Origin: a virus
Reading direction: 5' to 3' (one strand)
DNA: 64,000 bases
Virus record (IMG/VR): IMGVR_UViG_3300028027_000057
Span: 1 to 64,000 of that record
Part shown: positions 1 to 64,000 of the stretch, in pieces
Layout: every line of letters begins with the position of its first letter
Numbering within the stretch: position 1 is the first letter of the stretch
The notes under the pieces: generated by a model
Told to the model about the DNA's origin: nothing
What the model saw: the letters and a program-made list of their open reading frames with translations, nothing else
The model's database searches: none
Made by a program: the position numbers and the translations under genes

Positions 1-1
1 T

Positions 2-241
2 GACGGATCATGGGACTATCGTAAGGTTATCTCATATACTAGGAACTCTAATGAGCCATTGATTGATCGACTTGATCTATTCGACAAGGCATACAATAGA
101 ACTCTAGTATCTGACTTTGAATCTCTTTCAGTATTCATGCAAGATATGGTCGAGGACTGTGATATTATGTCAGGCTTTAAGGAAGCTAGACTTCTTATAG
201 TAACAATGATTGAGGAACAAGAAAAGAAATCAAAGGGGTAG
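2..241 (+). CDS. Hypothetical protein, 3' part only
   Basis: The reading frame is open to the left edge of the window and ends with TAG at 239-241, so this is the C-terminal part of a gene that begins outside. The visible 79 residues are rich in acidic residues and end in a Lys/Glu-rich tail. A TTG at 59 could be a start, but the frame stays open upstream and no ATG precedes it, so truncation by the window is more likely. The next small gene starts 3 nt after the stop. No family recognised. Confidence 0.6.
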   Translation, partial: DGSWDYRKVISYTRNSNEPLIDRLDLFDKAYNRTLVSDFESLSVFMQDMVEDCDIMSGFKEARLLIVTMIEEQEKKSKG

Positions 242-244
242 CCT

Positions 245-403
245 ATGATATTCGTTCAGTCTAATACATCTATTCGTACAGTAGAAGATCGTTACTTATT
301 CTGTAAGGTTCGATCCAATCAAGCTTGGACTAAAGATGGGTTCTGGACTTATCCGGGAACTCATGGTCAACTATCTTCCTTTAAACTGGAGTTCATTCTA
401 TGA
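245..403 (+). CDS. Small FKLEFI-tail protein, copy 1
   Basis: A 52-residue protein that opens MIFVQ and closes S-F-K-L-E-F-I-L. The final residues are shared with six other small proteins between here and 3457, while the middle (with W and Y-P residues) varies. The codons for L-E-F read CTGGAGTTC, so the GGAG at 388-391 also serves as the ribosome binding site of the next gene, whose ATG (400) overlaps this stop as CTATGA. Function unknown. The fold is possibly a small beta protein, judging only from alternating hydrophobic residues. Confidence 0.75.
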   Translation: MIFVQSNTSIRTVEDRYLFCKVRSNQAWTKDGFWTYPGTHGQLSSFKLEFIL

Positions 404-561
404 TTAAATTCACACAGATTAAACCTCGCCTTGCATATAGTAAAAAATTCTATCATCAAATTGTATTATGGGATGGATCAACTTACTATAGATCATTAAA
501 CGAGGGACACTTTAGAGAAAAGGAAAGTCTATCTGACTTTAAACTGGAGTTCATACTATGA
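400..561 (+). CDS. Small FKLEFI-tail protein, copy 2
   Basis: A 53-residue basic, tyrosine-rich protein beginning MIKFTQIK and ending D-F-K-L-E-F-I-L. Its start overlaps the stop of copy 1, and its own C-terminal codons contain the GGAG (546-549) placed 8 nt before the ATG of copy 3 at 558. Similar N-terminal beta-like segment (I-K-F-T-Q versus I-K-F-V-Q in copy 3) supports common descent. No known domain recognised. Confidence 0.75.
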   Translation: MIKFTQIKPRLAYSKKFYHQIVLWDGSTYYRSLNEGHFREKESLSDFKLEFIL

Positions 562-722
562 CTATTAAGTTTGTTCAAAGCGGACTCTCTCAACCAGGTG
601 ACTATCTTAGAATGTTATTCTGTACTGTCAAGAAAGGTAAAGCATTTGAAATACAAGGATCACACTGGAACTACCCAGCCCCTGATTATTTCACTGACTT
701 CAATCTGGAGTTCATAAGATGA
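558..722 (+). CDS. Small FKLEFI-tail protein, copy 3
   Basis: A 54-residue protein beginning MTIKFVQ and ending D-F-N-L-E-F-I-R, a slight variant of the shared tail. The segment W-N-Y-P-A-P-D-Y-F before the tail resembles W-S-Y-P-D-T-H-Y-F in copy 5, so relatedness is not limited to the tail. Its GGAG (707-710) is the ribosome binding site for the ATP-grasp gene at 719, which overlaps the stop by 4 nt. Confidence 0.75.
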   Translation: MTIKFVQSGLSQPGDYLRMLFCTVKKGKAFEIQGSHWNYPAPDYFTDFNLEFIR

Positions 723-1453
723 AAACATTTATATCATATTCAAACAAATCCTCTCTAACCGGCAAAGCATTGAGAGAATCCCTAACAGCTAGACGTAAAC
801 GAACCAACAAGCGTGCCAAGTGTGACCTACTTGTACGATGGGGTAGTACAGAAGACTTCCCTAATCTACAAGCGAAGCTAGAACTCAATAGCTTAGCATC
901 AGTACGACGTGCTTCCAATAAGCTAGAAATGATTCGTGTCTTATCCGCAGCGGGTGTTACAATTCCATCATTCAATACAACAGTAGAAGATATAGATGAG
1001 TGCAAAGATAGCAGCGGTAATCTGTATATCCGAAGCAAGCTAGGGGTTGTAAGATACGGTAATGACTTCAATCCTTTAGCTGATCTATACTATACTGAAC
1101 CTATTGAATTGAAACGGCGAGAGTATAGAGTACACGTATTCCGTGGGAAGATCATAGGAATCTATGAGAAGGTTCCCCTAGTAGAGGGGGCGGCAAATCG
1201 CCCTAAGCTTTTCAAATCTAATACCTGCAAGTTCGTCAGATCAGACCCCTTAATTAGTCGTGTCGACCAAGAAGCCCAGTCTCTTTGTATTGCCGCCGTA
1301 AATGCCCTAGGATTAGACTTCGGGGGGGTAGACTTAGTGCGATGTAGGGACAAATCATTCGTCGTCCTAGAAGTTAACTCAAGCCCCGGCCTTAACTCAC
1401 AAATGCTAGAGAGGTATACTAATGAAATCAATCAATGTTTGTCAGTTACTTAG
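719..1453 (+). CDS. ATP-grasp ligase-like protein (RimK-type)
   Basis: A 244-residue protein with the C-terminal half of an ATP-grasp domain: R-E-Y-R-V-H-V-F near 134-141, a G-G-V-D-L-V stretch near 202-207 and the metal-binding E-V-N-S-S-P-G at 218-224. ATP-grasp enzymes form amide or similar bonds through an acylphosphate; the E-V-N-x-S-P-G motif is typical of the RimK/glutathione-synthetase branch. Phage relatives have been proposed to modify proteins or peptides; the substrate here cannot be deduced. The N-terminal part (K-R-T-N-K-R-A-K, W-G-S) is very basic. It sits between F-K-L-E-F-I paralogues and its start uses the SD inside copy 3, so those peptides are conceivable partners (inference only). 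Confidence 0.75.
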   Translation: MKTFISYSNKSSLTGKALRESLTARRKRTNKRAKCDLLVRWGSTEDFPNLQAKLELNSLASVRRASNKLEMIRVLSAAGVTIPSFNTTVEDIDECKDSSGNLYIRSKLGVVRYGNDFNPLADLYYTEPIELKRREYRVHVFRGKIIGIYEKVPLVEGAANRPKLFKSNTCKFVRSDPLISRVDQEAQSLCIAAVNALGLDFGGVDLVRCRDKSFVVLEVNSSPGLNSQMLERYTNEINQCLSVT

Positions 1454-1592
1454 AGGTTCAAGTAACCACGGCTGGGACTTTCACTTCATGGTTAAAGAGA
1501 TACATCACACTAAGTTACAATATAAAACAAAACATTCTTCTAATATGTCTCCAGAACCTAATAATCAATTCAAACTGGAGTTCATCCTATGA
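1422..1592 (+). CDS. Small FKLEFI-tail protein, copy 4
   Basis: A 56-residue protein starting inside the 3' end of the ATP-grasp gene in another frame (32 nt overlap) and ending Q-F-K-L-E-F-I-L. The body is His- and Lys-rich and shares little with the other copies, so membership rests mainly on the tail, gene size and position. The start is preceded by GAGAGG. Its GGAG at 1577-1580 is the SD of copy 5 (ATG 1589). Confidence 0.7.
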   Translation: MKSINVCQLLRGSSNHGWDFHFMVKEIHHTKLQYKTKHSSNMSPEPNNQFKLEFIL

Positions 1593-1774
1593 TTATAGTA
1601 CAGCTTAATTCAAACCCATCGTCACAGAAGTTACTGTTTGCTAAACAAGAACTAAATACTAGATTCACTACAACAAAAGGTAAATGGTCTTATCCTGATA
1701 CACATTACTTCACAAGCTTCAAGCTTGAATTTATAACAACTACTCCATATATATTCGACGACATTCCATTCTAG
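1589..1774 (+). CDS. Small FKLEFI-tail protein, copy 5 (extended C-terminus)
   Basis: A 61-residue protein opening MIIVQLN. The shared tail S-F-K-L-E-F-I occurs at about 43-49 but is followed by a further 12 residues ending in D-D-I-P-F. Here the tail codons are CTTGAATTT, so the embedded SD has decayed, consistent with no gene starting just after it; the next gene (1783) has its own AGGAG. The region before the tail (K-W-S-Y-P-D-T-H-Y-F) resembles copy 3. Confidence 0.75.
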   Translation: MIIVQLNSNPSSQKLLFAKQELNTRFTTTKGKWSYPDTHYFTSFKLEFITTTPYIFDDIPF

Positions 1775-1782
1775 GAGAAACT

Positions 1783-2181
1783 ATGTCTAGTACCATGATG
1801 ATAGGACTTATGCTAACCCATGTCCTAACAGACTGGATACTACAAGACAGAGAGACAGCCAAGAACAAGTCTAGCAACTGGCGATATCTTCTACCTCATC
1901 TATTCATTATCTACATAGGTCTATTAATCTGGGGGTATAGCAACGGACTTTATTTCCGTAATAGCTTCGTCTTCGCTTTACTTAATGTAATACTTCATGG
2001 TATCATAGACAAGTATCTATGGACTATCTACAAGTATGCAGTAGTTAAAAGATTTCCAGAGGTTAAGAAAGGTATGCCCTTTGAATACTGGGAAGACAAT
2101 TGGTTCTATAACTTCATAGCGATCGACCAGCTACTACATGGTATCTGTTACGTTCTAATCTTCAATCTAGTTACAAGGTAG
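1783..2181 (+). CDS. DUF3307-like integral membrane protein
   Basis: A 132-residue protein with about four hydrophobic segments. It carries spaced polar motifs typical of DUF3307 membrane proteins: H-V-L-T-D-W-I-L-Q near the N-terminus, a central H-G-I-I-D-K-Y, and D-Q-L-L-H close to the C-terminus. The family is widespread in bacteria and phages and has no established function. The start follows AGGAG at 1773-1777. It would reside in the host inner membrane. Confidence 0.75.
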   Translation: MSSTMMIGLMLTHVLTDWILQDRETAKNKSSNWRYLLPHLFIIYIGLLIWGYSNGLYFRNSFVFALLNVILHGIIDKYLWTIYKYAVVKRFPEVKKGMPFEYWEDNWFYNFIAIDQLLHGICYVLIFNLVTR

Positions 2182-2185
2182 GTAC

Positions 2186-2362
2186 ATCATCTTAGTATTA
2201 ATACTAGCAGTCTCGGTAATTGGTATCAAGTTACTCGGCCCAAGTCTAGCCGGTAACATATTCCTCAAGGGAATACTTGTTGTACTTGAGTTCGTACTAT
2301 CGGCAGTAGCTACATTTATTTTCCCAGCGTTTGTTATATTTCTTTTTATGTGGGGTAGGTAA
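2186..2362 (+). CDS. Two-segment membrane protein without a canonical start codon
   Basis: An open frame of about 58 codons, almost entirely hydrophobic, forms two likely membrane segments (I-L-V-L-I-L-A-V and F-V-L-S-A-V-A-T-F-I-F) and ends TAA at 2360-2362, overlapping the ATG of the next gene. The frame opens after a stop at 2168-2170 and contains no ATG, GTG or TTG near its beginning; the best-placed codons after the AAGGTAGG element (2176-2182) are ATC at 2186 or 2189. It is either a gene with a rare start codon, a gene translationally coupled to the upstream stop, or one damaged by mutation. Confidence 0.4.
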   Translation: MILVLILAVSVIGIKLLGPSLAGNIFLKGILVVLEFVLSAVATFIFPAFVIFLFMWGR

Positions 2363-2541
2363 TGACAATAGTTATTAAACAGTGGATTGAGAATAGAAAA
2401 GGTTCTTTTTACTTATGTTCTGATAAGCAAATTAAATTCATAGATTCAGATAGGATGACTTGGTACAATGGAAACTATCTAGCAAAGATAGAATACTACG
2501 ATGATGTTTCAACAACCTTCTCGTTAGCATTTATAACTTAG
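2362..2541 (+). CDS. Small FKLEFI-related protein, divergent copy 6
   Basis: A 59-residue protein starting MTIVIKQW and ending F-S-L-A-F-I-T, a degenerate version of the shared tail. The overall plan (short N-terminal strand, W-Y-N-G in the middle, tail at the very end) matches the array. The tail codons no longer contain GGAG; the following gene has a separate GGAG 4 nt before its ATG. Its start overlaps the preceding stop (TAATG). Confidence 0.65.
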   Translation: MTIVIKQWIENRKGSFYLCSDKQIKFIDSDRMTWYNGNYLAKIEYYDDVSTTFSLAFIT

Positions 2542-2548
2542 GAGTTAC

Positions 2549-2824
2549 ATGAACAAGAGAGATAAGATAGATTACCTTCTGTCTCTCATTAAGGAACAGA
2601 CCGATGAGTTCCTAGAGACTGAGTTAATATCTAGCATGAATCTAAGCGAAGAGGAACTAATCACTGCAGCTATGGAAGTCGTACTACGTCAGTCAGTAAT
2701 GACGATAGAGTATTCTATGCCTATAGGTAAAGTAGATAGAGACAACGTATCATTTGTAATAGATAAGAATATACAGATAGCATTAACATCTAGTATAGAG
2801 GAGACTGAAGATGACGAGGATTAA
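2549..2824 (+). CDS. Hypothetical acidic protein
   Basis: A 91-residue protein, helical and strongly acidic at its C-terminus (E-E-T-E-D-D-E-D). It is preceded by GGAG at 2541-2544 and overlaps the next gene by 14 nt. No family recognised; a small intracellular regulatory or inhibitory protein is possible but unsupported. Confidence 0.65.
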   Translation: MNKRDKIDYLLSLIKEQTDEFLETELISSMNLSEEELITAAMEVVLRQSVMTIEYSMPIGKVDRDNVSFVIDKNIQIALTSSIEETEDDED

Positions 2825-3050
2825 GTATAGTCGTAAAGGTTCTGTATTAGTAACTGACTTTATTACTATAGGCCCTAACAGTGTAGTCCGTGGTGTTATA
2901 TTATCAGACTTTGTATATTACATATATACTTTTGATGCTGATGTAATGTATAGCGGACAGTCTTCTAATCTTCGTAATGCTAAGGCTAAAATCAAACAAC
3001 TTCTTTTATCATGTGGTGCTAAATTCAAAGAAGAGATACGAAATAGATAA
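2811..3050 (+). CDS. Hypothetical basic protein
   Basis: A 79-residue basic protein with a beta-like first half (V-L-V-T-D-F-I-T-I) and a Lys/Arg-rich helix at the C-terminus. It starts within the 3' end of the acidic gene at 2549, so translation is probably coupled, and it ends before a 149-nt gap that looks like a new promoter region. No family recognised. Confidence 0.6.
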   Translation: MTRIKYSRKGSVLVTDFITIGPNSVVRGVILSDFVYYIYTFDADVMYSGQSSNLRNAKAKIKQLLLSCGAKFKEEIRNR

Positions 3051-3105
3051 TTTTAGGTAGATATCTTAACAGCCCCAGAGTTGTTATACGTCGTCATCAA
3101 ATAGG

Positions 3106-3132
3106 TTGTCAACAACTTTCTTCCAATATAAT
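3106..3132 (+). promoter_or_regulatory. Possible sigma70-type promoter upstream of 3200
   Basis: TTGTCA at 3106-3111 is followed by TATAAT at 3127-3132 with a short 15-nt spacer (or TAATTC at 3129-3134 with 17). The -35 lies inside a GTTGT-CA-ACAAC inverted repeat (3105-3116) that could also be an operator. It is in the only sizeable gap of the first 11 kb and would drive the gene at 3200 and the Mom-like gene. Confidence 0.4.
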
Positions 3133-3199
3133 TCAAATACAGAACAATTACAAACAGTTATATACTTCGCACTAATCCCATTAACACTAGAGGTCATAT

Positions 3200-3457
3200 A
3201 TGAGCAAGCTACTTGTTATCTATCAGTATAATAACGCTCCATCTACTAGAAGAAATGGAGCAAACGCGGGGTGGGATGGAACTCTAGGACCTTGGCAATA
3301 CTTAACATTGAAAAGAACAGGCAATAAAATAAGAAAGTACGATACTGGATATGGTAGAACTGGTAGTAGCCCAACTACAATCAAAGATTGGGAAGATAAC
3401 TGCGTCAATACTGAGTTCAAACTGGAGTTCATATATGACACGAGTGGTGACTCATGA
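3200..3457 (+). CDS. Small FKLEFI-tail protein, copy 7 (long form)
   Basis: An 85-residue member of the F-K-L-E-F-I group beginning MSKLLVIYQY and carrying E-F-K-L-E-F-I at about 72-78, followed by Y-D-T-S-G-D-S. The middle is longer and rich in Gly, Arg, Trp and Tyr. The tail codons again read CTGGAGTTCAT (3422-3432) with an ATG 3 nt further on, but here that ATG opens only a seven-codon frame; the real next start (3454) overlaps the TGA. AGAGG at 3189-3193 is the likely SD. Confidence 0.75.
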   Translation: MSKLLVIYQYNNAPSTRRNGANAGWDGTLGPWQYLTLKRTGNKIRKYDTGYGRTGSSPTTIKDWEDNCVNTEFKLEFIYDTSGDS

Positions 3458-4038
3458 TTAAGCAACGATACTCCCTATACTACAACGAAGCTATTATCGA
3501 CAAGGAATCTACTGACCTAATCAAACAATGGCATTACTCTAGATCATCTAGATCACAACAACAAAAACATGTATTCAAACTCGTAGACAATACTGACAAC
3601 TCATTAACAGGAGTAGCTATCTATGGTAACCCAATGTCTAGACACTTCAACAAGTTAGAGACAATAGAACTTAGACGACTATGTTTAATTGACGACACTC
3701 CAAAGAACACAGAGAGTTACTTCATTGCTCAAACTCTCCGTTGGTTAGGTAAGCACACTACATACAAACAAGTCGTATCATTCGCTGATCCTAATCATGG
3801 ACACGCCGGCACTATTTACAAAGCAAGCAACTTCCTATATGATGGGAGAGAGAAGAATGAGAACCCAAGGATCGTCCAGTATGGTGAGAAGCAAATCCAT
3901 CTACGTCAGATGTACCAGAAAACAGGAGGTAGTTATTCAGAGGATGCTAAACGTATTCAAGCCGCGGTTGCTTCAGGAGAAGCACAAGTAATAAAGCAAG
4001 AACAGAAACATAGATACTTATATAACTTAAGGGGATAA
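3454..4038 (+). CDS. Mom-like adenine-modification protein (GNAT-type fold)
   Basis: A 194-residue protein with the signature of the Mom family: W-H-Y-S near 26-29, I-E-L-R-R-L-C-L near 71-78, E-S-Y-F-I near 87-91, and A-D-P-x-x-G-H-x-G-T-I-Y-K-A-S-N-F near 111-127. Phage Mu Mom is an acetyltransferase-like enzyme that converts adenine in DNA to a carbamoylmethyl-type derivative and protects against restriction. By homology this protein may modify the phage genome. It overlaps the stop of copy 7 and has only a weak SD (GGTG). The exact chemistry cannot be read from sequence. Confidence 0.7.
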   Translation: MIKQRYSLYYNEAIIDKESTDLIKQWHYSRSSRSQQQKHVFKLVDNTDNSLTGVAIYGNPMSRHFNKLETIELRRLCLIDDTPKNTESYFIAQTLRWLGKHTTYKQVVSFADPNHGHAGTIYKASNFLYDGREKNENPRIVQYGEKQIHLRQMYQKTGGSYSEDAKRIQAAVASGEAQVIKQEQKHRYLYNLRG

Positions 4039-4039
4039 C

Positions 4040-4237
4040 ATGACAGTCTACATTAATGGTATTGTAAATTTAGAAGCAACTAATGAAGCAAACTTAGAAG
4101 CAAGTAAGCGAGCAACTGCCGTAGCTAATCAACACTATGGTATACTGCTAACAGCATTAGAACTACTAAACGCTGGTAATAATAAAGAAGCAACGTCATT
4201 GATTAATAGTTACCTAGTTGAATCAGATGAAGTCTAG
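4040..4237 (+). CDS. Hypothetical small helical protein
   Basis: A 65-residue, Ala/Asn/Glu-rich protein, predicted mainly helical, with N-L-E-A repeated twice near the N-terminus. It begins 2 nt after the Mom-like gene with GGGG upstream as SD, so it is probably co-transcribed and could be an accessory protein, but there is no direct evidence. Confidence 0.65.
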   Translation: MTVYINGIVNLEATNEANLEASKRATAVANQHYGILLTALELLNAGNNKEATSLINSYLVESDEV

Positions 4238-4239
4238 CT

Positions 4240-4503
4240 ATGATCAAACCTATAACCCTAACGGATGTAGAAATTGAAAAGATGGTATCTAAACCTTATA
4301 CTGTGTTTAGCAATTGGGATCGTAACTGGTCTAATGATTATGGATATGATGACTGGGCTAATCCCCCTAGTTCTAAAAGAACTAAACATGAGTGGGTAAA
4401 GTCCAGCTATTTTTCAGCTAACGTATACTTTACTTGTAAGCTCTGCGGAGCTAAGCAAGAAAAAACAATAGGAGATTACTGTGAAGAAGCAACTAAGTTC
4501 TAG
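4240..4503 (+). CDS. Hypothetical protein with possible zinc-binding Cys pair
   Basis: An 87-residue protein rich in Trp, Tyr and Asp in its first half; the second half contains C-K-L-C-G-A-K and a further Cys near the end. Two cysteines in C-x-x-C plus one downstream suggest a small metal site, but a full zinc finger is not evident. It overlaps the next gene by 23 nt. Confidence 0.65.
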   Translation: MIKPITLTDVEIEKMVSKPYTVFSNWDRNWSNDYGYDDWANPPSSKRTKHEWVKSSYFSANVYFTCKLCGAKQEKTIGDYCEEATKF

Positions 4504-4774
4504 TATCGGTGAGAGGATCAACCTCTTTGATGGATACCTTGACCCTAGCGTAGAGATGTTCAATGTCTTATTCTATGAGTGTCCCTTAACTGGATACAAC
4601 CCAGATGACCTAGTAACGATCGGACAGATGGTCAGTGGTAACCGCAGGGAGATACTTGTCGGAGAGGTCCTAGTCGAACACAAGATGTTCAGCAACCTAT
4701 TGTATGGAATGGACAGGGATGAGTTTAACAACCAAGAGTCTGAGATCGAAGACATCATGGGATACCCAGTATGA
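4481..4774 (+). CDS. Hypothetical acidic protein (GTG start)
   Basis: A 97-residue protein starting with GTG at 4481, chosen because GGAG lies 7 nt upstream (4470-4473). It is acidic with a hydrophobic core and ends M-G-Y-P-V; its stop overlaps the next ATG (4771). Not recognised. Confidence 0.6.
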   Translation: MKKQLSSSIGERINLFDGYLDPSVEMFNVLFYECPLTGYNPDDLVTIGQMVSGNRREILVGEVLVEHKMFSNLLYGMDRDEFNNQESEIEDIMGYPV

Positions 4775-4986
4775 GGTTTTACTTAGAGATCGAGACAGAA
4801 GGTAATACTATTACTGTAACACAGAAAATCAAGCGTGGATTTAGATGTAGAGAATCTAAGAATGAATTGGATATTTTGTCATTAGACTGGACAGGAACAC
4901 CCGTGCTTCCTACAGGAACACCATTGACCATGGAACTAATAGACGCAGCGATCGCAGCTTTAGAACAACCAACACGGAGACGATAA
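4771..4986 (+). CDS. Hypothetical small protein
   Basis: A 71-residue protein with a beta-like N-terminus (R-F-Y-L-E-I-E-T) and an Arg-rich C-terminal end. It overlaps the preceding stop by 4 nt and abuts the lipoprotein gene at 4987. No family recognised. Confidence 0.65.
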   Translation: MRFYLEIETEGNTITVTQKIKRGFRCRESKNELDILSLDWTGTPVLPTGTPLTMELIDAAIAALEQPTRRR

Positions 4987-5115
4987 ATGAAACAAGTCAT
5001 AACTTTTCTCTTGCTTTTTTTAGTATCTTGTGGTAGTCTAGAATATACTCCAGCTGATCCTTCAGACTTGGGGTCATTTAATCCTAACGAAGGTAACCAC
5101 GGGAGACTACGCTAA
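4987..5115 (+). CDS. Small lipoprotein with lipobox
   Basis: A 42-residue protein made of a signal peptide (K at position 3, then a Leu/Phe-rich core) and the lipobox L-V-S-C at 12-15, followed by a short acidic tail. Processing by signal peptidase II would leave a roughly 28-residue lipopeptide anchored by Cys15. Phage proteins of this shape include outer-membrane spanin (Rz1-type) subunits and superinfection-exclusion lipoproteins; the location far from lysis genes leaves the role open. It implies a host with a lipoprotein pathway. Confidence 0.65.
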   Translation: MKQVITFLLLFLVSCGSLEYTPADPSDLGSFNPNEGNHGRLR

Positions 5116-5495
5116 TGAAAAAGGAACTCATTGTATTCATTGCAACAAACGAAGAAGGCGAAGCTATCAGAGTTAGCCGAGTAGACGACGGATCAAATCG
5201 ATTCATGTTACTGACCCTAGGTGTTAATCGTATGGTAGTAGACGTAGCAGAGTTAATGGATGGGATCGGAGCTATCGGACATTACTCAACACTCTTCGAT
5301 CAAGAAGAACTTATGAAAGCAATGCGTGCTAAGACTCAGTCAAGTCCACAACCTCCAGTAACTAATCCTATTCAAAAGGAAGAAGAGATTGTATTCGATG
5401 TGGCCATGTCATCAGGACCTTCAGCCAGTGAGCTAGCATTAGAAGCACAGACCAAGCACATGCAAGGTGGGACTCTAGTATTAAAAGAAGAATAA
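5115..5495 (+). CDS. Hypothetical protein
   Basis: A 126-residue protein with an apparent beta-rich N-terminal domain (I-V-F-I-A-T-N, R-V-S-R-V) of about 75 residues and a Pro/Ser/Gln-rich, probably disordered second half. Its ATG shares an A with the preceding TAA. No family recognised. Confidence 0.65.
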   Translation: MKKELIVFIATNEEGEAIRVSRVDDGSNRFMLLTLGVNRMVVDVAELMDGIGAIGHYSTLFDQEELMKAMRAKTQSSPQPPVTNPIQKEEEIVFDVAMSSGPSASELALEAQTKHMQGGTLVLKEE

Positions 5496-5519
5496 ACAAT
5501 AACAATTGGAAAATGCAAC

Positions 5520-5738
5520 GTGGATATTTTTTGTATTGCAATTCTCATAGGACTTGTGGTAAGATTAGTATGTAAGTTCGGCATATATCTGTATTTAAGG
5601 ACAAACAAATCTGAAGAAGAGATACGTAGTAAGAAAGGATTTCAAACTCTAATCTTTATGTATGTCTTCAATAAGATTCTATTGCTTATACATATAACAA
5701 TATATGCTGCTCTTGCTGTACGTACTTATCTATTATAA
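5520..5738 (+). CDS. Hypothetical two-segment membrane protein (GTG start)
   Basis: A 72-residue protein with hydrophobic segments at about 4-25 and 47-70 flanking a Lys/Glu-rich loop. The start is GTG at 5520; TTGGA at 5506-5510 is a modest SD. A nearby ATG (5513) is out of frame and opens only a short frame. Likely inner-membrane; function unknown. Confidence 0.55.
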   Translation: MDIFCIAILIGLVVRLVCKFGIYLYLRTNKSEEEIRSKKGFQTLIFMYVFNKILLLIHITIYAALAVRTYLL

Positions 5739-5749
5739 TCAGGAGAACA

Positions 5750-7600
5750 ATGAACAAGTCGAATCGTTTATTAGCAGAACTCGTAGCCTACCGAACATAT
5801 GCAAAATATCTATCACACGCTAATCGACGAGAGGCTTTAGCTGAGACTATCAATCGTAACATGACAATGCACCTTGATAAGTTCCCAACCCTAAGCCGAG
5901 ACATTATTAAAGCATATAAACAGGTACATGACCTAAAGGTTATGCCATCTATGCGATCTCTTCAGTTCGGCGGAGAAGCAATCACTAAGAACAACGTAAG
6001 GTTATTCAATTGTAGCTTTGCTCACATCAAATACGTCAGAGTCTTCGCTGAAGCCCTGTATTTACTTCTATCCGGTACAGGATTCGGCTTCTCTGTACAG
6101 CAACGCCACATTTCACAGCTACCTAGCATCAAACTCCCTAAAGAAGAGGGAACATACGTAGTTCATGACAGTATTGAGGGGTGGGCTGAGGCATTGAACC
6201 GATTAATGGAGGCATACTTCTATGGAGCCATCCGTCCATTGTTCGATCTTAGTCTTGTTCGCCAAAAAGGCAGCTATCTTGTAACGACAGGGGCAAAAGC
6301 GCCCGGTCCAGAGCCACTTCGTCAGATGTTGGTCAAAGTAGAGGCAATACTAAAGACTTGTATCGGCAGAAAGATGACTGACCTAGAGACTCATGATGTA
6401 CTTTGTCTAATTGCAGACTGTGTGCTAGCTGGAGGTATCCGTAGGGCAGCACTTATTAGTCTCTTCGACCGAGATAGCAAGCTAATGTTAACTTCCAAGC
6501 ATGGAAACTGGTGGGAGAAGCATCCTCATCGTGCACGGGCTAACAATTCAGCAGTTTTGATACGTGGACAAGTTAGTATGGAAGAATTCTACCATGTATA
6601 CGACCAATGTATCGCATCTAACGCGGGAGAACCTGGATTCTTCTGGACAAATGATCCAGAGTGGGGAACAAACCCATGTGCAGAGATTGCATTGCAGTCT
6701 AACCAGTTCTGTAACCTAACTACTACAAACTTAACGGGAATTAAGAATGACAAAGACTTCGAGAACCGCATCTACGCAGCGAGCTTCCTCGGAACGCTCC
6801 AAGCCACGTACACGGACTTCCCATACCTCAGTGAAAGGTGGAAGCAAGTCACAGAAGAAGAAGCCCTTATCGGATGCAGCTTTACTGGAATTGCTGACTC
6901 AAGCTTATTGTCTGGCGAAAGCCTCAGAGACGCTGCAAGAACAGTTCTCGACATTAATGCTAAGTATTCAAAAAAACTCGGGATCAACCCGGCAGCAAGG
7001 GCTACTGCTATTAAGCCTGAAGGAACTGCATCATGCGTTCTTGGATCAAGTAGTGGAATCCACGCAAGGCATGATCAATTTTATCTCCGTAGAGTAAGGA
7101 TGAATCGAGACGATGAACTAGCTAAGTATCTAATGCGAGTTTGTCCTGAGCTTGTAGAAGCTGATCTATTCTCACAGACAGGAGTTGTAGTAACCATCCC
7201 ACAGGAATCTCCTGCCGGCGCTGTGTTACGTAACAACGAGTCAGCTATAGAACTATTCGAGAGAGTGAAACTATACTACGAGAACTGGGTAGTGCCGGGA
7301 CATAGGTCAGGAGCTAACACACACAACGTAAGTTGTACAATTAACTATCGTCCAGAAGAAACCGAGCTACTTAAGATCAAGCTATGGCAAGATAGAGAAT
7401 CATATGCAGCGGTTGCATTGTTACCAGCAAGCGATACTATTTACCAACAAGCGCCGTTTGAAGGATGCGACGAAGCGACCTTCAAGAAGTTCGATGCAAT
7501 GGTAAAAGATATTGACTTGACAAAGGTAATGGAGATGGAAGATAATACAAACCGAGCAGAGCAGCTCAGTTGTGCAGGCGGATTATGTGAAATTTTATAA
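5750..7600 (+). CDS. nrdJ: Class II (adenosylcobalamin-dependent) ribonucleotide reductase
   Basis: A 616-residue enzyme resembling the monomeric RTPR of Lactobacillus leichmannii (739 residues). It reduces ribonucleotides to deoxyribonucleotides for phage replication. Key residues are in place: Cys88 (L-F-N-C) and Cys321 (F-C-N-L) as the redox pair, the thiyl-radical Cys310 with Glu312 in N-P-C-A-E, and the C-terminal shuttle Cys608/Cys613 in C-A-G-G-L-C. Other landmarks are S-G-T-G-F-G-F-S-V near 108-116 and K-P-E-G-T-A near the substrate site. No NrdB or activase is encoded nearby, as expected for class II, which relies on B12 and on thioredoxin-type reductants. AGGAG precedes the ATG. A metallophosphoesterase and conserved phage genes follow. 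Confidence 0.92.
   Translation: MNKSNRLLAELVAYRTYAKYLSHANRREALAETINRNMTMHLDKFPTLSRDIIKAYKQVHDLKVMPSMRSLQFGGEAITKNNVRLFNCSFAHIKYVRVFAEALYLLLSGTGFGFSVQQRHISQLPSIKLPKEEGTYVVHDSIEGWAEALNRLMEAYFYGAIRPLFDLSLVRQKGSYLVTTGAKAPGPEPLRQMLVKVEAILKTCIGRKMTDLETHDVLCLIADCVLAGGIRRAALISLFDRDSKLMLTSKHGNWWEKHPHRARANNSAVLIRGQVSMEEFYHVYDQCIASNAGEPGFFWTNDPEWGTNPCAEIALQSNQFCNLTTTNLTGIKNDKDFENRIYAASFLGTLQATYTDFPYLSERWKQVTEEEALIGCSFTGIADSSLLSGESLRDAARTVLDINAKYSKKLGINPAARATAIKPEGTASCVLGSSSGIHARHDQFYLRRVRMNRDDELAKYLMRVCPELVEADLFSQTGVVVTIPQESPAGAVLRNNESAIELFERVKLYYENWVVPGHRSGANTHNVSCTINYRPEETELLKIKLWQDRESYAAVALLPASDTIYQQAPFEGCDEATFKKFDAMVKDIDLTKVMEMEDNTNRAEQLSCAGGLCEIL
7517..7546 (+). promoter_or_regulatory. Likely sigma70-type promoter inside nrdJ 3' end
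   Basis: TTGACA at 7517-7522, an 18-nt spacer and GATAAT at 7541-7546 match a sigma70 promoter and share the TTGACAA box of other promoters on this strand. It would transcribe the gene at 7609 onwards. It lies in coding sequence, so chance occurrence is possible. Confidence 0.45.
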
Positions 7601-7608
7601 GGAGCATC

Positions 7609-8070
7609 ATGAATATATTTGTAACGTCTCCATGTCCAACAGAGTCAGCTAAGTTTCTAGACAATAAACGCAAGGTTAAAATGGCGCTAGAGTCTACTCA
7701 GATGTTAGCAACTGCATTAAATGTTCATGGAATTCACACAGGATATAAGACTGCACATCTTAATCATCCCTGTTCAATCTGGGCTAGACAGTCTAAACAA
7801 AACTGGATATGGTTGTGGGAACATGCAGTCGCTCTATGTTCAGAATATAATCGTATATATGGAAAAGAACATGCTTGTGTTAAAATGTTATACAATATGA
7901 TAGGTAATGAAGACCTATTACCAAACATTGGATTACTACCATTTAGTAATTGCGCTAGATCAAAAGAAAAAGGTATTGACTATACGGGAGTAGATGATAT
8001 ATATTTAGCTTATAAACTTTATCTCAATGATCGTTGGGATCAAGATAAACGCGAACCGGCATGGTCATAA
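7609..8070 (+). CDS. Conserved phage protein (MNIFV...NHPCxxWAR family)
   Basis: A 153-residue protein with strongly patterned residues seen in many phage proteins: an N-terminal N-I-F-V-T-S-P-C-P, then K-V-K-M-A-L-E-S-T-Q-M-L near 24-34, and N-H-P-C-S-I-W-A-R-Q-S near 52-62. Relatives in databases are sometimes labelled pyrimidine-dimer glycosylase, a label I cannot verify here. Position directly after nrdJ (8-nt gap with AGGAG-like GGAG) fits a role in nucleotide or DNA metabolism. Catalytic role unknown. Confidence 0.7.
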   Translation: MNIFVTSPCPTESAKFLDNKRKVKMALESTQMLATALNVHGIHTGYKTAHLNHPCSIWARQSKQNWIWLWEHAVALCSEYNRIYGKEHACVKMLYNMIGNEDLLPNIGLLPFSNCARSKEKGIDYTGVDDIYLAYKLYLNDRWDQDKREPAWS

Positions 8071-8396
8071 TGAAAAGTAATAAGATGCACGTCAACGGTA
8101 AAGAAGAGGTATGGACTGACTCTCAAATGAGAGAGTGGTATGAAGATCATTGTATTGCTCTTACACAGCAGCTCTATAATAGAAACGCTACTGTTCGTAA
8201 GTTAGTAAAAGATTACAAAATTCTACAACAAGCTCACGAATATTTACAGCAAGCCTACACTAATGAGATGCTTAAGACCGCAGAGTTACAGCAAGCATAT
8301 ACTAACGAGATGCTTTGGAATGGAGAGTTATCTGAGGCACTTAAAAAGCAAAACCAAATCGTATCATTGCTAAAGGATAAAGATGAAAAGATCTGA
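8070..8396 (+). CDS. Hypothetical coiled-coil protein with 14-residue tandem repeat
   Basis: A 108-residue, highly charged, Gln-rich protein. I place the start at ATG 8070, which overlaps the preceding TAA as TAATG; an in-frame ATG at 8061 would add three residues. Residues L-Q-Q-A-Y-T-N-E-M-L occur twice in tandem, encoded by a 42-bp DNA repeat (about 8244-8327), and a weaker copy precedes them. It is probably an extended coiled coil. It overlaps the next gene by 14 nt. Confidence 0.65.
   Translation: MKSNKMHVNGKEEVWTDSQMREWYEDHCIALTQQLYNRNATVRKLVKDYKILQQAHEYLQQAYTNEMLKTAELQQAYTNEMLWNGELSEALKKQNQIVSLLKDKDEKI
8244..8327 (+). repeat. 42-bp tandem duplication in coiled-coil gene
   Basis: Two adjacent units start at 8244 and 8286, each with TTACAGCAAGC at the front and GAGATGCTT later, differing at a few third positions. 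They encode the duplicated L-Q-Q-A-Y-T-N-E-M-L. Confidence 0.75.
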
Positions 8397-8583
8397 AGCA
8401 CTAGAAGAAATACGCAAGGTACTTGCTATGAATGGCAAGGACAATGGAATGGGAGAACTTGAAGAAGCGGTGCTTCATACTGTAGAAAGTATTGGTATGC
8501 TTCCTCCTCCAGACTATACAGAAACTTATTATTCTGGAGATGAAGCGGGCGGATATCATCCTAACTTCTGGGAGGAAGAATAA
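8383..8583 (+). CDS. Hypothetical acidic protein
   Basis: A 66-residue acidic protein, helical at first and ending in a Pro/Tyr/Gly-rich segment with N-F-W-E-E-E. It starts inside the 3' end of the coiled-coil gene. GGAGGA near its end (8570-8575) serves as SD for the phosphoesterase at 8585. Not recognised. Confidence 0.6.
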   Translation: MKRSEALEEIRKVLAMNGKDNGMGELEEAVLHTVESIGMLPPPDYTETYYSGDEAGGYHPNFWEEE

Positions 8584-8584
8584 T

Positions 8585-9211
8585 ATGAAGATTACATGCA
8601 TATCGGATACGCATCAACATCATAAGAAGATCAAGATGCCTAGTACTGATATGATTATATGCGCCGGAGACTTTACATATCACGGAGAACTAGAAGAAGT
8701 ACAGAAGTTCCTTAAATGGTATGGACAACAGAAAGCCAAACATAAGATTCTAGTATGTGGTAATCACGAGAAATGGATTAGCCAACAAGGTGATCTACTT
8801 AAGTTACTATGTGAGAACGAAGGTATCAAACTACTACATAACTCATATACTACAATCGAAGGACTTACAATCTGGGGGTCTCCTTACTCTAAGAAGTTTG
8901 GAGCATGGGCATACGGACTAGACGAGACAGACCTAGCCAACCTATACGATACTATCTTACCCACTACTGACATAGTAGTAACACATGGACCGGCTTACGA
9001 TAGACTGGACTGGTGTCCGAATGGTAAGGTAGGAAGCACAGCATTGGCTCACCGACTAGACGAGCTTAGTAATTTAAAGCTACATATCACTGGACATATA
9101 CATGAAAGTCGTGGTACTCTATTACGGAACGGGGTGTTAACAGTTAACGCTTCTATTTGTGGTATACCATATTCAGATGTGATTTACAATCCAATCACGG
9201 TGGAGTTATAA
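8585..9211 (+). CDS. Calcineurin-like metallophosphoesterase
   Basis: A 208-residue protein with the dinuclear-metal motifs of the family in order: D8-T-H10, G-D-F near 29-31, G-N-H-E near 56-59, V-T-H-G-P near 138-142 and T-G-H-I-H-E near 169-174. The I-W-G-S-P segment resembles the MPPED-type subgroup. Substrate could be a phosphodiester or cyclic nucleotide; a counter-defence role is possible. I choose ATG 8585, two bases after the previous stop and behind GGAGGA, rather than the longer frame opening at 8492, which would overlap the previous gene by 92 nt. Confidence 0.85.
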   Translation: MKITCISDTHQHHKKIKMPSTDMIICAGDFTYHGELEEVQKFLKWYGQQKAKHKILVCGNHEKWISQQGDLLKLLCENEGIKLLHNSYTTIEGLTIWGSPYSKKFGAWAYGLDETDLANLYDTILPTTDIVVTHGPAYDRLDWCPNGKVGSTALAHRLDELSNLKLHITGHIHESRGTLLRNGVLTVNASICGIPYSDVIYNPITVEL

Positions 9212-9549
9212 TGCTAAGACTATTATCTATACTTGTAGTATTCCTAATTTTAATACAATATGTTAAAGCTGAGACTAGATTTCCAACGGATAAGGTACAA
9301 CACATAGAAGGAAAGAGACTATATGTATTATATTGCACTCGCTGTCATAACGCTAATCCTAGCAACGCTGGCTCTATCGGTCCAGAGTTATACACAACTC
9401 CAAGTAATGTCTTCAGAACGAAAGTGCCAGAAGGAAAATATCCGAGCGGGTATACACCCAAGAGACGTACGAAGATCATGCCGAAGTTTCCGCAGTTAAA
9501 AGATAAAACTGATTTGATATATAACTATATCAGGAGCACAAAGAAATGA
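9211..9549 (+). CDS. Secreted monohaem c-type cytochrome
   Basis: A 112-residue protein with an N-terminal signal peptide (Leu/Val/Ile-rich core at 4-18, likely cleavage after V-K-A20) and a haem-attachment site C42-T-R-C45-H46. A downstream I-M-P-K-F with Met90 is well placed to be the sixth haem ligand, and P-Q-L-K-D-K-T-D-L-I-Y-N-Y-I resembles the C-terminal helix of class I cytochromes c. Such proteins carry electrons in the periplasm and need the host haem-ligation system. The start is ATG 9211, overlapping the previous TAA and preceded by GGAG at 9202-9205. Phage-borne c-type cytochromes are rare; contamination is unlikely because the flanks are continuous phage genes. Confidence 0.8.
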   Translation: MLRLLSILVVFLILIQYVKAETRFPTDKVQHIEGKRLYVLYCTRCHNANPSNAGSIGPELYTTPSNVFRTKVPEGKYPSGYTPKRRTKIMPKFPQLKDKTDLIYNYIRSTKK

Positions 9550-9656
9550 GTGAGACAGTAGGATCAGTATGTTGTAAAGAAGAATGTATAGGAACTGAAT
9601 ACGAATGTGCTTGCCAAACTTGCGTAGCTCGTGATAAAGTAAAGCAAGAGGAGTAA
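9546..9656 (+). CDS. Tiny cysteine-rich protein
   Basis: A 36-residue protein with six cysteines (positions 9, 10, 14, 21, 23, 26) arranged as C-C-x3-C and C-x-C-x2-C, flanked by acidic and basic ends. It overlaps the cytochrome stop (ATGA), so the two are probably translated together. The pattern suggests metal or Fe-S binding, metallothionein-like or zinc-ribbon-like; no family is recognised. Confidence 0.6.
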   Translation: MSETVGSVCCKEECIGTEYECACQTCVARDKVKQEE

Positions 9657-9658
9657 GT

Positions 9659-10036
9659 ATGACACAATTCCATCATGTTCGTAAGTATACCCTAACTAGT
9701 TTTTATACTGTCATGGAGATTGAAGAAATAAATCCCCGCGGTGGGAAAACGATAGCCATGGAAGATATCGAACCTTGGTTGTTAAATCAATTAACAGTGG
9801 GAGACTTCTTCACTAGACGAGTCGGAGTAGCTCGTTGTTCAGACGAAGAGAACTATAATAAGAAGACCGGCAGAGAACTAGCTGAGTCTAGAATGAAACC
9901 AGTAGTACTTACTGTCCTAGCTAAGAATGACTTCGGATCAATTGTAGTGGCGGCACTTAAAGACGATAAAGGAAATGTATACGGACTAGAGCTTAAGAAA
10001 GGCGCTAAGTCAGTACATTTTGTAGCTTATGAATAA
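9659..10036 (+). CDS. Hypothetical protein
   Basis: A 125-residue mixed alpha/beta protein with T-V-G-D-F-F-T-R-R-V-G-V-A and a C-terminal F-V-A-Y-E. GAGGAG precedes the ATG by 6 nt inside the Cys-rich gene. No family recognised. Confidence 0.65.
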   Translation: MTQFHHVRKYTLTSFYTVMEIEEINPRGGKTIAMEDIEPWLLNQLTVGDFFTRRVGVARCSDEENYNKKTGRELAESRMKPVVLTVLAKNDFGSIVVAALKDDKGNVYGLELKKGAKSVHFVAYE

Positions 10037-10052
10037 CATAGTAGGTAATTAA

Positions 10053-10316
10053 ATGACTGGAACACAACTAATTGAATTCATCCTATCTAATAATCTACAA
10101 TTAGAGGAACTTAAACTAGAATACTTTTCTCATGAAAGAAAGCTAAAGTTCTGCGGTGGGTGTCAAAGTAATGTATCTCTATCTGATTACCATCAAGGTA
10201 CGTCAGGGGCAGATGAAAGCACGTCATCACATTACCGCTTTATTTGTAAAGCTTGTTTCAATAAAAAGAGTTATCACAAACGATATAAAACTGTAGAAGA
10301 AACGGGGCTATTCTAA
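10053..10316 (+). CDS. Hypothetical zinc-finger protein
   Basis: An 87-residue protein with C-G-G-C near 34-37 and C-K-A-C near 65-68, each followed by basic residues, which form a plausible four-cysteine zinc site. The spacing resembles small phage HNH-associated or recombination-endonuclease-like zinc proteins, but no catalytic residues are obvious. It overlaps the next ATG by one base. Confidence 0.65.
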   Translation: MTGTQLIEFILSNNLQLEELKLEYFSHERKLKFCGGCQSNVSLSDYHQGTSGADESTSSHYRFICKACFNKKSYHKRYKTVEETGLF

Positions 10317-10960
10317 TGAGTTACTATGACAAGTATGGAAGAATCCATCACAAGTATTGCATCAACGGAGAACCTAGCTCAAACAATGGGTGGATTTATA
10401 CTGCGTATGCAGCTAAGCTCGGTCTTGCGGTCGATAAAGAAAAATTGTCTAAATGTTTTAATGAGTGTCTTGTTATAGGATTGGGAAAGGACGGACACAC
10501 ACATCATCTCATGCGATCCCCTGGCAAACCGCTTCCCCCTATCAGTCGGGACGAGATACTGGGGATGGCGGAGTTGGGACTGTTGCAACCGAAGCATTTG
10601 GACGGATGGAACTTCAGTCCGTATCCTATTCCTAGATTCAATCCTATCAAACTAGCTCAGCAATTATGGGACCTTAGGCCTAGCTTAAACAGACATCGCA
10701 ATTACTTCTGGCAGAATAATCTAGATCAGATGTATCGCTTTGCATTTTCAGTCCCACTGTCAGATAGACATTTCATTCTACAACAATTTGGTAAGTTTAA
10801 TCTTATATACTGGGCGATTGCAAAAATAGACTCTATGATTGGTAAACCTAGTGGGATTGGATACTTGAAGTACGGGAAGAGTTTAGAAGGTATGCAAGAA
10901 GAGTTCCCTGAAGATCATCCCCTAAGAAAAAGTTTGACAACAGAACATTCAGTATGTTAA
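10316..10960 (+). CDS. Conserved phage protein of unknown function
   Basis: A 214-residue protein with blocks I recall from other phage proteins: W-I-Y-T-A-Y-A-A-K-L-G near 26-36, I-S-R-D-E-I-L-G-M-A near 76-85, W-N-F-S-P-Y-P near 98-104 and Q-L-W-D-L-R-P near 115-121. The conserved H-T-H-H and S-R-D hint at an enzyme, but no reaction is known to me. A promoter for the next gene lies across its 3' end. Confidence 0.65.
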   Translation: MSYYDKYGRIHHKYCINGEPSSNNGWIYTAYAAKLGLAVDKEKLSKCFNECLVIGLGKDGHTHHLMRSPGKPLPPISRDEILGMAELGLLQPKHLDGWNFSPYPIPRFNPIKLAQQLWDLRPSLNRHRNYFWQNNLDQMYRFAFSVPLSDRHFILQQFGKFNLIYWAIAKIDSMIGKPSGIGYLKYGKSLEGMQEEFPEDHPLRKSLTTEHSVC

Positions 10961-10962
10961 TA
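10934..10962 (+). promoter_or_regulatory. Likely sigma70-type promoter upstream of 10980
   Basis: TTGACA (10934-10939), 17-nt spacer, TTAATA (10957-10962). It shares the TTGACAAC box seen at other sites. The start codon at 10980 is preceded by AGGAG, giving a very short leader. Confidence 0.6.
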
Positions 10963-10979
10963 TTTATTTAGGAGATTGT

Positions 10980-11348
10980 ATGTCTGAAGAACTAAGCACG
11001 GAAGTTTGTGCGCTTACTGTCTGGGAAAACATGGAAGCTGGAGTTGTACGAGAAGAATTCCTAGCTAAAATACCCGAAGAGTTTAGAGATCAATACGAGG
11101 ATATTGCAGTTAAGCTAGAAGATAACTTCTCTGAGATGTTAGCTGCGATTGAAAAACGAGTACAGGAAGTAATAGACTCAGTACTCCGTAGAGGAGACGC
11201 GACTGATCTCAGGAAGAAAGTAGGGCTATACTTGAAAGAGAATGATAACGAGCTAAACCAATTCGTATTTCCTACAGTATTAGGTAAACATGAAGTAGTA
11301 GTTAAAATGATTATGAGAGAGATCAAACCACACGCAAATCACATATAG
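10980..11348 (+). CDS. Hypothetical acidic helical protein
   Basis: A 122-residue, mostly helical protein with alternating charged and hydrophobic residues and no cysteine-based motifs apart from C11. It is first in the short unit driven by the promoter at 10934. No family recognised. Confidence 0.65.
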   Translation: MSEELSTEVCALTVWENMEAGVVREEFLAKIPEEFRDQYEDIAVKLEDNFSEMLAAIEKRVQEVIDSVLRRGDATDLRKKVGLYLKENDNELNQFVFPTVLGKHEVVVKMIMREIKPHANHI

Positions 11349-11356
11349 GAGTTACA

Positions 11357-11551
11357 ATGGAATTAATCATGACGATAGCAATACTCTGTCAGGTATCAGC
11401 TGGAAAGGAAGTACCATTGTTAGGTTACCTACATAACAAGATAGATAAGGATCAATTACAATGTCAGCAATCATATATCCATTGTGTCAATACTAAGTCA
11501 ACAACCAAACCAGAGTCATTAGAACGATGTATCCTAGAGAGAAAGATATAA
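11357..11551 (+). CDS. Small protein with N-terminal hydrophobic segment and four Cys
   Basis: A 64-residue protein with a short hydrophobic start (I-M-T-I-A-I-L-C-Q-V) and Cys at about 11, 35, 42 and 57; the C-Q-Q-S-Y-I-H-C-V pattern suggests disulphide pairing in the periplasm. The N-terminal segment could be a weak signal peptide. GGAG lies upstream at 11348-11351. It is the last gene before a terminator. Confidence 0.55.
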   Translation: MELIMTIAILCQVSAGKEVPLLGYLHNKIDKDQLQCQQSYIHCVNTKSTTKPESLERCILERKI

Positions 11552-11595
11552 TATAAATACGGCAGTTTGGTAGAGTCATTGGAAACTATCTGACA

Positions 11596-11621
11596 GCCCG
11601 GAAAGACGGGCATTTTTTTTT
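11596..11621 (+). terminator. Intrinsic terminator
   Basis: Perfect 5-bp stem GCCCG/CGGGC (11596-11600 and 11607-11611) with loop GAAAGA, followed by A and at least eight T. A second weaker AGTTT/AAACT pairing lies just upstream (about 11566-11588). Closely related in sequence to the hairpin at 17108. Confidence 0.85.
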
Positions 11622-11622
11622 C

Positions 11623-11651
11623 TTGACAACATTATAAACTTAATGTATACT
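11623..11651 (+). promoter_or_regulatory. Strong sigma70-type promoter upstream of 11669
   Basis: TTGACA (11623-11628), 17-nt spacer, TATACT (11646-11651), immediately after the terminator T-run and 17 nt before the phosphoesterase ATG. One of the best promoter matches in the window. Confidence 0.8.
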
Positions 11652-11668
11652 TCTTTCAAGGAGAACAT

Positions 11669-12322
11669 ATGAGTTCAAAGCATAGAAAATCAATTCACTT
11701 TACATCAGACTGGCACATAGGACACGCAAACTCTATTAACTTTGACGATAGACCATTTAAAGACCTAGATCATATGCACAGAGTTTTGATTAATAACTAC
11801 AATGCACAAGTTCCAGTAGATGGACTTTGTTATTTCCTAGGAGATATTGGACTTTCTTCCAGTGAAACAGTAGAAAAAGTATTGTCTAAGCTCAATGGAA
11901 CTAAAGTTCTAGTATTAGGGAACCACGATAAGAAGTTTAATGCTATGTACCAACTAGGGTTTGACGTTGTGTTGAACGGAGCTACCATTTACATCTCCGG
12001 AGAACGAGTAACAATGACACACTGTCCTTTACGTGGAGTGTTCCGTGAAAACACAGAACATATGAATAGTGCTTACTCTTCAAAGGATTTTGCAGAAGGA
12101 CTTAAAGATGAGAACTGGCACGGTGAGCATAAGCAGATTGCTTTTTCTTGTGAAGACGAGGGGCAATTTCACCTTCACGGACATATCCACTCTGGACCAG
12201 CGAATACTAAAAAACGAATAGATGGTCGCCAATTGGACGTAGGTGCTCCGGGTAATAAATATCGTCCACTCAGTATATCAGAAATAGAATCTTGGATCGC
12301 AACTACTAAACAAGGGGAATAA
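11669..12322 (+). CDS. Calcineurin-like phosphoesterase 2
   Basis: A 217-residue protein with metal-binding motifs S-D-W-H-I-G-H near 13-19, L-G-D-I-G near 57-61, G-N-H-D near 84-87, M-T-H-C-P near 114-118 and L-H-G-H-I-H near 167-172. The D-x-H-x-x-H opening is typical of the phage/YfcE-type branch distinct from the copy at 8585, so these are not recent duplicates. It is first in its transcription unit behind a strong promoter and AAGGAG SD (11659-11664). Confidence 0.85.
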   Translation: MSSKHRKSIHFTSDWHIGHANSINFDDRPFKDLDHMHRVLINNYNAQVPVDGLCYFLGDIGLSSSETVEKVLSKLNGTKVLVLGNHDKKFNAMYQLGFDVVLNGATIYISGERVTMTHCPLRGVFRENTEHMNSAYSSKDFAEGLKDENWHGEHKQIAFSCEDEGQFHLHGHIHSGPANTKKRIDGRQLDVGAPGNKYRPLSISEIESWIATTKQGE

Positions 12323-12478
12323 ATGAACATCGAAAGCAACGTCAACCTACTACTAGATCAATTAGATAAAGCAGTAGAAGAAGAAGATACAGTAACAGTC
12401 TTTAAAATCGGACAAGCTATTGAAGCATTGCTAGAACAATTAACTACAGACACAATCCAAGTCAGGACTTTACAATGA
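12323..12478 (+). CDS. Hypothetical small acidic helical protein
   Basis: A 51-residue protein rich in Leu, Glu and Gln (L-L-L-D-Q-L-D-K-A-V-E-E-E-D), probably a helical hairpin. It starts right after the phosphoesterase stop with GGGG as SD and overlaps the next gene by 4 nt. Confidence 0.6.
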   Translation: MNIESNVNLLLDQLDKAVEEEDTVTVFKIGQAIEALLEQLTTDTIQVRTLQ

Positions 12479-12741
12479 GCGAAGCAGAGCTAGAAATAGC
12501 CCGCAACCTAGGAGCTAGTAGCTTTCTAGTGTATAGTTTTATAAAGAACTTCCCCGATGGTTCAGCTACTGATATAGAAGTCAGTACTGGACTATCGAGA
12601 GGATGCATAGATCAGACTTTAAAAAAACTAAGCGACACTAATATTCTCAACAAGAGAAAGAGTAACTATGGTAGTCCTAGAGTTTATTTATACACAACAA
12701 ATAAAGGCTTGACAAACGATGAGCAAACGAACTATAATTAA
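12475..12741 (+). CDS. Winged-helix DNA-binding protein
   Basis: An 88-residue protein whose central part (S-A-T-D-I-E-V-S-T-G-L-S-R-G-C-I-D-Q-T-L near 30-49) reads as a helix-turn-helix, followed by a basic wing (K-R-K-S-N-Y-G-S-P-R-V-Y). It may regulate middle transcription; a consensus promoter overlaps its own 3' end. Confidence 0.65.
   Translation: MSEAELEIARNLGASSFLVYSFIKNFPDGSATDIEVSTGLSRGCIDQTLKKLSDTNILNKRKSNYGSPRVYLYTTNKGLTNDEQTNYN
12709..12738 (+). promoter_or_regulatory. Consensus sigma70-type promoter
   Basis: TTGACA (12709-12714) and TATAAT (12733-12738) are both perfect consensus, separated by 18 nt. It overlaps the 3' end of the winged-helix gene and would drive the HNH and protease-thioredoxin genes. 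Confidence 0.75.
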
Positions 12742-12859
12742 AGTACCAGCTCCTAAGATCAGGAGACCAGTGGCTAATAAGCCTAACGTAACAATGAAGT
12801 CTAAGAAAGACTATAGAAGGAAACCAAAACATGCGAACGATGACGGAAAAGATGCGTAG
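12719..12859 (+). CDS. Small very basic protein
   Basis: A 46-residue, Lys/Arg/Pro-rich protein (K-V-P-A-P-K-I-R-R-P, K-S-K-K-D-Y-R-R-K-P-K-H). It overlaps both neighbours in different frames and coincides with the promoter at 12709, so a transcript from that promoter would not carry its start. Nucleic-acid binding is plausible from charge alone. The GGCTTGACAAACG stretch gives only a poor SD. Confidence 0.45.
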   Translation: MSKRTIIKVPAPKIRRPVANKPNVTMKSKKDYRRKPKHANDDGKDA

Positions 12860-13106
12860 GAGTCGTTCCTATAAAAAGAACAAAGAAGTAACATTCTCTC
12901 TGAACTTTACAAAGTACGGAGAGTATAAGTGTGAGTGTTGCAGCAGAGCCCCTCTTTATAGAAATAAGTCAGGAGAGTCACACTCTTTTGCAAACACCGC
13001 GACTGTAGACCATATCTTAGATTTATCTAAAGGTGGATCAAACGACATTAGTAATTTGCGAGTTCTTTGTTTTGAATGCAACAATGACAAATCGAATAAG
13101 GTATAA
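12831..13106 (+). CDS. HNH endonuclease
   Basis: A 91-residue protein with a complete small HNH module: zinc ligands C-E-C-C near 35-38, V-D-H near 60-62 with the catalytic His, S-K-G-G-S-N-D-I-S-N near 67-76 and L-C-F-E-C-N near 80-85. Such stand-alone HNH enzymes nick or cut DNA and may aid packaging or homing. It starts within the small basic gene and abuts the next gene. Confidence 0.8.
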   Translation: MRTMTEKMRRSRSYKKNKEVTFSLNFTKYGEYKCECCSRAPLYRNKSGESHSFANTATVDHILDLSKGGSNDISNLRVLCFECNNDKSNKV

Positions 13107-13829
13107 ATGAGATTACTTAATTTATTATTAGCAACGACTATCTTCTTTCTTTTAATAAATATTAAAGTATCTCAAACTCCAGTCAGAGAAAAGGTATTCA
13201 TCCCTTATGTAGAAAGTCTATGTGTTGCTCTAAAAGAAAGAGGACATTCCTGTAGATTAATAGAAACAGTATCTATTAGAAAAGCAGTGCTATCTAAGAA
13301 ACTAGCAGGGCTTTATCACCCACTAGCACACGACATACTAATCAGTACTGAAGTGTGGGATAGGTCAAGCGATGAAGTAAGAGAGCAGTTAGTATATCAT
13401 GAACTAGGTCACGCGCTAGGGTTAGACCATATAGAGTATGGAATTATGCAGTCCGGTGGATTTATTAACGATACATTTTATAAAAGATACAGAGATATGT
13501 TTATTGAAGAAATGCTAGGAGAACTAGCATTAACACCTAAGGAGAAGCTAGTGACAAAAGCAGATGTGCTAAATAACAAACATGCTGTAGTGCGATTTAC
13601 TGCAACATGGTGTCCTCCTTGTAAAGCTCTAGCTCCAATCTTTGATGAAGTCGCGGCTGCAAATCCAGACGTTGTAACGTATGTTATAGACGTAGATCAG
13701 AACATGGACCTAGCTAGGGATATGGGAGTCAGAGGATTGCCGACGATGATTCAAATCAAGGATAATGCAGTGTCGACATCTCTTGTTGGCTTGCAGTCTA
13801 AAACTGAAGTAGAGAAGCTATTCAAATGA
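13107..13829 (+). CDS. Metalloprotease-thioredoxin fusion with N-terminal membrane anchor
   Basis: A 240-residue two-domain protein. Residues 5-19 are a signal/anchor segment. The first domain has H98-E-x-x-H102-x-x-G-x-x-H108 and a candidate Met-turn I-M-Q-S at 113-116, the metzincin-type zinc protease signature. The second (about 150-240) is a short thioredoxin with W168-C-P-P-C172 and the cis-proline in G-L-P-T at 210-213. An in-frame GTG at 13551 (residue 149) is preceded by AAGGAG with a 6-nt spacer, so a separate cytosolic 92-residue thioredoxin may be made too. The long form is probably extracytoplasmic. Thioredoxin could reduce the class II reductase. Confidence 0.8.
   Translation: MRLLNLLLATTIFFLLINIKVSQTPVREKVFIPYVESLCVALKERGHSCRLIETVSIRKAVLSKKLAGLYHPLAHDILISTEVWDRSSDEVREQLVYHELGHALGLDHIEYGIMQSGGFINDTFYKRYRDMFIEEMLGELALTPKEKLVTKADVLNNKHAVVRFTATWCPPCKALAPIFDEVAAANPDVVTYVIDVDQNMDLARDMGVRGLPTMIQIKDNAVSTSLVGLQSKTEVEKLFK
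13551..13829 (+). CDS. Possible internal product: stand-alone thioredoxin
   Basis: This is a nested frame inside the fusion gene starting at GTG 13551 with an excellent SD (AAGGAG, 13539-13544). It would give 92 residues containing only the thioredoxin fold with W-C-P-P-C near 20-24. Length is slightly below the usual 105-110. The alternative is that the SD is a relic of two ancestral genes now fused. Translation from this site is inferred, not shown. Confidence 0.5.
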   Translation: MTKADVLNNKHAVVRFTATWCPPCKALAPIFDEVAAANPDVVTYVIDVDQNMDLARDMGVRGLPTMIQIKDNAVSTSLVGLQSKTEVEKLFK

Positions 13830-13981
13830 AAACAGAACGCCAGATGTACGAAGAATACCTAGACGCACAATACAAACGACTGAACGAATTAATTGAAGAA
13901 AGAGCTAAGGTTGAGAAAGATATTGACAATGTAACGACATTAATGTTAAAGTGTCCTTATGTTGTACCACAAGACGATTAA
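13826..13981 (+). CDS. Hypothetical small helical protein
   Basis: A 51-residue, highly charged protein likely to be one long helix or coiled coil (E-E-Y-L-D-A-Q-Y-K-R-L-N-E-L). It overlaps the fusion gene stop as ATGA. No family recognised. Confidence 0.6.
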   Translation: MKTERQMYEEYLDAQYKRLNELIEERAKVEKDIDNVTTLMLKCPYVVPQDD

Positions 13982-14144
13982 TTCATTCTTTGTTTCTATT
14001 GTTCGGATCAAGTATCAGAACGATAATTATGTTAAATGTCATCTAAGATATTTTAACAAAGGGTCTAACCGACTTATAACAGAAGAACGTAATGTTAAAA
14101 TTATGAAGTCTGCTATGAAACACTGGGAAGTATATGACAATTAG
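13959..14144 (+). CDS. Hypothetical small basic protein
   Basis: A 61-residue basic protein, R-I-K-Y-Q-N-D-N-Y-V-K then Y-F-N-K-G-S-N-R-L, starting within the preceding gene and overlapping the next ATG (14134) by 11 nt. The chain of overlaps and a beta-like composition support coding; the SD is weak (AAAG). Confidence 0.5.
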   Translation: MLYHKTINSFFVSIVRIKYQNDNYVKCHLRYFNKGSNRLITEERNVKIMKSAMKHWEVYDN

Positions 14145-15183
14145 ATTATCACATTCAGCTCGCGGTAAACACGATCACTGTGCAATGATGTACAAGCTAC
14201 ACTATCAAGACAAGATTCGCCCTTTAGGTTCTACCTCTGCCCTGCTATTCGGGTCAGCCGTAGATAAAGCGTGCGAAGATTATATGCTAAACAGGAATCA
14301 GCTTAGAGCTAGACAAATATTTAAAGACGAATGGAAAAAAGTCCAAGAAGGATTTGAGGAAGAAAATGGAACAATTAGCCCGGTCGACTATCATTCTAAT
14401 GACTTTGATGCTGAGTTGCTCCTTCAACCCGATAACGAACTTATTCTTAAAGATACAGTATATAAGACAGTATCCGATCTTTTCAAAGCCGGAGAAGAAA
14501 AAGAACGAATAAGATATTGTAACTGGGTTAGCATGTACCGCAAAGGAACGATGCTTGTAAACAAGTTCATAGAGTGGGTTGACCACAACGTAGAAGAAGT
14601 ACTCGGTGCTCAAGTTGCGATCGAGCTAGAAGATGAGGACGGAAACCAAGTAACAGGATTTGCCGACTTTGTAATTAAAATCCATGGATACGATAAACCT
14701 ATTCTAGTAGACTTAAAAACCGCAGGCAGATACTACGAACGCGGGTCGGTCAAAGAGTCAGAGCAGCTTGCCTTATACTTCCTATATCTAAAGAATACTA
14801 AGTATCCAGATATGGAGAGGGCTGCCTTTCTAGTATTGAATAAGATGATTAAGAAGAACCGCACTAAGACCTGTAAGAAGTGTGGAACTGTTACAACAGG
14901 ACGAGAGAAGACTTGTGCAGTCGGGACTGGCAAAAGCCGATGTCACGGAGAGTTCGATGAAGTAATAGACCCAGAGGTTAATCTTCAGTATATTCATGAC
15001 GAGATTCCTCAGGACTTTATCGACGCGACAATCGAAAAGTTTAACCTAACACTAGAGGGAATTAAGTCAGGCGAGTTCCAAAAGAACCTAGCTGGATGCG
15101 ATAGATATTACGGAAGAGAATGTCCATATAAGAAATACTGTGAGTCTGGTTGTATGACCGGACTTTATAAAAAGGAAGCATAA
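14134..15183 (+). CDS. PD-(D/E)XK nuclease, Cas4/RecB-like
   Basis: A 349-residue exonuclease-like protein. The N-terminal S-x-S-x-x-x-x-x-x-x-C-x-x-x-Y segment (with C17) and four cysteines at the C-terminus (C-D-R-Y-Y-G-R-E-C-P-Y-K-K-Y-C near 326-340) can hold an Fe-S cluster as in Cas4/AddB. The core reads G-F-A-D-F-V near 174-179, then I-L-V-D-L-K-T-A near 190-197, with Q-L-A-L-Y-F following as the RecB-family Q-x-x-x-Y motif. An inserted C-K-K-C ... C ... C zinc ribbon lies near 247-273. It likely acts in recombination with the ERF protein downstream. Confidence 0.8.
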   Translation: MTIRLSHSARGKHDHCAMMYKLHYQDKIRPLGSTSALLFGSAVDKACEDYMLNRNQLRARQIFKDEWKKVQEGFEEENGTISPVDYHSNDFDAELLLQPDNELILKDTVYKTVSDLFKAGEEKERIRYCNWVSMYRKGTMLVNKFIEWVDHNVEEVLGAQVAIELEDEDGNQVTGFADFVIKIHGYDKPILVDLKTAGRYYERGSVKESEQLALYFLYLKNTKYPDMERAAFLVLNKMIKKNRTKTCKKCGTVTTGREKTCAVGTGKSRCHGEFDEVIDPEVNLQYIHDEIPQDFIDATIEKFNLTLEGIKSGEFQKNLAGCDRYYGRECPYKKYCESGCMTGLYKKEA

Positions 15184-15509
15184 TGAGTGAGAAATTAATT
15201 AGAGACAAGATTCCAACCTTAGCTTTACTAGAAGGCAGGACTTTAAGTATTAGAAGCGCAAAGCGAGATGAGATAGAATTTCTATTTAAGACTAAAATTA
15301 TAGAAGAAGCCACGGAAGTGTTCAATGCTTCTAATCGTAATGATCTAGTAGAAGAACTTGCAGATTTACAGCAGGTCATTAAAGATATGATAACTCAACT
15401 TAATTTAGGCGAACATACTACAACTACTGTACGACTAGCTAAAGAGCAAGCTAGAGGATCGTTCAGTCAGTCTATAGTGTTAATAACAAAGGAAGAAGTC
15501 AATGGCTAA
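15183..15509 (+). CDS. MazG/PRA-PH-like nucleotide pyrophosphohydrolase
   Basis: A 108-residue protein opening K-L-I-R-D-K-I-P, the hallmark of a phage/bacterial subgroup related to phosphoribosyl-ATP pyrophosphohydrolase, with metal-binding I-I-E-E-A-T-E near 38-44 and L-V-E-E-L-A-D near 54-60. The family cleaves nucleoside triphosphates or house-cleaning substrates to monophosphates. Its ATG overlaps the nuclease TAA. Confidence 0.75.
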   Translation: MSEKLIRDKIPTLALLEGRTLSIRSAKRDEIEFLFKTKIIEEATEVFNASNRNDLVEELADLQQVIKDMITQLNLGEHTTTTVRLAKEQARGSFSQSIVLITKEEVNG

Positions 15510-15750
15510 GAAAATGAACGTACAGTCTCAAGATGATTTCGAGGCCGAATTGAAAGGAGAGCCTGAGAATTTCGATGCAGTTGCTATATCCATTATCAAA
15601 TATAGTAACCATCAGTATAAGGTTGTCAGTATTCCTATTGATTCCAAGACTTTGAAAGTTGGAGAACTAGAAGTGCTACACGAGGTCACTAACCGACCAG
15701 AGGCAGTAGAGCAGTTTAAAATTGCCGTTGTAAGAAATCAGATAATTTAG
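15502..15750 (+). CDS. Hypothetical protein
   Basis: An 82-residue acidic protein, beta-rich in its second half (V-A-I-S-I-I-K-Y, Y-K-V-V-S-I-P-I). It overlaps the preceding gene by 8 nt and is last before a promoter at 15752. No family recognised. Confidence 0.6.
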   Translation: MAKKMNVQSQDDFEAELKGEPENFDAVAISIIKYSNHQYKVVSIPIDSKTLKVGELEVLHEVTNRPEAVEQFKIAVVRNQII

Positions 15751-15751
15751 C

Positions 15752-15780
15752 TTGACAACCTAGACTATTTTAAGTAATAT
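15752..15780 (+). promoter_or_regulatory. Likely sigma70-type promoter upstream of the ERF gene
   Basis: TTGACA (15752-15757), 17-nt spacer, TAATAT (15775-15780), in a 47-nt gap and followed by AAGGAG and ATG at 15798. Confidence 0.75.
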
Positions 15781-15797
15781 ATAAAAAAGGAGATCAC

Positions 15798-16337
15798 ATG
15801 ATCAAATCAGACACGATCCAAAAAGTAGCAGCAGCTCTAGTTAAAGCCCAGAGCGAAATGGGAAATGCAAGCAAAGGCTCAGCCAACCCATTCTTCAAAT
15901 CTAAATATGCCGATCTTAATGCAATTAGAGAAGCTTGTCTTCCTTCGTTGTTCGCAAATGGATTGTCAGTAATGCAACCGACTGTTGTATTAGATGGTAA
16001 GAGTTATATTGAAACTTTGATTATTCATGAATCAGGTGAATACATCGGCGGTCATACAGAGATCGTATACGCTAAACAGAATGATGCTCAAAACTTTGGA
16101 GCAGGTACAACTTACGCTAGACGTTTTGGATTACAAGCATTACTTTGTATTGGCGCTGAGGATTCTGATGGTGAAGAAGCAGTTGGTAGGAACACAAAAC
16201 CAAACGTGACTAAACCAACTGTGACAACAGTTACAGTATCTGCTGCAACAGAAACAGCTCCTACCACTAAAAAAGGGTTCGGAGTTAAGACAGAGACAAC
16301 TAAAGTAGCAACCCCAACAACAGACGAATGGTCGTAG
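15798..16337 (+). CDS. ERF-family single-strand annealing protein
   Basis: A 179-residue protein with ERF-family features: an N-terminal A-L-V-K-A-Q, N-P-F-F-K-S-K-Y-A-D-L near 30-40 and F-G-A-G-T-T-Y-A-R-R-F-G-L near 100-112. ERF proteins anneal complementary single strands in phage recombination and circularisation. The C-terminal 45 residues are Thr/Val-rich and probably flexible. First gene behind its own promoter; the RecB-like nuclease upstream is the natural partner. Confidence 0.85.
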   Translation: MIKSDTIQKVAAALVKAQSEMGNASKGSANPFFKSKYADLNAIREACLPSLFANGLSVMQPTVVLDGKSYIETLIIHESGEYIGGHTEIVYAKQNDAQNFGAGTTYARRFGLQALLCIGAEDSDGEEAVGRNTKPNVTKPTVTTVTVSAATETAPTTKKGFGVKTETTKVATPTTDEWS

Positions 16338-16355
16338 TAACGACTAGGAGCTAAT

Positions 16356-16790
16356 ATGAATGAAGAAACAGAAGTATCGAATGAAGAAGCTAAGGTCGAA
16401 ATTGACACTAGACAAATCGAATTAGATATGGTAGCTGCGGCTGAAGCTAGAGCACAAGACCCTAGTGAAATGGCAGCAATGATGTTTCAAATGTATGTGC
16501 CGCATTTTAAAGCTGGACTAGCTAAGCTATCAACCAGAGGATTACGCCGTGTTCTACAAAACGCAGTATTGTATCCATTAGAACAGGACGAGATTAAAAC
16601 ATCTAGTGAGTTTGAGAAACAGATGGTTCAACTAGTATCATCATTACTAGAAGCCAAGTTTATCATGATTATGGATACATACAAGAATAATGCAGAACAA
16701 CTATATGAAGCATCACAAACTGAGCTAACAGTAGATGAGACTGCAGGTATTCAAGAGTTAATCAACAACGAGGAGAAAGCAAATGGCTAA
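16356..16790 (+). CDS. Hypothetical helical protein
   Basis: A 144-residue acidic, helical protein with M-A-A-M-M-F-Q-M-Y and a basic patch L-S-T-R-G-L-R-R-V-L. Position in the recombination unit suggests a replication or recombination accessory role, with no motif to confirm it. It overlaps the next start by 8 nt. Confidence 0.65.
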   Translation: MNEETEVSNEEAKVEIDTRQIELDMVAAAEARAQDPSEMAAMMFQMYVPHFKAGLAKLSTRGLRRVLQNAVLYPLEQDEIKTSSEFEKQMVQLVSSLLEAKFIMIMDTYKNNAEQLYEASQTELTVDETAGIQELINNEEKANG

Positions 16791-17064
16791 ATGGAATCGT
16801 CAGCAAATTGGTAAGATCGTAAAGAAGTCAGAAGACAAACTCCGTTACCCCGGCGTTAAAGAATTCTCACTTAAGATCGAGCAAGATATTACACTCAAGG
16901 CAGGAACTTATCTTAATCTAGAAAACAAGGCATATAAGCTTGCCAGTCTAGAAGCATCTAAAGATAAAATGTCTGGAGAGAATTACGAGAAAGCTATCGA
17001 GCGTATTCAAAAGATGCCTGACTTTGTTTTCTTTGAAGTAATTAAATTAGATAAAGAATCATAG
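16783..17064 (+). CDS. Hypothetical basic protein
   Basis: A 93-residue protein with a Lys-rich N-terminus and short strands (F-S-L-K-I-E-Q-D-I-T-L-K-A-G-T-Y-L-N-L). The beta content and position next to ERF would be compatible with a small single-strand-binding or accessory protein, but no OB-fold signature is visible. It precedes the double hairpin at 17088-17128. Confidence 0.6.
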   Translation: MAKWNRQQIGKIVKKSEDKLRYPGVKEFSLKIEQDITLKAGTYLNLENKAYKLASLEASKDKMSGENYEKAIERIQKMPDFVFFEVIKLDKES

Positions 17065-17087
17065 TCCTCCTCCTTCTATGATTACAT

Positions 17088-17128
17088 GGTGTGAATAACA
17101 CCTGACAGCCGGGAAAGACCGGCATTTT
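17088..17128 (+). terminator. Tandem hairpins, second with terminator form
   Basis: First hairpin GGTGT-GAATA-ACACC (17088-17102). Second GCCGG-GAAAGA-CCGGC (17108-17123) followed by A and four T. The second has the same frame TGACAGCC...GGCATTTT as the terminator at 11596, with compensating stem changes. The short T-run may make it only partly efficient, allowing read-through into 17142. Confidence 0.65.
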
Positions 17129-17141
17129 CAATAGGACATTC

Positions 17142-17345
17142 ATGACAAGACAAGAAGCTAATCGCAAGATTCTAGAACTATTAACCAAAGAAGTAGAAGC
17201 ACATCCTGACCTACGATTCAATCAGATTATTGTAAACAAGAATCTAACAAAAACAGAATCAGGATCATACTATCAACAAACACACAATACTGTTGACTAC
17301 TACGAAGAACCTGTGGTAACATTGCAACGGGCGACGAAGGAGTAA
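17142..17345 (+). CDS. Conserved small phage protein
   Basis: A 67-residue protein with the pattern A-N-R-K-I-L-E-L-L near the start, H-P-D-L-R-F-N-Q-I-I near 21-30 and a final E-E-P-V-V-T-L-Q-R. I recall similar small proteins in many phages; no function is known to me. AGGA precedes the ATG, directly after the hairpins. Confidence 0.65.
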   Translation: MTRQEANRKILELLTKEVEAHPDLRFNQIIVNKNLTKTESGSYYQQTHNTVDYYEEPVVTLQRATKE

Positions 17346-17348
17346 GAC

Positions 17349-19292
17349 ATGAATAAGGGGGAAACATTGTTTGTAAATCTAAGATCGGGTTTGAATTCAA
17401 AACCACAGCTAATCAGTATAAAAGAAGACATTAATAAATATATCACATCTAGAGATAAAGACTGGTATGTATCGCTCTATAAATACAACGAGACACATAA
17501 AGCAATCCTCGATGCTAAAGGCACTCTAGCTGGCGTTAAAGACACTCAGACTAACACCCTATACTTTGACTTCGACTCCAAGGATAGCCTCGATAAAGCC
17601 CAAACAGACGCTATTGAAGTGGCAAATCGTCTAGTGACCCGTGGCTTTGAAGAGGACGAGATTGGATGTTACTTTACCGGAGGCAAAGGCTTCAGTGTAG
17701 AAGTAGAGATGAACGAGTATGTCAACCCAGACAAGTTTAAAGCTATTGTATTTGACGTAGCCGGTGATCTTCCTACGTTCGATCAAGTAGTGAATGACCC
17801 GAATCGTATTGTCCGTGTAGAGAATACTAAACATCAGAACTCAGGACTATACAAGATTCCCTTGACCCCAGATGAACTAGTAAATTTAAGTATTGCAGAG
17901 ATTAAACTATTAGCCAAGAATCCTAGAGCTAATCGCCTATTAAAAGTCGCCAAGGTTCCACAGAATATCAAGGATGTAGAACCTATGAAAGAGAAGACTG
18001 TAGAGCAGATTGGACGTGAGCTAACATTCGATATCTCTAGTATTGATATGAAGTCTAGACCTAAGGGAATTGATGAAGCCCGCTTTCTTTTACTTCACGG
18101 ATTCTTTCGTGGTGGAGAACGCAACCATTCTATGCTTTGTCTAGCCTCTACGTTACATAACTTGAATTATCCACTAGAAGTAACTCGTGGTATGCTTAAT
18201 GGCTCAGCCGAGCTACAAGCAAGTCGCACTGGTGACGATATGTTTCCAGAAAGAGAAGTAGACCTTATCATTAATCAAGTATATGGTCCAAATTGGAAGG
18301 GCGGACAGTTCACAACGCGCGACCCTAACAATTGGCTTGCACAATACTGTAAGAAGATGGGACTTAACGTCAAGGAAGAAGAAGGTCCGGCAACTTTAGA
18401 CGGAATTAGTGCAGGTTTCACACATTATCTCATGAATATCGAGAAGAATACTGTAAAAACTGGTATTGACGAGCTAGACAAGGCTATGCCTATCACAGTC
18501 GGTTCAAATATTGGGGTTGTAGCAGCAGCCGGCGCTGGTAAAACAGCTCTAGCATTGAAAATCCTACGTTACAACAGCGAAAAAGGTATCCCGACAGTAT
18601 TTGCTTCCCTAGATATGCACAGAAACCGTCTATTCGAGAAGGTTATCTATAATATTACTGGACTTAGCAGAGAAGACGTATACGCTAAGTTCAAAGAAGG
18701 CAAGGGCAAAGAACTTACTGACCTAGTTAAGAAGCATTACGGTAACGTATGGTTCTACGATCGCAGCGCGGCAACTGTAGAGGACGTTCGTAATTATGTT
18801 CTACAAGTTGAGCAGACTTCTGGACAAAAAGTCAAGATGGTTATGTTCGATTACTTCGAGCGTATTAGTAGTGCGGTTTCGGACGACACAGCTTCTAGTA
18901 AAATCGTTGCGGGTCAGATTCAGGACTTAGTAAATGACCTAGACGTTGCCGCAATCACTCTAGTTCAGCCAAACAAGTTCAGTCTCGGTGGAGGCCCCGA
19001 CACCGAAATCAAATCATACACTGCGATCAAAGGATCAAGCTTCTTGTATCAATCATTCCGAGGAATTATTAGTCTCAGTCGCCCGTTTTACACGCCGGAG
19101 ACAAAAGAGATTGATAAGTATATGGTAATTAATATCCTTAAGAACGATTTAGGTGCTCAAGATAGATTCGAGATGGGTTGGGTTGGTAAAACTGGTGAAA
19201 TCTACACGTTAGAAGATCACGAGCGGACTGAACTTAAAGAGCTTATGAAGCTTAAGAACGCAACAAAAGAATCCAAGGATGGATGGGAATAA
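17349..19292 (+). CDS. AEP-type primase / DnaB-like helicase
   Basis: A 647-residue bifunctional replication protein. The N-terminal half carries archaeo-eukaryotic primase features: F-D-F-D-S near 73-77 (metal-binding Asp74/Asp76), a T-G-G-K-G-F-S-V-E-V strand near 110-119 and R-I-V-R-V-E-N-T-K-H near 153-162. The C-terminal half is an SF4/RecA-like helicase with Walker A A-A-A-G-A-G-K-T at 392-399 and V-M-F-D-Y-F near the Walker B position. It would unwind and prime the fork for the polymerase at 19730. It is analogous to T7 gp4 but with an AEP rather than a TOPRIM primase. Confidence 0.8.
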   Translation: MNKGETLFVNLRSGLNSKPQLISIKEDINKYITSRDKDWYVSLYKYNETHKAILDAKGTLAGVKDTQTNTLYFDFDSKDSLDKAQTDAIEVANRLVTRGFEEDEIGCYFTGGKGFSVEVEMNEYVNPDKFKAIVFDVAGDLPTFDQVVNDPNRIVRVENTKHQNSGLYKIPLTPDELVNLSIAEIKLLAKNPRANRLLKVAKVPQNIKDVEPMKEKTVEQIGRELTFDISSIDMKSRPKGIDEARFLLLHGFFRGGERNHSMLCLASTLHNLNYPLEVTRGMLNGSAELQASRTGDDMFPEREVDLIINQVYGPNWKGGQFTTRDPNNWLAQYCKKMGLNVKEEEGPATLDGISAGFTHYLMNIEKNTVKTGIDELDKAMPITVGSNIGVVAAAGAGKTALALKILRYNSEKGIPTVFASLDMHRNRLFEKVIYNITGLSREDVYAKFKEGKGKELTDLVKKHYGNVWFYDRSAATVEDVRNYVLQVEQTSGQKVKMVMFDYFERISSAVSDDTASSKIVAGQIQDLVNDLDVAAITLVQPNKFSLGGGPDTEIKSYTAIKGSSFLYQSFRGIISLSRPFYTPETKEIDKYMVINILKNDLGAQDRFEMGWVGKTGEIYTLEDHERTELKELMKLKNATKESKDGWE

Positions 19293-19296
19293 ATCA

Positions 19297-19379
19297 TATT
19301 ACCCGGTGCTTTTCACCTAAGGCAGTATAGTTAACGCGACCGTGTAGCGAAGAGTGTGTACAGCTCAAGCCGGTGACCT
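19297..19379 (+). ncRNA. Possible structured RNA in the primase-polymerase gap
   Basis: The gap can fold into a long-range stem TCACC-(TAA bulge)-GGC (19313-19323) with GCC-GGTGA (19369-19376), enclosing about 45 nt with minor hairpins. CGGT (19304-19307) can pair with ACCG within the loop as a pseudoknot. It is followed directly by the terminator at 19380. It may be a 3' untranslated element or small RNA. No known RNA family recognised. Confidence 0.3.
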
Positions 19380-19406
19380 GTGGGGGAGAGACCCCACTCC
19401 TTTTTT
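19380..19406 (+). terminator. Intrinsic terminator
   Basis: Stem GTGGGG/CCCCAC (19380-19385 with 19392-19397), loop GAGAGA, followed by TCC and six T. It ends the primase-helicase unit; a promoter starts 2 nt later. Confidence 0.85.
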
Positions 19407-19407
19407 C

Positions 19408-19436
19408 TTGACAACCCCGCCATATTTCTGTATACT
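19408..19436 (+). promoter_or_regulatory. Strong sigma70-type promoter upstream of the polymerase unit
   Basis: TTGACA (19408-19413), 17-nt spacer, TATACT (19431-19436). AGGAG precedes the ATG at 19454. The terminator-promoter arrangement is the same as at 11596-11651. Confidence 0.8.
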
Positions 19437-19453
19437 ACATTCAGGAGAATTAT

Positions 19454-19612
19454 ATGAATAAACTAATTGAATATCAAGGCGACATGTACACCCCAGAAGA
19501 ACTAGCAAAGAAGCTTGGAGTTTCAGACTTCGAGATCATCGCAAATGAAATGAAAGATTCTTGGTTCGGTCATGCCATGGCTAAACTAGAAGAGCTTGAC
19601 GAGGAAGAGTAA
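19454..19612 (+). CDS. Hypothetical small protein with HTH-like segment
   Basis: A 52-residue acidic protein. T-P-E-E-L-A-K-K-L-G-V-S near 13-24 resembles the first helices of a helix-turn-helix, but the protein is short and ends E-E-L-D-E-E-E. It is the first gene after a strong promoter and overlaps the next ATG (TAATG). Confidence 0.65.
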   Translation: MNKLIEYQGDMYTPEELAKKLGVSDFEIIANEMKDSWFGHAMAKLEELDEEE

Positions 19613-19737
19613 TGAGTAACTACATATACCTATTAGAATTTCGTAGGTATATAGCAGAGTGTGTCTACTTTGAAAGACCGATTGAATTCGACATAGCAAA
19701 GCATCTATTGTATAGATATAGAGGAATAAATGTATAG
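19612..19737 (+). CDS. Hypothetical small aromatic/basic protein
   Basis: A 41-residue protein rich in Tyr, Arg and Ile. It overlaps the polymerase start (19730) by 8 nt and lies in the polymerase unit. No family recognised. Confidence 0.5.
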   Translation: MSNYIYLLEFRRYIAECVYFERPIEFDIAKHLLYRYRGINV

Positions 19738-22024
19738 CTCAAAACTCATATATGGCAAGAATCCTTTAGAACGTATTGTATCAATCGAAGTGTCAGACGA
19801 CACCGCTACTCTGTTCAGAGAGCTAGAGGATGGCTCACTTGACATTAAAAAAGTATCCAATAGATTCTGGATTCTAGCAACTCGTCCTTTTGGATCGGGC
19901 TGGAATAAACTAGAAGGCGAACAAGCTTATAAATTCGGTAAGCAGTATACTAAATTCACAGACTTCCTAAACGACAAGAAAGCACTACCATACAAAGAAA
20001 TCTATAGTATTGGAAATACAGTCGAAGCTCTACAAATCAAAGATGGCTACACATACTACAAAGGTCTACGTCATGACCAAGTATCTATCCTATCTTTCGA
20101 TATCGAGACAACAGGACTAGAACACAACGCTGAGTCTAAAGTCATTCTAATATCTAATACATTCCGCAAGCTTGGAAAAGTAACTCGCCGGCTATTTTCT
20201 TGTGACGATTATACCAACTGTGCTGAGATGATTGACGATTGGGCTGACTGGGTTAGAGACATGGACCCTAGTATTATGTGTGGACATAACGTCTACGCTT
20301 ACGATTTGCCCTATCTTAATTTTTGTCACACTCGTTATTCAGAAAAAGGAATAAAGCTAGGTAGACTAGACAAGGAAGTATTCTTCAACAAATGGGAATC
20401 TAAATATAGAGTAGACGGAAGTCGCGAGCTTCATTATCATAAAGCACAAGTATACGGAAGAGAACTAGTAGATACTATGTTTCTAGCCTATAAGTATGAC
20501 TCCGTAGAGAAGAAATATGAATCATACGGATTGAAGCCTATTATCGCAATCGAGAACTTAGAAAAGCCCGGGCGAGTATTTTACGATGCTTCACAAATCA
20601 GAGTCAATTATAAAGACCCAGAAGAGTTTGCTAAGATCAAGGCTTATGCTGAGGACGATGCAGACGATGCCCTAGCTCTATACGATCTAATGGTGCCAGC
20701 TCAATTCTACTTAACTCAGTCTATTCCTAAGCCATTCCAGCTTGTTATTGAATCAGCGACAGGTTCACAGATCAATTCGCTTCTAGTAAGAGCATATCTA
20801 CAGGACAAACAATCCGTAGCTAAAGCTAATGACTTGTCGGAAGAAACTGTAGAAGGCGGGATCAGTTTTGCAGTGCCGGGGATTTACAAGAACGTATACA
20901 AGATCGATATCAAATCATGCTATCCATCTCAGATTCTACGATTTAAGCTATACGACGAAGCCAAGGACCCACAGGCATATTACTATAAGTTAGTGGAACA
21001 TTTTACATTACAACGGTTTGAGTACAAAGAAAAACATAGGACAACCAATGACATTTTCTACAAGAACCTTGATGCTATGGCTAAAATCTTCATCAACTCA
21101 AGCTACGGCGTTGCAAACACTAGCGGTCTTAATTATAATTCTGCGAATGTTGCCAGAAAGATTACCTCAGAATCTCGTTCCATTATTGATATGTCTTTGC
21201 GCTGGGCTTCTGGGCTTAATTACAATGATTGGGCTACGCGCTTTTATGAGGCGACTGGTGAAAAGGAAGAAGACCGCGTCTATCTCTCGCTCCCAGAAAC
21301 AGAACTACCAACAATATATCAACACGACTTCATCATCGGACCGAGCGATACAGATTCTATCTCATTCTGCAAAAGAGACATGTCGCCCTTCTCACCACAA
21401 GAGCTAAAAACCCTGCTAGACGAGGTTAATGAGCAGTCCCCTGACAAAGTACTATGGGAAGACGACGGCTACTATAAAACGATTATAGCGCTCAAAGCTA
21501 AGAACTATGTTCTATACGATGGTAAGAAACTTAAGATCAAGGGTAGTGCGCTCAAAGGCTCAACTCGTCCTGAAGCGATTAAAGAATTCATCAAGAAGAC
21601 GATCGACACTATGGTGTATACTGAAAACGTAGAAGATATTCACCCATCCCTACAATCTGTGTATTCTCAGTATGTTCAGGAAGCAATGAACGTAGAAAAC
21701 ATTAAGCGCTGGTCGGCAAGGAAAACTCTGTCTAGTACGATGTTAGAATCACAGCGGGCGAATGAGACGAAAGTAATCGACGCTATTAAAGGATCGGACT
21801 ATAGAGAAGGTGATCGTTTCTTCGTCTATAAGAAGCCAGATGAAACTCTATGTCTAGCTGAGAACTTTGACGGAGTGTACGACAAGTCGCATTTGCTGAA
21901 GAATATCTGGAATACAATTGAGATATTTGACATGGTATTGCCAGTTAAAACTCTATTCACTAACTTCAGTCTCAAAAAGAATTATAAATTGCTTGACAAA
22001 CCAAATGAACCTAAAGTAGGATAG
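19730..22024 (+). CDS. Family B DNA polymerase
   Basis: A 764-residue replicative polymerase. The 3'-5' exonuclease has D124-I-E126-T-T-G, H-N-V-Y-A-Y-D near 186-192 and Y-A-E-D-D-A-D-D near 306-313. Polymerase motifs are A, D393-x-x-S-C-Y-P-S400; B, K452-I-F-I-N-S-S-Y-G460; and C, S-D540-T-D542-S. Length is typical of compact phage family B enzymes. GAGGA at 19720-19724 is the SD. It works with the primase-helicase upstream and the AAA+ ATPase downstream. Confidence 0.93.
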   Translation: MYSSKLIYGKNPLERIVSIEVSDDTATLFRELEDGSLDIKKVSNRFWILATRPFGSGWNKLEGEQAYKFGKQYTKFTDFLNDKKALPYKEIYSIGNTVEALQIKDGYTYYKGLRHDQVSILSFDIETTGLEHNAESKVILISNTFRKLGKVTRRLFSCDDYTNCAEMIDDWADWVRDMDPSIMCGHNVYAYDLPYLNFCHTRYSEKGIKLGRLDKEVFFNKWESKYRVDGSRELHYHKAQVYGRELVDTMFLAYKYDSVEKKYESYGLKPIIAIENLEKPGRVFYDASQIRVNYKDPEEFAKIKAYAEDDADDALALYDLMVPAQFYLTQSIPKPFQLVIESATGSQINSLLVRAYLQDKQSVAKANDLSEETVEGGISFAVPGIYKNVYKIDIKSCYPSQILRFKLYDEAKDPQAYYYKLVEHFTLQRFEYKEKHRTTNDIFYKNLDAMAKIFINSSYGVANTSGLNYNSANVARKITSESRSIIDMSLRWASGLNYNDWATRFYEATGEKEEDRVYLSLPETELPTIYQHDFIIGPSDTDSISFCKRDMSPFSPQELKTLLDEVNEQSPDKVLWEDDGYYKTIIALKAKNYVLYDGKKLKIKGSALKGSTRPEAIKEFIKKTIDTMVYTENVEDIHPSLQSVYSQYVQEAMNVENIKRWSARKTLSSTMLESQRANETKVIDAIKGSDYREGDRFFVYKKPDETLCLAENFDGVYDKSHLLKNIWNTIEIFDMVLPVKTLFTNFSLKKNYKLLDKPNEPKVG
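21993..22022 (+). promoter_or_regulatory. Weak sigma70-like promoter at polymerase 3' end
   Basis: TTGACA (21993-21998), 18-nt spacer, TAGGAT (22017-22022). Good -35, poor -10. It would serve the small membrane proteins and the AAA+ gene. Confidence 0.35.
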
Positions 22025-22028
22025 CTAA

Positions 22029-22178
22029 ATGAAAAAGAAACTAGAATATACATTAGTAGGCTATGCATTAACATCTATTAACCTAGTATTAATAGGAACC
22101 AAATATAATTCAATCGGACTATTATTTGGACTAGCTGCGATTGTCTTCTTTGTCAAAGCAATCAGGATAAAAGAATGA
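22029..22178 (+). CDS. Small two-segment membrane protein
   Basis: A 49-residue protein with hydrophobic stretches at about 8-22 and 28-44 and a Lys-rich N-terminus. It is four bases after the polymerase stop and overlaps the next gene as ATGA. Function unknown. Confidence 0.6.
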   Translation: MKKKLEYTLVGYALTSINLVLIGTKYNSIGLLFGLAAIVFFVKAIRIKE

Positions 22179-22285
22179 GTGAATATGAGAAATGGCGAAT
22201 AGTATTATCTATCTTTCAAATTATAGTGACTCTCGGCTCTCCTTTTGTTTTGATATATGTGAATAATAAACTGAATAAGGAATAA
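22175..22285 (+). CDS. Small single-segment membrane protein
   Basis: A 36-residue protein with one hydrophobic helix at about 9-29 and a Lys/Asn tail. It is coupled to the preceding small membrane gene; the two could form a complex in the inner membrane. Confidence 0.55.
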   Translation: MSEYEKWRIVLSIFQIIVTLGSPFVLIYVNNKLNKE

Positions 22286-22287
22286 CA

Positions 22288-23268
22288 ATGGGTCACCTAG
22301 TTTTAAAAGCAAAAACTCATCTAGACAATTTAGAAGTTGGTGGCAAGATTGAAGAATCAGATTTCTCAACCCTTACTGAGAAAGGTAATTTTTGTCAGTT
22401 TGAATATGTAGAGGACGAAGATGTTGCCCATGGTGAGATTGCTAAGCCGGGAATCTTTAGCCTAGCTAAAACTATGGCTGGACTTAAACTAGAAAAGACT
22501 GAGTTCACAAAAGACGACGTACTTAAAGACTTCGTAAATACTAAAGAAGTAACAGACAAGATCGAGAAGTTCTTTGCTGCAATTCCTAAGTATGAGAAAT
22601 ACGGAATCTTTGCAAAACGCGGGGCGCTCCTGTTTGGACCTCCCGGCACTGGAAAGACTACAATCATTGCGGAGACTTGCCGTAAACATCAGACAGATGG
22701 GGACACATTCGTGTTACTATGGCATACTGACAAGATTGAAGCTGGTGACGTTAAAGACTTCATTAAGCATCTTCAGTATGAGGGTGTCACAAAGATGATT
22801 TTAGTGGCAGAGGATATCGGAGGAATTGAGATCGATCAAGCCCGAATTCGCTCCGAGTCAGCACTATTGAGTCTACTCGATAACCAAGAATCAACCTTTA
22901 AGTTCCCCACCTATATTCTAGCTACAACAAACTACCCTGAGAACTTCATGGGTAACTTGACTAATAGACCTAATCGATTTGACGATAAGATCAGAGTAGG
23001 CTATCCTAAAGGCACAGCTAGAGCACAGCTACTTAAATTCTACGATAAAGAGAATTTACTTGACGAAGAGGCACTAACTCTGATAGCATCTAAAAAGTGC
23101 GATGAGTTTAGTCCTGCTCATTTAAGAGAAGTGATTATTCGCAGTGCGATCTATGATCAAAACCCGGCTGAAACTATTAAGGCTATGATCAAAGAAATCG
23201 CAGATTATGCACAAGCCTTCCAAGAGAAGGGAAATCAAAGATACGGACTTGTAACCTTCGAGGATTAA
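22288..23268 (+). CDS. AAA+ ATPase
   Basis: A 326-residue protein with Walker A G-P-P-G-T-G-K-T at 117-124, Walker B I-L-V-A-E-D at 171-176 and an A-T-T-N-Y-P sensor-1 stretch near 212-217, then N-R-P-N-R-F-D-D with a probable arginine finger. It belongs to the classical AAA (FtsH/CDC48-like) group rather than a clamp loader. The role in this phage is unknown; position in the replication unit suggests DNA or protein remodelling. AAGGA upstream is the SD. Confidence 0.8.
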   Translation: MGHLVLKAKTHLDNLEVGGKIEESDFSTLTEKGNFCQFEYVEDEDVAHGEIAKPGIFSLAKTMAGLKLEKTEFTKDDVLKDFVNTKEVTDKIEKFFAAIPKYEKYGIFAKRGALLFGPPGTGKTTIIAETCRKHQTDGDTFVLLWHTDKIEAGDVKDFIKHLQYEGVTKMILVAEDIGGIEIDQARIRSESALLSLLDNQESTFKFPTYILATTNYPENFMGNLTNRPNRFDDKIRVGYPKGTARAQLLKFYDKENLLDEEALTLIASKKCDEFSPAHLREVIIRSAIYDQNPAETIKAMIKEIADYAQAFQEKGNQRYGLVTFED

Positions 23269-23546
23269 TGTTTAACTGTCGTGTTTGCAACAATTCCAAG
23301 TTAGAGCTTTCTGAAATGAAAAAAGAACGTAGATTGGTAGAAAGCAAAAGAGGAATCTGTAAGGCCTGCGCGACTGAATACGAGAAGCTAAGACTGGCTA
23401 GATCAAAAGCTGATTATCAACCAGAAAAGCACCTAACTTGTAATGATTGTGATAGAGTTTTTAGTAATCGAAATACTGGACCTAATCGAATTTTATTAAG
23501 GGTTCATTGTCCATTTTGTAAAAGCGAAGAAATAGAGAGGTATTAA
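23268..23546 (+). CDS. Zinc-ribbon protein
   Basis: A 92-residue basic protein with four C-x-x-C pairs: C-R-V-C near 4-7, C-K-A-C near 36-39, C-N-D-C near 58-61 and C-P-F-C near 81-84, enough for two zinc sites. The first pair of C-x-x-C motifs resembles phage recombination-endonuclease-like zinc modules, but the catalytic residues are absent. Its ATG overlaps the AAA+ stop. Confidence 0.7.
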   Translation: MFNCRVCNNSKLELSEMKKERRLVESKRGICKACATEYEKLRLARSKADYQPEKHLTCNDCDRVFSNRNTGPNRILLRVHCPFCKSEEIERY

Positions 23547-23665
23547 TGGCTACTATATTAACAATTATCTGCATAAAAGCAGAAAAACAATTCCTGATAC
23601 CGCCCGCAGTTTTTGTAGGATTTGCCCTAGATTTTATTATTATATATCAATTACTAAAGAAGTAA
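23546..23665 (+). CDS. Small membrane protein
   Basis: A 39-residue protein with a hydrophobic N-terminal stretch and a stronger one at about 20-36, ending L-L-K-K. It overlaps the zinc-ribbon stop (TAATG). Function unknown. Confidence 0.5.
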   Translation: MATILTIICIKAEKQFLIPPAVFVGFALDFIIIYQLLKK

Positions 23666-23667
23666 AT

Positions 23668-23922
23668 ATGAGTAAAGTCCTAGATTTTAAGATTCACAAG
23701 AAGATTAAATATCTAGAAAAAGATATCAAGAATAAACGCGAGATAGCCTTAGCTTTAAAAACATCAATTAAAAGCTTGACAACATACGATAACTATAGTA
23801 GTATCAATCGTATTGTATATGACTTACATGTATTGTATTCAGATATTAAACGAGAGCAACATAAGAATCTCGAAACATTAGAAAGGTTAAAGCATGAAAA
23901 AGAATCCATGGTTGAAGACTGA
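23668..23922 (+). CDS. Hypothetical coiled-coil protein
   Basis: An 84-residue, Lys/Glu-rich protein likely to be two helices (K-Y-L-E-K-D-I-K-N-K; N-L-E-T-L-E-R-L-K-H-E-K). It overlaps the exonuclease start by 29 nt and contains the promoter at 23776. Confidence 0.6.
   Translation: MSKVLDFKIHKKIKYLEKDIKNKREIALALKTSIKSLTTYDNYSSINRIVYDLHVLYSDIKREQHKNLETLERLKHEKESMVED
23776..23804 (+). promoter_or_regulatory. Likely sigma70-type promoter upstream of the exonuclease
   Basis: TTGACA (23776-23781), 17-nt spacer, TAGTAT (23799-23804), with the shared TTGACAAC box, inside the coiled-coil gene. Confidence 0.45.
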
Positions 23923-24685
23923 GATATCGTTTGTGTTAAAACAACATAAGAAAGGCTTATCGCGTAAACAAATCGCTAAGTTATTTAATGAGAGATATGA
24001 CACTAATCGTAGCCAAGATTCAATTAAACATTGTATCGACACTCACGGATTAGATATTGAAAAAGATATAAAACGCGTTTTGATTATTGATATTGAGACA
24101 AGGAGTCTCGTAGTCAAAACATGGGGACTGTTTGACCAGAATATAGGACTTAATCAGGTCGTAGAAGATGGCGGAATACTGAGCTGGTCGGCTAAATGGA
24201 TCGGGGAAGACACAGTTCTATACAAAGACGTTAAGGGTGATAAGTCAAAAGAGAAAGAGTTACTAGCTCCACTCTGGAAGTTAATGGACGACGCTGATAT
24301 TTTAATTGGTCAAAATTCTAACTCATTCGATATTAAAAAACTTAATGCTAAATTTCTAGAATATAACCTAGGTTGCCCTAGTGAGTATAAGAAAATCGAT
24401 ACATTGAGAATGGCTAGAAAGCATTACGGGTTCCTCAGTAATAAACTAGAATATTTATCCAAGAAATTATGTACTATTAAAAAGCTAGCTCATAGTAAAT
24501 TCCCGGGGTTCTCTTTATGGGATCAGTGTGAGAAAGGTAATAAAGAAGCTTGGAAAGAAATGAAGATATATAACATGGCAGACGTTTCAGCAACGGAAGA
24601 ACTATTTTTAAAGCTATCAGAATTTGATAAAACAGTCCCAACAACTGACGCTTTGCGGGCATACAAAGCCGCTAAAAAGAAGTAA
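23894..24685 (+). CDS. DEDD-type 3'-5' exonuclease with N-terminal HTH
   Basis: A 263-residue protein. Residues 21-31 (S-R-K-Q-I-A-K-L-F-N-E) form a helix-turn-helix-like segment. The nuclease domain has I-D-I-E-T-R-S near 65-71, G-Q-N-S-N-S-F-D near 136-143, I-D-T-L-R-M-A near 166-172 and Y-N-M-A-D-V near 226-231, the exo I-III pattern of RNase H-like proofreading-type exonucleases. It may degrade host DNA or trim recombination intermediates. Confidence 0.8.
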   Translation: MKKNPWLKTEISFVLKQHKKGLSRKQIAKLFNERYDTNRSQDSIKHCIDTHGLDIEKDIKRVLIIDIETRSLVVKTWGLFDQNIGLNQVVEDGGILSWSAKWIGEDTVLYKDVKGDKSKEKELLAPLWKLMDDADILIGQNSNSFDIKKLNAKFLEYNLGCPSEYKKIDTLRMARKHYGFLSNKLEYLSKKLCTIKKLAHSKFPGFSLWDQCEKGNKEAWKEMKIYNMADVSATEELFLKLSEFDKTVPTTDALRAYKAAKKK

Positions 24686-24688
24686 CCT

Positions 24689-25027
24689 ATGTCTAGTATT
24701 GTAATCAATGTTAAAGGTCGGGACTGGACCTTTATACTAATGACCGATAAGCGATTTGATAAGGTACATAATAGTAGCGGTGAATCTGCCGCTGTTGCTA
24801 TGACAATGACTACTACATACGAATGTCACTTCCGTAAGTCAGACTGGGACCTCGTTGCAATTAGACACGAATTACTGCATGTGTTATATAACATGGGACT
24901 TAGTAGTTCAGCCGAGTTGACCCCAGAACAAGTTCAAGAAGTATGTGCAGAAATTGTTGCACATCACACGCCAGATATAGTATTATGGACAGATAGGATT
25001 TGTGAAAGATTTTTAGGGAGGGAATAG
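24689..25027 (+). CDS. Putative zinc metallopeptidase-like protein
   Basis: A 112-residue protein with I-R-H60-E61-L-L-H64-V-L near the middle, a zincin-type H-E-x-x-H, and an E-V-C-A-E-I-V helix near 92-98 whose Glu could be the third ligand. Similar small H-E-L-L-H proteins occur in many phages with unknown targets. It lies 3 nt after the exonuclease stop. Confidence 0.6.
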   Translation: MSSIVINVKGRDWTFILMTDKRFDKVHNSSGESAAVAMTMTTTYECHFRKSDWDLVAIRHELLHVLYNMGLSSSAELTPEQVQEVCAEIVAHHTPDIVLWTDRICERFLGRE

Positions 25028-25705
25028 ATGTCAATTATATGTTTAGCTGGAAAAGCTGGAAGCGGCAAAGATACATTCGCTGATGTTTTAGTCAAAAACT
25101 ACAACTATACTAGAATCGCATTAGCTGATCCATTACGTGAACTTTGTTCAAAAGTATTCCGTATAGATTACAATAGCTTCTTAGATCAAGATAAGAAAGA
25201 TAATTCTATTCCGGGAGGAAGAGTTATTCTAGATTTCCATCATATTGATAAGATACGAGAATACATTCTTAAGGAATGGGATTATGAATTAACCAATGAT
25301 CAACGTGACAACATCGAGGAATGGCATGGAGAAGAATTTAGAACGCCGAGGGATATTCTCAGATGTGTTGGTACTAGGCTACTGCGTGAGCACGTTAGTG
25401 ATACTATCTGGCTTGACTTGGCTATGTCTACGATACGAAAAACCGGAGGAAAGATTATTGTAACAGATTGTCGGTTTGAAAATGAACGAGAAATGTTTGC
25501 TAAATGTGGAGCACTCTTAGTATTAATTAAACGCAATGATGATGGTGACTCAACTCAACATGAGTTCAATCTAGGATCAGAAGACTCATATGATGTTATA
25601 TTTGATAACGCCGGCACGCTAAACGAGTTTCAGTCTAATGTCAATATGTGGTATAAGCTTAGGTCAAATGACCTAGAATTTTACAAGGTGTTTAAATATG
25701 AATAA
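25028..25705 (+). CDS. Deoxynucleoside monophosphate kinase
   Basis: A 225-residue P-loop kinase with G-K-A-G-S-G-K-D near 8-15 followed by T-F-A-D-V-L, A-L-A-D-P-L-R near 32-38 (nucleotide-binding segment as in T4 gp1) and R-F-E-N-E near 148-152. It phosphorylates dNMPs to supply dNTP synthesis, fitting with nrdJ and dUTPase in the same region. Its ATG is adjacent to the preceding TAG. Confidence 0.82.
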   Translation: MSIICLAGKAGSGKDTFADVLVKNYNYTRIALADPLRELCSKVFRIDYNSFLDQDKKDNSIPGGRVILDFHHIDKIREYILKEWDYELTNDQRDNIEEWHGEEFRTPRDILRCVGTRLLREHVSDTIWLDLAMSTIRKTGGKIIVTDCRFENEREMFAKCGALLVLIKRNDDGDSTQHEFNLGSEDSYDVIFDNAGTLNEFQSNVNMWYKLRSNDLEFYKVFKYE

Positions 25706-25841
25706 TTATAGTAATAATCTAAACGAACAGCTAGATAGGCTTATCGCACTAGGAACTGACTTGATAGTGAACGGAGAGTGCCCTTTCTGTGCCGTGCCTT
25801 GCAATGCCCCACATTGTCCATATACAAAGGAAGAGAAATGA
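25698..25841 (+). CDS. Small cysteine-rich protein
   Basis: A 47-residue protein with Cys-rich second half C-P-F-C-A-V-P-C-N-A-P-H-C, four cysteines plus a histidine that could bind one zinc. It overlaps the kinase stop and the dUTPase start by 8 and 4 nt respectively. No family recognised. Confidence 0.6.
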   Translation: MNNYSNNLNEQLDRLIALGTDLIVNGECPFCAVPCNAPHCPYTKEEK

Positions 25842-26260
25842 AAGTTAAAATAATGCCATTAGATTACGCACATATTCCTTCATACGCTAAAGAAGGGGAT
25901 GCAGGATTAGACCTAACTGCAATATCAAAAGAAGAAAATGGTCTTTATGTAGAATATGGAACTGGTTTAGCTATTGAAATACCGGAGGGTTATGTCGGAT
26001 TACTTTACCCTCGCAGCTCTATATCTAAGTATCATTTGGTGCTGGCAAACTCTGTAGGAGTTATTGATTCTAATTATCGTGGAGAAATCAAGCTGAGATT
26101 CAAGAAAACCGTTGACAACCTATACGAAAATCTATATAATGTTGGAGACAGGGTAGGTCAATTGATAATTATGCCTTATCCTAGTATTGAGTTAGAAGTA
26201 GTTACCGAGCTAAGTGATACAACCCGCGGACAATCAGGTTTTGGTTCGTCCGGTAAATAG
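25838..26260 (+). CDS. dut: dUTP pyrophosphatase (dUTPase)
   Basis: A 140-residue trimeric-type dUTPase with all five motifs: 1, D-A-G-L-D-L near 21-26; 2, P-R-S-S near 59-62; 3, G-V-I-D-x-x-Y-R-G-E-I near 76-86; 4, G-D-R-V-G-Q-L near 101-107; 5, R-G-x-x-G-F-G-S-S-G near 130-139. It removes dUTP and makes dUMP. I chose ATG 25838, which overlaps the Cys-rich gene stop and follows AAGGAAGAG, instead of a 20-residue longer frame that would start inside that gene. Confidence 0.92.
   Translation: MKVKIMPLDYAHIPSYAKEGDAGLDLTAISKEENGLYVEYGTGLAIEIPEGYVGLLYPRSSISKYHLVLANSVGVIDSNYRGEIKLRFKKTVDNLYENLYNVGDRVGQLIIMPYPSIELEVVTELSDTTRGQSGFGSSGK
26112..26140 (+). promoter_or_regulatory. Consensus sigma70-type promoter inside dut
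   Basis: TTGACA (26112-26117), exactly 17 nt, TATAAT (26135-26140): a perfect consensus match with the shared TTGACAAC box. It would drive the genes from 26267 onward. Confidence 0.7.
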
Positions 26261-26266
26261 GAGTAT

Positions 26267-26539
26267 ATGGCAAGACCTTCAGATCGAGAATACGAACTTA
26301 AGCGTCAAATCAAAGAACTAAAGGAACAAAACCATAGATTAGAAGACGAGATCAAGAAACTAAAGAAAGGGTTAGAAAAGCTAGAAGTTAAAGACCCAGA
26401 CACTAAAAAGAAGCCCGGAAAGGTTATAGTTAAGCCTTGTCCAGACTGCGGAAAAGAAATAAGAGTAACAGATTTACCACATGCCAAGATGGAATTATGT
26501 AGCGCAGGGTGTGGATTTAGACAAGTGAGGAACAAATGA
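26267..26539 (+). CDS. Coiled-coil plus zinc-ribbon protein
   Basis: A 90-residue protein: residues 8-40 form a heptad-like coiled coil and 55-85 a zinc ribbon with C-P-D-C-G-K-E near 58-64, D-L-P-H-A-K and C-S-A-G-C near 78-82. Similar D-L-P-H-A-K-x-E-L-C proteins occur in other phages; role unknown. It overlaps the next gene by 4 nt. Confidence 0.7.
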   Translation: MARPSDREYELKRQIKELKEQNHRLEDEIKKLKKGLEKLEVKDPDTKKKPGKVIVKPCPDCGKEIRVTDLPHAKMELCSAGCGFRQVRNK

Positions 26540-26736
26540 AAACTGGAATAATTGTATTTATATTAATAATGATGGTTGTATTTGCAACCGCTACTGTAAT
26601 ATCAATAGCTGCATCATATGCACGATGGTGTCATTATTCCTTTGGAGAACCTACTGGACTAATAATTTTTATGGCTCCATTTATATTAGTTATTTCAGTA
26701 GTGTTTGGAATAGTTACGGAAAAAATGGATAAATAA
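26536..26736 (+). CDS. Small two-segment membrane protein
   Basis: A 66-residue protein with hydrophobic segments at about 4-28 and 41-60. It lies between the coiled-coil and HNH genes, overlapping both. Could be a holin-like or membrane-modifying protein, but no family is recognised. Confidence 0.6.
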   Translation: MKTGIIVFILIMMVVFATATVISIAASYARWCHYSFGEPTGLIIFMAPFILVISVVFGIVTEKMDK

Positions 26737-27194
26737 TGGCTGAGTTCGATGAAAATAAATCAAGTAGGGTAGTTGCCAAGAAAGCTAAGGGCAAACAAAC
26801 GCTATCTACATTTATCAAAGGCTTACTACGACGTGGCTCATTCCACTGGAGAGCACGTACAGAGGCTATGACTGCTGCCAGAGTTGAGCGTGGGAAGTAC
26901 AAGTGTGCTACCTGCGAAGACTTATTTGGACCAAAAGAAGTCGCACTAGACCATATCCAACCAGTGGTAGACCCTAAGGCTGGATTTACAACGTGGGATG
27001 ATTATATCGCTCGGTTGTTTTGTGCAGCAGAAGGGTTCCAAGTGATCTGCAATTCATGTCATGACGCAAAGACCCTGATAGAAGATCAGATGCGAGAACA
27101 TTACAAAGCAGAGAAAGAGAACGCACCGGACTTTACATCAGACAAGAAATATACAAAGAAGAAAAAGCTTGACAAACAAGCAAAGGTAGAGTAA
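26736..27194 (+). CDS. HNH endonuclease 2
   Basis: A 152-residue protein with C-A-T-C near 53-56, L-D-H-I-Q-P-V near 67-73, a W-D-D-Y-I-A-R-L-F-C block near 84-93 and Q-V-I-C-N-S-C-H near 101-108, completing an HNH fold with structural zinc. The Lys-rich ends may bind DNA. It belongs to a different HNH subgroup from the protein at 12831. Confidence 0.8.
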   Translation: MAEFDENKSSRVVAKKAKGKQTLSTFIKGLLRRGSFHWRARTEAMTAARVERGKYKCATCEDLFGPKEVALDHIQPVVDPKAGFTTWDDYIARLFCAAEGFQVICNSCHDAKTLIEDQMREHYKAEKENAPDFTSDKKYTKKKKLDKQAKVE

Positions 27195-27197
27195 CAT
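27169..27197 (+). promoter_or_regulatory. Possible sigma70-type promoter at HNH 3' end
   Basis: TTGACA (27169-27174), 17-nt spacer, TAACAT (27192-27197). Transcription would begin just inside the gene at 27196, so it could only serve the overlapping gene at 27380 and beyond. Confidence 0.4.
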
Positions 27198-27456
27198 GGA
27201 AATACTAGCAGCGGTTATCGGAGCAATTGGCGGACTATTTTTATTCAGTCAAGTTGCAAAATATAACACAAACAAGAAACAAGCAGAGTTAGAAAGTGCC
27301 GTGAAGGAAATTAAAGCCAGAGCGGACGATTTAACTAAAGCTAACGCTGTTAAAGACAAAGAAACACAGGATAAGATTAATGCTATCACTGATGAACAAA
27401 CTAAAGCTATTGACGTTAACGACCTTGTTAATTGGTTTAACGACCGCAAACACTAA
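27196..27456 (+). CDS. i-spanin-like protein (membrane anchor plus coiled coil)
   Basis: An 86-residue protein with one N-terminal membrane segment (about 4-20) followed by a Lys/Glu/Ala-rich coiled coil. This topology is that of inner-membrane spanins (Rz-like), which link to an outer-membrane partner in lysis of Gram-negative hosts. Its 3' end overlaps the next gene by 77 nt in another frame, reminiscent of Rz/Rz1. Supported by topology and overlap only. Confidence 0.5.
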   Translation: MEILAAVIGAIGGLFLFSQVAKYNTNKKQAELESAVKEIKARADDLTKANAVKDKETQDKINAITDEQTKAIDVNDLVNWFNDRKH

Positions 27457-27781
27457 GGCAGAAGATGCTATTTATCTCCAAAAAGACAAGCCGGCTCCTT
27501 TTACTGGAATACTTTTCCCTGAGCAACAAGCTAGACAACTTCGCAACGATCTCCTTGAGGCAAGCAAGGTCTCTTTACAACTCGAGAATGAGAGATTCAA
27601 GATCACAAATCTACACTCTATTATTCAACTCAAAGATCAAGAAATTGAACTATATGCGAAACAAAATCAACGACTAGTCAAACAAGAACAAACGTCACAA
27701 ACAATGCAGTATGTCTGGTTCGGACTAGGAATTCTAGCGACTGGCGCTGCGGTATATGGCGCGGGGGCTTTGTCTAGATAA
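27380..27781 (+). CDS. Exported coiled-coil protein with C-terminal membrane segment
   Basis: A 133-residue protein with an N-terminal signal peptide (residues 5-27, cleavage after T-K-A plausible, no lipobox), K-P-A-P-F-T-G-I-L-F near 36-45, a coiled coil to about 100, and a C-terminal membrane helix near 108-129. Topology is that of a periplasmic linker, possibly a spanin partner or u-spanin-like protein. The ATG at 27380 has AGGA upstream; an ATG at 27392 would shorten it by four residues. It overlaps the next ATG by one base. Confidence 0.6.
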   Translation: MLSLMNKLKLLTLTTLLIGLTTANTKAEDAIYLQKDKPAPFTGILFPEQQARQLRNDLLEASKVSLQLENERFKITNLHSIIQLKDQEIELYAKQNQRLVKQEQTSQTMQYVWFGLGILATGAAVYGAGALSR

Positions 27782-28458
27782 TGAAAATCCTCCCATCTCA
27801 GCTAACATACGAACAGCTTATGTCTGTCCTAGGCGGGGATGATAGCGATGCAGACGAGCAAGTACTAGAGTCCTACAATGATGTGGTGCCTTTCCTAACA
27901 AATTACAATATAACTCCCGGTGATACTCCCGTATCTAAAAAACTCCTATATAAGCTATATCAAACCTATTCTACTGAACCTATGGACAAGCTAGCCTTTG
28001 CTAGACAAGTAGGAGAGTTTGTAGAACCTAAAGGAATGTTCTATTATCTAAACATGGATAATTTTGCAATATCTAAACACATATATATGGGACAAAATAA
28101 AATAGACAAGACAAAAAGCCTGACCTACCAAACCCATTATAATTGGTTCATTAAAGAAATAAATATGCAGCGCGGGTTAAAATGGCTAGAGGGATTTGTA
28201 TTATTCTACATATACAAAGACTTCTGTAAATCACGTAGAGTTAATCCAAAGCTAGGTTATAATAGCTTCCATAGATTCCTAAAGCTTCATTTTCAATTTA
28301 GACGAAAGAATGAGAACCGCAGCTTGTGGTTTAGAGTTGACGATAATATTTTTAATTTATTAACAGAACTAGAGAAGGATGTTTTACGTGACGCAAGAAA
28401 AAAAGAAACGGGGCGGAGTAAGAAAGAAGTCAAGCGGGACAGCGAAAAAACCACGTAG
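27781..28458 (+). CDS. Hypothetical protein with possible tandem winged helices
   Basis: A 225-residue protein. Two segments, V-S-K-K-L-L-Y-K-L-Y near 52-61 and the Y-K-D-F-C-K-S-R-R-V-N-P stretch near 145-156, each followed by a putative recognition helix and strand, resemble winged-helix modules at the ends of D5-type primases. No ATPase motif is present. The C-terminus is very basic. Could be a DNA-binding replication or packaging protein. Confidence 0.55.
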   Translation: MKILPSQLTYEQLMSVLGGDDSDADEQVLESYNDVVPFLTNYNITPGDTPVSKKLLYKLYQTYSTEPMDKLAFARQVGEFVEPKGMFYYLNMDNFAISKHIYMGQNKIDKTKSLTYQTHYNWFIKEINMQRGLKWLEGFVLFYIYKDFCKSRRVNPKLGYNSFHRFLKLHFQFRRKNENRSLWFRVDDNIFNLLTELEKDVLRDARKKETGRSKKEVKRDSEKTT

Positions 28459-28801
28459 ATCGGATTTTGACTATCCCTATCTAGAACCATCCGTTGCGCT
28501 ATTAAAACGCAGAGACGAGGTTATAGACGTTGCTAGCTATGCAAACCAGTTAACTCCAGACGAGAAAGCATGGATGAATCAATTCATGAAAGAGTATAAT
28601 GATGCAGACACAGCAACTGCGGTATTTCATACTGACGCTAAAACTCGTAAGATTTGTAATGATAGGAATAATGCTAGAAACCGTTGTTGGTATACTGAAG
28701 AAGCTGCGGCGAATAGATTGAATTTAGTGGAGTCGGACTATGAAATGGAACGATTAATTTATTCTACTGACCCATCAACTTCCGAAGACGAGCCATCTTA
28801 G
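28388..28801 (+). CDS. Conserved phage protein of unknown function (GTG start)
   Basis: A 137-residue protein with a Lys/Arg-rich N-terminus, L-T-P-D-E-K-A-W-M-N-Q-F near 54-65 and C-N-D-R-N-N-A-R-N-R near 89-98, a pattern I recall from small proteins of other phages. I prefer GTG 28388, with GAAGGA 8 nt upstream, over ATG 28379, which lies inside that SD. It overlaps the preceding gene by 71 nt, and its last 38 nt are antisense to the end of the late strand. Confidence 0.6.
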   Translation: MTQEKKKRGGVRKKSSGTAKKPRRSDFDYPYLEPSVALLKRRDEVIDVASYANQLTPDEKAWMNQFMKEYNDADTATAVFHTDAKTRKICNDRNNARNRCWYTEEAAANRLNLVESDYEMERLIYSTDPSTSEDEPS

Positions 28802-29603
28802 CAGGGGATTTATTATATGATTTACGCGCTTTGTCTTCTACTAATAACTGTTTCTCTTCTTCTGCTGACTCTCCAACGTCGTCGGCCTCAGAAAGTCCGG
28901 GTACGGCGGCAGAGGCATCCTGTGACAACAAAGCAGCGGCGACACCTAAGACGGGCATACCCTTTAAAAGACGAGGAAGGTTAGCCTGAGCTACTGTAGC
29001 CCCTCGTTTTAATCCATGGTGACCTTTAAGTAATAATTCTTTTAGGTCATTAATGTCTGCAGATTTTACTAGTTCTCTCATCTTTTTAGGATCAAGAATT
29101 CTTCCCATATCATCAACTAGATCAGTTGACAAACTCTTAAGTTTCTTATTAGTTTTAGGTCCGGGTAATAATTCGTCAGTATCTCCATAATCTTTATTAG
29201 CAAAATCTCTAGCATGGAGGTTTTCATGTAATACAGTAGACGCAAAATCCTCAGTTGTTCCTTTAGGGTTTAAAGTTATCTTACCTCTAGAAGGATCGAA
29301 CACTCCAAAGTCTTTCATACTAGGATCAATCTGTATAATCTTTTTAACGTCGGGAGTGAATTGATTAGTTAGTTCATGAGCAAAATCAGTCATCTGGGCA
29401 CTAGAACTTCCTTTATTAGGAATCTTACCTTTAAACTGTTCCAATGCTGCACTACCTAGTGCTTGTTCTTGTAGGTTATTAGCACGATATGAATCATCAA
29501 TAAAGTTACCTGATCTCTTCATATAAGGATCAAGATCGAATTCGCCTTTCTCTGCGTTCTTACGAATAGCGTCTAGAATGAGTTTTCTTTGTGCTTCGTC
29601 CAC
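28764..29603 (-). CDS. Putative HExxH metallopeptidase-like virion or lysis protein
   Basis: A 279-residue protein with V-L-H126-E127-N-L-H130-A-R-D, a zincin-type H-E-x-x-H preceded by a helix, and a hydrophobic Ala-rich stretch near 213-230. The start is GTG, sharing a base with the holin stop. It follows the ejection proteins and holin at the end of the late strand, so it may be a virion-associated protease or lysis factor. No peptidoglycan-binding domain is visible. Its C-terminus overlaps the convergent early gene. Confidence 0.55.
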   Translation of the reverse strand: MDEAQRKLILDAIRKNAEKGEFDLDPYMKRSGNFIDDSYRANNLQEQALGSAALEQFKGKIPNKGSSSAQMTDFAHELTNQFTPDVKKIIQIDPSMKDFGVFDPSRGKITLNPKGTTEDFASTVLHENLHARDFANKDYGDTDELLPGPKTNKKLKSLSTDLVDDMGRILDPKKMRELVKSADINDLKELLLKGHHGLKRGATVAQANLPRLLKGMPVLGVAAALLSQDASAAVPGLSEADDVGESAEEEKQLLVEDKARKSYNKSPAKMARLRKLMGQ

Positions 29604-30004
29604 TATTCAGCCTTAGGGGGTTCAATATTGTCATTGATAGACCCGAGTTTGTCGATAAGTGATTTAAAGATTGGACTACCATTAATTGTATTTAGATTTT
29701 CAAGAAGACTTGCCATTTCTACAACAGCGATAAGACCAGAACATATTTTAGAGATTGGGAGGAATCCATCTAGCATATACGTTTCAGCTAGGAATCCTAA
29801 TAGTATTGCTGCGTTATAGACAAAGCATTTTGTTACAGTGCGTCTTAATCCAGCCGAAGTAATCTGCTGGCCCTTCTTTTTTGCTGCCCAGATTCCTGTA
29901 ATCAGGTCAAAGAATATAAGTAAACCAGTTACTAATATAACAGCTTTAATAGGAGCAAATACAGCAAGTGTTGAAACTACAATACCAACTAACCAGTCTT
30001 TCAT
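29603..30004 (-). CDS. Phage holin (phi29/PF05105-type)
   Basis: A 133-residue protein with about three membrane segments and the pattern of the Phage_holin_4 family: D-L-I-T-G-I-W-A-A-K-K-K-G near 33-45, T-S-A-G-L-R-R-T-V-T-K near 49-59, then two hydrophobic helices. Holins permeabilise the inner membrane and time lysis. The C-terminal tail is charged. An endolysin is not recognised next to it, so it may lie elsewhere. Confidence 0.75.
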   Translation of the reverse strand: MKDWLVGIVVSTLAVFAPIKAVILVTGLLIFFDLITGIWAAKKKGQQITSAGLRRTVTKCFVYNAAILLGFLAETYMLDGFLPISKICSGLIAVVEMASLLENLNTINGSPIFKSLIDKLGSINDNIEPPKAE

Positions 30005-30013
30005 TACATTCCC

Positions 30014-32053
30014 TTATTCCTCTTCGTCTTTTAAGTCATCGGCATTTATAAATAGTTTAGCATTTGGATTTTGCATAATTGTAAAGATAGCGGCATTCTT
30101 TTTAGGAGAGTTACCACTTGCGATTGCTTCGGTTAAAGCTTTGCCCATGGAACTTAAACCCGGCGTTGTTTCTAGCTGAGAAGCCAAGTTTTTGAGATAT
30201 TGTTCTGGAGCTTTAAATATTTTACGTGAAACATCAACACCAGATGTAATCTGAGGTGCTAATGATTTAGAAAGTTTACCAGCGTGATAAGCAATAGAAG
30301 TAGGAGCTTTACCGATAACCCATTCCTTAATGTCAGGAACAAGTGATCTACCTTGAGTAGTAGCACGAGAAGAACTACGTAACACTGAATCATCCGACGC
30401 GCTTAATACGAGTTTACGGACTTGTTCAGCATCTGGTATAACTTTCTGTATATTAGGATTTTCAGCGGCACGGCTAACTTCTTTCTTCTGGAAATCACCT
30501 AGAGCTTCCATGAACTTAACAAACGAAGTCCTAGAGGGCTGAGACGCAGCGTCATCGCGCTGAACGTTCTTAATCATGTCATCAATACTTCCATATAACT
30601 TATTCTCAGCATCATTCAACTTGCCGTAGAACTTATTAGTAACTTCTACAGGGCGGTCTCTTGAAACAACTTGCTCAAGTACATTACGGAAGTTCTCAAA
30701 TCTTTCAGCAGCAAACCTGTATTCAGGCACTTCTTTCTTCAACGATTGTGAAATACTAGAACGAAAACGCATAAGCTCTGAAAGAGTAGAAGCATCTTGT
30801 GGGGTTTTATTTGTAGCAGATTTGAATACACCAATACTAGCATCAATATCATCAATAAGAGTTTTAAGCTCTAGTGGGTTTAATTGTTGTTGTCTATTTA
30901 GTATTTTATCATACGCAGCGGCGCTTCGTCTAGAAGTTCCTAGCTCTGGAATAGTCTCAGCAAGTTCGGCAATACGAGCCCCAGCTGCTTCAATGTCAGG
31001 ACTGATATTTACAAGTCTACCTGACTCAGTAGCTGTTTTTAAACTATTTCCAACTTCCTGACCTAATTTACCGTCGGCTTCTCCTAACTGACCAAGGACA
31101 GAGTTAACTGCCTTTTCATCCCTTAACGCAAATGCCTCAGGTCCAGCTTTAATATCTTGAGCATGAGAACGGGGATGAATTCCTAGTTCCTGTCCATACT
31201 CTTTATATGCTTTTGCAATTTGACGTAATCTAGGCTGACTTTCATCAGTAAAAGCGCCTGAAATTTTATTACCTACAGATTCAATTTTTTTACTAACACT
31301 AGGAATAGCTATATCTGAAACAGCTTGAACGCCTAACATAGCAGGCAATCCGAAAGCCATACCACCGGCAACATCTGCAGCAACGCCCATTGGATTAGCG
31401 TTCTCACCAATTAACTGTTCTTTAGAAGTAGCAGCTAATTCTGGTATCATAAGAGGAAGAGATTGTGCGTATGATTTTCCACCACGAGCTAATAATTCTA
31501 AGGCAGCTTTTGACTTCCCAGAATCTTTAGCAATGTCAGTAATTGATTTAATATTCTTAGCACCAGTTCCGACCCCAAGAGTAGAACCTAATATCGAACC
31601 GCCAGTCATACCACCGGCTAATTGACCGGCTATGTTAGCAACAGGAGAACGAGCTTCTGACTCTTCCTGTGCTTTTTCTGAAGCTTGTTGATAGCCTCTA
31701 TACTTCTGTAGAAATGATTCTTCAGGAACTTGAAAGCCCTGTTCTTTAAGTTGAGCATCGACTGCGGCAGGACCAATCCCGAGTTTACCTAAACCAGTTT
31801 CAATTCCAGCTCCAATCATACCACCAAGCTCATCCATAGTTCCCATAGATAAACCTTGAGCAGCCCCAACAGAAAAGTCTTCAGCTGTTTCTAAAGCTGG
31901 AGATACCATTTCAGAAGCAGATTGTCCCATACGTTGTAAAAACGAAGGACGTTCTTCTATTGGTGCGGCAGAACTTGAAGCGGCTGCTTCAAACTCGTCG
32001 TCAAAAGTAGATTGAGGTGCTTCATCGAATTCGTCATCAAATGAATTGGCCAT
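30014..32053 (-). CDS. Putative internal virion / DNA ejection protein
   Basis: A 679-residue protein with an acidic repeat at the N-terminus (F-D-D-E-F-D-E and F-D-D-E-F-E-A), a Gly-rich hydrophobic region at about 50-170 likely to insert in membranes, and a long helical remainder. Length, composition and position after the nozzle match ejection proteins of podoviruses. Its ATG overlaps the preceding TAA. No catalytic motif seen. Confidence 0.6.
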   Translation of the reverse strand: MANSFDDEFDEAPQSTFDDEFEAAASSSAAPIEERPSFLQRMGQSASEMVSPALETAEDFSVGAAQGLSMGTMDELGGMIGAGIETGLGKLGIGPAAVDAQLKEQGFQVPEESFLQKYRGYQQASEKAQEESEARSPVANIAGQLAGGMTGGSILGSTLGVGTGAKNIKSITDIAKDSGKSKAALELLARGGKSYAQSLPLMIPELAATSKEQLIGENANPMGVAADVAGGMAFGLPAMLGVQAVSDIAIPSVSKKIESVGNKISGAFTDESQPRLRQIAKAYKEYGQELGIHPRSHAQDIKAGPEAFALRDEKAVNSVLGQLGEADGKLGQEVGNSLKTATESGRLVNISPDIEAAGARIAELAETIPELGTSRRSAAAYDKILNRQQQLNPLELKTLIDDIDASIGVFKSATNKTPQDASTLSELMRFRSSISQSLKKEVPEYRFAAERFENFRNVLEQVVSRDRPVEVTNKFYGKLNDAENKLYGSIDDMIKNVQRDDAASQPSRTSFVKFMEALGDFQKKEVSRAAENPNIQKVIPDAEQVRKLVLSASDDSVLRSSSRATTQGRSLVPDIKEWVIGKAPTSIAYHAGKLSKSLAPQITSGVDVSRKIFKAPEQYLKNLASQLETTPGLSSMGKALTEAIASGNSPKKNAAIFTIMQNPNAKLFINADDLKDEEE

Positions 32054-33846
32054 TATTTTACAATCTCGTATTTAGTTTTATCAATATTAGCAGCACTAGA
32101 AGCAGGCATGTCTTTAGTAAGGCCGTCTTTAATTCTGCGAACTTTTACAATTTCAGTTGTTAATCCCTGTGATTTTTGCGAGTTAGCTATCCCCACGTCG
32201 ACATCTCCATATATTGCTCGATTTAATATTTCAGGATCATATCCTTTTTCTTTACCAGCATTAACGGCATTTACCTTAGTTTTTTTAAATCTATTTTCTT
32301 GCGCTTTAGCTCCAGCTCGCATTATTTCCATAAATGAATCTCTAGTGTCCTGATCTAATAGATCGCCACCAGTAATCTGTTTTGTTCCAGATTTAATTTT
32401 GCCCCAAAGAGACATTGCTCCCTTTGATAACTGAACCTCACCCTCTCTAACTGTAGAAGATGGGTCTAATCCACTAATGAAAGAATATAGTAAACTCACA
32501 TCTTTAGCCCCGGGTGTTACGCCATTTTTTGCATCAGACATAATAGTATCTAGAGCTGAAATATTAGCTTGAGTCTTAGTAAAATCATCGTAATTTTTTT
32601 GTAGAGATTTATTATAGGTATCAATATGTTTATTTAATCCCTGTGTACTTTTATTATCGCTTAAAAATTCTCTTTGTAAGTTAGCAGCTTCTTTTCTAGC
32701 TTTTCCAGCTTCGATTGTGCTAAGTAAATTACCAATATTAACGCCTGAATTTTTTAAAGCCTGAGCAGACATAACCTGTCCGGGCTTAATAAGACCAGCT
32801 TTAGCAGCTAATTCAGCAGTAAGTTTAGATACTTCAGAGTTAGGATCGCGCATTTTAGCGTCATCACTTAGTTCTTCTTGAGCAGCTTTTAACTTCTGTT
32901 CAGAACTCTTTGTTTCCATCAAACCTTTAATATCAGATACTGGTTTTCCAGCTGTCTTCTCTAAAGCGTCTACTCCACTATAATCAGCCTTAACTTGTGA
33001 TCCAGCGCCAAGACTAGCAATAGCTGCACCAGCTTGATTTCCTGATCTTAGTAAATGATTATAGAAATCATTCTGATTAGATGATTGTTGTGCTTCTCTC
33101 ATAAGAGAAGAATAATCAGGTTGCTCAGATACAGGAGCTATCTCTTCTGTAGGTTCCTGTGGAAGCCCAGCCATTCCTTTATCAAATGTATTTTCTAGAG
33201 CTTTAAAGTCTAAACTGTCAGATTTAGGAGCTGCAATAGCAGAAGATGCCGCGCGTTTTACCGGAGTAATCATATCGGGCGCAGTAGGAGGAACTTCTTG
33301 TTTAGCGTTTGGCGCAAATGGAATTTGAGGAGATTCTTCTCCGCCCATCATACCATAGCCAAGTCCACCAAGACCTAGTGCAGCGGCAACGCCTTTCAAT
33401 CTAGGGTCCATTCTATCTATATTTACAGAACCCTGTAACTTAGAAGCTGTATCGGCTAAACTAGCAGGAGCAGCTTGGGAAGCTTTTATTCCATCAGGAG
33501 CAGGGACTTTATACTGAGCAGCTGGGGCATCATCATATGATAGACCAAGATTGGCATTATTGATATTACGTTCAGCATCAACGTAAGGAGCATTCAAAGC
33601 TCCCTTTTGTAGTTCTGCTGTTTTAGTAGCAGTTGCAATATCATCAGACGCACTTTGTAATGCATCTAGATTCTTACCGCTTCCCATAGGAACAGCAGCA
33701 TCAGCAGCTTCTCTTTGTAAATTAGCCATAGTGGCAGCTTCTGAAACTTCCTCTCCGGTCGTACCTGCTTTTTTTCCTAAAGCCTCTAAAACTTCATCAG
33801 TTGATTTACCCATTTTCTGAGCTAGAATCTGTAATATATTTGCCAT
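32053..33846 (-). CDS. Putative internal virion protein
   Basis: A 597-residue, Ala/Lys/Ser-rich protein, mostly helical, with one Gly-rich hydrophobic segment near 150-167 (A-A-A-L-G-L-G-G-L-G-Y-G). It lies between two other ejection-type genes. No domain recognised; role inferred from context. Confidence 0.55.
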   Translation of the reverse strand: MANILQILAQKMGKSTDEVLEALGKKAGTTGEEVSEAATMANLQREAADAAVPMGSGKNLDALQSASDDIATATKTAELQKGALNAPYVDAERNINNANLGLSYDDAPAAQYKVPAPDGIKASQAAPASLADTASKLQGSVNIDRMDPRLKGVAAALGLGGLGYGMMGGEESPQIPFAPNAKQEVPPTAPDMITPVKRAASSAIAAPKSDSLDFKALENTFDKGMAGLPQEPTEEIAPVSEQPDYSSLMREAQQSSNQNDFYNHLLRSGNQAGAAIASLGAGSQVKADYSGVDALEKTAGKPVSDIKGLMETKSSEQKLKAAQEELSDDAKMRDPNSEVSKLTAELAAKAGLIKPGQVMSAQALKNSGVNIGNLLSTIEAGKARKEAANLQREFLSDNKSTQGLNKHIDTYNKSLQKNYDDFTKTQANISALDTIMSDAKNGVTPGAKDVSLLYSFISGLDPSSTVREGEVQLSKGAMSLWGKIKSGTKQITGGDLLDQDTRDSFMEIMRAGAKAQENRFKKTKVNAVNAGKEKGYDPEILNRAIYGDVDVGIANSQKSQGLTTEIVKVRRIKDGLTKDMPASSAANIDKTKYEIVK

Positions 33847-33849
33847 GTA

Positions 33850-34230
33850 CTACCTGCCTAGGTATTTTTTCATTGTTGCAGCAATTGCTTTTTTCTTCAT
33901 TTCTAAATCTACTAGATTTTGTTCAGAACTTTGTACCGCTTTTTGTGCAGCCGGTTGCATATCTTCATCTGGATCATATACGTCATTTAATTCGTCAAGT
34001 TTCATTTCGCCAGAATCATCAATCTCGTGCTCAACTTCTGGTTCATCCATCTCATGACTAACTGCTTTCTTAATCCCAGCTTTAATTTGAGCTGGAACAG
34101 AATAAGGCTTCTCTGGATTTTCAACGCTATATTTTAAATCATCGTCAATATCCTCACCTTGTACTTCTGCTGCGCTAACAGAATTAGGACGACTTAACAT
34201 TTCTAAGAATTTCTTTTTATCAATAGCCAT
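33850..34230 (-). CDS. Hypothetical acidic protein in the ejection cluster
   Basis: A 126-residue protein with an acidic middle (V-E-H-E-I-D-D-S-G-E) and a basic helical C-terminus. It is separated by only 1-3 nt from its neighbours, so it is co-expressed with the internal virion proteins and may be a chaperone or minor virion component. Confidence 0.55.
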   Translation of the reverse strand: MAIDKKKFLEMLSRPNSVSAAEVQGEDIDDDLKYSVENPEKPYSVPAQIKAGIKKAVSHEMDEPEVEHEIDDSGEMKLDELNDVYDPDEDMQPAAQKAVQSSEQNLVDLEMKKKAIAATMKKYLGR

Positions 34231-34231
34231 A

Positions 34232-35230
34232 TTATGCCTTTTTTAATCCCTTAAGTGCTTCAGTTAGTTTATCATTATCTTGTTTTTGTCCATATGCAGC
34301 AACTCCCGATCCAACTGCTGATCCCATTGCTCCATAAGAAGCAGCCGTATTCTGAGCTTGTTGTCCGTAGTAATTAGCTTGTCCTGTCAGAGCATTAGCT
34401 TTGGCAGAAGCTAATCCTAGCTTATCTTGGAAGTAATCACGCTGAGCTTGACTTTGTCTCTGAGTTTCAGCGTTTTTCATTGCATTATTAGCATCGGCAA
34501 TACGTTGTTGTTCTTGTAGATTAGATTGTTGAGCTGAGTTTAAAGCACCAACATTCTGTCTTTGTCTTTCAATTGAATTCTGAGCAAGGAACTTATTGCG
34601 TTCATCTTTAGCTCTAGCAATTTCAGAAGCTTGGTTGTAATCAGTATTTCTCATTTCACCAGCCATACGACCATACTGTTCAATAGCATTTCTACGAGCA
34701 CTACTAGCATTAGCCATAAGTGAATCGCTTTGCTGAGAAGCTAGTTCTGCTGCTTGTTGTCCAGCACCAAGCTGAGCTATAAGAGATGCACCTGATCCGC
34801 CCATACCTTGAGCTTGCATCTGTTGTAGTATTTGTTGACGTTTAGCTTCAGCGTCGCGCTGTGTAGCTTGTCTAACTTGATTTAAAGCGGCTCTATCTTC
34901 TGCTCCCATCCCGACTTTACCGAGATTACCTAAAAGACCTAGGGCTTTCATTTGTGCTGTTTTAGAATCAGGAGAAAGGATTAGATTACCCATCTCAGAT
35001 TCAGCCACATTAATCTCTTCTTCAAGGTCTGGAGTGTATATACCAGCTTTCTGAAATTCTTGTAAGATTAGAGCTTTAGATAAATCAGGAGGAGTGCCGG
35101 CTTTCTCTAGCTCAGCCATCGCTTGTTTCATTGCTTTTTTCTGAGACTCTTTATCTCCCTTAGCCATGTAGTTACCTACAAGACCTCCAACTATCGGGGC
35201 AGCAACAGCTGCGGCGGCTAACCAAGGCAT
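34232..35230 (-). CDS. Putative internal virion / DNA ejection protein
   Basis: A 332-residue Ala/Gln-rich protein with an N-terminal hydrophobic segment (A-A-A-A-V-A-A-P-I-V-G-G-L-V-G, residues 4-18), long Gln-rich helices and a Gly/Ala-rich C-terminal patch. This build is typical of small podovirus ejection proteins (T7 gp14-like role). The start overlaps the GNAT-like gene by 13 nt with AGGAG upstream, and a late motif lies about 24 nt before it. Confidence 0.6.
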   Translation of the reverse strand: MPWLAAAAVAAPIVGGLVGNYMAKGDKESQKKAMKQAMAELEKAGTPPDLSKALILQEFQKAGIYTPDLEEEINVAESEMGNLILSPDSKTAQMKALGLLGNLGKVGMGAEDRAALNQVRQATQRDAEAKRQQILQQMQAQGMGGSGASLIAQLGAGQQAAELASQQSDSLMANASSARRNAIEQYGRMAGEMRNTDYNQASEIARAKDERNKFLAQNSIERQRQNVGALNSAQQSNLQEQQRIADANNAMKNAETQRQSQAQRDYFQDKLGLASAKANALTGQANYYGQQAQNTAASYGAMGSAVGSGVAAYGQKQDNDKLTEALKGLKKA

Positions 35231-35622
35231 ATATTCTCCTGTCTAAATACTATATAAGTTGTTATTTTATCGTCCTTTGTGATAGTTCCAATCGAAGAAA
35301 GGAACTTTATAGCTTTTTTATTGCTAGAATGTATATAAGCCATGAATATATCAGGCATAAGTCTTTTTAAATCTGCAATAAACAAAGCTTTTCCTGCTTT
35401 ATTCCTAAATTCAGGCTTAATAAAGAACCCGGCTAATCTGATAATAAGATCATCTCGGTTAATTGCAATATAGCCATATTCAGTATTATGGAGTTCTAAG
35501 TCTTTAATCCCATTCCAAGAATCTTCTACACATTGCTCAACCGACCAATTACTATTTCCATGATATATAGAAACAAATTCATTATCCAGTGAGTATAAGT
35601 TAAGAAGGTCTAGTTTTGTCAC
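35218..35622 (-). CDS. GNAT-like acetyltransferase-fold protein (T7 gp13-like position)
   Basis: A 134-residue protein with strand-helix F-F-I-K-P-E-F-R-N-K-A-G-K-A-L-F near 67-82, matching the acetyl-CoA-binding motif A of GNAT proteins in pattern, then H-S-S-N-K-K-A-I-K-F-L near 98-108, resembling motif B. The canonical R-x-x-G-x-A is degenerate (R-N-K-A-G-K-A), so activity is uncertain. T7 gp13, encoded among the internal virion genes, has been related to GNAT folds, and the location here matches. Confidence 0.55.
   Translation of the reverse strand: MTKLDLLNLYSLDNEFVSIYHGNSNWSVEQCVEDSWNGIKDLELHNTEYGYIAINRDDLIIRLAGFFIKPEFRNKAGKALFIADLKRLMPDIFMAYIHSSNKKAIKFLSSIGTITKDDKITTYIVFRQENICLG
35254..35265 (-). 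promoter_or_regulatory. Late-strand motif ATAACAACTTAT
   Basis: On the coding strand reads ATAACAACTTAT, 23 nt before the ATG at 35230. It lies inside the 3' end of the GNAT-like gene. Close copies occur before other late genes (see 38180, 45214, 54771, 57961). Confidence 0.45.
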
Positions 35623-38162
35623 TAGTTACCTTGTTCTCTTTTAATCGCGGCATTATAATACCTAAGAAGTTCATTCATCATTATGCCTCCCTCTACTTTA
35701 CCTTTGTTTCCAATTGCACTAGTAGCAGCTATCTGAGGCTGACTCAACATTTGATTAAGGATATCTTGACTAGATTTATTAGCAAATGACCCAATTTGGA
35801 CTCTTTGACCAGTTGCATTGTCTAAAGTGCCCAATTCCCAAGGCTGCCAGTTCCCCGTCTTTCCGCCGTATAGAGCAGTAGAAACTGACTTACTTACATT
35901 AGTAATACCTTTTCCAACTTCATTACCAACGTTCTTATATAGGTTCTTAACTGCATCTGCTCCAGATAACTTAGCAAAAGCTTGATCCAAACGTCCAGTT
36001 TGAGTGAGGTCTCTCAACCCTCCAGCCATGTTCATTCCCTCTTTAGTAAGTTCTCCGAGTCCTTTCGCTTTAAGGTCTTGATATCCAGTTAATAGTTTTC
36101 CAATTTGCTGCCCAGCGGCGCTATTACCAATCTTATTATTCATTAATGCTTTTAATATAGCGTTTTCGCCTTGTAATCCCATATTCATTGCCCCAGATAC
36201 AGCTTGAACTCCCCCTTCTGCCATTCTAGCAGTAGAGTCTCCACCAGTTAAAAGGTCGCCACCAAGAGCCCCTCCGACTATATAATTTGGGTCTGTCAAA
36301 TTACTAAGAGCAGTCCCTGCTGTTTGTGATATCCCACCGATAGTTTGTTGTAAAGGATTTAGCCCAAGTTGCTGCAATTTAGCGACATAAGCTGGGTCTT
36401 TCATTTTCTCGGCTTCAGTTTTAGCAATATAATCTTTTAAACTAGCAACGTCGAAGCTATTCTTACCAGCTTGAAACTGATCTTGTCCAGCTCCAAACTC
36501 TACATCCGGTCCAACTTTCCCAGAGAGTCTATCCATTGCAGATATGATGCCTTCCTGTCCGCCTGTAGCAGCCGCACGACGGTCAATACCTTGAGCCGCT
36601 ATACTCTTAAGTCTTTCACCTAAAAGAGCGTTAGGATCAAGCCCAGCGGCTTGAGCGCGTTGTACAAGTCCACCTTGTCCAACTAGATCGTCTGCCTCTT
36701 GAGGAGAAAGGTATCCAGAATCCATCGCACTTTGTAATGCAACACCCATACGAGTCGTAGGGTCCATACCGGCAACTCTAGGATCAGTTCCAGATAACAT
36801 ACCTTGTAATGATTCAAAGTCTTTTTGTCTTCCAGTTTCAGAACCTTGTAATGCTCTCACCTGTTCGTCAACTTGACTGGAAATGACTCCACGTTTATCT
36901 GCAATTTGCTTTTGAGTCTCTTGACCAAACTGTTTAGCCTTTCCGACTAAGTCTTGAGCCTGTGCGCCAGCTAATTTATTAGCCGAGGAAACACTCTGCT
37001 CTGAACCACGAACTGATTTAGCTGCTTTTGATAGGAGAGATGTTTTATCTTGTCCTAAAATAGCTTCATCTAATCCACGTTGACCCTGAGTATAGTCCCG
37101 ACCACCGACAAATTGCTTCAATAATTCTTGACGACCTCCAGTAGATCGAGCTAATCCACCGAGTTGTTCAGTTTGTTGTGCTTTTCCTAGGAGAGTTTGG
37201 AAATCACCAAGCTCTTTAGGTCCAGTATATGCCCCACTTTGGAGAGTAGTAAAGTCTTTGATCTCTGATTCAGTCGGAGCATTCTCAGCCATGAGCCTTT
37301 CAGTTTCAGACTTCATATACTGAGATTTCTCAGCACTAGTCATCTCGCCATACTGAGTTTCAAGCTTAGCTAAGTTGTCTGCTGCTTGTTTTTGAGAGTA
37401 AGCAGACGCTGCTTGTAACGCTGCCTCTACTCCACCCAATGATTGAATAGAAGCATTGTATGCTCTACCGGCTCCGTAGTTTGCCATATTGTTTATTACA
37501 GCAGAATCTATCCTGCTTCCAGCGCCCATGCCGTCAAAACTAAAGTTCCAATACCCAGCGTTAGGGTCTGTTTTTCTTTGTTCTAGAATATCAGCAACTC
37601 GTTTTTGTTCAGCGGCATTTAACCCAGCTAGGTTAGCTCTATCCGAGGCTAATTTATCCTGTACCAATTTCAGTTGTGCAGCTTGTTGTGCTTTCTGTTT
37701 ATCAGCTTCAGCTTGTTGAGCAGTTTTATTCTGCTCATACTGAGACTGTAATCCACCGCTTACTTTAAATTTAGATTCATCTGGTTTATATGTAGAAGCA
37801 TCAAATCTACCTAAAACGCTAGCTCTTTTTGCAGCATTAGCTTGGGTATCTACTCTAGCTTTATCTGCGTCAGTTTGAAATGTAGCTTGAGATTGTCTAA
37901 CGCCGGACTGTAGATTCTGTCCAGCTTGAGTTACTCCACCAGCAACTGACTGTCCAAGTTGATTACCTTGGTTAGCTTGCATAATACGATTAAGATTAGT
38001 GAAGCCAGTCCCTTTCTTTTGGGGCTGTTTTTGTTGAACTTGATTAAGTGGGATAGTAGTATTGACTCCAGCCGGAGGAGTTGACTGAACTGAAACAGGT
38101 CCAACTGGTTCAACTGGACCGGTTACTACTTTTTTCTTTTCATCTTCTGGGAGTAATGACAT
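35622..38162 (-). CDS. Large putative internal virion protein
   Basis: An 846-residue protein with a Pro-rich N-terminal 50 residues, then long Ala/Gln-rich helices (repeated A-D-K-Q-K-A-Q-Q-A-A type segments near 150-200) and a Gly-rich C-terminal part. Composition and location after the nozzle fit a large ejection protein. No lytic transglycosylase or other enzyme motif is visible. Stop overlaps the GNAT-like start. Confidence 0.6.
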   Translation of the reverse strand: MSLLPEDEKKKVVTGPVEPVGPVSVQSTPPAGVNTTIPLNQVQQKQPQKKGTGFTNLNRIMQANQGNQLGQSVAGGVTQAGQNLQSGVRQSQATFQTDADKARVDTQANAAKRASVLGRFDASTYKPDESKFKVSGGLQSQYEQNKTAQQAEADKQKAQQAAQLKLVQDKLASDRANLAGLNAAEQKRVADILEQRKTDPNAGYWNFSFDGMGAGSRIDSAVINNMANYGAGRAYNASIQSLGGVEAALQAASAYSQKQAADNLAKLETQYGEMTSAEKSQYMKSETERLMAENAPTESEIKDFTTLQSGAYTGPKELGDFQTLLGKAQQTEQLGGLARSTGGRQELLKQFVGGRDYTQGQRGLDEAILGQDKTSLLSKAAKSVRGSEQSVSSANKLAGAQAQDLVGKAKQFGQETQKQIADKRGVISSQVDEQVRALQGSETGRQKDFESLQGMLSGTDPRVAGMDPTTRMGVALQSAMDSGYLSPQEADDLVGQGGLVQRAQAAGLDPNALLGERLKSIAAQGIDRRAAATGGQEGIISAMDRLSGKVGPDVEFGAGQDQFQAGKNSFDVASLKDYIAKTEAEKMKDPAYVAKLQQLGLNPLQQTIGGISQTAGTALSNLTDPNYIVGGALGGDLLTGGDSTARMAEGGVQAVSGAMNMGLQGENAILKALMNNKIGNSAAGQQIGKLLTGYQDLKAKGLGELTKEGMNMAGGLRDLTQTGRLDQAFAKLSGADAVKNLYKNVGNEVGKGITNVSKSVSTALYGGKTGNWQPWELGTLDNATGQRVQIGSFANKSSQDILNQMLSQPQIAATSAIGNKGKVEGGIMMNELLRYYNAAIKREQGN

Positions 38163-38179
38163 TTGTACCTCTAGTACGA

Positions 38180-38190
38180 ATAGTTGTTAA
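38180..38190 (-). promoter_or_regulatory. Late-strand motif TTAACAACTAT
   Basis: Coding-strand TTAACAACTAT spans the stop codon of the upstream gene (38187) and lies 17 nt before ATG 38162. In the 24-nt gap; part of the recurrent late motif. Confidence 0.5.
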
Positions 38191-38603
38191 CCTAAGTATG
38201 CAACTATTCTAATCCTATATCTTTGATTTGCTTGTAACCCTGTAATATTATTAATAACAAGAGATGTATTATTCTGCGTAAAGCTAACAAACGGCTGTCC
38301 CGTAGGATAAATCGCTGTATTTACTTGATTAGCAGCGTAAATTACCTGACATCCAATAACTTGTCCCTGTTTGTCCAAGTTAAAGCTTGTAGTTGAAGTC
38401 GGGTTTCCAGAAGCATCTACTGTAATATCTAAGTCCTTAACCGAACAATAGACATTATCTCGAAGTCCTAATCTACCCGCAACGGCAAAGTACAAAGCAT
38501 TAAACCCATCGTTGATAGGAAATGCAAGCTGTTCAACAAGTTGTTTATTATCATCGTTAAAGTCGCTAGTAATAATACGTTTGTATGTTGCTAATTTAGT
38601 CAT
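38187..38603 (-). CDS. Hypothetical structural protein
   Basis: A 138-residue beta-rich protein with Q-V-I-Y-A-A-N-Q-V-N and Y-R-I-R-I-V-A-Y-L-G at the C-terminus. It directly follows the nozzle gene (TAATG-type overlap), so it is probably a minor tail component or nozzle plug. No family recognised. Confidence 0.55.
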   Translation of the reverse strand: MTKLATYKRIITSDFNDDNKQLVEQLAFPINDGFNALYFAVAGRLGLRDNVYCSVKDLDITVDASGNPTSTTSFNLDKQGQVIGCQVIYAANQVNTAIYPTGQPFVSFTQNNTSLVINNITGLQANQRYRIRIVAYLG

Positions 38604-41600
38604 TATCTGTAACCTCTAGTAGACTGACCAATCTCGCCGGTCAAAGTACATCCAGTTATCTTAAAATCTTCTCTAGCGATCTTATGTGAAAAACGAATTA
38701 ACATATAACGACATCTTTGACATTGTCTTGGTATATAAGTACGGAACGGAGCCGAGTTGCCCATCCCACCAAAGAACCCTGTTCCAAAGTTGCTATGTCC
38801 AAAAATACCATTACCTTCTAAAGTGAATGTAACTGGTATAAATTCTGGCAATAAATCTGTTGCAAATGATAAAGTCCCGCCGCTAAATGTTCTTGTTTCA
38901 AACATCATAGTAGCTTCTCTAAGATGCTTTAACATCAAAGGATCGCCCATTGTAACAGGAGAATAAGTAATGATTGATTCAAATGCTTTAAATATAGTAA
39001 TCCCGCCAACCAAATACTGGAGAGATAAGTTTAAAGTAACTTGTTTTGTAATAGTATTGATAGCAGTAATTACAGTTTCTTGTGTAGTATTATTATCAAT
39101 AATCTTATAGTTATTAAATGAAACCCCAGTATCGCTATTCAATGTTACACAAACATAGTTATAACAAGCTTTAATATCTTCAAAGTTTGTATCTAATGTC
39201 TGGAAGTTACCAGCAGTTCCCGCTACCTTAACTGTAGTTGGAATAGAGAATGTATTAGCATCAATAACAGTAACCAAATGAGTTCCATTAATTGAAGGAA
39301 CTGAGTTACTACTATCTATCAATATAACACGATTAGTTAATAACCCATGTCCAACAGAGGTTATAATAGTAACAGGAGCATCAGTATTTGCACTAATAAC
39401 CCCAGTCTTATTACCAATCTTACTAGCGAACTGAGTATATGTCACCCCAGTATCAGAATCTAGCTTAGTAGCAAGACCTTCTAACTGAACCCTGGGACTT
39501 GCTCCTGTAACTAACTGAAGTGTTGCTAGATAGTTAGTGTAAGTAACACCGCTGTCACTATCTAGTTTGTTCAATAGGGTATTAAATTGATCAGTTGTAA
39601 TCGTTTGATCTTGAATTAAACAATCCCCAACCGCTAAACCAGTAACGCTAGCTAGTAATAGCTTATTACCGATTAATTTATTTGGTGAGATCACAGAAGT
39701 AATTTCTCTATCTGCGTAATCCAATCTACTAAATGTTTTTCTTTCTTGTTCAATATAAGGAACATCAGTAGCAGCTAGATATAGTTTATCATCCGAAGGG
39801 TTGATAGTTCCAGCGTTGTGTGCTAAGTCTAATGTAGTCCAGCTATTAGTAAGAGTTGAGTATCTATACGCAATAGTTGCGGTTTCATCAGACTCTACAC
39901 TAACTGTGTATGCTGTATACGAATTATCGGACTCATATCCAATACCCCATGTTGCAGTTTTAAAACTAGGGTAGTTAGATGATTGAGTTCTTAATATAAT
40001 ATTATCAATACTTCTAGAGATAATTGAAGCCCCGCCTTCTGTCAAACTTTGAATCCCTTGAGTTGTCCAAGCATAGATTACATTGTTACAAACAGTGGCG
40101 CTATCTGGAGCCAGAAGGTTAAATGAAATATCAAATAACTCAAGCTGGAAAGGAGCAACCTCACCAGAAATACGATATAGACCATCTTCTTTAAATACAA
40201 AAAGAGAGTTACGTAATGTAATAACACGAAGGATTGCTTTATCAGCTGACCCTACATCGAAATAATTAACTAGAGGAACAGCTTCAGGTTGTTGAAATTT
40301 AGAGTAATATACTCTATTTATCTTTTCTTCATTCTCTGAAAATACAGAATTAGCCGATTTAATAAAAGAACCAGCAGTTCCAGCTGTTGCAATATAAGCA
40401 TGGTCTAGGGTAAATGTATTAAGCCCAGTGACGGTTACTTGTTGTAATCCATCAATAACTGGAAAAGTATTACTAGCGGTAATTACAATCAGATCACCCG
40501 AAGTTAATCCGTGTGCAGCTGAAGTAGTTACACTTGGAGTTAATCCAGTACCAGTTGAAGAGATATATGTTTCAGGTCCAATATCTGGGTTAAATGAAAT
40601 ACCAGTGGCATCATTATTTCCCACAACATAGAACTTCTCAGTAGCTTCTAAGCTTCTTGATTCAAGAGACATTTTGCCCGGAACGTCAAAAGTAGAAGAG
40701 ATATAATAAGCATAGATCGTCTCTTCTGGGTTCTTATTGATAACTCGAACAAAACTTCTAGCGGTTTCATCGACCGCGCGAGAAGGAGAAACCAGAGGAG
40801 AAAGCAATACTTCTAATGCCCCAAGCTGAGTTGTAGATACTAGAAATCCAGCATTAACTACGTTTTCAGAAGCAGCAGTACATCTACCAAATTGTTTATT
40901 AGTGACAGTCAGAGTTGCAACATTAGCTGCAACTAAGAAATCTCCAGTTATCTCTAATTGAGCTTGTATTAAAGCTGCCATTTGAGTTGGAGTTTCAGTC
41001 CCAGCTACAATAACTTTAAGCGCAGCGTACCCAGAAAAAGCAGGATCAGTGGATGTTCCAGAACTAAACCAAACGTAATATCTACGTTGATCGTTTGTTG
41101 AATTGATTTTAAATGAATCAGAAACCCCAGAGCTTAAATAACTAGCTCCAGCAACTGCTGTTACTGAAGTTATCTGTGGTCTAACTGCTTCTCCTACACC
41201 AGATATTGTTGTAGTAAAAGGAGTGAATCCACTAGTTTGAGCCGAAGCAGGAGTTACATACCCCACGTTTAAATTTTGGATTGTAAGTTTTGCAGTTGCT
41301 CTAGTTATAATGAAATCTCGAATATATGTAACGATCTTATTATATGTAGCAATTGCAACTTCCGTTGCAGTATTAGCAGTAGTAACAGCAACTTGAATTC
41401 CAGTTCTACCAGCAATAGCCGGATCAACACTAGCTCCAGTATTATACCATACGTAATAGTCAACGTCTGTTGAGCTGATAAACCAGTACTTGCCGCCCAG
41501 AGTAGTTCCAGCAATAGCCGTAACTTCTACTGTTTGTTGAGCACCTAGAATAAACTTATATATGTTATCTACTGTGCCATTTGTAATAGTTACAGTTGGA

Positions 41601-43564
41601 ATAATACTATTATTATAATCAGCAATCATTTGAGTAACGCCGAGTAAGTTCAAGTCCATACGTTGTCTAGTTCTAGTATTGGCATAGAACACGCTATTAC
41701 GGTATCTGGTAACGTCTTTAGCGAAAGGGGGCTGCTCATTAGCCGCGAGAATTCCTTCTCCGGTTGAAGCATTTGTGTATAGATTAGCCCCACGGAAAGC
41801 ATCCGGGGTAATGTCTTCAAAAACTATAAAGCCGCTAGAAGTTTCAGCAGTTGTAGGATAAGCTTCGTATACTAACTGCAATTCATCGGATGGAAATACA
41901 TCGTCAAAAGTAGAAGCGCCGGTAGCCTGTGCTACAGAAGACCTATATACTTGGAAGAAGTAACTGCTATTAATTCCTTCTGGAATTGTAATAGTAAGTT
42001 CAGTTGTAACCGTTGTTGTAATATCTAAATCTGAAACCGCAACTTGGTCAGCCACTGAAATAACAGCGGGCAACTCACTAGAAAGCGCTAGAATAATGTC
42101 AGAAACATATGTCTGCATAGCCACTAGATCATCATTGGTAGCAGGGATAGAAGGAACGTCAGGGGCTGTAATTGCTCTATATGTATTAGAATTAATAGTA
42201 GCAGATGCTAAAGTAACTCCGCCAACTGCGCTAGTATTAAATGTAACCCATGCGCCAGCTGTAGGGTCTATAGTTACTACTTCCTGAGCACCGTCTAATG
42301 TACCAGAAGCAGCGGCAATACCTTCTTGAGTAGTCGAGGTAGTAATAACACTAGCTGGACTTAAAGTATTTACAGTTCCAGCAATAACTTGATTTAGATT
42401 ACCGTCACTAGATGGGAATGTTAAAGTCAATCCAGTTCCAGAAGTTACAGAACCAGTTACTACAACATTTGACATACCAGCAACTAAACGTAATGCGGTT
42501 TGGATTGTAGTATCGACTGCGTTCCAAGCGATATCAGCAGTTTCATTTGCTCCGTATTTTAATCTAAAGTTACCAGATGAAGGAGTGACTGAGAAGGAAA
42601 CTTTTTGTATTTCACTCTGAGCAACAGGACTAAATCCAGCCAAGAATACTTTAGAACCCGGGATGAAATAGTTCCTAGCATCTCCAGCACTAAAGTTTAT
42701 AGTACAAATCCCACTACTTATAGTAGAACTAGAGATATTAAGAGGAGCAGTAACCGCTTGATTTGCGTATAAAATGTCGTTATCTAATTTTGTAGATAAA
42801 GCAATCATACTAGATTGAATTTGTGTAGCAGATGCAGTTAAGTTAACTCCCAGCGTTTCTAGGTAGTTCTTATTATCTATTCTAGCTGTCGTAAGTGGGC
42901 TATTTGCAAACCCATCAAGTACACCTAATACTCGCATATAATCTTGAGCAAGTAGATCGATCATTGGATTACTGATAACTAGACGTTGAGAAGGTGAGCC
43001 CGGGATTAGATTATTATTCAAATCTTTATAAGCCCAAACAACTCTATAAGCAACAGCTGAATCTTGTGGGAACCATGCTGACTGTGAATTAACAGTATAT
43101 ACTACTTTACCAGTTAGATCAACTGCTTTAATAGCTCCAGCTGGAACAATAAAGTCTGGGCTAGTAGTAAAGTCATTAGCGCTTTTAGCTGAGATTTTCT
43201 TAATACCCTGTGATGTTGTAAAATATAAATTACCGTTAGATTCAACGAACTTCATACGAAGTCCCTCTACGGTCTCCGCAAAAGCTCCAGAAAAGCTTTG
43301 AAACTTGCCGCTACCATCTGAATCAAATTGAATAGTTTCGCCAAAATGACGCAAAATTCGATTACGATATGTAGTGAGTTGTTTTACTCTATCGCTAATA
43401 GTAGGGAGTTGATCACCGTATAATTTAATACCACGACGCTGTTCAATCATATTATCCCTACGGATAATTACATTGGACGCCTGTATAAGAGCACCATCTG
43501 GGCGATCTAGTTCGTTGCTTGACGTTTGAAGTCCGGAAGCTTTTAATATAACTGTGCTGGACAT
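38603..43564 (-). CDS. Tail nozzle / tubular protein B-like (P22 gp10-like), greatly expanded
   Basis: A 1653-residue protein. The N-terminus (A-S-G-L-Q-T-S-S-N-E, then N-V-I-I-R-R-D-N-M-I-E-Q-R-R-G near 31-45) and the C-terminus (F-E-T-R-T-F-S-G-G, R-C-R-Y-M-L-I-R-F-S) are those of podovirus tail-nozzle proteins, usually 600-950 residues. The extra length comes from inserted modules: two copies of an H-G-L...G-x-x-V/I domain (DNA near 40390-40560 and 39190-39380), two Y-Y-V-W-F/Y domains (near 41020-41190 and 41340-41560), and three D-S-x-x-G-V-T/S-Y/F motifs (39110-39570). It forms the distal tail tube through which DNA leaves. Confidence 0.75.
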   Translation of the reverse strand: MSSTVILKASGLQTSSNELDRPDGALIQASNVIIRRDNMIEQRRGIKLYGDQLPTISDRVKQLTTYRNRILRHFGETIQFDSDGSGKFQSFSGAFAETVEGLRMKFVESNGNLYFTTSQGIKKISAKSANDFTTSPDFIVPAGAIKAVDLTGKVVYTVNSQSAWFPQDSAVAYRVVWAYKDLNNNLIPGSPSQRLVISNPMIDLLAQDYMRVLGVLDGFANSPLTTARIDNKNYLETLGVNLTASATQIQSSMIALSTKLDNDILYANQAVTAPLNISSSTISSGICTINFSAGDARNYFIPGSKVFLAGFSPVAQSEIQKVSFSVTPSSGNFRLKYGANETADIAWNAVDTTIQTALRLVAGMSNVVVTGSVTSGTGLTLTFPSSDGNLNQVIAGTVNTLSPASVITTSTTQEGIAAASGTLDGAQEVVTIDPTAGAWVTFNTSAVGGVTLASATINSNTYRAITAPDVPSIPATNDDLVAMQTYVSDIILALSSELPAVISVADQVAVSDLDITTTVTTELTITIPEGINSSYFFQVYRSSVAQATGASTFDDVFPSDELQLVYEAYPTTAETSSGFIVFEDITPDAFRGANLYTNASTGEGILAANEQPPFAKDVTRYRNSVFYANTRTRQRMDLNLLGVTQMIADYNNSIIPTVTITNGTVDNIYKFILGAQQTVEVTAIAGTTLGGKYWFISSTDVDYYVWYNTGASVDPAIAGRTGIQVAVTTANTATEVAIATYNKIVTYIRDFIITRATAKLTIQNLNVGYVTPASAQTSGFTPFTTTISGVGEAVRPQITSVTAVAGASYLSSGVSDSFKINSTNDQRRYYVWFSSGTSTDPAFSGYAALKVIVAGTETPTQMAALIQAQLEITGDFLVAANVATLTVTNKQFGRCTAASENVVNAGFLVSTTQLGALEVLLSPLVSPSRAVDETARSFVRVINKNPEETIYAYYISSTFDVPGKMSLESRSLEATEKFYVVGNNDATGISFNPDIGPETYISSTGTGLTPSVTTSAAHGLTSGDLIVITASNTFPVIDGLQQVTVTGLNTFTLDHAYIATAGTAGSFIKSANSVFSENEEKINRVYYSKFQQPEAVPLVNYFDVGSADKAILRVITLRNSLFVFKEDGLYRISGEVAPFQLELFDISFNLLAPDSATVCNNVIYAWTTQGIQSLTEGGASIISRSIDNIILRTQSSNYPSFKTATWGIGYESDNSYTAYTVSVESDETATIAYRYSTLTNSWTTLDLAHNAGTINPSDDKLYLAATDVPYIEQERKTFSRLDYADREITSVISPNKLIGNKLLLASVTGLAVGDCLIQDQTITTDQFNTLLNKLDSDSGVTYTNYLATLQLVTGASPRVQLEGLATKLDSDTGVTYTQFASKIGNKTGVISANTDAPVTIITSVGHGLLTNRVILIDSSNSVPSINGTHLVTVIDANTFSIPTTVKVAGTAGNFQTLDTNFEDIKACYNYVCVTLNSDTGVSFNNYKIIDNNTTQETVITAINTITKQVTLNLSLQYLVGGITIFKAFESIITYSPVTMGDPLMLKHLREATMMFETRTFSGGTLSFATDLLPEFIPVTFTLEGNGIFGHSNFGTGFFGGMGNSAPFRTYIPRQCQRCRYMLIRFSHKIAREDFKITGCTLTGEIGQSTRGYR

Positions 43565-43579
43565 TTAAATCCTTTATTA

Positions 43580-44785
43580 TTAACCGCGGCGACCAAATCG
43601 AATACGAGAAGATCGAAGTAATCCAGTCCTGTTTAGAACCTTCATTGGAGAACCTTCAACTCGACTATCTAGAATGGTAGCCTGTTTGCTTTCTAAATTA
43701 GCAATCTTAGTGTTTGCCGCTTGAAGTCCTTCTTTATCACCCAAAGACTCTAGAATTCTAGCACAAGTTCTTTCTGCTAGAAGATTATGTAAGTCAGTTG
43801 GAACTTGAGGGACAATACATTCATATTGAGAACAAATATAATCACCAACAACAAAGTCGGAAGGTAATTGAGATTCTGCTAAAGTTATAGAAGTCGGACT
43901 GACTGAGTTTGAAGCAAGTAATACATCAAATGCCAATGTAGAATGTCCGCCATCTGTTTGTAAAAGATCAACAAGTCCACCAGCCACAATACCAGAAGGC
44001 ATTGTTGTAGTATTAATAGTGATAGAAGCTTGAATAGCAAATCCAGCTACATTTGACGTAGAGAATACTAATCCTCTAGTTGAATATGCAACTGAGACAA
44101 TATTATTAGACACACTAGATGCTAGATTATGATCAGTTAATGTACCAATATAAGAAGATAGATTAGCAGCAGTTGCAGCACTATTAGCACCTATTGCAAA
44201 GTCAATACCAGCAGTTGTAACATGAGTTCCAATTACAATGGTATTACCAGAAGCAATCGTTGTATTATCTACTACAATTGTCTTAGTGAATGATGTACAA
44301 ATTGCAGCTTGATCATCGGTAACCAAAGAGTTAGGACGCAAGTAATAAGAGAATACTAGATTCCCCGTTGCATTTTGTGTAACTTCTGGAGTAATAACTA
44401 AGGTATTATTCTGTAAGTAATAGTGAATAGGAATCGGCGTTGTATTTGAATTGACTTCAAAGAACGATCTATCATCTGGATTGATCCTAGACATCTGAAC
44501 TAATTGTCCACTAAGGTCTCTATAAAACACATCACGCAACTTCATACCGATCGCTCGATTTGGAATTGGATATCGCGACTGCTTAGGAATCATAGGAACG
44601 TTCTGAGAGAACACTAAGTATTCTTCATGATATTGCAATATACTAGGAACCTGTTCTAGGAACATTTCCTCATTAGCAAATGCTAAAATATCATTGTCAG
44701 CGAACGTAACTTGGGCTATAGGAATAGCCATTTTACGTTTAACCGCTTCAATTAATGAATTTGAAGTATAGTAAGGCTTGGCCAT
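43580..44785 (-). CDS. Head-tail adaptor (P22 gp4 / tail tubular A-like) with domain insertion
   Basis: A 401-residue protein. The helical adaptor core (residues 1-165: S-L-I-E-A-V-K-R-K-M, D-I-L-A-F-A-N-E-E-M, Y-P-I-P-N-R-A-I-G) continues at about 317-401 (Y-E-C-I-V-P-Q-V-P, H-N-L-L-A-E-R-T-C-A-R-I-L-E-S). Between them lies a roughly 150-residue beta-rich, Thr/Ser/Ala-rich module, absent from usual adaptors of about 200-250 residues. It links the portal to the nozzle encoded just downstream. Confidence 0.75.
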   Translation of the reverse strand: MAKPYYTSNSLIEAVKRKMAIPIAQVTFADNDILAFANEEMFLEQVPSILQYHEEYLVFSQNVPMIPKQSRYPIPNRAIGMKLRDVFYRDLSGQLVQMSRINPDDRSFFEVNSNTTPIPIHYYLQNNTLVITPEVTQNATGNLVFSYYLRPNSLVTDDQAAICTSFTKTIVVDNTTIASGNTIVIGTHVTTAGIDFAIGANSAATAANLSSYIGTLTDHNLASSVSNNIVSVAYSTRGLVFSTSNVAGFAIQASITINTTTMPSGIVAGGLVDLLQTDGGHSTLAFDVLLASNSVSPTSITLAESQLPSDFVVGDYICSQYECIVPQVPTDLHNLLAERTCARILESLGDKEGLQAANTKIANLESKQATILDSRVEGSPMKVLNRTGLLRSSRIRFGRRG

Positions 44786-44798
44786 TATAAGCTCCTAA

Positions 44799-45191
44799 TT
44801 AAGCTTGTAGGCTCTTTTTCTTTTCCATAAGTTTCTTGATAAGATCATCGATTTCTTCTTCTGATTCACACTCAGCAAGCATATCTTCTGATCCGCCTGA
44901 CTCATGTTCATCATATTCTTCATCGTCACTTTCTGAATCTTCATGGGCTTGAGACTCTTCGTCGTCGCTAAACCTACCAAAAGGAGAGCTTTCGTCTTCT
45001 TCTTTAACGATCTCTTCTGCTTTCTTAAGTCCTTCTTTCAATCCAGACTTAGAGTCTGAAGCTACTGTGACTTTTTTTAAGCCAGAAAGGTGACCTTTAA
45101 GCATATCAGAAGCCATCCCGTTAGCCTCTTTAAGGGCTTTCATCTTAGCTTTTTGCTCCAAGGGGCTCATTTTTTTACTTTTCCCAAACAT
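44799..45191 (-). CDS. Hypothetical acidic protein
   Basis: A 130-residue protein: basic N-terminus (F-G-K-S-K-K-M-S-P), then a highly acidic Asp/Glu/Ser stretch (about 65-115) and a Lys-rich end. Its charge pattern suggests a scaffold-like or assembly chaperone role near the adaptor. AAGGA precedes the start, and a late motif lies 22 nt upstream. Confidence 0.6.
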   Translation of the reverse strand: MFGKSKKMSPLEQKAKMKALKEANGMASDMLKGHLSGLKKVTVASDSKSGLKEGLKKAEEIVKEEDESSPFGRFSDDEESQAHEDSESDDEEYDEHESGGSEDMLAECESEEEIDDLIKKLMEKKKSLQA

Positions 45192-45213
45192 AATACATCC
45201 TTTTTTTCTATAA

Positions 45214-45225
45214 ATAGTTGTTAAA
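45214..45225 (-). promoter_or_regulatory. Late-strand motif TTTAACAACTAT
   Basis: Coding-strand TTTAACAACTAT overlaps the stop of the 864-residue fibre gene and lies 22 nt before ATG 45191, in one of the few late-strand gaps. Confidence 0.55.
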
Positions 45226-47815
45226 TACTAAGCGTGGTTGCTCTAAATCTAATTAATCCACTAACAAAACCTGAATAATTTGCCGAAGTATATCTGACTT
45301 GACCCCCTGTTGTGATCGACAATGTTACCCCAGATTCATCCCCAACTGCACTAATTGTCATATCAAAAGACCCTGCCTTATTGATTCCAACTAGTTCAAA
45401 TGTTTCAAATAACCCTAAAGTAGCGTCAATTTCAACGCTTACAAGGGCACTAAATGACCTAACTGTGGTATTACTGAATGCAAACCCAGTAATGCTGGCA
45501 GCGGCTACTTGGTTATTAGCTACAGCAAAGCTAGTCTCTTCAATGTCTCCAGCAGAACCTACAGCCACTCCAGCCAATAACTCAGCTACAGTTATTTTTT
45601 TTCTAGCAGAAGTTGAAACGTCCCAAATCAAAAGCTCATCGGCGTTGTCAGGGGTAGCGGCTAAAGCAGTGGTGCCTGTAATGTCCACAGATAAGCTACG
45701 AGTAGCAGTGATGTCTCCACCGCCAGCTAAACCAGAGTCTGCGGCAGTGCTAATTGATACAGTAGAGTGATCTACGTGATCATTTGCTGCGTAGTTAAGT
45801 AAAGAGTCATGGTCTACTCCAGCAGGCAATACTGTTGCTGAAATAGAAGGAGTTCCATCTAAGTAAGAAAAATCAATAGACGAACTGTCGACAAGTATAG
45901 TCCCTACAGCATCCTGAGCTGCTTCATCAAAATCAGTAACTTGAGAAGCTGGAATTGCGATAGATGTGTTACTAGCAGCGGTTAAACGACCTTTAGAATC
46001 AACAGTAAATGTTCCAACTTGAGTTGCAGACCCGTAACCAGTAGGAGTTACAGCAGTATTTGCAAGCGTTGTAACAAATGAACCTGTTCCAGAACCAGTG
46101 ACATCTCCTGTTAGAGTTATCGTTTGGTCGCCAGTATTTGTTCCCGATAATGAACTAACTGGAGCTGGGATACCAGTGATACCACCCCAAGCTACAGAGG
46201 ACGCGGCTCCAGCTGAATAAACAGCGTACCCACCAGCATTATCTAAGTTTGTGTCGTCTTTAACAAAGTACATAAGACTAGTATCTGTCTGTAATACGGT
46301 GTCGCCATTTTGAACAGTTGCAGTAGTAAGAGCGAATCTAGCAGTTTGATCGGCAACAATAACTAAACGTTCAAGTGCCGCAGGAGGGATTTGATTAACT
46401 GGGATTAATGAGTTTGCATCTAAAGAAGCAACGCCATTAGCACTACCCTTAGCAGTGGTAAGAATCCTAGAGTTAATATCTGTTTGTAATCCCGAAACTG
46501 TAGTATCAACTTGAGACTTAGTGTAGTAACGAATGTCTCCTCTAGCGTCAGTATGGTATTGTAAATGATCGTCAGCAGAAAGTCCAGACAATAATCCGTG
46601 AGAAGAAGCTTCCCCTGCTGGAGTATATAACTGAGTTCCTCTGAAATCTACGTACTCAGCTCCAGTGTCTGTTGAACGGACTCTAGATTTTGTAGCGTTA
46701 GTGTAGCCAGTAGCTGTTTGGAAGATTACGCTACCCATTGGGACGAATTCTGCAAATGGCATTCCGCTAAGAGTAGAAATTTCTAAGTTAGCATTAGTTC
46801 TAGCAGCAGAAGAAGTGGTATATGAAGCAGTACCTTGAATAGCAACAATTGGATTGTCAATATCATTAGTTGCAAATAAATGCACTAATACGAAGTCAAG
46901 AGAAGGAACTTCAGTTAATTGCCAAGCTCCTCCAGTGAATTCGTTGAAAGCAAGTCTTCCATTTGCCCCAGTATATCCAGCTGTCCCACTGTAAATAACA
47001 GGGTAAGCATCGGCAGCTTTCTTGCGCCAAAGGGTTCCACTTCGGTAAAGGATTGGGATTTGTGATTGAGCTAGGGATTGATGAAGAATGTCTTCGTCTC
47101 TAATAGACCCAGAATCTGCTGTGAACTGAGCGTTGGAATTTACATCCCCTGTACCATCTACGCTAAAGCCTAATAGGGCTAATCCTGACAGGTATCTTGC
47201 GCCAAAAACAGTGTGGAGGTAAGCGTGAGTTACTCCATCCATTGTTATGCCGTGTCTCTCGTCTGCGAAATAAGTGTGAGAGCTAATACTTGCATTCCAG
47301 TATACAATTGCTACAAAAGCAAATTGTTCTATGATTGCAGAGCTAAATACAGTAGTGCTTTCTAAAACTCCAGACTGGTTATAATAAATGTAGTGATTTC
47401 CACTAGTATTTGGAATTACTAAAGTTTGAGCAGCTGATACAGTATATTTTGCACTCTTTACATAAAAATCAAAAGAAGTTACAGCTGGTTGAATTGTGAA
47501 AGTTCTAGTTCCATCCACAAATGAGATTTGAGAATCTGCTCTGTTCAAGAAGCCTGTCGGCTCATTCATATCAGATAGTGAAGTAGCCACTAAAGCAGCA
47601 TCATCTATACCTTGAGTAGCACTATCCTGAGCAGCAGTAATCTGATCCTGAACTGAGCTTGAAACACCAGAAAGATAATCTAGCTCTACATCAGATACCG
47701 CACTAGAGACAATATCTCCACTAGAATCAATTACTGGGACCGTAGATGCAGTTTGTGCAGGAAGGTTAATCCCACCCTGTAACTTTACCTTGCTCTTAAA
47801 CTTCTGGTCAGCCAT
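45221..47815 (-). CDS. Tail fibre / appendage protein (864 residues)
   Basis: The N-terminus (K-V-K-L-Q-G-G-I-N-L, S-D-V-E-L-D-Y-L-S-G-V near 40-50) has the S-x-x-E-x-x-Y-L pattern common in fibre shafts. Further modules are D-D-H-L-Q-Y-H-T-D-A-R near 414-424, a Y-V-/G-G-I-T-G-I-P segment near 548-553, and V-D-S-K-G-R-L-T-A-A-S-N followed by A-S-Q-V-T-D-F near 610-635, shared with the 606-residue fibre at 59496. The C-terminal domain is beta-rich and may bind receptor. Fibre role is inferred from these modules. Confidence 0.7.
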   Translation of the reverse strand: MADQKFKSKVKLQGGINLPAQTASTVPVIDSSGDIVSSAVSDVELDYLSGVSSSVQDQITAAQDSATQGIDDAALVATSLSDMNEPTGFLNRADSQISFVDGTRTFTIQPAVTSFDFYVKSAKYTVSAAQTLVIPNTSGNHYIYYNQSGVLESTTVFSSAIIEQFAFVAIVYWNASISSHTYFADERHGITMDGVTHAYLHTVFGARYLSGLALLGFSVDGTGDVNSNAQFTADSGSIRDEDILHQSLAQSQIPILYRSGTLWRKKAADAYPVIYSGTAGYTGANGRLAFNEFTGGAWQLTEVPSLDFVLVHLFATNDIDNPIVAIQGTASYTTSSAARTNANLEISTLSGMPFAEFVPMGSVIFQTATGYTNATKSRVRSTDTGAEYVDFRGTQLYTPAGEASSHGLLSGLSADDHLQYHTDARGDIRYYTKSQVDTTVSGLQTDINSRILTTAKGSANGVASLDANSLIPVNQIPPAALERLVIVADQTARFALTTATVQNGDTVLQTDTSLMYFVKDDTNLDNAGGYAVYSAGAASSVAWGGITGIPAPVSSLSGTNTGDQTITLTGDVTGSGTGSFVTTLANTAVTPTGYGSATQVGTFTVDSKGRLTAASNTSIAIPASQVTDFDEAAQDAVGTILVDSSSIDFSYLDGTPSISATVLPAGVDHDSLLNYAANDHVDHSTVSISTAADSGLAGGGDITATRSLSVDITGTTALAATPDNADELLIWDVSTSARKKITVAELLAGVAVGSAGDIEETSFAVANNQVAAASITGFAFSNTTVRSFSALVSVEIDATLGLFETFELVGINKAGSFDMTISAVGDESGVTLSITTGGQVRYTSANYSGFVSGLIRFRATTLSI

Positions 47816-47824
47816 TTATTTCTC

Positions 47825-48514
47825 CTATGAAATAATTATTTTTCCGTTAAATCGTAAATCTGGAGTTTGTTCGACTATAATTGTTATGTCGCCTAATATA
47901 TTTAATTCGATCGGGGCTTCTATTTCTTCAAAAAGACCCAAAACTTCTTCGTATATCTGAACTGTAGGATTTGCACCCTTAAGATGATCATCAGCTAATA
48001 CGGTGATCTGATATTGTCCAGAATCTGACACCCAATCAGTAGATAGAAAGCTAGCTACGTGAGGAGGGGTTGCGCTTCCTGTTATTTGGAAGTCTATTTC
48101 GCCGGTGAGTTCGTTAGCCGAGATATCTACGCTACCATTCGTTGATATAAACGAAATAACAGAGGCTCCATCTATCACACCGTCTGGAGTGGAGAAGAAT
48201 ATACTCGCAGCATCAAAACTACTAGCTAGTAATCTGAAATGTAGCCCGTTTACTGGGTTAAACACTAGACATACTACTTCGAGTTGATCGTATCCGTAGA
48301 CATCGATCAACTCATTAACGTTGCCGGTCAAATCAGACAATGTAACCCAAGTTGTTTGGTTTACAATTCTAGCTCTAACGCGAACTACGTTAGCTGGACC
48401 AGCGCCTGCGGTGATAAAGCGAACTTTACCCTCGTCTTTAATCGTTCCAATCCCAAGAGACCCGGGTACTGTAACTGTTAGGTCTAAACCATATACTAAA
48501 TCAGTATCGGACAT
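47825..48514 (-). CDS. Hypothetical structural protein
   Basis: A 229-residue, beta-rich, acidic protein between two fibre genes. It carries V-R-F-I-T-A-G-A-G-P-A-N near 28-39 and ends R-F-N-G-K-I-I-I-S. Likely an appendage component by position. No family recognised. Confidence 0.55.
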   Translation of the reverse strand: MSDTDLVYGLDLTVTVPGSLGIGTIKDEGKVRFITAGAGPANVVRVRARIVNQTTWVTLSDLTGNVNELIDVYGYDQLEVVCLVFNPVNGLHFRLLASSFDAASIFFSTPDGVIDGASVISFISTNGSVDISANELTGEIDFQITGSATPPHVASFLSTDWVSDSGQYQITVLADDHLKGANPTVQIYEEVLGLFEEIEAPIELNILGDITIIVEQTPDLRFNGKIIIS

Positions 48515-48524
48515 GTAAATCCTA

Positions 48525-48941
48525 TTATTTTAAACGTCTAGAAATCTTATATTTCAATACTTCTAACTCATCTGCAATGCCAGCTATTAAATTCTTCGTT
48601 CCCTCAGAAGCATCGCTCTTACAAAGCTGATTACACAGCTTACAAGCTTCTTCAGCTTGGGAAAGAAGGAACGCATAGTATTCCTTATTCTCTTTTACTC
48701 CACAACAAGGAGCAGAAGCTAGCTTTTGACACACAGCAGACATTACTGACTGTAATTTAAGCTGTTCTTCTTGACCTAACCCGATCATTCGCTCTGAAAT
48801 AGAGTCGAAATAACCTTCAGCTTGTCCATATACTGAGCCGAAGAACTCGTGATCTTGAAAGAATACGGTTCTAGCACACATAAGGTGAGCAGAGTGACTA
48901 AACATTTGCATTGCTCTGAATAACACTACTAATTGTAACAT
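48525..48941 (-). CDS. Dps-like / mini-ferritin protein
   Basis: A 138-residue helical protein with Dps-type residues at the correct spacing: His19 and His31 (12 apart, as H51/H63 in E. coli Dps), Asp46 (15 after His31) and Glu50, in F-F-Q-D-H-E-F-F and F-D-S-I-S-E-R. The equivalent of Dps Asp67 is Gly35, so one ferroxidase ligand is missing. Dps proteins oxidise and store iron and bind DNA. Several Cys (C-C at about 78-79 and more downstream) are unusual for Dps. It lies among fibre genes; SD is AGGAG. It may be a virion or late-expressed protein. Confidence 0.7.
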   Translation of the reverse strand: MLQLVVLFRAMQMFSHSAHLMCARTVFFQDHEFFGSVYGQAEGYFDSISERMIGLGQEEQLKLQSVMSAVCQKLASAPCCGVKENKEYYAFLLSQAEEACKLCNQLCKSDASEGTKNLIAGIADELEVLKYKISRRLK

Positions 48942-48955
48942 AAAACTCCTATTAT

Positions 48956-49441
48956 TTAAATAACTTTAAGTCTTGCTGCGTCTCTTTCTGCTTTAAATTC
49001 GACAGATAGAGCTTCCCCACGTTCCATAGCTCTGATTACAATATAATCCGTAGCAGCTAGATAAGCTAAAGCGGCAACTGACTCGGCTTCTGCCGCAAGT
49101 TGCGCTGTAATATCTTCTATCTCTACAGTATATTGAGCTGGGCTAACTAAAACAGTCTGAGTTTCATACACAGCTGGCGAAATAACGCCGTCTGGATCGA
49201 TTTCATACACAGCAGGGTCAACTTCGTCTCCGTATGAGTCGAAAGTAGCTTCAGATACTAAAACTTGAACAGGCCCGCGAACCTCTTCAGAGATAAGTAC
49301 TTCCTGTGAAGAGAAGATATCCTTATGACCGAATGTTCCCATGCCTTCGTGGGAAGCAAGCCAAGCTTGAGCCTCCTCCATAGTTGGGAAAGAGGCTTGG
49401 TTAGTTACTTGTGATTCTTTGATGATGCTTATTCGTATCAT
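48956..49441 (-). CDS. Hypothetical protein, possible fibre assembly factor
   Basis: A 161-residue acidic protein directly downstream of the largest fibre. The middle has repeated V-Y-E / A-V-Y-E segments, and the C-terminus E-F-K-A-E-R-D-A-A-R-L-K-V-I resembles the ends of tail-fibre assembly proteins. Position supports a chaperone role; sequence support is weak. Confidence 0.5.
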   Translation of the reverse strand: MIRISIIKESQVTNQASFPTMEEAQAWLASHEGMGTFGHKDIFSSQEVLISEEVRGPVQVLVSEATFDSYGDEVDPAVYEIDPDGVISPAVYETQTVLVSPAQYTVEIEDITAQLAAEAESVAALAYLAATDYIVIRAMERGEALSVEFKAERDAARLKVI

Positions 49442-49442
49442 A

Positions 49443-52400
49443 TTAGTTTATCCCTGAAATTTTAGCGATTGAAAAGTAGTTGTGTATTCCTGAGCTAGCA
49501 AATAGAGTAGTTGCTGATCCTCTAGGTTGATAGGTGGCAATTGACACAGTATCGCCTTTATTTAGATAAATAGTATCTGATACAGTTACGCCAAAGTTTG
49601 TAGTAATTGCTTGAGTTACAGTTCTAGTATTTGTAGTAACATTTCCATTTTTATAAATGTTAAGCTCTACTCCAGAAGTTGCAGCCCAAGCTACTGATGT
49701 ATAAAGTACACCAGCGTCCACTTTATAGTATCCAGACACCGGGCAAGTAAATACACCAGTTGCAGAATTTAGAGCATTATGAGTATCAAATGTTTTAGTT
49801 GCATCCCAAGTAACTACAGTAGCTGTATTATTTGGAATACTCTGCCCACTAGTCTGCACAGCTCTAGCAGCAACTCTGTCAATTCCAAGCCCAGTGAGAG
49901 CAGGATTCTTGCTTGCGTTTACTACGAGGTAGCCTGAAGTTTGCGATGTAATATCTTCAAATAAAAAGGCGTGAGATACAGTTGTAGTTTGTGAAATATT
50001 GCCAGCGTCTATATACAAAATACCAGTACTTTCGTTATAAGTGTTATATTTAACACCAATATCATCAGTCGTTCCAGCAACCCAGAAATCTAAATTCCCT
50101 GCCGTTACTTTTCCTGTACTCTTGTATAAATTCCTGCTAATCCCTTTCAATCCCTTTCCAATCTGTATTGCAATAGCCGCTGGCTGAGCATCTGTACTAG
50201 CAGCGTTATAAGCTCTAGTATAAATCAATATCCCATTTGCATTCATATTAGCTGTAGTTTGAGCAGGTGCTTGCAAAACCGTAGTTTGTGTACGAGTATT
50301 AGTATTAGCTGCGTATCTAAAAGTAATGAAAGTTCCTACTGGAGCATTTGCCAAAGTAGAAAGTGTATACTGAGTATCTGGTGCCCAAGTTAAAGCAGCC
50401 GTGTCTGTGCTGAAGGTTTCGGGAGCTGTGAGGATGGTATCAGAAGCTGCTGTTGCTAGGACTGAAACTACCTGTCTAGAACTGCTTCCTGCTCCACTTG
50501 AGTTAGATACATAAAAAGTAGACCCAGCACTTATAATACCAGCGTATGAACAACTTGCTCCTCCAGTAACTGCTCCATTCTCAAATTGACGAGCAACATC
50601 TACTCCGTCCAAGAAGATAGTAGCTTGTACTTGAGTTACTCCAACTTGAAGCATTGCACTAATAGTATAGTTACCAGTTTTTAATGCTGTATATACCCCA
50701 GTACTTGAGTTATAAGAAAAGATACCATTAGCAGTATTCCTATTTAAAGCTCCAGTAACTGTTGCACTTGTTCCAACCGTTTGAGTTATGTCCATAAAAC
50801 TATGCTGACTAACTGGCTGAGGCACGTTAACAAAAGGAGTAACATTGACCCCTGTTACGTTAGGCTTGCCTACTTTTGAGATTGTGAAGCGAGTATCCGA
50901 ACCTGTATTTCCACTGGGACTAGATACCTTGGCACTTATTACATCCCCTACAGTTAAGTACCCTGACCAACTAGCTGTAGCCTGTTTTAAAACAACCGAT
51001 GCCGTATTCAGTTGCTGATTGTCATAGGCTAAATAAGTACTACCATTAAGCATGATTTGAGCTGTTGTTTCCGTAACATTCGCTGAAGATTCTTCAGTAT
51101 AGCTTACGTTATAAATCCCACTCGCCTTAGCAATAAACTGCCCACCAAGCGTAGCACTATCAATGTACTCAATATCCGTTCCAATATTCTGTATAGTACT
51201 GGCAAATCTACGTGTTGTAGTAGCAGATGAACCAAAGCCATTAGCACCAGATAAGCGCACACAGCTATCGCTTTCGCTAAACTGGGGAAGGGTGTTAGAG
51301 ACTGACACTTGGATTTCTTGCTCTTGGAATGAGAGATTGAGGATATTGCTTGCATTAGCAGTCGGATTTACAGGAGAACTTAGTGCTACACGAATAACAT
51401 CACCAACATTAACAAACCCTGTCCAAGATGGATTGTATGTGTCATTAGTTCCTGTTGAAAATTCACCGGATAGAATTTCAGATGCAGCAGGAGTTACATT
51501 CAATACTGCTTGATTTTTTGTAATCGACATAAATGCAGTAGACGTAAAATAAAGCGTAGAACTTACAGAAAGCAAGCCTGCCTTTGTCATTGTTACATAC
51601 GTACCATTTGTTGCATTGTTTGTTACAGTGAAGGCATCTCCACGAATCTTAGCTTGCGTGTCAAACTTAATGATAAAGGTATCTGTTGAACCCCTAGAAC
51701 TAGCACCTTCAAAGCGTAGCTCAGAAGTTGGGATAGTGATCTTGCTGTTTGTGTTTACGGATACTTGTTTTAGTGAGCCTTCTTTTACAATTGTAATTAT
51801 AGCAGCAGATGATGTATTGTTTAAATTCAATAATCTTATTTTCTGTCCAACATCTAAAAATTCTGAAAAACTAACAACTCCACCTGCTCCTGTAGAGGGG
51901 TATATAGTTGTATAACTTCTTACTACTCCATCTACTTGTAATTGAATAGATGGACTTGCATTTCCTGCCGGAACTGCGTGTGCATGAGCTGTGTACACTC
52001 CAGATTTCTGTATTGTAAATTCTCCAGTAGCTCCATTGTAAGAAATAGCTGATCCTATAAACTTATTGGTAGTAGTAAATAAGAAGTTAGCAGCAGCTAG
52101 AGTAGTACCAGCAGACATGTTAATACTAGTATCAGCTTCCTGCACTAACCCACTCTGGGTTAGGGGAATGGCAACAGAGGAAGAGGCTGATAGACCAGCA
52201 CAGGGAACGGATGCGAAGAATGCTCCTGTTTCAGAAGCTAATAATATTACATCTCCATTTTGTTTAATTAATGGATTAATAGCATTTGTGGAATCATCTA
52301 AGCTTATTGATAAATAATTAACAGATGGTTCTATCAGTATTACTGCTTGTTTTTGAGTGTTACCTGTTCCAGCAGAACGTACCCATTTTCCAACAGGCTG

Positions 52401-54227
52401 AATACTTGGAATAATACCAGAACCAGCAGATGTATATCCATTTGGAAGAGAAAATCTGGCTTGTACTGAAGTAGGGGTTCCTGAAGTAAATTTACCTCTT
52501 ATTTCTACATTTTCTCCCACCTGTCTCCATTCAAATTCAATAGCACTTGGAGTACCGAATCCTTGAATTGTGGGAGTATACCCCTGCCAAGCGGTAAGGT
52601 TAGGCACTGTAACAGAAGTCTCCAAAAGACTTACATTAGCAAGCTCAATAACAACGTCATCTACATACGACTCAGGAAGACCAGCTTCTTGAAGTGCAGT
52701 AACTGTGTATGATAAACTGGCACAATTTGTTGGAATTACAAAGCTAAACGTCTTGCGATCAGGAAGTGCTGAGAACTTAGCCGTAATAGTGGCTGAAGCC
52801 GTAGCAGCTTGTGAGATTACAATAGTATTTGCAGCTGTATTGATTGAGCTAATTACTGTGGCAGTTGGAATACCAGCACCAGTAATAGTCATGCCCACTT
52901 TAAGCAAGTTAATATCTACGTTAGAGAAGCCAGAAATAGTCGTAGTAGCGTTTGTAACGGCTGTAGCAACTTGGTACTGGCTCGTTGAGATTGAGCTAGA
53001 AGCCATGATTACAGCAGAGTTTGTTTCGTCTGTAACTAGGAGAGTCAAGTTGCCTGAAGTGGCAGAAGAGCGCACTTGAAGCGACATTGCCATCAAGTCA
53101 CCACGGTATTTTCTGTCAACAGCAATTACTTGCTTGAATGACTGAGAAGAAGCAGCTTGGTGAATCAGACGAGCAGACTGAGTTCCATCAATTGGATTGG
53201 AAGTAGTAAGCGCAAGCCCAGTCTGGGTGAAGTTAGCTAAGATAGCTGAGTCAAAAGTCTGAGTTAAGAGCGCGTTTATGTTAGCAACGCCGCCGCCTGA
53301 ACCAACTGACACCAAAACAGCGTCAACAACTTGATACATAGCTTTAGTATCAGTAGCAAATACCATCTGACCATTACCAGCAGGAGGGGTAAATGATGCA
53401 GCATAGGTTACTAAGTTAGCAAGAGTGTCTTGTTTAACGTCAGAACGACTTGGAGTAACAATAGAAGGAGAGTTTAATACTGGAGAAGTGAGAGTCTTGG
53501 ATGACAATGTTTGAGAATCAGTCGTTCCTACGATAGCACCAGACACTCCGTGAGCTGATGTAGCCCCTGTGTGTGCTCCTAGAGCAGATGTGGTAGCCCG
53601 TGTGTCAATATCTGATTGTAGCTCGTTTAAAGCGGCTTGGACTTCAGTAGCAGCTAGGTTGCCTGAAGGGATAGAAGAGATAGCAGAGGCATCATGTGCA
53701 TCAATTGTATCTGTAATGTGAGCGCCGAGATCATTATAAGTGTTTTCGATCTCAACTTGGTGTTCAGCAAGCGCGGCTTGAACTTCCGTTGCAGCTAATC
53801 CAGAGATAGCAGATACTGAAATAGCAGAAGCATCGTGAGCATCTACTGTATCGTTAATATGGTCAGACAATCCAGTTGCGGTAGCTTTAGAATTTAGCTG
53901 ATCTTGAACGTTTGAAGTTACTGTAGAGATATATTGGAATTCTGTGTTAGAAACAGAGCCATCTGCGAGCTTAGAAGCGTCAATTGCAGCAGCTGCTTTA
54001 ATGTCAGCGTTCTCGATATTTGTGATTGTATTAGAATCAGCGTCTATTGTCTTATTTGTAAGGGTGGCGCTGTGAGATTCAGTAACTACCGGGGAAACAG
54101 ATGTACCATTATGGTAACCTAGCTTGCCTGTAGAGTCAATAACCTCTAATTCCCCTTTAGCGTCTGCCGTAGAAGAAGTCTTAGGAACGATTTTAAGCCC
54201 GAGTAAGAATTTTTTGATACCAAACAT
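49443..54227 (-). CDS. Giant tail fibre with multiple C1q/TNF-like jelly rolls
   Basis: A 1594-residue protein. N-terminal 230 residues form a shaft with repeated A-A-T-E-V-Q-A-A-L and D-A-H-D-A-S-A-I-S blocks. From about 780 onward come at least four repeated modules of the type Y-N/L-N-S/G-A-T-G-x-F/Y-T-x-x-x-S/T-G-x-Y followed by a G-D-x-I/V strand, the pattern of C1q-like trimeric heads (S-G-V-Y-T-A-H-A, S-G-I-Y-N-V-S, T-G-N-Y-T-I-S, S-G-Y-Y-K-V-D). Such heads bind cell-surface ligands. It is the first large gene after the capsid terminator and likely the main receptor-binding fibre. Confidence 0.72.
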   Translation of the reverse strand: MFGIKKFLLGLKIVPKTSSTADAKGELEVIDSTGKLGYHNGTSVSPVVTESHSATLTNKTIDADSNTITNIENADIKAAAAIDASKLADGSVSNTEFQYISTVTSNVQDQLNSKATATGLSDHINDTVDAHDASAISVSAISGLAATEVQAALAEHQVEIENTYNDLGAHITDTIDAHDASAISSIPSGNLAATEVQAALNELQSDIDTRATTSALGAHTGATSAHGVSGAIVGTTDSQTLSSKTLTSPVLNSPSIVTPSRSDVKQDTLANLVTYAASFTPPAGNGQMVFATDTKAMYQVVDAVLVSVGSGGGVANINALLTQTFDSAILANFTQTGLALTTSNPIDGTQSARLIHQAASSQSFKQVIAVDRKYRGDLMAMSLQVRSSATSGNLTLLVTDETNSAVIMASSSISTSQYQVATAVTNATTTISGFSNVDINLLKVGMTITGAGIPTATVISSINTAANTIVISQAATASATITAKFSALPDRKTFSFVIPTNCASLSYTVTALQEAGLPESYVDDVVIELANVSLLETSVTVPNLTAWQGYTPTIQGFGTPSAIEFEWRQVGENVEIRGKFTSGTPTSVQARFSLPNGYTSAGSGIIPSIQPVGKWVRSAGTGNTQKQAVILIEPSVNYLSISLDDSTNAINPLIKQNGDVILLASETGAFFASVPCAGLSASSSVAIPLTQSGLVQEADTSINMSAGTTLAAANFLFTTTNKFIGSAISYNGATGEFTIQKSGVYTAHAHAVPAGNASPSIQLQVDGVVRSYTTIYPSTGAGGVVSFSEFLDVGQKIRLLNLNNTSSAAIITIVKEGSLKQVSVNTNSKITIPTSELRFEGASSRGSTDTFIIKFDTQAKIRGDAFTVTNNATNGTYVTMTKAGLLSVSSTLYFTSTAFMSITKNQAVLNVTPAASEILSGEFSTGTNDTYNPSWTGFVNVGDVIRVALSSPVNPTANASNILNLSFQEQEIQVSVSNTLPQFSESDSCVRLSGANGFGSSATTTRRFASTIQNIGTDIEYIDSATLGGQFIAKASGIYNVSYTEESSANVTETTAQIMLNGSTYLAYDNQQLNTASVVLKQATASWSGYLTVGDVISAKVSSPSGNTGSDTRFTISKVGKPNVTGVNVTPFVNVPQPVSQHSFMDITQTVGTSATVTGALNRNTANGIFSYNSSTGVYTALKTGNYTISAMLQVGVTQVQATIFLDGVDVARQFENGAVTGGASCSYAGIISAGSTFYVSNSSGAGSSSRQVVSVLATAASDTILTAPETFSTDTAALTWAPDTQYTLSTLANAPVGTFITFRYAANTNTRTQTTVLQAPAQTTANMNANGILIYTRAYNAASTDAQPAAIAIQIGKGLKGISRNLYKSTGKVTAGNLDFWVAGTTDDIGVKYNTYNESTGILYIDAGNISQTTTVSHAFLFEDITSQTSGYLVVNASKNPALTGLGIDRVAARAVQTSGQSIPNNTATVVTWDATKTFDTHNALNSATGVFTCPVSGYYKVDAGVLYTSVAWAATSGVELNIYKNGNVTTNTRTVTQAITTNFGVTVSDTIYLNKGDTVSIATYQPRGSATTLFASSGIHNYFSIAKISGIN

Positions 54228-54243
54228 TATTTATTCCTTGTAA

Positions 54244-54744
54244 TTAATCATTTAAAATTGAAATAGCTCTATAAGAAACAATTCCATCATGGTTGATTCC
54301 AGTTAGTGGACTTGTAGAGAATTGAATCTGGCCTAAGTCAGTGATACTGAAAGTAATTTGCCCTTCGCCTTGAAAAACGCGGACAATTTCCCATTTCTGA
54401 GTAGGAGGGTTAGATGCATTATAATTGATTTCTAATGTCCCAGCTTCTGTCAGTTCCTGACCATCTGAAGGTCCAGAATTGGCAGTTTTACGATAAACAG
54501 TGTAGTAAATAGTAGCGGCTCTAACGTCGGCACTTGGAAAACTTAGGTTATTTAAGTCCACGTTGGTAGCTGAGTTATTTGCGTCGATATCTTGTGCTTG
54601 TGGGGGAACATCATAAGTGGCGGAAACCGAGTTTATAGCGTCAGCTAGAGCCTCAATTGACTCGATTATAGCTGGTGCCCAGTTCGGACTTGAACCAGAT
54701 GTAGGGAGGACAATAGTCGTTCCCTTAATTGTGATTTTAGACAT
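54244..54744 (-). CDS. Hypothetical virion protein
   Basis: A 166-residue protein with helical N-terminus (A-I-I-E-S-I-E-A-L-A-D-A-I-N-S) and a beta-rich remainder (I-Y-Y-T-V-Y-R-K-T, I-V-R-V-F-Q-G-E-G). It follows the capsid terminator and precedes the giant fibre. Could be a fibre adaptor; not recognised. Confidence 0.55.
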   Translation of the reverse strand: MSKITIKGTTIVLPTSGSSPNWAPAIIESIEALADAINSVSATYDVPPQAQDIDANNSATNVDLNNLSFPSADVRAATIYYTVYRKTANSGPSDGQELTEAGTLEINYNASNPPTQKWEIVRVFQGEGQITFSITDLGQIQFSTSPLTGINHDGIVSYRAISILND

Positions 54745-54770
54745 CTATTCTCCTGAGGGATGAATCTGCA

Positions 54771-54781
54771 TATAGTTGTTA
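54771..54781 (-). promoter_or_regulatory. Late-strand motif TTAACAACTAT
   Basis: Coding-strand TTAACAACTAT is in the gap between the capsid terminator and ATG 54744, 27 nt before the start. The terminator-motif-gene order is what a promoter would show. Confidence 0.6.
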
Positions 54782-54790
54782 ATCTCTGCT

Positions 54791-54824
54791 AAAATAAAAA
54801 AGCCCCACCAGAACGGCAGGGCTT
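54791..54824 (-). terminator. Intrinsic terminator after the major capsid gene
   Basis: On the coding strand a hairpin with outer stem AAGCCC/GGGCTT (54824-54819 with 54805-54800) is followed by a T-rich run TTTTTATTTT. It lies 23 nt after the capsid stop codon and would reset transcription before the fibre genes. Confidence 0.8.
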
Positions 54825-54846
54825 CTTATTGTACTACTAGGAGGGA

Positions 54847-56088
54847 TTAAGCGTTATTAACTACACCAGTCAAGAGAACGTTTTTACCCGGAGCCATACA
54901 GAATAGGGCTTGATCGGTATAAAGACGTAACTCATAAGCAGCTGAGTTTTCAAGATCGCGGAAGAACTCGTCTCCGTAACCCGGACGTTTAAAGCTGATA
55001 TCAGAAGAACCAACTCTCATGAACTCTTCCATAGAAAGAGCATAAGCGTAGCCTTCTTTGATATAGATAGAAGGGATAATCTCAAGTTCGCCATTCTGAG
55101 AATGGAATTTTAGAGACTTAGCACCGTTCTGAAGCTGAGTTGCAGAGTAAGACTGATCGAACATACGAAGAGCAGCTTGATCTTGAAGAAGATCAGACCA
55201 TCCACGAGGGTTAACGAAAACAGTAAGCTTAGAATCCAAGCCTTTTTCTACAGCGCGTGAAGCAGCTTTAGAAAGCTTAGCGAAAGATAAAGCACCAGCA
55301 ACTGAATAACTGTTAGCTTTCCATAGGTTATATGTACCAGCATTGATGTTAAATAGAGTAGCTGTATTTTCTAGAATCTTGTGGATACCAGCAAATTCAT
55401 TACCGAAAGCACCTTTGTGATAGATAATATCGCCAGTAGTAACACCAGCAACTTGAGCTGAAGCTGTTACAGTAACTGTACGAGCGTCCATATCAACAGA
55501 AGCAATTGTAAACTCACCACGACTTACTGTACCAGCAGAGTCACGAACTTCAATTGGCATACCTTCGCCACCAGCCCAAATTCCAGGAGCCCATTCAGCT
55601 GTAGCAATAGTAATTACTTGACCAACAGCAGCTGAAGCAACAGCGCCGTAGCCTTTTTGGCCGTAAAGAAGGTGGATTTCAAGTTTTTTAGACATTGAAC
55701 GAAGCATGTTAGCAACAATATACTTTGTAGCATCCATGAAAGCGTTTTTTCCGCCAACAGAACGAGAAGCAGCAGTATAACCAAGAAGCGAACGCATAAC
55801 CATAGGGTTACCACGAACTTGAGCATCTTTAATTACACCAGCAACAGGTGGGTTCAAGTTGAAAGCATCATCATCAGAAGAAGCGAAAGTAACACCGTGC
55901 TCCATACCAAGAATTACTGGTTGGTGAAACAGGTTTCCGCCTTGTTTCTCTTTACCAATGAACTTAATCATGTTAACGAGTTTAAGACCTTCTGGGATAA
56001 GCTCTTGAAGTTTATCTGCATAGACTTCTTTGAAGAAACCATTGAGGTTACCAACGGTATCAGTTGAAAATTTATTTGCACTAGACAT
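54847..56088 (-). CDS. Major capsid protein
   Basis: A 413-residue protein with the length and layout of HK97-fold podovirus capsid proteins: helical N-terminus (F-F-K-E-V-Y-A-D-K-L-Q-E-L-I-P), a flexible E-loop-like part (G-V-T-F-A-S-S-D-D-D), and a C-terminal A-domain with V-F-V-N-P-R-G-W near 284-291 and M-R-V-G-S-S-D-I near 352-359. It follows scaffold and small capsid genes and is closed by its own terminator, as usual for this highly expressed protein. Confidence 0.8.
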   Translation of the reverse strand: MSSANKFSTDTVGNLNGFFKEVYADKLQELIPEGLKLVNMIKFIGKEKQGGNLFHQPVILGMEHGVTFASSDDDAFNLNPPVAGVIKDAQVRGNPMVMRSLLGYTAASRSVGGKNAFMDATKYIVANMLRSMSKKLEIHLLYGQKGYGAVASAAVGQVITIATAEWAPGIWAGGEGMPIEVRDSAGTVSRGEFTIASVDMDARTVTVTASAQVAGVTTGDIIYHKGAFGNEFAGIHKILENTATLFNINAGTYNLWKANSYSVAGALSFAKLSKAASRAVEKGLDSKLTVFVNPRGWSDLLQDQAALRMFDQSYSATQLQNGAKSLKFHSQNGELEIIPSIYIKEGYAYALSMEEFMRVGSSDISFKRPGYGDEFFRDLENSAAYELRLYTDQALFCMAPGKNVLLTGVVNNA

Positions 56089-56111
56089 TTGTTATTCCTT
56101 TTTTTATTTAA

Positions 56112-56450
56112 TTATTCTTGTACTTTGTACTTAGCGATAACACACAGATCAGTCTGTGATGTACCATCGATTTGTACAGAGATTTTGTTTGCAACTGCAA
56201 GCGAAGGAGCGCCTTCCAAAGGAACGATAGCTCCTGTAGAACGAACCAATACCTGAACAGAATGACACTTTGCAATTGGCTCACCAATGTCAAGTGTAAT
56301 TACTGTATCGGCGATTGTACCGTTAGCAATTGAAACGATTGATGGGGCGTCAGATGTAGCTGCTACTGCATTACACTCAACGACAATTTCTTGAACAGAA
56401 AGCTGCTTACCTAATACAGGAGAGCTTTTTGCTTGATACGAAATAGACAT
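56112..56450 (-). CDS. Possible capsid accessory / decoration protein
   Basis: A 112-residue beta-rich protein (V-Q-E-I-V-V-E-C, D-T-V-I-T-L-D-I, K-I-S-V-Q-I-D) placed 23 nt before the major capsid gene. Size and composition fit a head decoration or head-fibre protein. It has a 164-nt leader containing a late-like motif. No family recognised. Confidence 0.55.
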   Translation of the reverse strand: MSISYQAKSSPVLGKQLSVQEIVVECNAVAATSDAPSIVSIANGTIADTVITLDIGEPIAKCHSVQVLVRSTGAIVPLEGAPSLAVANKISVQIDGTSQTDLCVIAKYKVQE

Positions 56451-56598
56451 ATTAATTCCTTTTTTGTTGTTTTTTTATTGACAATCTACTATCTTGTCGC
56501 TTACCCTGTTTCGGTACTGCTTAATTCTCAGTTGGTTTACTTTGAATTTGAGCCGATCTACATCATTCCAGCTAAATACACATGATTTATCAACATCA

Positions 56599-56609
56599 GT
56601 TGTTAAAAT
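56599..56609 (-). promoter_or_regulatory. Late-like motif TTTTAACAACT upstream of capsid genes
   Basis: Coding-strand TTTTAACAACT shares the AACAACT core with the other late motifs but lies about 150 nt before ATG 56450 and diverges after the core. The 164-nt gap (56451-56614) contains no other convincing gene. Confidence 0.35.
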
Positions 56610-56614
56610 ACACC

Positions 56615-56971
56615 CTACTCTTTAGTATTTTTATACTTTTCCAACAAATTTCGACCTTTTGCGGCTAATCTAGCTGCATCTTCTGCATTTTGAGGCACAG
56701 GTTCACCCCATGCTGCAGCAGAAAGAGCTAATCTAGTGGGTTCTCCCTTGTCGTCTTTCATTGGACCAGATGGATTAGTAAAGAATCGGGTCAAGAATGA
56801 TCCTTTCCTTCTCATTTTCTCTGGAGTATCAGCAGCTCCGGTAACTCCGGGCTTTAGATTAGAGCCAGTGGCTTTATTATACTTGGACCGACCGGAAGCA
56901 GTTAAGCCTCCGGCAGGGTCTTTGTCTTTTTTATTCATCACAACTGATTTTAATTTTTTAAACTTGCTCAC
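56615..56971 (-). CDS. DUF6321-like conserved phage protein
   Basis: A 118-residue protein with blocks seen in many phages: D-P-A-G-G-L-T-A-S-G-R near 19-29, A-T-G-S-N-L-K-P-G-V near 34-43, P-E-K-M-R-R-K-G-S-F-L near 50-60, N-P-S-G-P near 66-70 and A-L-S-A-A-A-W-G-E-P-V-P near 82-93. The family function is unknown; presence next to capsid genes suggests a packaging or capsid role. Confidence 0.75.
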   Translation of the reverse strand: MSKFKKLKSVVMNKKDKDPAGGLTASGRSKYNKATGSNLKPGVTGAADTPEKMRRKGSFLTRFFTNPSGPMKDDKGEPTRLALSAAAWGEPVPQNAEDAARLAAKGRNLLEKYKNTKE

Positions 56972-57898
56972 TTATACTCCGAAAAAGTCACGCATTGTTT
57001 GTTTTTTGTCAACCTTAGGCTCTTCTTTCTTCTGTTGTGCAGTATCTCTTAGACCAGCTTTAACTGGGATTGGAGGTTTAGCCCCGCCAGCAATTCTTTT
57101 CTTTCTCAACTTGTCAAGAGTTCCCTTACCTACGATCTGTTCGATCACTTCAGCAGGCATTACTTGGAACATATCCTGAATGTCCTTATGAATATCGTCA
57201 CGAACAATACCAATTACGTCAGAAGGTTGAACGTCAATACCGTTTTCCACTGCTAACATCATGTATTCAGTCATTTTCTTAACAACATACGGAGACTTAG
57301 GTAGGTCAGACGATTCGATTGCCTGAGAAAGCAATTGGTCATAACGTTCAAACTCACGTTCTTCCAATCTAGTAAGCTCTCTAGCTTCATTTTCAGACTT
57401 CTCGCGCTCTCTTTCAGCTTTTAACTCTTCGAGTTCACGTTGCATCTCTTCTTTTTCGATCTGTTCTGGAGACTTTTGTGACTGTTCGATCTCTTCTTGT
57501 AGGATTTCAGCGGCAAAACGTTTAATGTCCATGCCAATAGCTGGATTTTGCAATGCTTTTCTTGGATTTGTACGCAATTCTTGAATAAAAGCACCCACTT
57601 CACGCTCTAACTGGCTATATTCGTTAGCCTTATGATCAGCAAGCATGGCTTTTTGACGTTGTTTAGTCATCCACTCGCGTTGTTTATCATCGACTTCAAA
57701 ATCTAGGTCTTCTTCAATTTCTTTTCCATTGAATTTAAGCTGTAGTTTTTTGTACTTCTTGATTTCAGCCGGGGTGAGGGACTCTTCTTCCCCTTCTTCT
57801 CCGCCTTCTAAATTAGCTGATTCGGCTGGAATATTAGAAATCCCACCGCCTTCTCCGCCTTCACTTGATTCATTCATTAACCTATAACGTGTAAACAT
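56972..57898 (-). CDS. Capsid scaffolding protein
   Basis: A 308-residue, highly charged helical protein with a long central coiled coil (E-E-M-Q-R-E-L-E-E-L-K-A-E-R-E-R-E near 150-170) and the C-terminal tail T-M-R-D-F-F-G-V, the pattern of podovirus scaffolds. It guides procapsid assembly and is upstream of the capsid gene. I start it at ATG 57898, which has AAAGGA at the right distance; an ATG at 57940 would add 14 residues but lacks an SD. Confidence 0.8.
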   Translation of the reverse strand: MFTRYRLMNESSEGGEGGGISNIPAESANLEGGEEGEEESLTPAEIKKYKKLQLKFNGKEIEEDLDFEVDDKQREWMTKQRQKAMLADHKANEYSQLEREVGAFIQELRTNPRKALQNPAIGMDIKRFAAEILQEEIEQSQKSPEQIEKEEMQRELEELKAEREREKSENEARELTRLEEREFERYDQLLSQAIESSDLPKSPYVVKKMTEYMMLAVENGIDVQPSDVIGIVRDDIHKDIQDMFQVMPAEVIEQIVGKGTLDKLRKKRIAGGAKPPIPVKAGLRDTAQQKKEEPKVDKKQTMRDFFGV

Positions 57899-57960
57899 AT
57901 ATTTCCTTTGTCCCGCTTGTGTAGGGATTAAGTTAACCATCCATTATTGGGTAGGTTTCT

Positions 57961-57972
57961 ATAAGTTGTTAT
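57961..57972 (-). promoter_or_regulatory. Late-strand motif ATAACAACTTAT
   Basis: Coding-strand ATAACAACTTATAGAAA lies between the stop of the small basic gene (57979) and the scaffold start, 62 nt before ATG 57898. Identical 12-mer to the copy at 35254. Confidence 0.55.
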
Positions 57973-57978
57973 TTTTTA

Positions 57979-58164
57979 TTAATCGACTGGAGACTCAGGG
58001 ACATCATCAGACCAGCCCCAATGACCGGCTGGTTTCTTCTTTTTCTTTTTAAAATGCTCAACTTGACGTAGGCGTTTTTCAGCTGCTTCTTTTGTCGTAG
58101 CTGTGCCCAAGTTCTTACCTTTTTTAGATAAGACCTTGTATAGTTTCCCAAATTTGCGGACCAT
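57979..58164 (-). CDS. Conserved small basic phage protein
   Basis: A 61-residue protein with Y-K-V-L-S-K-K-G-K-N-L-G near 9-20 and K-E-A-A-E-K-R-L-R-Q-V-E near 25-36. Similar short proteins (G-K-N-L-G ... A-x-x-R-L-x-Q-V-E) are found in many phages near structural genes; function unknown. It ends W-S-D-D-V-P-E-S-P. Confidence 0.65.
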   Translation of the reverse strand: MVRKFGKLYKVLSKKGKNLGTATTKEAAEKRLRQVEHFKKKKKKPAGHWGWSDDVPESPVD

Positions 58165-58303
58165 ACTTAATTCCTCCTGCTATAACCCAGCTACTAGCTA
58201 GTATAATAGTTATAATTTTCATTCTTTTGTATTTTGTACGCATGGTTAAGAATTTACCCGCGTGATCTTCTTTTTTTTTAGGATTTCTAAGTCTAATTTT
58301 CAC
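58124..58303 (-). CDS. Small single-segment membrane protein (GTG start)
   Basis: A 59-residue frame opening with GTG at 58303, preceded by AAGG with a 6-nt spacer. The first 29 residues are Lys/Arg-rich, then one membrane helix (I-I-T-I-I-L-A-S-S-W-V-I-A-G-G) and a short tail. It fills most of the gap 58165-58330 and overlaps the next gene by 41 nt in another frame. A shorter form could start at ATG 58243. Positive-inside topology is clear; function unknown. Confidence 0.45.
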   Translation of the reverse strand: MKIRLRNPKKKEDHAGKFLTMRTKYKRMKIITIILASSWVIAGGIKYGPQIWETIQGLI

Positions 58304-58330
58304 TTAATACCTTATGAACATATAAATCGC

Positions 58331-58879
58331 CTATTCGTCCAATTTCGTAATATCAAGGAATTCAACATCCTGTCTCAATCTCACAACACTATCGTATATA
58401 CCCAAGTGATTTACGTATATCTTTTTAGCAAATTTTGAACTCTGTCTTGTACAAGTGGTCTTTATTGCTAGAGTAAGGTCCCCGTCTATTGAGATGCTTG
58501 GAGGGAAGTCTGAAGCAGTAACAGCACACTTAAAAGAGCCGTCTGGTAGAATTGTGCCTGCTTTTGACACTACGAATGTCTCAGCCCAGTTAGAGTCAGT
58601 GGCAACCGTGTATATGTCAAAGGTGTGATTAGCTGATTGCATAACCTCAGTGTCTTTTTCTACATATGATTTTATATGAATCCCATCAAAATTGTCTTGT
58701 GCAAACTTTGCCCACACTTGTAGCTGGTAATCTTTGGATATACTGGCAATATGTGACTGAGTAAATAGCACTGAATTATAATCACAGTTTAAAGTAATTA
58801 CAAGTTTTCTACCCATTCTTAGCTTAAGAGGCTGAGTGTACTTGTTGTTAAGAGTGGACTTAATTCTTCTTGTTGCCAT
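58331..58879 (-). CDS. Hypothetical structural protein
   Basis: A 182-residue beta-rich protein with basic N-terminus (M-A-T-R-R-I-K-S-T-L) and S-I-S-I-D-G-D-L-T-L-A-I-K-like strands. It is coupled to the upstream gene by a one-base overlap. Probably an appendage or tail component; not recognised. Confidence 0.55.
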   Translation of the reverse strand: MATRRIKSTLNNKYTQPLKLRMGRKLVITLNCDYNSVLFTQSHIASISKDYQLQVWAKFAQDNFDGIHIKSYVEKDTEVMQSANHTFDIYTVATDSNWAETFVVSKAGTILPDGSFKCAVTASDFPPSISIDGDLTLAIKTTCTRQSSKFAKKIYVNHLGIYDSVVRLRQDVEFLDITKLDE

Positions 58880-59496
58880 TATAATATCTTCTTTAAATAA
58901 AATATCGAGCCAATACGAATACTAACCGCTGCCGTTGTCTCAGACCTAATTTGAACAGCAATTGTGCCTTCAGTTGTTAAAGTCACAACTCCATTACCAT
59001 TTACAATAAAGTTTGTATTCGCAGTCTGAGCTGCTGCGGAACTAAAATTTGTAGTAGAGTTTAGCTGGTCATACTGGTAGTTTTTGGCAGTTCCCTCGGT
59101 GGCTTGTGTAACCATCCATTTTCCAAACGTATCACTAAGCGTTGCAGTCTCTGCCCCAACTCGCAAACCTATACCAGCAGCTGCTGACGTAGATTGGCAT
59201 ATCGCAAAGCAGTTAAACATGTAAGTTCCAGTGGTCAACGTCCCTGAAGTAAGTTCTGTCACGCTTGAGTATGTTACTGTATTTTTAGTTTGATTAGCCG
59301 TTCCAATTCTATAAGAGTATTCAACTCCAATAGAACCCCAGTCAGTAGTTAACGGTCCTGTTTTTAAAAATAATGAGTCTCCATTAGTGTTTATAGACAG
59401 CGATCCAATAGAAGCATCCACTCCAGAAACAGCAGGAGATGCGTCTACCTCAATGATCTCTATCTCATTAATCGTAATGGAACCCAAATTAGCCAT
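58879..59496 (-). CDS. Fibre-related protein, N-terminal paralogue of 59496-61316
   Basis: A 205-residue protein whose first 55 residues (I-T-I-N-E-I-E-I-I-E-V-D-A-S-P ... I-G-S-L-S-I) align with the N-terminus of the adjacent 606-residue fibre (L-T-V-N-N-K-Q-I-L-E-V-D-S-D-P ... I-G-S-L-A-L). The rest is a distinct beta-rich, Thr-rich domain. A shared attachment domain with different tips is the simplest reading. ATG overlaps the fibre stop. Confidence 0.65.
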   Translation of the reverse strand: MANLGSITINEIEIIEVDASPAVSGVDASIGSLSINTNGDSLFLKTGPLTTDWGSIGVEYSYRIGTANQTKNTVTYSSVTELTSGTLTTGTYMFNCFAICQSTSAAAGIGLRVGAETATLSDTFGKWMVTQATEGTAKNYQYDQLNSTTNFSSAAAQTANTNFIVNGNGVVTLTTEGTIAVQIRSETTAAVSIRIGSIFYLKKIL

Positions 59497-61316
59497 TATC
59501 TCATCCTATTAACTACAATTTTCCAAGTTATGTCACAAGAAGCAACGCCTGTTACTCTAATGTCAACAGATGATCCATTGACAATAGCAGCTATGTTGGC
59601 AGGACTTAGTGCGGCGTCTTCTGACGTATAGTCTGATTGTACTGTTGGAAGCGATACAGTTCCAGCATTATTTTTAATTCTTAAAGTTCTTTCGTAAGCA
59701 ACTGATTCATTGCTTCCATTTGTTCTAATTCCAGTCACGACAACTTTAACTAGTTCAACTGAGTTTGAAGCAGTGGCTACAGAAGCCAGTACAGCATTTA
59801 CTGCGCCAGAAGTTGTAGAGCTATTTGCACTAATATTGTATTTTACATTGTTTTCTTGTAAATGCAATAAGCTGTCTGGAGCATTGCTACCGATACCGAG
59901 TCTTGTATTTGCTTCGTCAAAAGCAGAACTAGCACCTAGCTTGATTTTGCCTTTTGTTGCATTGCTTGTAGAACTAAGAGACAAGTCATTAGCAGAAGCA
60001 CTTCCACCCACTAAACTTTGTCCACCAGAACGTCCTGCTAACAGAGCGTACTGAGCATGGTCATCGTCTGACAAACCAGAGATAGAGCCGTGATCCAAGC
60101 CAGCCTGAAGAACGTCAGCAGTTAGCAAGTTAGACACGCCATCGTAACTAAGATTTACGGTAGCTGTATCAGAAATAGCAGCCCCCATAGCGTCTTGAGC
60201 TGCCTCATTAAAGTTTGAAACCTGTGAAGCAGTGATATTGATAGAAGTGTTTGAAGCAGAGGTTATTTGGCCCTGAGCGTTAACAGCAAAAGAAGAAACC
60301 TGAGAAGCAGAGCCGTATGTAGACGCTGTAACACCACTGGCAGAGATAGCAATCGAAGGATTTCCTGAGACTCCATCTCCATTACTAACAGTGATTCCAG
60401 TTCCTGAAGCAATTGATCTTGCTGCAAAAGTGTCAGCAGCAGTCTGAACTACAATACCATTGCTGTTGAAAGCGGCAAGTGCAGTTAACGTTGCATCCAC
60501 TGGTTGTTTCTCAGAATCTAGTTCGTTAATAGCAGCCTGTACTGTTACAGACGACAAGCTACCAGCTGGTGTGTTAGAAACTTGAGCAGCAGAGTAATCT
60601 CCACTCTGAGCAGAAATAACACCAGAGCGACCAAAGACAGAAGTAACAGCTGAAGGAGAGATTTCAATGTAAGTAGAGCCTGACCATCTGTATGTTTTAT
60701 TATTGTCTATTGCAACGTAAATTACGCCATTTTCTCCAGTAACTGGAAATGAAGCCAAATCACTAAATTCTAAAACATCGTCCACAAAACTAGGCAACTG
60801 AGCAGCAGGAACTTTCCCTGTTGCGTCCAAAGTAGCTAATCCAGATGGCTGAGCTTTTTGTGCTGAAATTCTAGCGTCAGCAGCGGCGCTGAAGTCAGTA
60901 ACTTGAGAAGCAGCGATTGCAATACTAACGTTAGAAGCAGCAGTCAATCTACCTTTCGCGTCAACCGTAATACTTGGCACTGATCCTGCCAATCCGTAAG
61001 CTCCAGCAGTGACTGTAGTATCAATCAAGTCAGAGCTTATCTTATTTAAAGCATCGTCATAACTCATGCTAATATTTGATGAGTTCGCTACGATTCCACC
61101 AACTACATCTTGAATGTCTTCGGCAGTTACTGTAGAAATAATTGACCAAGCTGTGTCAGCTGAGCCACTTTTTACATACAAAAGCCCAGATGAACCAGAA
61201 TCAAATAGTGCCAGTGAACCAATAGGAGCAGCTACTCCTAGAATCGCCGATGGATCAGAATCCACCTCTAAAATTTGCTTGTTATTGACCGTTAATAGTC
61301 CCGTTATGTTAGCCAT
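59496..61316 (-). CDS. Tail fibre protein (606 residues)
   Basis: N-terminal attachment-like domain (1-60), then typical fibre-shaft modules: V-D-A-K-G-R-L-T-A-A-S-N near 125-136, G-L-A-T-L-D-A-T-G-K-V-P near 165-176, V-F-G-R-S-G-V-I-S-A-Q-S-G-D-Y near 236-250, and L-S-D-D-D-H-A-Q-Y near 425-433. These recur in long side fibres of many phages. The C-terminal 130 residues are a separate beta-rich domain. Two internal stretches match the 864-residue fibre at 45221. Confidence 0.72.
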   Translation of the reverse strand: MANITGLLTVNNKQILEVDSDPSAILGVAAPIGSLALFDSGSSGLLYVKSGSADTAWSIISTVTAEDIQDVVGGIVANSSNISMSYDDALNKISSDLIDTTVTAGAYGLAGSVPSITVDAKGRLTAASNVSIAIAASQVTDFSAAADARISAQKAQPSGLATLDATGKVPAAQLPSFVDDVLEFSDLASFPVTGENGVIYVAIDNNKTYRWSGSTYIEISPSAVTSVFGRSGVISAQSGDYSAAQVSNTPAGSLSSVTVQAAINELDSEKQPVDATLTALAAFNSNGIVVQTAADTFAARSIASGTGITVSNGDGVSGNPSIAISASGVTASTYGSASQVSSFAVNAQGQITSASNTSINITASQVSNFNEAAQDAMGAAISDTATVNLSYDGVSNLLTADVLQAGLDHGSISGLSDDDHAQYALLAGRSGGQSLVGGSASANDLSLSSTSNATKGKIKLGASSAFDEANTRLGIGSNAPDSLLHLQENNVKYNISANSSTTSGAVNAVLASVATASNSVELVKVVVTGIRTNGSNESVAYERTLRIKNNAGTVSLPTVQSDYTSEDAALSPANIAAIVNGSSVDIRVTGVASCDITWKIVVNRMR

Positions 61317-61317
61317 T

Positions 61318-61767
61318 TCATTCCCCCGAATGTTGTTCTATTTGTATAGACCCTTTCCACTTTGTTAAATTATTACTTAAACCCTTGACTTGCATTTTAA
61401 TCTGAGAACCTTCTGCCAAAAATCTAACAGAGAATCCCCTCTCTTGTACATCAGTAAAATCAGATTGTTGAATTGTAAGACCTGATACCAAGCTATTTTC
61501 TTTATAAAACATGGCTGTCTTTTTAAATCCAGCATATTTTCCAGTGTCCAATTCTTTTGCTATAACAGAGAACGTAAGCATAACTGCGCTATCCTCTACT
61601 GGACTATACGTATGGACTGTATTCCAATCATTGGAAGAGAATTGATTAGAGATTAGAACAAATCTTTGCAAAAACTCATTCAATCCATCTACAATTTCAT
61701 CAGCAAATTCTAAGCTCTGTAGCTTTTGTCTAAACCGCTGTCTTGCTCCATCAGATATATTAGACAT
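61318..61767 (-). CDS. Hypothetical appendage protein
   Basis: A 149-residue protein with helical N-terminus (A-R-Q-R-F-R-Q-K-L-Q-S-L) and beta-rich C-terminal part (F-S-V-R-F-L-A-E-G-S-Q-I-K-M-Q-V). It overlaps the preceding stop and is followed by the fibre gene after one base. Not recognised. Confidence 0.55.
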   Translation of the reverse strand: MSNISDGARQRFRQKLQSLEFADEIVDGLNEFLQRFVLISNQFSSNDWNTVHTYSPVEDSAVMLTFSVIAKELDTGKYAGFKKTAMFYKENSLVSGLTIQQSDFTDVQERGFSVRFLAEGSQIKMQVKGLSNNLTKWKGSIQIEQHSGE

Positions 61768-62858
61768 TATTCTCCTAGAGTTATACCAACAGTTCCAACC
61801 CTAGCCTCACCAGATGCCATAATAGTAATTTTTACTACGTAGTGTGTTAAGTCTAATATAGATGAGGCGTTTACAGGAGAAATCTGATAGTACCCATTTA
61901 CGTCCGGTAAGATTCCAGACTCAGTAATACCAATAGAATTTCCATTCTTGTCATAAATAGTGTAACTTGCTGCACCTAAAACCCCATCGCTAATCATTTC
62001 TGAATCTTTGGTACACCATAGAGTTCCCTGAAGCTCATTTGAAGAGCTAATAGAGAATATGGCACGAGACTCGTACTGATGTCCTGCCGCAGAGTGCATA
62101 ATTGGCAAGTTATAAGTTAAGTTAACACCGTCAACAAGTATAGTTACTTTTGCAGCATAAAAATTATTGTCTAAGTCTAAAATAGAAGCAACAGGTAAGA
62201 TTTCAAAGAACCCTTCAGCGTCTGGAGCTATCCCAGATTCTGCCATCCCCGGAACTAAGCTGCCATTTCTGTCATAGATAACATAAGAAGCTAGTCCTAA
62301 TCTTAGTGGATTAGTAATTACGCCCTCACTGTCCGTTACCCAAAAAGTAGCAATTAATTGATTCAAGTCGTCTATATTAAATAGTCCACTGATTGAAGCG
62401 TTTAATGCACCAGTAACTCCCGGGCTTATTTGACTAAGGGTTACAATATTATTTTCTCTGTTTCCAACAGCATCTACTGCCCTAACTCCAACGTAATAAG
62501 TGTCAGCGGTCTGCAACAATGTACCATCTCCTAGAGAAAATACACTAGCTTGTAATTGGGTAGTAACCATGGATATGTTTACAGCATTGAATATACCAGA
62601 GGGTGTACCTGCCTTGACATATACTTCATATCTGATACTTCCAGACAAATCTGTAGCAGCTGCCCACTGAGCTTGTAATTGTCCCAAAGACCCAAGAGTT
62701 AGAAACCCAATTCCAGAAAACACTGGAGGAGTAGTATCTAGAATACAAGCCTGAGAGGTCGATTGAACCGTCCCCCCAGTGACCAAGTGATTTCCAAAAA
62801 CGGTTCCGAGGGAAGTACCTTGTGAGATAGTTCCACCAGAAAAAAGTAAATTAGACAT
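61767..62858 (-). CDS. FN3-like protein with two C-terminal repeats
   Basis: A 363-residue protein. Residues about 48-145 look like a fibronectin type III domain (T-P-P-V-F-S-G-I, L-Q-A-Q-W-A-A-A-T-D, Y-Y-V-G-V-R-A-V-D-A-V-G-N). Two related units follow (about 155-255 and 265-363), each with A-S-Y-x-I-Y-D-x-N-G, E-S-G-I-x-P-D and I-L-D-L. Ig-like folds of this sort are common on phage surfaces and assist cell-surface binding. Confidence 0.65.
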   Translation of the reverse strand: MSNLLFSGGTISQGTSLGTVFGNHLVTGGTVQSTSQACILDTTPPVFSGIGFLTLGSLGQLQAQWAAATDLSGSIRYEVYVKAGTPSGIFNAVNISMVTTQLQASVFSLGDGTLLQTADTYYVGVRAVDAVGNRENNIVTLSQISPGVTGALNASISGLFNIDDLNQLIATFWVTDSEGVITNPLRLGLASYVIYDRNGSLVPGMAESGIAPDAEGFFEILPVASILDLDNNFYAAKVTILVDGVNLTYNLPIMHSAAGHQYESRAIFSISSSNELQGTLWCTKDSEMISDGVLGAASYTIYDKNGNSIGITESGILPDVNGYYQISPVNASSILDLTHYVVKITIMASGEARVGTVGITLGE

Positions 62859-64000
62859 TAACTATCCTTTATACTTGGACGCACATCCACTCCCGGAGGA
62901 CTTGTGAAGTTATAACGCACTAACGTACCGACAACATTTGGAATTGTACCAAGACTTAACCAAGTTACCCCACCATCTGTGGAATATTGAAAATTGCTTG
63001 GATTTGATGTAATACTTTGACTGATAAGTAAAGTACCACTTAAGTCATATGCTCTAAATCTTAAACTAGTAGGAACTGAAGTAGCATACGCAGACTTCAA
63101 TCTAAATCCAACTCTAGTAGGAACTAGTGTAGATGAGTCATCATAGCTATATTCCCAATTGTCAGACAACTCTTCATTTGCTTCATATACTACAGACAAA
63201 CCAGCAACTTGAACTGGAGACGATTTCCCAGTAGTCTGGACGTTAAATGTTATTTTAAACTGAATTTGCCCTGTAACAGAAAGCCCTGACAAGTCTTGAT
63301 AATGATCAACGTACGTCCATCCTCCTGAGATCGATCCAAATCCTGAAGTTCTGTAGAAAACATCAAGAGTACCAGATGTTTGTACTAATTCTTCAAGAAC
63401 AGTAAGGTTTTTAATCTGACCGTTAGGAATAGAAATTACTTTAGATACGATATAAGAATAATCGGTCAAGCAATCAGATCGCAAATCAAGAGCAATAAGA
63501 CCACGTTGACCTACTGTGGCAGCTGGTCCCATTACAATTTGCCATCCAGCTTGATTTGTAAAATTAGTAGGAGCTGCTGCAAACTCTAGCTGAGCATTAG
63601 CAGTAGGTACTATACCTTCGTAGTAAGAAACTCCCATCTGACCATAAATGGCATTAATTACGTTATTTTGCACTTTCTTGTTTACAACTTTAAGAGTATT
63701 GTAAATAAACAAAGCTTGGTCTAAAGAGTCTGACCAACTAGCATGAGTAGCAGTTGGAGCAATAATTTGGTTTGGAGTTCCTAATAAATTGGAAGTTGTT
63801 AAACTAGCCCAAGTAATTCCACCCTTAACCAACTCAGACATTAATCCTAAATACAAGTTTGTAGTAGTTGCAAGGAAAATACAAGAGTTTCCATTCAAAA
63901 GACTCCCATTAATAGGAGCATTGGTTGGAATTGCTTTGTTTTCGCAGTCAGTAACTAGCACAATACCAGCAAGAGCTGGCAAAATACCAGTTTTAAAAAG
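62858..64000 (-). CDS. Hypothetical structural protein, 5' end outside window
   Basis: The frame is open to the right edge; a TTG at 63982 is possible but not compelling as start, so the gene probably begins outside. The 380 visible residues include a helical N-terminal part and a beta-rich C-terminal domain (S-G-S... F-R-A-Y-D-L-S-G-T-L, Y-S-T-D-G-G-V-T-W). Likely a tail or neck appendage given its neighbours. The stop overlaps the FN3 gene start. Confidence 0.6.
   Translation of the reverse strand, partial: LFKTGILPALAGIVLVTDCENKAIPTNAPINGSLLNGNSCIFLATTTNLYLGLMSELVKGGITWASLTTSNLLGTPNQIIAPTATHASWSDSLDQALFIYNTLKVVNKKVQNNVINAIYGQMGVSYYEGIVPTANAQLEFAAAPTNFTNQAGWQIVMGPAATVGQRGLIALDLRSDCLTDYSYIVSKVISIPNGQIKNLTVLEELVQTSGTLDVFYRTSGFGSISGGWTYVDHYQDLSGLSVTGQIQFKITFNVQTTGKSSPVQVAGLSVVYEANEELSDNWEYSYDDSSTLVPTRVGFRLKSAYATSVPTSLRFRAYDLSGTLLISQSITSNPSNFQYSTDGGVTWLSLGTIPNVVGTLVRYNFTSPPGVDVRPSIKDS

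Follow-up and report, generated by a model that had tools for sequence, protein, structure and literature searches.

The window, as the whole stretch of DNA analysed here is called, is 64 kb of a 75,088-base IMG/VR virus record from a tailed phage. At positions 9211–9549 of its plus strand lies a 112-residue frame with an ATG start, translated as MLRLLSILVVFLILIQYVKAETRFPTDKVQHIEGKRLYVLYCTRCHNANPSNAGSIGPELYTTPSNVFRTKVPEGKYPSGYTPKRRTKIMPKFPQLKDKTDLIYNYIRSTKK, which the open reading frame itself, Pfam, alignment, AlphaFold2, VIA-align and dN/dS identify as a cytochrome c gene. A likely ribosome-binding site, GGAG (9202–9205, +), stands 5 nt 5' of the ATG. Sequence and alignment point to a putative cleavable signal peptide at residues 1–20 (MLRLLSILVVFLILIQYVKA; 9211–9270, +), since the N-terminus is hydrophobic and ends in QYVKA before ET, a junction that would fit signal peptidase I; residue 17 is Tyr in the window copy versus Cys17 in its closest relatives, which leaves it without a canonical lipobox. 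The haem-attachment motif C42-T-R-C45-H46 (9334–9348, +) is kept in all family rows, and the family signature GKYPSGYTPKRRTKIMPKFP (9433–9492, +), recognized in the alignments, contains the distal haem ligand, predicted from the alignment spacing to be Met90 (9478–9480, +), 48 residues past Cys42. In the AlphaFold2 model the C-terminal helix of the cytochrome fold spans residues 100–109 (9508–9537, +).

Judged from its sequence, the product is a monohaem class I c-type cytochrome, putatively exported in view of its hydrophobic N-terminus. The initial annotation had proposed a phage-encoded periplasmic c-type cytochrome, and this is borne out by conserved haem ligands, a profile match, the fold, purifying selection and the phage context. 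Against Pfam PF00034 (Cytochrom_C) the window copy scores 20.7 bits (E 1.1e-3; gathering score 21.3), and its relatives in phages L004, L005 and L015 score above the gathering cut-off. CxxCH is present in 51 of 51 aligned family rows and also in further phages found later, so that the motif, whose conservation that annotation had taken as a test, is conserved in every homologue inspected. A Met stands 48 residues beyond the first Cys in nearly all of the 51 rows, preceded by a YPxGYxPKR signature (in fuller form YPxGYxPKRxTxxM), and the window copy matches both the signature and the family profile. When the window protein was shuffled, CxxCH arose in 0.03% of trials; other CxxCH frames do exist in the window, resembling an HNH-type nuclease and a small low-complexity frame, and the motif by itself is therefore insufficient.

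A cytochrome fold, set beforehand as a second test of the assignment, is what structure prediction gives. The AlphaFold2 model, built with nine related sequences, has a pLDDT of 81.7, and the 50 rows shown by VIA-align are all c-type cytochromes or proteins with c domains, at a moderate Z of 7.3 or less over 79 residues. Most top rows of a Foldseek search were cytochromes at a weak best E-value of 0.31, and no cytochrome was matched in a search of viral folds (BFVD). With Z moderate and the Foldseek E-values weak, the fold backs the case but does not carry it. Purifying selection is evident from a dN/dS of 0.12–0.13, at a dS of about 1.3, between the window gene and those of L002 and L003. That the frame encodes no cytochrome, its CxxCH having arisen by chance in a small Cys protein, might be argued from the window's Pfam score falling slightly under the gathering cut-off, but conservation across the family, the profile matches of relatives exceeding that cut-off and the fold leave this a negligible prospect, and it was rejected.

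Directly upstream, and translationally coupled through an overlap of its stop with the cytochrome start (TAATG), is a metallophosphoesterase gene (8585–9211, +) that is syntenic in relatives: the phosphoesterase adjoins the cytochrome in L003 and is one gene away in L002. The PADLOC match is to the phage-defence candidate PDC-S10 (207 bits, E 7e-62), here on a phage genome; the cytochrome itself had no match among candidate defence families. The tiny Cys-rich overlapping gene described in the initial annotation is present, as a 36-residue frame with six Cys (9546–9656, +) that shares 4 bp (ATGA) with the cytochrome gene, but it is not part of a conserved unit, for the syntenic L002 and L003 carry a different gene at this position, and it was rejected as a component of the system. 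The gene after it (9659–10036, +), with no assigned function, is conserved in L002 and L003 at 48% identity. Further along, at 13107–13829, is a probable exported fusion of a metallopeptidase-like region (HELGHALGLDH) with a thioredoxin domain (WCPPCK), found in three related phages (the window, L002 at 12969–13751, and L003), the window version being about 42% identical to the others; it may be relevant to thiol chemistry in the periplasm or to the attachment of haem.

The surrounding genome is that of a genuine phage. It encodes a major capsid protein (phrog_14242), a class II ribonucleotide reductase and a DNA polymerase of family B that has relatives in phages; the terminase and portal genes lie in its last 11 kb. 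Elsewhere in the window are a RimK-like ATP-grasp ligase (719–1453; phrog_2599, with a TIGR00768 family match below cut-off) and a pyrimidine dimer DNA glycosylase domain (7609–8070; PF03013, E 1.1e-7). A run of tiny frames of about 50–85 residues (245–722, 1422–1774, 2362–2541 and 3200–3457) appears to be a repeated small-protein family with a common C-terminal tail, nearly all of its members ending in or near F(K/N/S)L(E/A)FI.

Several unlike phage lineages, represented by at least 12 IMG/VR records, carry the cytochrome. Close relatives in L002 and L003 carry it at 78–79% identity, and iterated searches recovered homologues in phages L004, L005, L015, L156, L157, L159, L160, L161 and L162. 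The window, L004, L015, L159/L160 and L162 have some genes in common, and L157 groups with L015; L005 shares almost nothing besides the cytochrome with the window, and L156, a contig of 119 kb, includes a gene for a tail sheath. The position of the gene differs among L004, L015 and the window. Three of 30 terminase-related records match the cytochrome, all of them known carriers beforehand, and absence from the remaining 27 marks the gene as dispensable, or accessory, in this phage group. The rarity in phages that had been claimed for such genes holds for isolates, where a tblastn search of 50,697 phage records with the window protein gave no match, but not for IMG/VR, in which the gene recurs. 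No previous description of an intact stand-alone phage monohaem cytochrome c turned up in a search of the open-access literature.

Phylogenetically, the phage rows are nested within bacterial rows, mainly those of Bdellovibrionota, in a tree of 83 columns, and the window copy sits on a long branch of 1.2–1.9 changes per column. Supported branches force at least two changes, yet an AU test on the 83 columns does not reject a single origin of all phage copies as one clade (p 0.12); the copies were probably acquired more than once. Loss of the lipobox was likewise considered as a general phage trait, the pattern being found in none of the first six phage rows versus 38 of 45 host rows. The lipobox-like Cys retained in L156 and L159/L160 weakens that generalization, and it is kept for the window alone.

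Homologues occur in bacterial genomes labelled Bacteriovoracales, Halobacteriovoraceae, SAR324, Deltaproteobacteria and Myxococcota, and the window copy is about 29–31% identical overall to the aligned bacterial rows. In Bdellovibrionota, to which the Bacteriovoracales genome belongs, a survey profile made from nine rows found the family in 47 of 241 genomes at E<1e-23; generic cytochromes followed at about 1e-7, a gap that bounds the family sharply. The same profile found it in 43 of 189 Myxococcota genomes. We delineated this DUF989-associated cytochrome family in the present analysis and found no name for it.

The association is with a membrane protein of the Urate_ox_N/DUF989 type, of about 230 residues, which adjoins the cytochrome in 34 of 36 cellular loci (one genome counted twice), including 30 of 30 from the Bdellovibrionota survey. 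A DUF989 neighbour is also found in 11 of the 12 Myxococcota loci examined, in several on the opposite strand, and in each of the genomes G147, G199, G219, G097 and G238 the DUF989-linked cytochrome gene is present twice, side by side. In PuuD, a urate oxidase, an 8-TM DUF989 domain is fused to a cytochrome c by way of which oxidation has been proposed to proceed, and DUF989 also occurs in shorter 4-TM proteins that lack a cytochrome domain, lie among other genes and have been assigned no function (PMC4562309). The gene context seen here suggests that a separately encoded cytochrome c serves the short proteins as well. A HemJ-like haem enzyme was considered for the DUF989 partner and rejected (hhalign probability 0.5%, no Pfam link). 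A DUF989 profile that matched a positive-control bacterial genome at 8e-109 matched none of 12 cytochrome-bearing phage records, some of which are fragments. The idea that phages carry the cytochrome and DUF989 together was dropped on this count, and the missing partner argues that the phage gene is homologous to the host cytochrome and not a copy of the host pair.

Bdellovibrionota are strongly indicated as the hosts of these phages. The best isolate hits of both the major capsid protein and the terminase (TerL) are to a phage of Silvanigrella aquatica, a member of Bdellovibrionota, and the terminase profile matches contig C4 of the Bdellovibrionota genome G239 (G239:C4) at 3e-100. Gene order on that contig runs from dnaE-like and lipB-like genes to a recombinase-like gene and then a prophage (names read from sequence, not individually searched), and eight prophage genes, among them terminase, portal and capsid, are collinear with the virion genes of the window. 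This prophage (about 25–53 kb; L063, L064) reads TAG as sense: seven in-frame TAG codons lie in its terminase, and reading TAG raises the coding coverage of a 39-kb stretch from 66% to 93%. Myxococcota were rejected as hosts: the cytochrome family is present there, but a search of 189 of their genomes yielded no related terminase, an empty result that alone proves little. A Cytochrom_C_asm protein is present in G239 and absent in the phage, and maturation would therefore fall to the host.

The explanation that we favour, and hold at about even confidence, is that the phage cytochrome is an auxiliary periplasmic electron carrier, matured by the host, that would feed or reroute host electron flow during infection. 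We infer its export, haem loading and redox function, the identity of its donor and acceptor, and its benefit to the phage. The protein would act in the periplasm of a Bdellovibrionota host, having crossed the membrane through Sec and received its haem from the cytochrome c maturation system of that host. Its ancestor would have been a bacterial lipoprotein cytochrome paired with a short DUF989 (Urate_ox_N-like) membrane protein, of which pair the phage would provide the cytochrome half only, in the window apparently without its lipid anchor. Electrons would most likely be taken from the host DUF989 membrane oxidoreductase, the natural candidate, or from another periplasmic donor, and passed to a terminal oxidase, such that respiratory flow may be kept or redirected during infection. 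Among the roles first offered for the gene, support of respiration or electron transfer is plausible and explains the data best; the suggested interference with cytochrome-based death or defence has no support here.

The phage copies evolve fast and still retain both haem ligands, which speaks for electron transfer as the function; they also retain the signature loop, which speaks for a specific partner. The Pfam score below cut-off, the long branch and the 27 of 30 related records without the gene count against the electron-carrier explanation, and the first two of these imply that the function of the window copy may have shifted. Whether the phage cytochrome would help the DUF989 pathway or hijack it may go either way as far as sequence can tell. 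A more specific proposal, which we put forward tentatively and think rather less probable than the general one, is that unrelated Bdellovibrionota phages repeatedly took the cytochrome half of a two-gene redox system, partly in anchor-free form, to take over electron flow from the membrane oxidoreductase.

It is conceivable, if unlikely, that the phage cytochrome is instead a decoy, a dominant-negative form displacing the lipid-anchored host cytochrome on the DUF989 protein and so draining or blocking the pathway. The phage records have the cytochrome without its membrane partner, and the window clade diverges fast and lacks the lipobox common in host copies, both of which a decoy would accommodate; however, a mere blocker would not need the two haem ligands that phage copies retain, and L156 and L159/L160 retain a lipobox-like Cys. 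A role in haem or redox stress independent of DUF989, whether scavenging of superoxide or peroxide or storage of haem in the periplasm, seems quite unlikely. Small monohaem cytochromes can scavenge superoxide, as has been discussed for PuuD (PMC4562309), and the same phage encodes the thioredoxin-domain protein at 13107–13829 with its possible signal sequence, but hosts and phages have the YPxGYxPKR...M pattern in common, and this speaks for a specific docking partner and not for a generic scavenger. We consider it very unlikely that the gene is a passenger, picked up repeatedly from hosts without any function for the phage: its sporadic occurrence among related phages, its varying positions in L004, L015 and the window, and its probably repeated acquisition (at least two forced changes, the AU test non-rejecting at p 0.12) would suit such a history, but the low dN/dS, the ligands left intact across strongly divergent synonymous sites, and the persistence of the gene in syntenic phages disfavour it.

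To return to the auxiliary electron carrier, the gene has traits of an auxiliary metabolic gene, namely a genuine phage genome, host homologues and maintenance under selection, and among phage electron-carrier genes both its family and its host group are new. If the explanation is true, an intact, selected, stand-alone cytochrome in unlike phages of Bdellovibrionota, a phylum of predatory bacteria, would mean that phages target periplasmic respiration beyond photosynthesis, and recurrence of the gene in several unlike viruses suggests that host respiration is being tapped into. The finding further draws attention to a redox pair widespread among hosts, a short DUF989 protein and a cytochrome c, that is evidently worth manipulating for phages; were the takeover proposal true, the membrane oxidoreductase must matter to hosts during infection.

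Most known phage electron-transfer genes come from cyanophages and sulfur phages. Cyanophages carry, for example, plastocyanin and ferredoxin, which resemble the window cytochrome in being small soluble electron carriers supplied by a phage and differ from it in belonging to other protein families and serving in photosynthetic hosts. In sulfur phages, SoxD, the cytochrome subunit of sulfane dehydrogenase, has been described from two viral contigs, in both cases lacking at least one cytochrome c motif (PMC8190135). It too is a c-type cytochrome on viral contigs read as an auxiliary metabolic gene, whereas SoxD serves thiosulfate oxidation and the window cytochrome has intact haem ligands and an unrelated gene context. 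Closest to the window copy are the DUF989-associated monohaem lipoprotein cytochromes of Bdellovibrionota and Myxococcota, which have the same domain, CxxCH, Met spacing and YPxGYxPKR; the host genes adjoin a short DUF989 gene and mostly encode a lipobox, whereas the phage records are without DUF989 and the window is without the lipobox. PuuD, like the host pairs, has a DUF989 membrane domain working with a class I cytochrome c (PMC4562309), but there the 8-TM domain is fused to its cytochrome, whereas the host pairs divide the two between separate genes with a short DUF989 and the phage encodes the 112-residue cytochrome alone.

Follow-up and report, generated by a model that had tools for sequence, protein, structure and literature searches.

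A phage gene joining a metzincin-like domain to a mini-thioredoxin, with a conserved candidate start site at the joint

In the phage DNA analysed here (the window, 64 kb, the first part of a 75 kb viral contig), a single frame, unbroken over 240 residues as read in translation, joins a leader and a metzincin-like domain to a mini-thioredoxin, with a Shine-Dalgarno-like AAGGAG and an in-frame GTG at the joint between the two domains. Judging from sequence, two products from this one gene are plausible. The best explanation we can offer, to which we would give about an even chance, is a fusion that retained an internal start and makes both an exported fusion protein and a cytosolic mini-thioredoxin. 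Each part belongs to a known kind; together, within the scope of our searches, they make a new combination. The features of the gene, with the related phages L002 and L003 for comparison, are as follows.

13107..13829, + strand: whole fused gene, signal anchor, metzincin-like domain and mini-thioredoxin
13107..13163, + strand: signal sequence or membrane anchor, residues 1-19; hydrophobic leader, helix 2-17 in the model
13179..13532, + strand: metzincin-like domain, residues 25-142; AlphaFold2 pLDDT 88.7; homologous to bacterial lipoprotein-like peptidases
13398..13430, + strand: zinc-binding motif HELGHALGLDH, residues 98-108; H98, E99, H102 and H108 invariant in 57 sequences
13446..13448, + strand: Met-turn methionine M114, invariant in 57 sequences
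13539..13544, + strand: Shine-Dalgarno-like AAGGAG where the two domains meet; L002 and L003 have the identical sequence
13551..13553, + strand: candidate internal GTG start, V149; codon and spacing of 6 nt unchanged in L002 and L003
13551..13829, + strand: mini-thioredoxin, 92 aa from the GTG; PF00085; pLDDT about 97
13608..13622, + strand: redox motif WCPPC, residues 168-172, read in the translation

Over the region tested, the source phage has no DNA similarity to named phages; for its major capsid protein, the closest match is that of a Silvanigrella phage, at 29% identity. IMG/VR scans for close relatives, run either with the whole fused protein or with just its peptidase half, returned zero matches. 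L002 (60 kb) and L003 (38 kb) were reached via the neighbouring nuclease gene, and a remoter phage, G003 (84.6 kb contig), via its DNA polymerase, which is 49% identical. The one-frame fusion is found again in L002 (8388-9155) and L003 (8739-9506) at the same location, 3' of an HNH gene; in the window, the ATG sits immediately 3' of the TAA of that gene. The original prediction of a metzincin-like domain and a thioredoxin behind a signal anchor in a single frame is borne out, with both motifs and the leader verified and with no stop codon between the domains of either relative. Because the frame is open in three of three phages, the fusion is not an accident of assembly or sequencing, although L002 and L003 are near copies of each other, so that the independent fusion-bearing lineages number only two. 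Compared with these relatives, the thioredoxin half is 73-75% identical and the peptidase half 24%, and their interdomain linker is longer by 11 residues.

The zinc motif had been described as HExxHxxGxxH, which is correct for the window and agrees with the HExxHxxGxxH/D pattern of metzincins; the relatives, however, do not keep this spacing, which is longer in the fused homologues (HELGHCVLKKRDH) and reads HELGHCxLxRxH elsewhere. M114 follows the zinc motif as the Met-turn of metzincins does, and HELGH and this Met are intact in every phage copy. Against the PF18894 (PhageMetallopep) profile, the window copy scores 19.6 bits, under the cut-off of 23.7, whereas the fused homologues of L003 and L002 score over it (27.9 and 28.6); of the 57 aligned members, 52 match this profile. 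A profile built from the phage copies retrieved 80 bacterial homologues, chiefly from Saprospiraceae and Bdellovibrionota, commonly of 150-200 residues and many of them with a lipoprotein-like leader and HELGHCxLxRxH. With these peptidases the window copy shares the same domain throughout, from the leader through HExxH, the third His and the Met to the C-terminal helix; it differs from the bacterial proteins in a motif that reaches the third His one residue sooner and in having no lipobox Cys, and none of the 80 carries a thioredoxin domain.

More distant comparisons point to the metzincins. Sequence-profile comparison led to adamalysins and selecase, and a Foldseek search with the peptidase model to selecase and similar small peptidases. 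Structural alignment with the catalytic domains of MMPs gave Z of 8.0-9.1 over 109-116 residues, values that exceed those of models without a clear match just moderately and are supportive rather than decisive. The domain is thus like the metzincins (matrixins) and selecase, jannalysin and abylysin in motif, Met-turn and predicted fold, at an identity to metzincins of 9-20% in the structural alignments, and its activity is putative. Taken together, a metzincin-like fold of the N-terminal half is supported by the modelling, and we infer peptidase activity. The two domains were modelled with separate alignments because a joint alignment misaligned the halves; the full-length model (pTM 0.47), in which the linker has low confidence, says little on the peptidase half or on the arrangement of the domains.

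In G003, the peptidase is a separate gene of 177 residues with a lipobox-like Cys. The stop codon between the domains that the original prediction had considered for relatives does end the peptidase in this distant phage, yet no thioredoxin lies downstream, nor was one found anywhere on the contig. Directly 5' of this free-standing gene is an SPFH/prohibitin-like ORF (L055, 2024-3205, - strand) and 3' of it an outer-membrane-like ORF, which, with names taken from translations only, would make an envelope-directed cluster. Elsewhere in the window, a second HExxH protein (HELLHVLYNMG; 24689-25027, + strand) is one that G001, G002 and G003 have too, and a HENLH ORF (28764-29603, - strand), possibly a metallopeptidase-like virion protein, adjoins structural genes.

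The C-terminal half is more easily placed. It matches PF00085 over the cut-off (70.9 bits, E 9.7e-20; E 1.1e-20 for the part from the GTG on), and its cis-Pro, P212, is invariant in 30 sequences. The first strand of classical thioredoxins is absent: the model opens with helix 151-155, two residues after V149, followed by strand 159-165, as expected for the short phage forms, and residue 5 of the GTG product aligns with residue 15 of E. coli thioredoxin. Viral relatives, up to about 47% identical, mostly stand alone as genes of about 80-95 residues, starting just 5' of RFTATWCxPCK. The predicted 92-residue GTG product fits these free-standing mini-thioredoxins in core and in length; unlike the fused window gene, they are separate genes, usually close to a reductase. 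One free-standing mini-thioredoxin gene (L043, 2833-3234) has an N-terminal hydrophobic anchor of its own and no peptidase.

At the joint, the sequence reads AAGGAG-AAGCTA-GTG, confirming the Shine-Dalgarno sequence, 6-nt spacer and in-frame GTG noted there before. The calculated anti-Shine-Dalgarno pairing is -9.1 kcal/mol for the internal site versus -4.0 for the gene's own ATG (-8.7 versus -5.1 in the relatives), and the internal sequence ranks among the strongest of 26 starts checked. As a class, such sites are not enriched, since strong 6-mer Shine-Dalgarno sequences with an in-frame NTG within genes occur twice in the 75 kb contig, where synonymous shuffling predicts 3.05, and a single site therefore means little. 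The a priori chance of such a site within about ten codons of the joint is about 0.3% by our own, post hoc arithmetic. What lifts the site above chance is its conservation in diverged relatives across two independent lineages: AAG GAG ... GTG is unchanged between them, while most flanking linker codons differ. For comparison, identical residues of the thioredoxin half share their codon in about half of the cases (Val in 2 of 9), and GTG makes up 11% of the Val codons in the phage. Several considerations count against internal initiation: GTG starts are few in the phage, going by longest-ORF starts; the folding stability of the 70 nt around the window GTG is about that of the background, giving it no special accessibility; and K-E and V at the site could be kept for reasons of the protein.

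We propose that an in-frame fusion linked the phage gene of an exported, membrane-anchored metzincin-like peptidase to the gene of a phage mini-thioredoxin at the latter's start region, and that the ribosome-binding site and GTG of the thioredoxin gene were retained. Ribosomes starting at the ATG would then make an exported peptidase-thioredoxin, and those starting at the GTG a cytosolic mini-thioredoxin of 92 residues, which most likely would reduce the class II ribonucleotide reductase that the phage itself encodes. More tentatively, and at somewhat less than an even chance, one gene might in this way provide thioredoxin in two compartments, in one tied to an exported peptidase, perhaps for cytochrome c, and in the cytosol free for the reductase.

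The chief rival, possible in our estimation if rather doubtful, makes the fusion the sole product and the Shine-Dalgarno sequence and GTG a relic of a once-separate thioredoxin gene. The periplasmic thioredoxin would then keep thiols reduced, for example in the CxxCH of cytochrome c in the manner of CcmG or ResA, or would serve the substrates of the peptidase. The signal-like leaders of all three fusions and the lipobox-like one of the free-standing homologue argue for such an exported form, and protein-level reasons for retaining K-E..V would serve this rival too. A relic, however, would be expected to decay, and AAGGAG-N6-GTG has stayed intact in both lineages next to a peptidase half so strongly diverged.

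The surroundings of the gene offer a possible client on either side of the membrane.

5750..7600, + strand: class II (B12-dependent) ribonucleotide reductase with a C-terminal Cys pair; PF02867, PF21995
9211..9549, + strand: exported monohaem cytochrome c-like gene; CTRCH and signal sequence; PF00034 at 20.7 bits, just below the cut-off

Ribonucleotide reductases of classes I and II get reduced by thioredoxins or glutaredoxins (PMC6459318). In 12 of 18 contigs with free-standing thioredoxin relatives, a reductase match is encoded no more than about 4.5 kb away and on the same strand (one of the 12 falls below the cut-off). This neighbourhood suggests that thioredoxins of this type are reductase partners acting in the cytosol, which favours a cytosolic form, and thus the internal start, over a relic. 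The source phage encodes no further thioredoxin or glutaredoxin above threshold, and we infer that its reductase is likely the cytosolic client. G003, on the other hand, has a reductase and a peptidase but neither a thioredoxin of its own nor the cytochrome c gene, so that a phage-supplied thioredoxin is not required by the reductase.

The cytochrome c-like gene is present in all three fusion phages (L002 5405-5743, L003 5314-5652) and, as just noted, is missing together with the thioredoxin from G003. Its product, with CTRCH/CVSCH, a signal sequence and a C-terminal Met region, has no match among 50,697 phage records, and it is a candidate periplasmic client. This co-occurrence favours the rival that gives weight to the exported form, although it amounts to one phylogenetic contrast. 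In sum, the reductase partnership speaks for a cytosolic form and the exported leader for a periplasmic one, and the two uses can be compatible with each other, as they would be in the two-product reading that we prefer.

If instead the short thioredoxin alone were functional, the peptidase half would be a decaying or incidental extension with a weakly used ATG. The greater calculated strength of the internal start and the very long branch of the window's peptidase half (4.1 changes per column in the peptidase tree) are in line with this; we consider it unlikely, given the intact HELGH and Met-turn Met of the phage copies, the open frame and the confident model. Release of the thioredoxin from a single translation product by a proteolytic cut between the domains, to which the low-confidence linker of variable length might lend itself, is more improbable still, as no cleavage site is apparent and the conserved Shine-Dalgarno sequence would be left unexplained.

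If the internal start is used, a compact phage gene would supply one redox domain to either side of the inner membrane and would show how a fusion can arise without loss of the free protein. It would also place redox proteins, thioredoxin and cytochrome c, in the envelope of the phage-infected cell, where phage biology has been little studied. Internal starts that yield two products from one phage gene are familiar from T7 gene 4 and lambda S. In Rhodobacter capsulatus, AerR likewise comes in a long and a short isoform from one gene with an internal start codon; there, unlike here, the internal codon is CTG, two promoters are involved and the protein is unrelated (PMC6199135). In T4, too, the phage makes both a thioredoxin and the ribonucleotide reductase that it serves, but there the thioredoxin has a separate gene, the enzyme is of class I and no peptidase is involved (PMC6459318).

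In this gene, two genes that are each known separately are fused where the second begins. Among 2.9 million viral contigs, no further such fusion was found as far as the search patterns could reach: the narrow motif-pair pattern matched nothing because of the relatives' longer linker, and widened patterns gave 13 loci, with both motifs in one frame in L002 and L003 only. A match in Burkholderia phage FLC9 that extended into the peptidase half proved to be two separate genes. Searches of the open-access literature turned up no account of a peptidase-thioredoxin fusion in phages. A recent fusion of two adjacent genes had been suggested; the halves do exist as separate genes elsewhere, whereas an adjacent unfused pair was not found. 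That the genes were formerly adjacent is our reading from one outgroup phage, whose peptidase stands alone, and from other phages with free-standing mini-thioredoxins. The three fusions may have a single origin; in tests of this on the peptidase tree, where the window copy sits on its very long branch, p-AU was 0.31 for the four phage copies together and 0.083 for the three fused ones. The likely history is that the stop codon of the peptidase was lost beside a thioredoxin gene that retained its ribosome-binding site. In our reading of a short alignment, the L003 peptidase extends to about the end of the G003 protein, and the Shine-Dalgarno sequence follows a few residues on.
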